Shown here one piece after another: positions 1 to 11,479 of a stretch of DNA of 11,479 nt (the stretch's first letter is position 1; each line of letters starts with the position of its first letter). The stretch lies in the NCBI GenBank assembly GCA_029881555.1, contig JAOUMI010000015.1, positions 1 to 11,479 of the forward strand. The letters are read 5' to 3'. Source of the DNA: Candidatus Bathyarchaeota archaeon. GTDB lineage: Archaea > Thermoproteota > Bathyarchaeia > Bathyarchaeales > Bathyarchaeaceae. A program made the translations under genes and the position numbers. The notes below the pieces were generated by a model, which was not told where the DNA came from, searched no databases, and saw only the letters and a program-made list of their open reading frames with translations.

Positions 1-477
1 CACGGAACTTTCTGGATAATCGTATTTAGCTTGTATGAATTTAGAATATGAATCAGAACTTCAACAACACTCAGGAGACTTTGGAATAAACTTCGAAAAC
101 AATTTTCACTAAAATATTAGGAGCGTACATATCGAACTTTACTACAATAGAATGATTTTAGTCCTGCATGGGCGAACCAACTTTTGCTGGCCTTGACAGC
201 TACAGTCATTTCCGTGAGTCTCTCGTTCCCCGGCAGAATTATGTTTCTACCAGAGTGAAAATTCTGTCAGTCAGATATGGTTTAACCATCTTAATGTCTT
301 ATAGACAGATTGATCAAGCGGGTATAGTTCTTCTCTAAAGGAGAACTGGATCTAAACGAGTGAACGTGGACGCCGGAGTACAACGGAACTTGTAGTTAGG
401 AACTACATCTCTGCTAGAGCTTATGCTTTCTGGTGCTAATCGTAGTTCTATGGAAAACGAAGGACATGAATGATTGG
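1..477. other. Intergenic stretch without a recognisable gene
   Basis: I find no convincing coding frame here on either strand. The longest plus-strand run from an ATG (168-338, 56 codons) has no ribosome binding site and no family resemblance. Two perfect or near-perfect hairpins can be drawn: 326-333 with 340-347 (8 pairs including one G-U, 6-base loop), and 391-397 with 401-407 (7 pairs, 3-base loop). They may belong to a small RNA or to the 3' region of the minus-strand gene that ends at 478, but nothing identifies a known RNA family. Confidence 0.5.
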
Positions 478-891
478 CTAACTGATATACGCCAAAGGCT
501 GAGGTCTTTGTAACGTTTCTGATGTTTTACGTTTGGATCCAGAGCCCCAAGTTAGGAACCAGTTGTTTGAATTATTAGGTGATGCTTTAAGCATCGCGAT
601 CTCTTTGTATCCCGCCTCTTTGGCGTGAGTATGTTGACCCAATAAGTCTTGTAAGAGCTGTTCACTCCAATTGCACAAGATGGATGCTTCTCGGTCTTTT
701 TCATCCCTGACCAAAAGGCGGAGGAAGTAGTCTCCCACCTGAATCTCTTTGACTGGGCAGGAATTGTCAATTTTTTGTATTATCTCAATAGTGTGAACTA
801 GGAAGCAGCCTTCGCCGTCCTTAATGATCAGGTGGAAGCCGTTTCCCACAAAGGTGTTCATGAATTGCTTCATTAGGTCGATTTTGTCCAT
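478..891 (-). CDS. Unrecognised 137-residue cytoplasmic protein
   Basis: I do not recognise this protein. The frame opens with GTG at 900, but I choose the ATG at 891 because the GTG lies inside an AGGTGA ribosome binding site (903 to 898) that is five bases from the ATG. The product is 137 residues, soluble, with no signal peptide or membrane segment. The first 60 residues alternate hydrophobic and charged residues as in a small alpha/beta domain (VGNGFHLIIKDGEGCFLVH, then VGDYFLRLLVRDEKD). The middle is helical (SEQLLQDLLGQHTHAKEAGY). The last 25 residues are polar, basic and probably disordered. The stop is TAG. A TATA-like stretch lies around 925-931 on the minus strand. The gene is divergent from ftsZ with about 160 bases between the starts, so the two may share control. 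No function is proposed. Confidence 0.55.
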   Translation of the reverse strand: MDKIDLMKQFMNTFVGNGFHLIIKDGEGCFLVHTIEIIQKIDNSCPVKEIQVGDYFLRLLVRDEKDREASILCNWSEQLLQDLLGQHTHAKEAGYKEIAMLKASPNNSNNWFLTWGSGSKRKTSETLQRPQPLAYIS

Positions 892-982
892 AAGGGTCAC
901 CTGAAAAGGTTTAGTGTATCTTATGATTTAAGGAATGTTTCTGAAGATGGAGTATATCGGAAATGGTAATATCATATCGTAA

Positions 983-1007
983 GTCGTACGACGTAATATT
1001 TATATGC
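983..1007 (+). promoter_or_regulatory. ftsZ promoter with palindromic operator candidate
   Basis: The TATA box TTTATATGC is at 999-1007, which places transcription start near 1028-1030 and leaves a leader of about 23 bases. Immediately upstream, 983-992 is the perfect 10-base palindrome GTCGTACGAC. It extends to 980-995 (TAAGTCGT / ACGACGTA) with one mismatched pair. Its position against the BRE/TATA region suits a repressor or activator site for ftsZ, and possibly for the divergent gene. TATA placement is a motif match; the operator is inference. Confidence 0.6.
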
Positions 1008-1052
1008 TTGTCTGTCATATAAGATACTTAGTTAATAGAGAGGGAAATTACC

Positions 1053-2162
1053 TTGAGAATGTCGCTTGCAAAGTTGGATCAACCAGAAATCGCAAAGATG
1101 GAAAAAGATCTGGAAAGAAAAGTGAGTGCAGTTGAAGACGAGGAAAGAATCGACCAATTTGCCAAGTTTGCGAAGCCTAGAATCATGGCAGTGGGCATCG
1201 GCGGAGCTGGCTGCAACATCATATCATGGGTGAAGGAGAAGGGCGTAACTGGCGGCAGACTCGTCTCCGTGAATACAGATGCGAACCATCTCAAAATCAG
1301 CGATGCTAACAGAAAGATCCTGATAGGAGACAAATTATGCAAGGGACTCGGATGCGGAGGCTACCCGGAACTAGGAGAAAAAGCGATGCGTGAAAACTTA
1401 AGCGAAGTCATCGATGAAGTCTACGGAGCAAACATTCTGTTTCTACTGGCTGGTTTGGGTGGAGGCACCGGAACCGGCGGCGTCCAAGCCTTGTCAGAAG
1501 AGTTGCGCAAACGATATGCTACAGATGAGACTCCGCATTTGATTGTAGGCGTGGTTACCCTCCCCTTCGAGATCGAAACGGCGAGAATGCAGGTAGCGAA
1601 GAAGGGGATACAACGGCTCAAAGCAGCATGTGACACTGTCGTTGTAATCGACAACAATAGACTCGTTAAACTCGCTGGAAACCTACCCTTCAGGGAGGCT
1701 TTGGGTGTAGCCAACACAACTATCGGAAGATTCGTCAAAGGTGTGACTGAAACCATCACTACCGCGAGTCTAATCAACCTAGACTACGCTGACTTAAGGG
1801 CGATCATGGTAGGTAGCGGGCTTGCCTCGATAGGAGTTGGTGACGGACGAGGGGAAGACAGAGTGGAGCAAGCTGTTGAAAAAGCTCTGAACGGGCGTCT
1901 GCTTGACGTTGAAGACGTAACAAAAGCTCGTGGGCTACTGATACACGTGTCTGGCGGAGAGGACATGACCCTTGAACAAGTCCATCACGCAGGAGAGCTG
2001 GTCAAACGGTCTATCCCACCTAAGGCAAAAGTGATTTGGGGAGCGAGAGTGAGCAGTGCACTACAAGGGAAAGCTAATGTCATGGTAGTGCTAACCGGCG
2101 TGGAAAGCGCGTTCCTCCGAAAGCACGAAAGACGAATAGGCCGTTTCAAAATGCCGTGGTAA
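1053..2162 (+). CDS. ftsZ: Cell division GTPase FtsZ
   Basis: This is the tubulin-superfamily GTPase that polymerises into the division ring. All nucleotide and catalytic signatures are present: T1 loop GIGGAGCN (residues 48-55), VNTDA (73-77), the tubulin signature GLGGGTGTGG (134-143), and the T7 synergy loop NLDYADLR (242-249) with both aspartates needed for hydrolysis across the filament interface. This makes it a true FtsZ rather than a CetZ or an inactive relative. There is a charged, probably helical N-terminal extension of about 42 residues and a short basic tail ending GRFKMPW, which may hold the site for a membrane tether such as SepF; no tether gene is visible. Length (369) is typical of archaeal FtsZ. 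The start is TTG at 1053, with AGAGAGGG about nine bases upstream; ATG at 1059 is the alternative. It has its own promoter and converges on the regulator at 2313. Confidence 0.96.
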   Translation: MRMSLAKLDQPEIAKMEKDLERKVSAVEDEERIDQFAKFAKPRIMAVGIGGAGCNIISWVKEKGVTGGRLVSVNTDANHLKISDANRKILIGDKLCKGLGCGGYPELGEKAMRENLSEVIDEVYGANILFLLAGLGGGTGTGGVQALSEELRKRYATDETPHLIVGVVTLPFEIETARMQVAKKGIQRLKAACDTVVVIDNNRLVKLAGNLPFREALGVANTTIGRFVKGVTETITTASLINLDYADLRAIMVGSGLASIGVGDGRGEDRVEQAVEKALNGRLLDVEDVTKARGLLIHVSGGEDMTLEQVHHAGELVKRSIPPKAKVIWGARVSSALQGKANVMVVLTGVESAFLRKHERRIGRFKMPW

Positions 2163-2216
2163 AAATCACCATCCCTTGAGTCAAAAAGGTTTCATAACCG
2201 CCGCGAAGGTCTAGAG

Positions 2217-2236
2217 TGTACTCAGCTGTACTCAGA
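2217..2236. repeat. Tandem 10-base repeat between convergent genes
   Basis: TGTACTCAGC is followed directly by TGTACTCAGA, so nine of ten bases repeat in tandem. The pair lies in the 150-base gap between the ends of ftsZ and the ribbon-helix-helix gene. No strong terminator hairpin or long T run is visible in this gap. The repeat may be a binding site or simple slippage. Confidence 0.5.
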
Positions 2237-2312
2237 ACCTGAATTTGAACTGACCAGCTTCAATTGATGTACTGCACATGCGCTTCAACTAAGAGTCGAT
2301 TTAACCCAAAGC

Positions 2313-2843
2313 TTACCCAACGATCTCGAAAACCAGCGGCGGAGTCAACGTTTTAGCCTCTAACCGAACAGCAAGCAAACCCTCTAAGAAGCCACATAAC
2401 ACCTCAGGATTAGCGATGAACGGCGTCCTGATTATAAAGTATTTATCCCGCAGATAAAAGTCGCCGAAACCCTGAACACGCAGTCGCTTGAATACGTCCG
2501 GCCGCTTCTCTTGATCAGTGGTGTTGAGATTTAACGTTGCCTCCATGGAAATCTTGGCGGCTCCCCCAGCCTTCCGACCGACCTCTCGCCATTCCTCCTT
2601 AGGGATAGATTGAAGCAGTATGTTAATGAATTCTACGTTGATGAAAGCGACGCGGCTGATACCGCAGTAATACTCTCCTGGGTATTTCCAATCGTAGATC
2701 ATCATGCTGCGGTAGATGTCCAGCATCTTGGATATGAGCGGTTTGATGCCGGGTTCCCTTCCCTCCCGAATGAGTGAGTCAATGTACTTTCGTTCTTCAT
2801 CTTCCAAAATGACGGTTGTTCTTTTAACTGGTTGTTTGGACAT
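2313..2843 (-). CDS. Ribbon-helix-helix DNA-binding regulator with unknown C-terminal domain
   Basis: Probable transcription regulator of 176 residues. Residues 7-47 fit a ribbon-helix-helix domain: a short strand (KRTTVILEDEE) followed by two helices (RKYIDSLIREG and PLISKMLDIYRSMM). The remaining 125 or so residues form a globular domain I do not recognise. It ends with a GFGDFYL strand pair, then a helix rich in glycine and leucine (LCGFLEGLLAVRLEA), a pattern loosely like V4R-type ligand-binding domains. I chose ATG at 2843 because AGAGGG lies six bases upstream; the longer frame from ATG 2882 would start inside the likely TATA box. Inverted repeats cover the promoter and the start region, as expected for an autoregulated small repressor. 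The stop is TAA. The DNA-binding role is inference from the N-terminal pattern; the ligand and targets are unknown. Confidence 0.65.
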   Translation of the reverse strand: MSKQPVKRTTVILEDEERKYIDSLIREGREPGIKPLISKMLDIYRSMMIYDWKYPGEYYCGISRVAFINVEFINILLQSIPKEEWREVGRKAGGAAKISMEATLNLNTTDQEKRPDVFKRLRVQGFGDFYLRDKYFIIRTPFIANPEVLCGFLEGLLAVRLEAKTLTPPLVFEIVG

Positions 2844-2892
2844 ATGCAGCCCTCTTTGCATACTAATTATATCTATTGGCATATGTTATATG
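2843..2892 (-). promoter_or_regulatory. Promoter and nested inverted repeats of the regulator gene
   Basis: On the minus strand, CATATAACA (2892 to 2884) looks like the TATA box, giving a start of transcription near 2862. It lies inside a perfect inverted repeat, CATAT-GTT-ATATG (2880-2892). A second perfect repeat, TATGCA (2843-2848) and TGCATA (2857-2862), runs from the predicted transcript start to the first base of the ATG. In RNA it makes a 6-pair hairpin with the AGAGGG ribosome site in its 8-base loop. Either repeat could be an operator for the gene's own product. Confidence 0.5.
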
Positions 2893-3116
2893 TTTTTCCT
2901 TGTTTCCGATAACGAACATGTAACATCTTCCCTCTGCAGAAATGTTCAAGACAGCGAAAACATCGTAAAGCGGAATATGGGGATTCTCCTATCTGGACTC
3001 AAATAACAGAAAAATGTTGAAAGCAGAATTTTTCGAAAAACGGCGTACCTTGGAATGGGGACAGAAAGCGTCGTCTTAAAAACTTCAACACCACGAAGAG
3101 AGAAAATCCAACAAAA

Positions 3117-3548
3117 CTACTCTCTTCCCTTCATCAAACGCGTAAAAAGGAACAAACCAACTACAAAAGAAGCCAGACCAAAGAAGGCAAGAAAAGGATA
3201 AGGAATAGCCATTTGTTGAAGAGCATACAGCAAGTAGGTGGGACCCCCAAACACAAGAAAAGCAGCGAGAACCATCAACCCCGCTTTAACGCTTTTCTTT
3301 TGCGTCTCCTTCGACGAAAAAAAGAACATCATGACCATCCCTAAAAGCGTCAAACCGACACTGGCCCCAGGAACATATGGACGATCTATGAGCCGCGAGA
3401 TTATCGTTCTCGGAGAGGCGGCGGGGTCTTGCCGCCATAAAACTATTGATGAGATTACTGTGACGCCTATGCCTATTACGATAAGAATTAACGGTAGAAC
3501 ACGACGCCCAAATTCTTTGGAAATCCGCTTTTCTCTTTCTTTTGTCAT
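3117..3548 (-). CDS. Four-helix integral membrane protein of unknown function
   Basis: A 143-residue protein with a basic N-terminus (KEREKRISKEFGRR) and four probable membrane helices at about residues 18-38, 59-78, 87-110 and 115-137. The charged loop between helices 1 and 2 contains DPAASPRTIISRLIDRP, and a basic loop (SSKETQKKS) joins helices 2 and 3. I recognise no family motif. It starts 30 bases after the stop of the PAC2 gene on the same strand, so the two are probably cotranscribed. Its ribosome site is weak (GTGG about 9 bases from the ATG) and lies within one arm of an inverted repeat spanning the junction, which suggests translational coupling. The stop is TAG. About 80 bases downstream, TTTTTCGAAAAA (3029-3040) is a perfect palindrome that might help end transcription. 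Confidence 0.7.
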   Translation of the reverse strand: MTKEREKRISKEFGRRVLPLILIVIGIGVTVISSIVLWRQDPAASPRTIISRLIDRPYVPGASVGLTLLGMVMMFFFSSKETQKKSVKAGLMVLAAFLVFGGPTYLLYALQQMAIPYPFLAFFGLASFVVGLFLFTRLMKGRE

Positions 3549-3550
3549 GT

Positions 3551-3590
3551 AACAACCACGTTTTAGCGAGTGAATAGGTTACTGGTTGTT
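3551..3590 (-). repeat. Inverted repeat across the PAC2/membrane gene junction
   Basis: AACAACCA (3551-3558) and TGGTTGTT (3583-3590) are exact reverse complements with 24 bases between them. In the minus-strand transcript the first arm is the last codons of the PAC2 gene, and the second arm lies directly before the ATG of the membrane protein and covers its weak ribosome site. Confidence 0.55.
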
Positions 3591-4247
3591 CTTAAGTTTT
3601 CCCTTAGAGACCTTTCCCACATCTGTTCCCAGCATCTTCATCAAGAATTTGAACACGGAAAACGCGGCTTCCCTATCGGCTTTGAGGCCTGTTGTCGCGC
3701 TTAGCAGGCATGCGCCCTCCAAACCTCGGCTTTTTGCGAGTCCCAGTAGTAGACCGGTGGCGCCCATTATCTTTCCTTCTCCGTAGATTGCGGCGCCCTT
3801 TTCCATGATTTCTATGGCGCGTTTTGAAGAGGTGGCGGCTACGTAAACCTCTCCTGCTGGATGTGGCATGGGAACTCCACCCATGGTTACAAGGAATTTG
3901 CATCCGTGTTCTTCTACAAAGTCTAAGATTTCGCCGCAGAGTCTGTAGTGTGCTCCTATGTCGTCGATGGAGGGTTGTGCGTCTCCGGTTAGGATGATAA
4001 GGTGGGTTTTGCCCGTAGACGAGGCGTAGAATTCGTAGCGGGGTGCGTGGCAGATTCCGTTTTTGTTTACGATGACGTAGTCTGGGAGTGATGGGGAGTA
4101 GAGTTCGGTGAAGAGTTTGGCTTGTGCGAATTCGATGAGTAGTCGTGCTGCTATTTTTCCCACGTTTCCGAATCCAGGGAGTCCCTCGACGAGTATTGGT
4201 TCTTTTAGTTCTGGGTGGTATAGGTGGCGGAAGTATGTTTTGTGCAT
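3579..4247 (-). CDS. PAC2-family protein (proteasome-assembly-chaperone-like)
   Basis: A 222-residue cytoplasmic protein of the archaeal PAC2 family (COG2047-type). Members resemble eukaryotic proteasome assembly chaperone 2, and older annotation places them near the ATP-grasp enzymes; their exact role in archaea is not established. The family pattern is clear: LVEGLPGFGNVGKIAARLLI (19-38), LTGDAQPS (86-93), LVTMGGVP (119-126), GATGLLLGLAKSRG (162-175), and a final helical region containing the DREAA motif (191-195). Length is that of the short single-domain form. The ATG at 4247 has AGAGGA about six bases upstream. It is first in an operon with the membrane protein at 3548. A weak TATA-like CTATAG lies near 4283 on the minus strand. 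The stop is TAA. Family assignment is secure; function is not. Confidence 0.85.
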   Translation of the reverse strand: MHKTYFRHLYHPELKEPILVEGLPGFGNVGKIAARLLIEFAQAKLFTELYSPSLPDYVIVNKNGICHAPRYEFYASSTGKTHLIILTGDAQPSIDDIGAHYRLCGEILDFVEEHGCKFLVTMGGVPMPHPAGEVYVAATSSKRAIEIMEKGAAIYGEGKIMGATGLLLGLAKSRGLEGACLLSATTGLKADREAAFSVFKFLMKMLGTDVGKVSKGKLKNNQ

Positions 4248-4640
4248 TTGGTGTCCTCTGTCATAGACTGGGCGTGATTTGACTATAGGCTTTTCGCATA
4301 ATCTAGGTGGAGGTAGGTTTTATTCTCTCTGTATCCAGACTCCCCCTATTTTTCTTTGTTATATTCGTAACATTCTTCGGCGCGTTTGCAGTACATGTGG
4401 TCTCTGGAAGATAGTAGTCTTTTGGGTGCCATATAGAAAAATTGTTTGGGACCCAAAAGAGAGAAGGCTTTCTTCTGGTTCTCTAGGGTAGGGGGAGGAG
4501 GCTATATGTAGTCTCGACATTATTCGTGACACAAAACTGAGAATCTCCGTCGTTGAGATTGTTTAACGTGGTTTTTGACGTTCCCAAGCATTTGTGGTCA
4601 TTGTCCACTTTTCAGTGGATCCGTATTAGCTATCATTCAT
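4248..4640. other. Non-coding gap with several perfect hairpins
   Basis: No gene is supported here; a 70-codon open frame at 4279-4491 lacks a ribosome site and any family resemblance. The stretch can fold into a 10-pair stem, 4418-4427 with 4451-4460 (23-base loop), competing with a 6-pair palindrome TTTGGG-A-CCCAAA at 4445-4457. Two more hairpins follow: 4542-4547 with 4555-4560 (6 pairs, 7-base loop), and 4604-4609 with 4614-4619 (6 pairs, TTTC loop). It lies between the PAC2 start and the tRNA promoter, so it could hold an unannotated small RNA, but no promoter or known RNA signature confirms that. Confidence 0.4.
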
Positions 4641-4648
4641 ATGAAAAG

Positions 4649-4655
4649 ATTTAAG
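4649..4655 (+). promoter_or_regulatory. TATA box of the initiator tRNA gene
   Basis: ATTTAAG preceded by the purine-rich GAAAAG (4643-4648, BRE-like) predicts transcription start near 4675-4678. That gives the tRNA precursor a 5' leader of about 20 bases, which includes the bases needed for the intron 1 splicing fold and for the alternative pairing with the 3' end. Confidence 0.6.
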
Positions 4656-4677
4656 AAACCGTTGCTTCAGAATTGGG

Positions 4678-4687
4678 GGTGGCGGGG
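4678..4687 (+). other. Leader segment complementary to the tRNA 3' acceptor strand
   Basis: GGTGGCGGGG can pair with CCCCGCTACC (4832-4841) over ten positions, nine Watson-Crick and one G-U. It contains GGCGGGG, nearly the mature 5' acceptor strand AGCGGGG. It could be read as an alternative first exon, but no BHB fold supports splicing from 4687, so I treat it as leader able to hold the 3' end of the unspliced precursor. Confidence 0.55.
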
Positions 4688-4700
4688 ATAGACCGTAGCG

Positions 4701-4724
4701 AGAGAGACGCGAACTCTCCTAGAA
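4701..4724 (+). other. tRNA intron 1 (24 bases, acceptor stem, after nucleotide 4)
   Basis: The BHB fold is: outer helix ACC (4692-4694) with GGT (4726-4728); central helix GTAG (4695-4698) with CTAG (4719-4722), three of four pairs plus one G-G mismatch; three-base bulges CGA (4699-4701) and AAG (4723-4725); inner helix GAGAG (4702-4706) with CTCTC (4714-4718) and a 7-base loop. Cutting after the second base of each bulge joins AGCG to GGGTG. The 5' half of the outer helix and part of the central helix are leader, not tRNA. Confidence 0.85.
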
Positions 4725-4759
4725 GGGTGGGGTAGCCAGGTGAACCCGCTGGGCTCATA

Positions 4760-4776
4760 AGCATGAGCGCTGAGAG
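4760..4776 (+). other. tRNA intron 2 (17 bases, canonical 37/38 site)
   Basis: This is a perfect BHB. The outer helix is the anticodon stem CTGGG (4749-4753) with CCCAG (4778-4782). The central helix is CTCA (4754-4757) with TGAG (4771-4774). The bulges are TAA (4758-4760) and AGA (4775-4777). A two-pair inner helix GC/GC (4761-4762 with 4769-4770) closes a six-base loop. The site is the usual one for archaeal tRNA introns; 17 bases is short for the class. Confidence 0.92.
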
Positions 4777-4786
4777 ACCCAGAGAT

Positions 4787-4813
4787 AGCAGCTTGTGCTG
4801 AGGCTGCCTCTAA
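4787..4813 (+). other. tRNA intron 3 (27 bases, variable loop)
   Basis: Central helix AGAG (4781-4784) with CTCT (4808-4811), four perfect pairs; bulges ATA (4785-4787) and AAC (4812-4814); inner helix GCAGC (4788-4792) with GCTGC (4803-4807) around a 10-base loop. The outer helix is short, C4779-C4780 with G4815-G4816. Excision leaves the variable loop AGATC that is usual for archaeal initiator tRNA. The central helix borrows two bases of the anticodon stem. Confidence 0.88.
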
Positions 4814-4847
4814 CGGTTGTTCAAATCAACCCCCCGCTACCACAATG

Positions 4848-4851
4848 TTTT
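4848..4851 (+). terminator. Short T run after the tRNA
   Basis: TTTT begins five bases after the encoded CCA and is followed by AT-rich sequence, which would fit T-tract termination of a short archaeal transcript. It is brief, so support is modest. Confidence 0.35.
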
Positions 4852-4947
4852 AATTAAAGAACTTTGAGCGCGATTGGAGATTTTGTGGTGGAGCTTGTGA
4901 CGTTATTGCATTTTTCTTGGCAAAAATCTTTAAGTTGGATTAGAGAA

Positions 4948-4984
4948 ATTTATAATATTGTTTAAAAGAGTTTCAATTTCGAAA
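4948..4984 (+). promoter_or_regulatory. glnA promoter
   Basis: ATTTATAAT at 4948-4956 is a good TATA box; TTTAAAAG at 4961-4968 is a second choice. The first predicts a start near 4977-4980, where TTTCGAAA (4977-4984) is an 8-base palindrome that could be a regulatory site. I see no GGAA-N6-TTCC element of the NrpR type used by some methanogens. The ribosome site is weak (AAGGGATG, about ten bases from the ATG). Confidence 0.6.
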
Positions 4985-5000
4985 GGGATGTTGTGGCGTT

Positions 5001-6320
5001 ATGGACAAGGAAACGATTGTACAGAAGGTGAAAAGCGAAAAGATTGAGTTTATCGATCTGATGTTCTCTGACTTGTTTGGTGGTCTGAAAAACGTTACAA
5101 TTTCGCCTAGAGAATTGCGGGATTGTCTGGACAGTGGAAAGTGGTTTGACGGCTCTTCGATAGAGGGGTTTAGGAGGGTACATGAGAGCGATATGCTGTT
5201 GATTCCCGACTTGTCAACCTATATTCTTCTTCCTTGGTTGCGTGACGGGAGGAATGTTGCAAGGTTGATCTGTGACGTTTACGAGCCAGATGAAACTCCG
5301 TTTGCTGGAGACCCTCGGCATATTCTTAGGCGTGTTCAGGAGAAAGCGAAGGAAAAAGGATATTTTTACTATGTTGGACCAGAGATCGAGTTCTTTTTGT
5401 TTAGGTCGAAGGAGAACAGAACCTATCATGACACGGCGGGATACTTTGATTTCTCTCCACGAGACTTTGCAACCGATATTCGAGCAGTCATGGCGTCTAC
5501 TCTTGAGAGGTTGGGGATAAACGTTGAGATGACCCATCACGAGGTCGCACCGAGCCAGCATGAGATAGACATAGAGTACTCGGAAGCTTTGAAAATGGCA
5601 GACGAAGTTATGGTTCTCAAGCAAACCATCAAGACTGTGGCTAATGACAATGGTCTACATGCGACGTTCATGCCAAAACCCATCTTTGGCATCAACGGAA
5701 ACGGGATGCACACTCATCAGTCGATTTTTGACAAGAAGGGTGAGAACCTCTTTTACGACAAAAAAGACAAGTACAGATTGTCTCCTCTCGCCTACCACTT
5801 CATGGGTGGCCAACTGAAACACATCAGAGAACTCGCAGCCGTGCTGTGTCCCACGGTGAACAGCTACAAGCGTCTTGTGCGCGGATACGAGGCGCCGGTG
5901 TACATTTGCTGGGGTCAGAGAAACAGATCAGCTTTGATCAGAGTTCCTAGGTACAGTGAGGGTAGAGAGAAGTCGACAAGGCTTGAGTTGAGGTGTCCGG
6001 ATCCGGGTTGCAACCCCTATTTGACCTTTGCTGTTATGCTGGCTGCGGGTCTCAAGGGGATTGAAGAAGAGATTGAGTCGCCTGATCCTGTGGAGGAGGA
6101 TGTGTACGGTTTTGACGACAGCAAACTTGCGAAGTTCTACATTAAAACTTTGCCGGCAAATCTAGGGGAAGCGATAGAGGAGTTCGAGAGGAGTAAGTTG
6201 ATGAGGGAGACGTTGGGAGAACACGTTTTCAACAAGTATCTTGAAATAAAGAAGACGGAGTGGGAGGAGTTTCAGAGGAGTATCACGGACTGGGAGCTCG
6301 ACAGATACAAGAACCTATAG
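5001..6320 (+). CDS. glnA: Glutamine synthetase, type I alpha-like
   Basis: Makes glutamine from glutamate, ammonia and ATP, the main entry of ammonia into biosynthesis; the family assembles as a cytoplasmic dodecamer. All signatures are in order: WFDGSSIEGF (48-57), GPEIEFFLF (126-134), HHEVAPSQHEID (179-190) with metal-binding glutamates, KPIFGINGNGMHTHQS (226-241), NSYKRLVRGYEAP (287-299), RNRSALIRVP (307-316) and ELRCPDPGCNPYL (329-341). Length 439 is typical of the short alpha form. The region where beta-type enzymes carry the adenylylated tyrosine (NLYxLP) reads DVYGFDD here, so control by adenylylation is unlikely. An arginine (294) stands before the GYEAP flap, where I would expect proline. 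It has its own promoter; the TAG stop is followed by a T-rich stretch. Upstream lies the tRNA; downstream it converges on an MFS gene. Confidence 0.97.
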   Translation: MDKETIVQKVKSEKIEFIDLMFSDLFGGLKNVTISPRELRDCLDSGKWFDGSSIEGFRRVHESDMLLIPDLSTYILLPWLRDGRNVARLICDVYEPDETPFAGDPRHILRRVQEKAKEKGYFYYVGPEIEFFLFRSKENRTYHDTAGYFDFSPRDFATDIRAVMASTLERLGINVEMTHHEVAPSQHEIDIEYSEALKMADEVMVLKQTIKTVANDNGLHATFMPKPIFGINGNGMHTHQSIFDKKGENLFYDKKDKYRLSPLAYHFMGGQLKHIRELAAVLCPTVNSYKRLVRGYEAPVYICWGQRNRSALIRVPRYSEGREKSTRLELRCPDPGCNPYLTFAVMLAAGLKGIEEEIESPDPVEEDVYGFDDSKLAKFYIKTLPANLGEAIEEFERSKLMRETLGEHVFNKYLEIKKTEWEEFQRSITDWELDRYKNL

Positions 6321-6352
6321 AAGTTGTTAATAAAAAGGAGAATAAGGTGAAG

Positions 6353-6362
6353 TTTTAGTTTT
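6353..6362 (+). terminator. T-rich termination signal after glnA
   Basis: TTTTAGTTTT lies about 33 bases past the glnA stop, in the 133-base gap before the convergent transporter gene. Archaeal termination often needs only such T tracts. No hairpin precedes it. Confidence 0.35.
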
Positions 6363-6453
6363 CCTGAGCTATCCGAAGTTATCTCTGCAAACTCTGACTA
6401 GCTGAGAAACCGAAGCTTACGTGTGCATAGTTCCTATTTAGAGTATACGAGGT

Positions 6454-7644
6454 TTATTCATGGAATTTTGTAAGCGCCAATAACGCAAGGACAAAAGTTG
6501 CAAATATTCCTATGATGAAGGGGTAAAAGGATGAAGCCTCGTATATGACTCCGCCGATATAGGGAGCTATAAAAGAAGCAAACATAGTAACTGTTTGCGG
6601 GACAGATATCCAACGAGCTCTTATGGATTCAGGAGCATGAGGCGCTACAATAGCTGCCATTAAAGACCAGGTTATGTAGGAGCTTCCAGCTAGGAAAAAC
6701 ACAACGATCAAAACCAAAAAATTGTCAACCAACAACAGGAAGGTTAGTGAGACGCAACATAGAAGCATTGAACCCCCAAGCGCGTACGCTTTGTTCCATC
6801 GGTCTCCTAACCTACCTAAAAGAATGCCTAAAACTGCTGAACCGAAAAATGAAATTGAACCTAAGATACCTATCTCAAGATCTTCGTAACCGCGAATTTC
6901 TCCAAGAAACTGTGGAACAAAAGGTCTGAAAAGCATCAAAACAAACATTAGTAGAGCAAAGAAGACGGATAAAAGCAGAAGCTTTCTCGTCTTCAAAAGC
7001 TTGAAAAATGAATAACGTTCCTCCAAAGTTCTTTGCTCATAACCTTTTGCGCGTTGACTAGTGATGAAGAAGAGGCTTAACGCCGCTAAGGCATACAGAG
7101 TGAACGCTGAATAAAACACAACTTTCATACCGACAACCCCGGAAAGATAACCACCTAGTGCTGGAGAGAAGATGTAACCAAAAGACCACGCAGCTGAAGT
7201 CATAGTGAAAGTTAGAGTTAGTTTACTTTTATCCGCTGCAGTTGTTATATACGCCATGTTTGTAGGTCCACTAAACCAGAAACCCCACAGAATCATTCCA
7301 GGCAGCATCTGAAGCCAGTTTTCCGCCATAGAGAAGATTATAGGTGCAGGTACCCACATCATCCATCCGAGAACCATGATTTTTTTGCGGTCGTACCTAT
7401 CCGCAATCATTCCAGCGATAAGCAATGTGAAGGCAGCAACTAGAAATGCCACGGCATAGAGGATTCCAACTTCCACTGAACTGGCTTTGAGGGTTTCTTT
7501 CATGTAATAGGGCAATAGATAAGCGTAAAGGCCGTCTCCAAAAGAACCAAACAGGTTAGAGAGAAAAAGTAGTTTTAAATCTCTGTTTAGCACTTCGAAA
7601 GGAAAGCCTAACCTCAAGATTTTCTGATAGCTAGATTTATCCAA
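6454..7644 (-). CDS. Major facilitator superfamily transporter
   Basis: A 396-residue secondary transporter with about twelve hydrophobic helices in two halves, joined by a charged central loop (SQRAKGYEQRTLEERYSF, near residue 195-212). The MFS motif A follows helix 2 (GMIADRYDRKKI, 78-89); a weaker copy GRLGDRWNK follows helix 8. Substrate cannot be read from sequence. The start is TTG at 7644 with AGGAG eight bases upstream, and TATA-like CATATAGTTAAAA lies at 7680-7692 on the minus strand. It is divergent from the MtmB-like gene with 171 bases between, which suggests joint control and a role in moving that enzyme's substrate or product; this is context inference only. The stop is TAA. An efflux role is equally possible. 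Confidence 0.88.
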   Translation of the reverse strand: MDKSSYQKILRLGFPFEVLNRDLKLLFLSNLFGSFGDGLYAYLLPYYMKETLKASSVEVGILYAVAFLVAAFTLLIAGMIADRYDRKKIMVLGWMMWVPAPIIFSMAENWLQMLPGMILWGFWFSGPTNMAYITTAADKSKLTLTFTMTSAAWSFGYIFSPALGGYLSGVVGMKVVFYSAFTLYALAALSLFFITSQRAKGYEQRTLEERYSFFKLLKTRKLLLLSVFFALLMFVLMLFRPFVPQFLGEIRGYEDLEIGILGSISFFGSAVLGILLGRLGDRWNKAYALGGSMLLCCVSLTFLLLVDNFLVLIVVFFLAGSSYITWSLMAAIVAPHAPESIRARWISVPQTVTMFASFIAPYIGGVIYEASSFYPFIIGIFATFVLALLALTKFHE

Positions 7645-7815
7645 GTCCCAAACTCCTAGCCAGTTCTGGATTATGAGGGTTTTAACTATATGATGAAAAA
7701 CAATTTTTTATGTCTTTGCACGCGCTCTATCAAAAACTAAATATCCACTTTATGCAAACATGATAATAATATATAGAACGCGCATCAGAATTGACCAAGA
7801 AAAGGAAGTAGTCTG
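7645..7815. promoter_or_regulatory. Divergent control region, MFS transporter / MtmB-like gene
   Basis: For the methyltransferase gene, AATATATAG (7767-7775) is a TATA box about 40 bases before the ATG, and AGGAAG (7803-7808) lies seven bases before it. CGCGCTCTAT (7721-7730) and ATAGAACGCG (7773-7782) form an inverted repeat with one mismatch, 42 bases apart, and the right arm overlaps the TATA box. The right arm runs into CGCGCATC (7779-7786), an 8-base word found again upstream of the hydrolase gene (9219-9226). Confidence 0.5.
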
Positions 7816-9198
7816 ATGGTCACCTTCTTGGACGTGGTGAAAAGAGCCTTAACCGGAAAACCCTGTTCAGAACGAGATTATGACTTAAAGATCTTTTCAA
7901 CCAAGCTGAAGGAAAAAGTAAAGGAATACGATATAAAATACGACCCACAAAACCCTGTTCCATCCGACAACAGCCTAGCGGACGACGTGTTTGAAGCTTC
8001 CCTCGACTTTTACCGTGAAATAGGCACATACTGCACAGACACAGGAAGAATAATCAAATTTGACGAAAGCGAGATCAAAGAGGCACTAAAGACCGCACCC
8101 TCCAAACTACTTTTCGGAGAGGGAGAAGATGCCAAGACGCTGGTTCCCAGAAAACCAGAAAGCAAAATTCCGCCTTGGTGTTTCATCGGGGCTGGCGGCG
8201 CAGCCGTATCCTCTGAAGAAATCTTTTTGAAACTGGTTGAGGAGTATGCTTCAATACCACTGGCTAACGCAATAACCACTCCAGCTCTAACGTCAGTCAG
8301 CGGAATGAGAATAAGACCCGGAACACCACTAGAGATTCTAGGAGCCATAAGAAACGTGGTTCTCGCCAGAGAAGCGCTGAGAAGAGGTGGAAGACCAGGT
8401 TTACCCATCATGAACGCCCTCGCAACTGCGAGTACAGCCGTGGCATTAAACACAGCACTCTATCCCGACTATGGAATGAGAAAAACAGACGGCTACTTCG
8501 TATCCACCCTTGCAGAGTTTAAAACAAACTTTGACATCCTCAACAAAGCTTGCGCTCTAAAATCTATAGGGGCTGGAGGAGGTATAGGCGCAGATTTCGG
8601 CCCAATATTCGGCGGCTATTGTGGTGGATCTGAAGGCACCGCTGTCGCAGCAGTCGCTGGCCACTTCATGGGAATTCTCGTCTGCCAAGCAGGATGGCAC
8701 TTACCTTTCCCAATACATATTCGTTACATAGCCAACAGCACCCCGGAGCTACTATGGGTCACAAGCGTTCTTGCCCAAGCGATAAGCAGAAACACTCACC
8801 TACTGTCACTGCACCTAAACTACACGGCAGCTGGTCCCTGCACCGAAATGTGCCTGTACGAAATAGCGGCACAGCGTCTAGCTGCCGTTTCATCAGGGAT
8901 TTCCATAGAGTCCGTAGGAGTAGGAAAGGCGAGGCATGAAGACTATTTGACCCCGATGGAGCCAAGGTTTGCCGCTGAAGTCGCTCACGCGACCGTGGGA
9001 ATGAAAAGAGAAGACGCCAACGATATAGTCAAAAGCCTCCTACCAAAGTACGTTGATAAGATTGCGGATCCGCCTCTGGGCTCTAAATACCAAGAATGCT
9101 GTGACGTTAGAACAGGAAAACCGACTAAAATATGCTTAGAAGTATATAACAAAGTAAAAAAGGAACTAAAAGACTTAGGCTTGGAATTCAAGTATTAG
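7816..9198 (+). CDS. mtmB: MtmB-family (monomethylamine:corrinoid) methyltransferase lacking pyrrolysine
   Basis: MtmB passes the methyl of monomethylamine to the corrinoid protein MtmC in methylotrophic archaea, using pyrrolysine (encoded by an in-frame TAG) at residue 202. This 460-residue protein is family length and collinear with MtmB: GTYCTDTGRIIKF (70-82), GGRPGLPI (191-198), GPIFGGYCGGSEG (262-274), CQAGWHLPFPIHIRY (290-304), AAGPCTEMCLYE (338-349) and KYQECCDVRTGKPT (424-437). It is read straight through with no internal TAG. By alignment from memory to the Methanosarcina enzyme, pyrrolysine 202 corresponds to Met199 (ATG, 8410-8412), Glu229 to Phe228, Glu259 to Asp260 and Gln333 to Leu334; Tyr335 is kept as Tyr336. 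The substrate is therefore probably not handled as in MtmB. The precedent is the MttB family, where pyrrolysine-free members demethylate betaines. No corrinoid protein gene is in the window. The stop is TAG; the hydrolase starts 73 bases on. Confidence 0.88.
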   Translation: MVTFLDVVKRALTGKPCSERDYDLKIFSTKLKEKVKEYDIKYDPQNPVPSDNSLADDVFEASLDFYREIGTYCTDTGRIIKFDESEIKEALKTAPSKLLFGEGEDAKTLVPRKPESKIPPWCFIGAGGAAVSSEEIFLKLVEEYASIPLANAITTPALTSVSGMRIRPGTPLEILGAIRNVVLAREALRRGGRPGLPIMNALATASTAVALNTALYPDYGMRKTDGYFVSTLAEFKTNFDILNKACALKSIGAGGGIGADFGPIFGGYCGGSEGTAVAAVAGHFMGILVCQAGWHLPFPIHIRYIANSTPELLWVTSVLAQAISRNTHLLSLHLNYTAAGPCTEMCLYEIAAQRLAAVSSGISIESVGVGKARHEDYLTPMEPRFAAEVAHATVGMKREDANDIVKSLLPKYVDKIADPPLGSKYQECCDVRTGKPTKICLEVYNKVKKELKDLGLEFKY

Positions 9199-9218
9199 TA
9201 TAGAGAAAAGCCTCAACG

Positions 9219-9234
9219 CGCGCATCTTTTATGC
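9219..9234 (+). promoter_or_regulatory. Possible promoter and shared motif before the hydrolase gene
   Basis: TTTTATGC (9227-9234) is a TATA-like box about 40 bases before the ATG at 9272, so the hydrolase may have its own promoter besides read-through from the methyltransferase gene. It is directly preceded by CGCGCATC (9219-9226), identical to the word at 7779-7786. Confidence 0.4.
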
Positions 9235-9271
9235 CAAGTTTGCTGATAGTGTAGAGAAGGTGTGCAGGCTC

Positions 9272-10141
9272 ATGCAAGCAAACTTTTCATTGCCCCAGAA
9301 GATAGCAACTTTTCAGTCGTGGTTTGAAGTTTACAAAGTCTCAGAGGGAACCTTTGCGATTTGCGAGTCAGGACATTGGGATGGGGCAATATCATATTTG
9401 ATTGAAGGTTGGAACAAAGCTGTTCTACTCGACACAGGAATGGGTTTCGGAGACATCAAAAAAGTCATTGAGCAACTTACTCGCCTAAAGGTTTCCGTAG
9501 TGAACTCTCACACTCATTTCGACCACGTAGGAGGCAATCATCAATTCGACGAGATTGCAGTTTTCGACGATAATTTTGAGATAGAGAATTTGGAGCGCGG
9601 ATATGCTATTGAAGAGTTGAAGGGCGAGCTGAGCAAGGAGCGTCTCTTTAAACCCCTACCAAAAGGGTTCGATCTGAAAACATACAGGATTCTTCCGAGC
9701 AAGCCAACCCACCTGCTCAAACACGAGGAATTGATTGATCTGGGAGACAGAAAACTCAAAGTGCTTCACACCCCGGGACACTCTCCCGGCAGCATCTGCC
9801 TACTAGACACAAAGAGTAGAGAGTTGTTCACTGGCGACACATTCTATCTAAGTTCTCTCTTAGCCAATCTTCCAGAATCTGACTTCCTCGCTTACTCCCG
9901 AACAGCCGACTATCTGGCCTCACTGACACCCTCCATCAGCGTTTTGCGTCCTTCACACGATGATTCAAGGCGCCAGCCTTTTGCCGAAAGCGAATTCTTG
10001 GTCAGATTGGAGAAAGCCTGTAAAAACATCAAAGCAGAGAAAGCAAACTTCAGTTCAGGAGTGTGTCCTTACACGGGCGTAAAAATACGAGACTACAGAT
10101 TTGAAGGATTTTCAATCTGGGTGAAACAGGAAACGGAATGA
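9272..10141 (+). CDS. Metallo-beta-lactamase-fold hydrolase
   Basis: A zinc-dependent hydrolase of the glyoxalase II-like group, 289 residues from the ATG at 9272. All metal ligands of the fold are present (ATG numbering): HTHFDH (80-85, giving H80, H82, D84 and H85), H170 in TPGHSPGS, D189 in FTGDTF and H229 in RPSHDD, so a dinuclear site is likely. There is no signal peptide, so it should act in the cytoplasm. A longer frame begins with GTG at 9260, but that codon overlaps the AAGGTG ribosome site nine bases before the ATG. The last 30 residues (from about FSSGVCPYTG) are an extension I cannot assign. It follows the MtmB-like gene on the same strand with 73 bases between and may act on a product of that enzyme; this is inference. 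Substrate unknown. The stop is TGA. Confidence 0.9.
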   Translation: MQANFSLPQKIATFQSWFEVYKVSEGTFAICESGHWDGAISYLIEGWNKAVLLDTGMGFGDIKKVIEQLTRLKVSVVNSHTHFDHVGGNHQFDEIAVFDDNFEIENLERGYAIEELKGELSKERLFKPLPKGFDLKTYRILPSKPTHLLKHEELIDLGDRKLKVLHTPGHSPGSICLLDTKSRELFTGDTFYLSSLLANLPESDFLAYSRTADYLASLTPSISVLRPSHDDSRRQPFAESEFLVRLEKACKNIKAEKANFSSGVCPYTGVKIRDYRFEGFSIWVKQETE

Positions 10142-10144
10142 TGA

Positions 10145-10196
10145 ACATTGTCAATGTGCATACCTAATGAGCGCGCGACGTGAAGTAACCGTTACT
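10145..10196. repeat. Two interrupted palindromes between convergent genes
   Basis: ACATTG-T-CAATGT (10145-10157) and AGTAAC-C-GTTACT (10184-10196) are each perfect 6+1+6 palindromes, 39 bases centre to centre. They fill the 50-base gap between the hydrolase and the convergent transporter; the second covers the transporter's stop codon. A one-base centre makes stable RNA hairpins unlikely, so protein binding is the better guess if they function at all. Confidence 0.4.
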
Positions 10197-11469
10197 CCCT
10201 GTTTTGTGCCTTAATATCTCTGGGAGGTTCTTTGACGAAGATTAGCAGGAGGGCTAGTGCTGCTAAGCCGAGGAATCCGCTGATAAAGAAGGGAAGCCCC
10301 AACCCTTTCACAGTGAAGACGAAAGGCCATGTGCCCCTAAATATTTTGTCCCTGTAAAGCTCGTACACCCACGGTCCCAGAATCGTTCCACCAATCATGC
10401 CCCAGCTGAAAAAGGCCTGTAGCCTCCCGAAGAGTTTACCTCTCATCTTCGCTGGCACTAGATCAGCTCTTAACGCACGGGTTGCTGGCATCGCAATGTT
10501 GATGCCGAAAGACCTAAAGACCATCACTCCAGCCGCATGGAAAAGGTTAGAGGTGAAAGGCAACACCATGGAGGAAAGGCGGGATGAAAGGCTTCCCAAA
10601 GTTATGAGAGGCTTTCTTCCGATTCTGTCAGCCATTCTTCCCGCAATATAGTTGCAGATTATTCCCATAAGTCCAGAGATAGATAGGATCAAACCTATAA
10701 TCAGAGGAACCGCTTGAAACACGTCTCCAAAGAAGAAAACACTAACCGGTACGATGAAGCCGACGGCGAAACCGTTCGTTAGCGATGTGACGTACAACAC
10801 TCTCAACGACCTCAACAATGAGCCACCCAGTTTAACATCATCTGCCACAACCTTAACTGAGTGTACTTCGCTTCCCCTCGTCTCCTCCACCCTCCAAGCC
10901 ACCAAAGCCAACGCGATTATGGATAAAAGGGAGTCAACAAAATACGGGACTCTGTAGCTGTCCTCCAACCTTAGGCTGAGTCCATTCTCAGCGAGAAACT
11001 GAACAGACCCTCCGAACAGGGGACCCAAGAACCAGCCTATCATGGACACCGTTAGAAAAAACCCGAGGGCTTCTCCTTTTTTCTCCCTAGGAACCTGATC
11101 GACCAGTGAAGCCTCAGCCGCCGGACTGACAGCAGCCGTAGCAACTCCGTTTAATGCCCTTATCACCAAGAGGAAAACCCAGTGCTGAATCAAACCAGTC
11201 AATGTTCCAAGGAAGACATCTGCCACTAGCCCTGCTTGAATTAGCTTTTTCCTGCCGATTCTGTCGGAGAGGCTTCCAAACCTTGACGATAGGAGGGCGG
11301 TTGTAGCCAGAAAGGTCGCATAGAAAAATCCAACATAAGCAGGCGGTGCGCCTAACGAAGTTGCGTAGTAGGGAAAGTAGGATGCTGGCAACATATAAGC
11401 TAAGTTCTCGACTAACGAAGAAAGAGACAGCACTATCACACTTGTCGAGTAAAGCTTTGAGGTTCGCAT
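10192..11469 (-). CDS. Major facilitator superfamily transporter
   Basis: A 425-residue transporter with about twelve membrane helices. Motif A appears in both halves, GSLSDRIGRKK (about 65-75) and GRMADRIGRKP (about 277-287). A motif C-like GWFLGPLFGG (about 145-154) in helix 5 is usual in drug/proton antiporters, which leans towards export. A hydrophilic central loop (about 195-215) separates the halves. It is only distantly similar by eye to the MFS protein at 6454-7644, so it is not a recent duplicate. ATG at 11469 gives a normal short cytoplasmic N-terminus (MRTSKLYST); TTG at 11472 precedes it. Only ten bases upstream are visible, no stop interrupts the frame there and no ribosome site can be judged, so the true start may lie outside the window. 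It converges on the hydrolase gene. The stop is TAA. Confidence 0.87.
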   Translation of the reverse strand: MRTSKLYSTSVIVLSLSSLVENLAYMLPASYFPYYATSLGAPPAYVGFFYATFLATTALLSSRFGSLSDRIGRKKLIQAGLVADVFLGTLTGLIQHWVFLLVIRALNGVATAAVSPAAEASLVDQVPREKKGEALGFFLTVSMIGWFLGPLFGGSVQFLAENGLSLRLEDSYRVPYFVDSLLSIIALALVAWRVEETRGSEVHSVKVVADDVKLGGSLLRSLRVLYVTSLTNGFAVGFIVPVSVFFFGDVFQAVPLIIGLILSISGLMGIICNYIAGRMADRIGRKPLITLGSLSSRLSSMVLPFTSNLFHAAGVMVFRSFGINIAMPATRALRADLVPAKMRGKLFGRLQAFFSWGMIGGTILGPWVYELYRDKIFRGTWPFVFTVKGLGLPFFISGFLGLAALALLLIFVKEPPRDIKAQNRE

Positions 11470-11479
11470 CAAACATTTC

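Follow-up and report, generated by a model that had tools for sequence, protein, structure and literature searches.

An initiator tRNA-Met gene with three introns and an acceptor-strand copy in its leader in Bathyarchaeota

Anatomy of the initiator tRNA gene

The window, the whole 11,479-nucleotide stretch of DNA analyzed here, belongs to a Candidatus Bathyarchaeota genome (G000) whose assembly comprises 841 kb in 158 contigs and is 70.7% complete. At positions 4697-4842 it carries an initiator tRNA-Met gene whose exons are separated by three introns. The gene and the elements in front of it are arranged as follows.

4644..4655, + strand: TATA-like box AAAAGATTTAAG, a putative promoter, its start 37 nt ahead of GGCGGGG and 53 nt ahead of nucleotide 1
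4678..4687, + strand: leader decoy GGTGGCGGGG, which repeats the 5' acceptor strand and is complementary to C66-C75
4692..4696, + strand: leader ACCGU, part of the intron 1 bulge-helix-bulge; ACC pairs with G6 G7 U8, and GU-A1-G2 with intron bases
4697..4700, + strand: exon 1, nucleotides 1-4 (AGCG), from the spliced cloverleaf
4701..4724, + strand: intron 1 at 4/5, 24 nt, from its fold motif; same site in 14 family genomes
4725..4759, + strand: exon 2, from the spliced cloverleaf
4760..4776, + strand: intron 2 at 37/38, 17 nt; CTGGG/CCCAG and CTCA/TGAG with 3-nt bulges
4777..4786, + strand: exon 3, from the spliced cloverleaf
4787..4813, + strand: intron 3 at 47/48, 27 nt; central helix AGAG/CTCT, inner helix GCAGC/GCTGC; a similar intron at the same site in the relative G012
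4814..4842, + strand: exon 4, with the 3' acceptor strand at 4832-4838 and the encoded CCA at 4840-4842

When 4701-4724, 4760-4776 and 4787-4813 are taken out, the remaining 78 nt form an initiator tRNA-Met that has A1-U72 and an encoded CCA and that ARAGORN reads as an intact tRNA-Met(CAU) with a full cloverleaf. The hallmarks of archaeal initiators, a cloverleaf with a CAU anticodon, an A1-U72 pair and three G-C pairs in the anticodon stem, are all present in the spliced sequence. A sequence-only reading had proposed this gene, with a four-base first exon and a bulge-helix-bulge at each intron. All of its coordinates check, including AGCG as exon 1 with intron 1 at 4/5, and each of the three introns has two opposite-strand 3-nt bulges 4 bp apart with the cuts inside them. 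The motif of intron 1 extends to the leader (4692-4696) and has three of four central pairs, while the outer helix of intron 3 consists of two pairs. The copied acceptor strand at 4678-4687 is an addition to that reading. The exons all lie in 5'-to-3' order within 146 nt, so the gene is neither permuted nor split. The intron 3 motif uses C40 to G45, overlapping the anticodon stem and the intron 2 motif, and the motifs of introns 2 and 3 therefore cannot fold simultaneously.

The same reading had also expected a standard scan to miss the gene or misplace its 5' end, and both outcomes occurred. ARAGORN found no tRNA in the unspliced window, and Rfam at its gathering threshold gave no match across the whole window. 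With laxer filters, a 551-base stretch yielded a single 32.2-bit tRNA match at 4721-4839, which has the wrong 5' end and takes intron bases as the acceptor strand. In G001, a genome of the same genus, ARAGORN labels the gene tRNA-Ser(cga). Within the family that carries this gene, simple scans can overlook the initiator tRNA or give it a wrong name.

A glutamine synthetase gene adjoins the tRNA. It shares 88% identity with its counterpart in Candidatus Bathyarchaeota isolate bin28 (CP070759), and its relatives above 70% identity, 16 of the 31 loci found, are without exception from Bathyarchaeota. Further along the window (7816-9198, +), an open frame of 460 aa matches PF05369, the monomethylamine methyltransferase MtmB (E 8e-107). 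Classic MtmB enzymes read an amber codon as pyrrolysine; this frame has no in-frame stop and so looks like a non-pyrrolysine MtmB relative.

The genome also contains two PF01974 genes, L206 (185 aa) and L207 (193 aa). L206 retains KYGCDFAVY...DHAPY, a stretch of archaeal endonucleases; at the position of KEHSVYL in the 1a79 chain, L207 reads KETARYL, with T in place of H. We take 1a79 to be the M. jannaschii endonuclease and the replaced His to be catalytic. At the gene level, catalytic and non-catalytic subunits are encoded separately, which points to a splicing endonuclease of the (alpha beta)2 type. This type is tied to non-canonical introns and split tRNAs in excerpts of PMC4090602 and PMC3218864.

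To assess copy number, we ran two patterns, one from the D-arm to the anticodon and one from the T-arm to the CCA, over 151 genomes of the order. They matched in 38 and 123 genomes, respectively, and such a search would miss a copy broken within both patterns. The six genomes with the 4/5 intron that are at least 90% complete (G008, G010, G011, G012, G015 and G018; 92-99%) have one initiator locus each; G012 is matched by the first pattern only, because a fourth intron interrupts the second. The window's own genome gave 20 tRNA matches. Its other Met(CAU) gene, L001, has G1-C72 as first pair and is therefore of the elongator type, and no initiator sequence surrounds the other three GGGCTCATA sites. 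The search for a second initiator gene that the sequence-only reading had proposed found none in the 70.7%-complete assembly, and the locus is the sole initiator tRNA-Met gene found in this genome.

Other genomes held initiator loci of different kinds. L126 (G125) and L162 (G121) are initiator 3' fragments 0.8-0.9 kb from the intact gene, such as might be left by an element integrating at the tRNA 3' end, and L125 (G147) is a second, degenerate-looking copy about 0.6 kb from the intact one. L132 (G115) has a large intron-like D-loop insertion and no 37/38 intron. Two initiator genes per genome occur as a divergent pair at L156 (G086) and as the two similar genes L130 and L131 in G139.

The 4/5 intron and its leader-dependent motif

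Comparison with related initiator genes, also proposed beforehand, found the 4/5 intron to be common to 14 of the 27 genomes of the family (G000, G001, G002, G004, G006, G008, G010, G011, G012, G014, G015, G016, G018 and G021). Eight family members have an initiator gene without it (G005, G007, G009, G013, G017, G020, G022 and G025), the gene of G026 is cut by a contig end, and G003, G019, G023 and G024 gave no initiator gene. The mature tRNA is near-identical among the 14 carriers, and five of them (G001, G004, G008, G014 and G015) have exactly the mature sequence of the window. The intron varies in sequence and in length, from 17 to 42 nt. Chance assembly of a tRNA was ruled out by the identical mature sequence in these five carriers, their differing 4/5 introns and the covarying motif described below.

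Outside the family, initiator genes were read in 66 of the 124 genomes of the order, comprising loci returned by searches and hand-picked places across families. None of the 66 genes has a 4/5 intron, and all have a contiguous 5' end; 26 have an intron at 37/38. An exact leader-exon 1 pattern run class-wide over 256 genomes matched in 14, namely twelve carriers, a relic in G005 and G053, and its reversed control gave 4 matches in 3 of the 256. Carriers G002 and G011 are absent from the matches because their sequence differs from the exact pattern. The match in G053, outside the family, was taken as chance, with no tRNA visible nearby and a coding-like appearance by eye. A contig-end initiator, L076 (G137, family f7), has a mature sequence and 3' flank resembling those of genus g13 in family f1, which may reflect either transfer or contamination.

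In the intron 1 motif, leader ACC (-5 to -3) forms the outer helix with G6 G7 U8, and leader -2 and -1 together with A1 G2 pair with four intron bases in the central helix. One bulge reads CG^A, or CG^T in G002 and G021; the 3' bulge consists of two intron bases and ^G. The pairing is present in 92.9% of cells over 13 distinct sequences, with four pairs changed on both sides; the central helix has one mismatch in G000, G001 and G002. The covariation score was 0.229, against 0.096 for shuffled data, and none of 500 shuffles, which do not preserve relatedness among the sequences, scored as high. Two of five covariation measures were less clear-cut, being reached by 3 and 44 of the 500 shuffles. 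Versions of the motif slid along the sequence pair in only 40-52%. An RNase P cut at nucleotide 1 would take away half of this motif, so intron 1 should leave first, that is, be spliced before RNase P trimming.

The initiator gene of G012 has four introns of 23, 15, 25 and 24 nt, at 4/5, 37/38, 47/48 and 59/60. The motif at 59/60 is complete (GGTAG/CTACC, TTCA/TGAA and GAAGG/CCTTC). The motif at 37/38 overlaps that at 47/48 at C40-G43, and the latter overlaps that at 59/60 at G49-G50, so these introns must be cut in turn; sequential cutting of tRNA introns is already described in PMC8450103. In G002, a D-loop intron is present besides that at 4/5, its exact ends ambiguous by one base.

Similar 47/48 introns occur in G000 and G012, and none is present in G001 and G006, which are nearer to G000 on the RpoB tree. 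This pattern may reflect either repeated loss or gain. We also considered whether the 47/48 intron had moved in from a different tRNA of G000 or G001, and rejected this: among 50 loci, a partial tRNA set of these two genomes, its 3' end is in no other tRNA and is seen only in the flanks of four.

The leader decoy, promoter spacing and gene history

All 14 carriers have GCGGGG 8-11 nt before nucleotide 1, preceded by G in 13 and by T in one, and in six of them the stretch reads GGTGGCGGGG. The decoy looks like a copy of GTAGCGGGG in which A1 has been replaced. Its six bases are invariant in 14/14, and the flanking columns on both sides vary. Within 60 nt upstream, GCGGGG is absent from all 71 distinct non-carrier upstreams. 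A chance match was ruled out, since CGGGG likewise occurs in none of the 71 and GGGG in three.

Unconstrained folding of the 14 unspliced precursors pairs the decoy with C66-C71 in every case, with a probability of 0.99-1.00 (1.00 in the window's own genome), and exon 1 does not reach the 3' strand in the predicted folds. The predicted decoy helix of the window comprises ten pairs and extends over A73-C75. Because the mature tRNA dictates the 3' strand, this pairing lies outside what covariation can demonstrate. After splicing in silico, the predicted decoy fold still exceeds the mature fold in stability in 11 of the 14 carriers, by 0.5-5.6 kcal/mol, and falls below it in G002, G008 and G011. 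A strand exchange would thus need help.

A box like AAAAGATTTAAG, with 0-3 mismatches, is found in 14/14 carriers, 36-38 nt before GGCGGGG and 52-55 nt before nucleotide 1. In the non-carrier rows with at most one box mismatch (12/71), the box lies 34-39 nt before nucleotide 1. Thirteen further non-carrier rows have two box mismatches; the distance is 34-42 nt in ten of these and 68, 21 and 19 nt in the other three. The six non-carrier rows from the family have no close box. The matching spacings indicate that the decoy occupies the place that nucleotide 1 holds in the outside relatives. The simplest reading would be a partial duplication of the 5' end, in which the new copy holds the intron.

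We mapped the intron on an RpoB tree of 29 genomes and 970 columns, in which the family grouping is weakly supported (80/82). The distribution of carriers needs three changes. This number fits a single gain at the base of the family with the intron lost twice afterwards, once in G007 and once in the ancestor of G003, G005, G009 and genus g13, and other three-change histories are possible. The sister of the latter group is the carrier G012. The initiator gene of G005 lacks intron 1, and about 8.5 kb from it lies a relic (L216, around C85:9064-9085), ahead of a gene that by eye resembles gatB. The relic consists of a promoter-like box, GGTGGCGGGG, ACCGTAGCG, a decayed intron and then a few exon-like bases. 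The presence of this relic alongside the intact gene supports loss by replacement in the G005 lineage. A search for further relics among family non-carriers found none in 15 genomes; its fixed-spacing pattern also missed the known one in G005, so this negative carries little weight.

A model for the precursor and its alternatives

We consider it probable that these features belong to one arrangement: an initiator tRNA with three introns and a duplicated 5' end, a decoy forming a surrogate stem, splicing before trimming, and strand displacement. The 5' end of the gene would once have been partly duplicated, the upstream copy staying behind the promoter as leader decoy and the new 5' end carrying the intron after nucleotide 4. 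In the unspliced transcript, the decoy and the 3' acceptor strand, here also with the ACC of the ACCA end, would form a surrogate acceptor stem, and meanwhile leader ACCGU and A1-G2 would form the bulge-helix-bulge of intron 1. A two-subunit splicing endonuclease would remove the introns at 4/5, 37/38 and 47/48, and intron 1 would leave before RNase P trims the leader. Once spliced, AGCGGGG would displace the decoy to form the true acceptor stem. Alongside the anatomy, conservation, covariation, decoy-intron co-occurrence and promoter spacing read from the sequences, we infer splicing itself, the order of the steps, the strand exchange, the duplication, and a role of the decoy as fold holder or timer.

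That the decoy is a working part of the precursor, with a surrogate stem that would cover part of the CCA, block RNase P until intron 1 is gone and then be displaced, is a proposal we make tentatively. The predicted stability of the decoy fold after splicing is either the main difficulty for it or a sign of an assisted switch. The same stability would mean that in 11 of the 14 carriers the decoy gets in the way instead of helping, as would suit a reading in which the introns are real and spliced and the decoy, with no role in the precursor, is simply left over from the duplication or belongs to the core promoter or start site. By its distance from the box, the decoy indeed lies near the expected transcription start. 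That reading does not readily explain why precisely the six bases pairing with C66-C71 are constant while their neighbors and position 1 vary, nor why none of the 71 non-carrier upstreams has GCGGGG at that place, and we regard it as rather unlikely.

Two further readings concern the identity of the gene itself. The upstream GGCGGGG could be the true mature 5' strand, with everything from 4688 to the last base before U8 forming one 7/8 intron. This copy stands at the old 5' end, and in many precursors its pairing with the 3' strand is better than that of exon 1, but by inspection no bulge-helix-bulge fits a 7/8 cut, and it is the 4/5 motif that covaries. Moreover, archaeal initiator tRNAs have A1-U72, and the copy lacks A1 in all 14 carriers. 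We find this reading highly improbable. Nor do we give real credence to the locus being a decayed copy, with an intact initiator gene in the unassembled part of the genome doing the work. The completeness of the assembly leaves room for such a gene, and G005 provides a true relic; against this stand the intact spliced tRNA, a design common to 14 genomes, and the six carriers of 92-99% completeness in which the two patterns show this gene alone.

Our preferred reading, splicing before trimming with a displaced decoy, can be set beside several known systems. As in the multi-intron tRNAs of Thermoproteales, of which Pyrobaculum tRNA-Glu(UUC) and tRNA-Pro(UGG) have three introns each according to PMC4390854, several bulge-helix-bulge introns occupy canonical and other sites, and some must be cut in turn, as PMC8450103 describes. 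Unlike these, the gene described here is a bathyarchaeotal initiator; its acceptor-stem intron depends on the leader, it has a copied acceptor strand and, in G012, it holds four introns. The permuted initiator tRNA of Thermofilum pendens (excerpted from PMC3218864) is likewise disrupted and has a promoter unusually far from nucleotide 1 (-72 there), and its junction at 59/60 is the site of the fourth intron in G012; here, by contrast, the parts are in normal 5' to 3' order. Caldiarchaeum subterraneum also has a 5'-end copy beside an intron-disrupted tRNA gene, in the form of a 5' tRNA-Thr fragment at a split-like locus. In that case, the two are separated by a mobile element of about 1.9 kb (PMC3293823, in part), whereas here the copy is 8-11 nt from nucleotide 1 and has been retained in 14 genomes. 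Bacterial RNase P is hindered when leader bases pair with the 3' RCCA of pre-tRNA, as reported in PMC9433436. Those leader bases similarly pair with the acceptor 3' end; they extend the acceptor stem, whereas the leader here would replace its whole 5' strand.

The sequence-only reading had called an intron after nucleotide 4 unusual. That word needs some qualification, given that acceptor-stem introns of archaeal tRNAs are mentioned in PMC12397907. The leader copy, the leader dependence and the four-intron relative are unusual, and what is new beyond the known acceptor-stem introns is the strand copy, a motif that relies on the leader and implies a reversed order of processing, the relic and that relative. 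For tRNA genes with introns in Bathyarchaeia, we found no related work in the open-licence literature.

If the model is true, an essential tRNA depends on strand exchange inside the precursor from which it is made and needs to be spliced before its 5' end is trimmed. This order is reversed relative to that measured in Methanopyrus kandleri, where the 3' end is processed first, then the 5' end, modification follows and introns are removed last (PMC3695527, in excerpt). In this lineage, where an initiator can hold four introns, an acceptor-stem intron would then owe its retention to a duplicated strand, and the family would offer a tree-mapped example of tRNA gene disruption by partial 5' duplication, followed by retention and by loss with a relic. 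We found no precedent for four introns in one archaeal tRNA in the open-licence literature, and G012 would raise the count to four from the maximum of three given in the available parts of PMC4033280, PMC4390854, PMC8450103 and PMC3293823.
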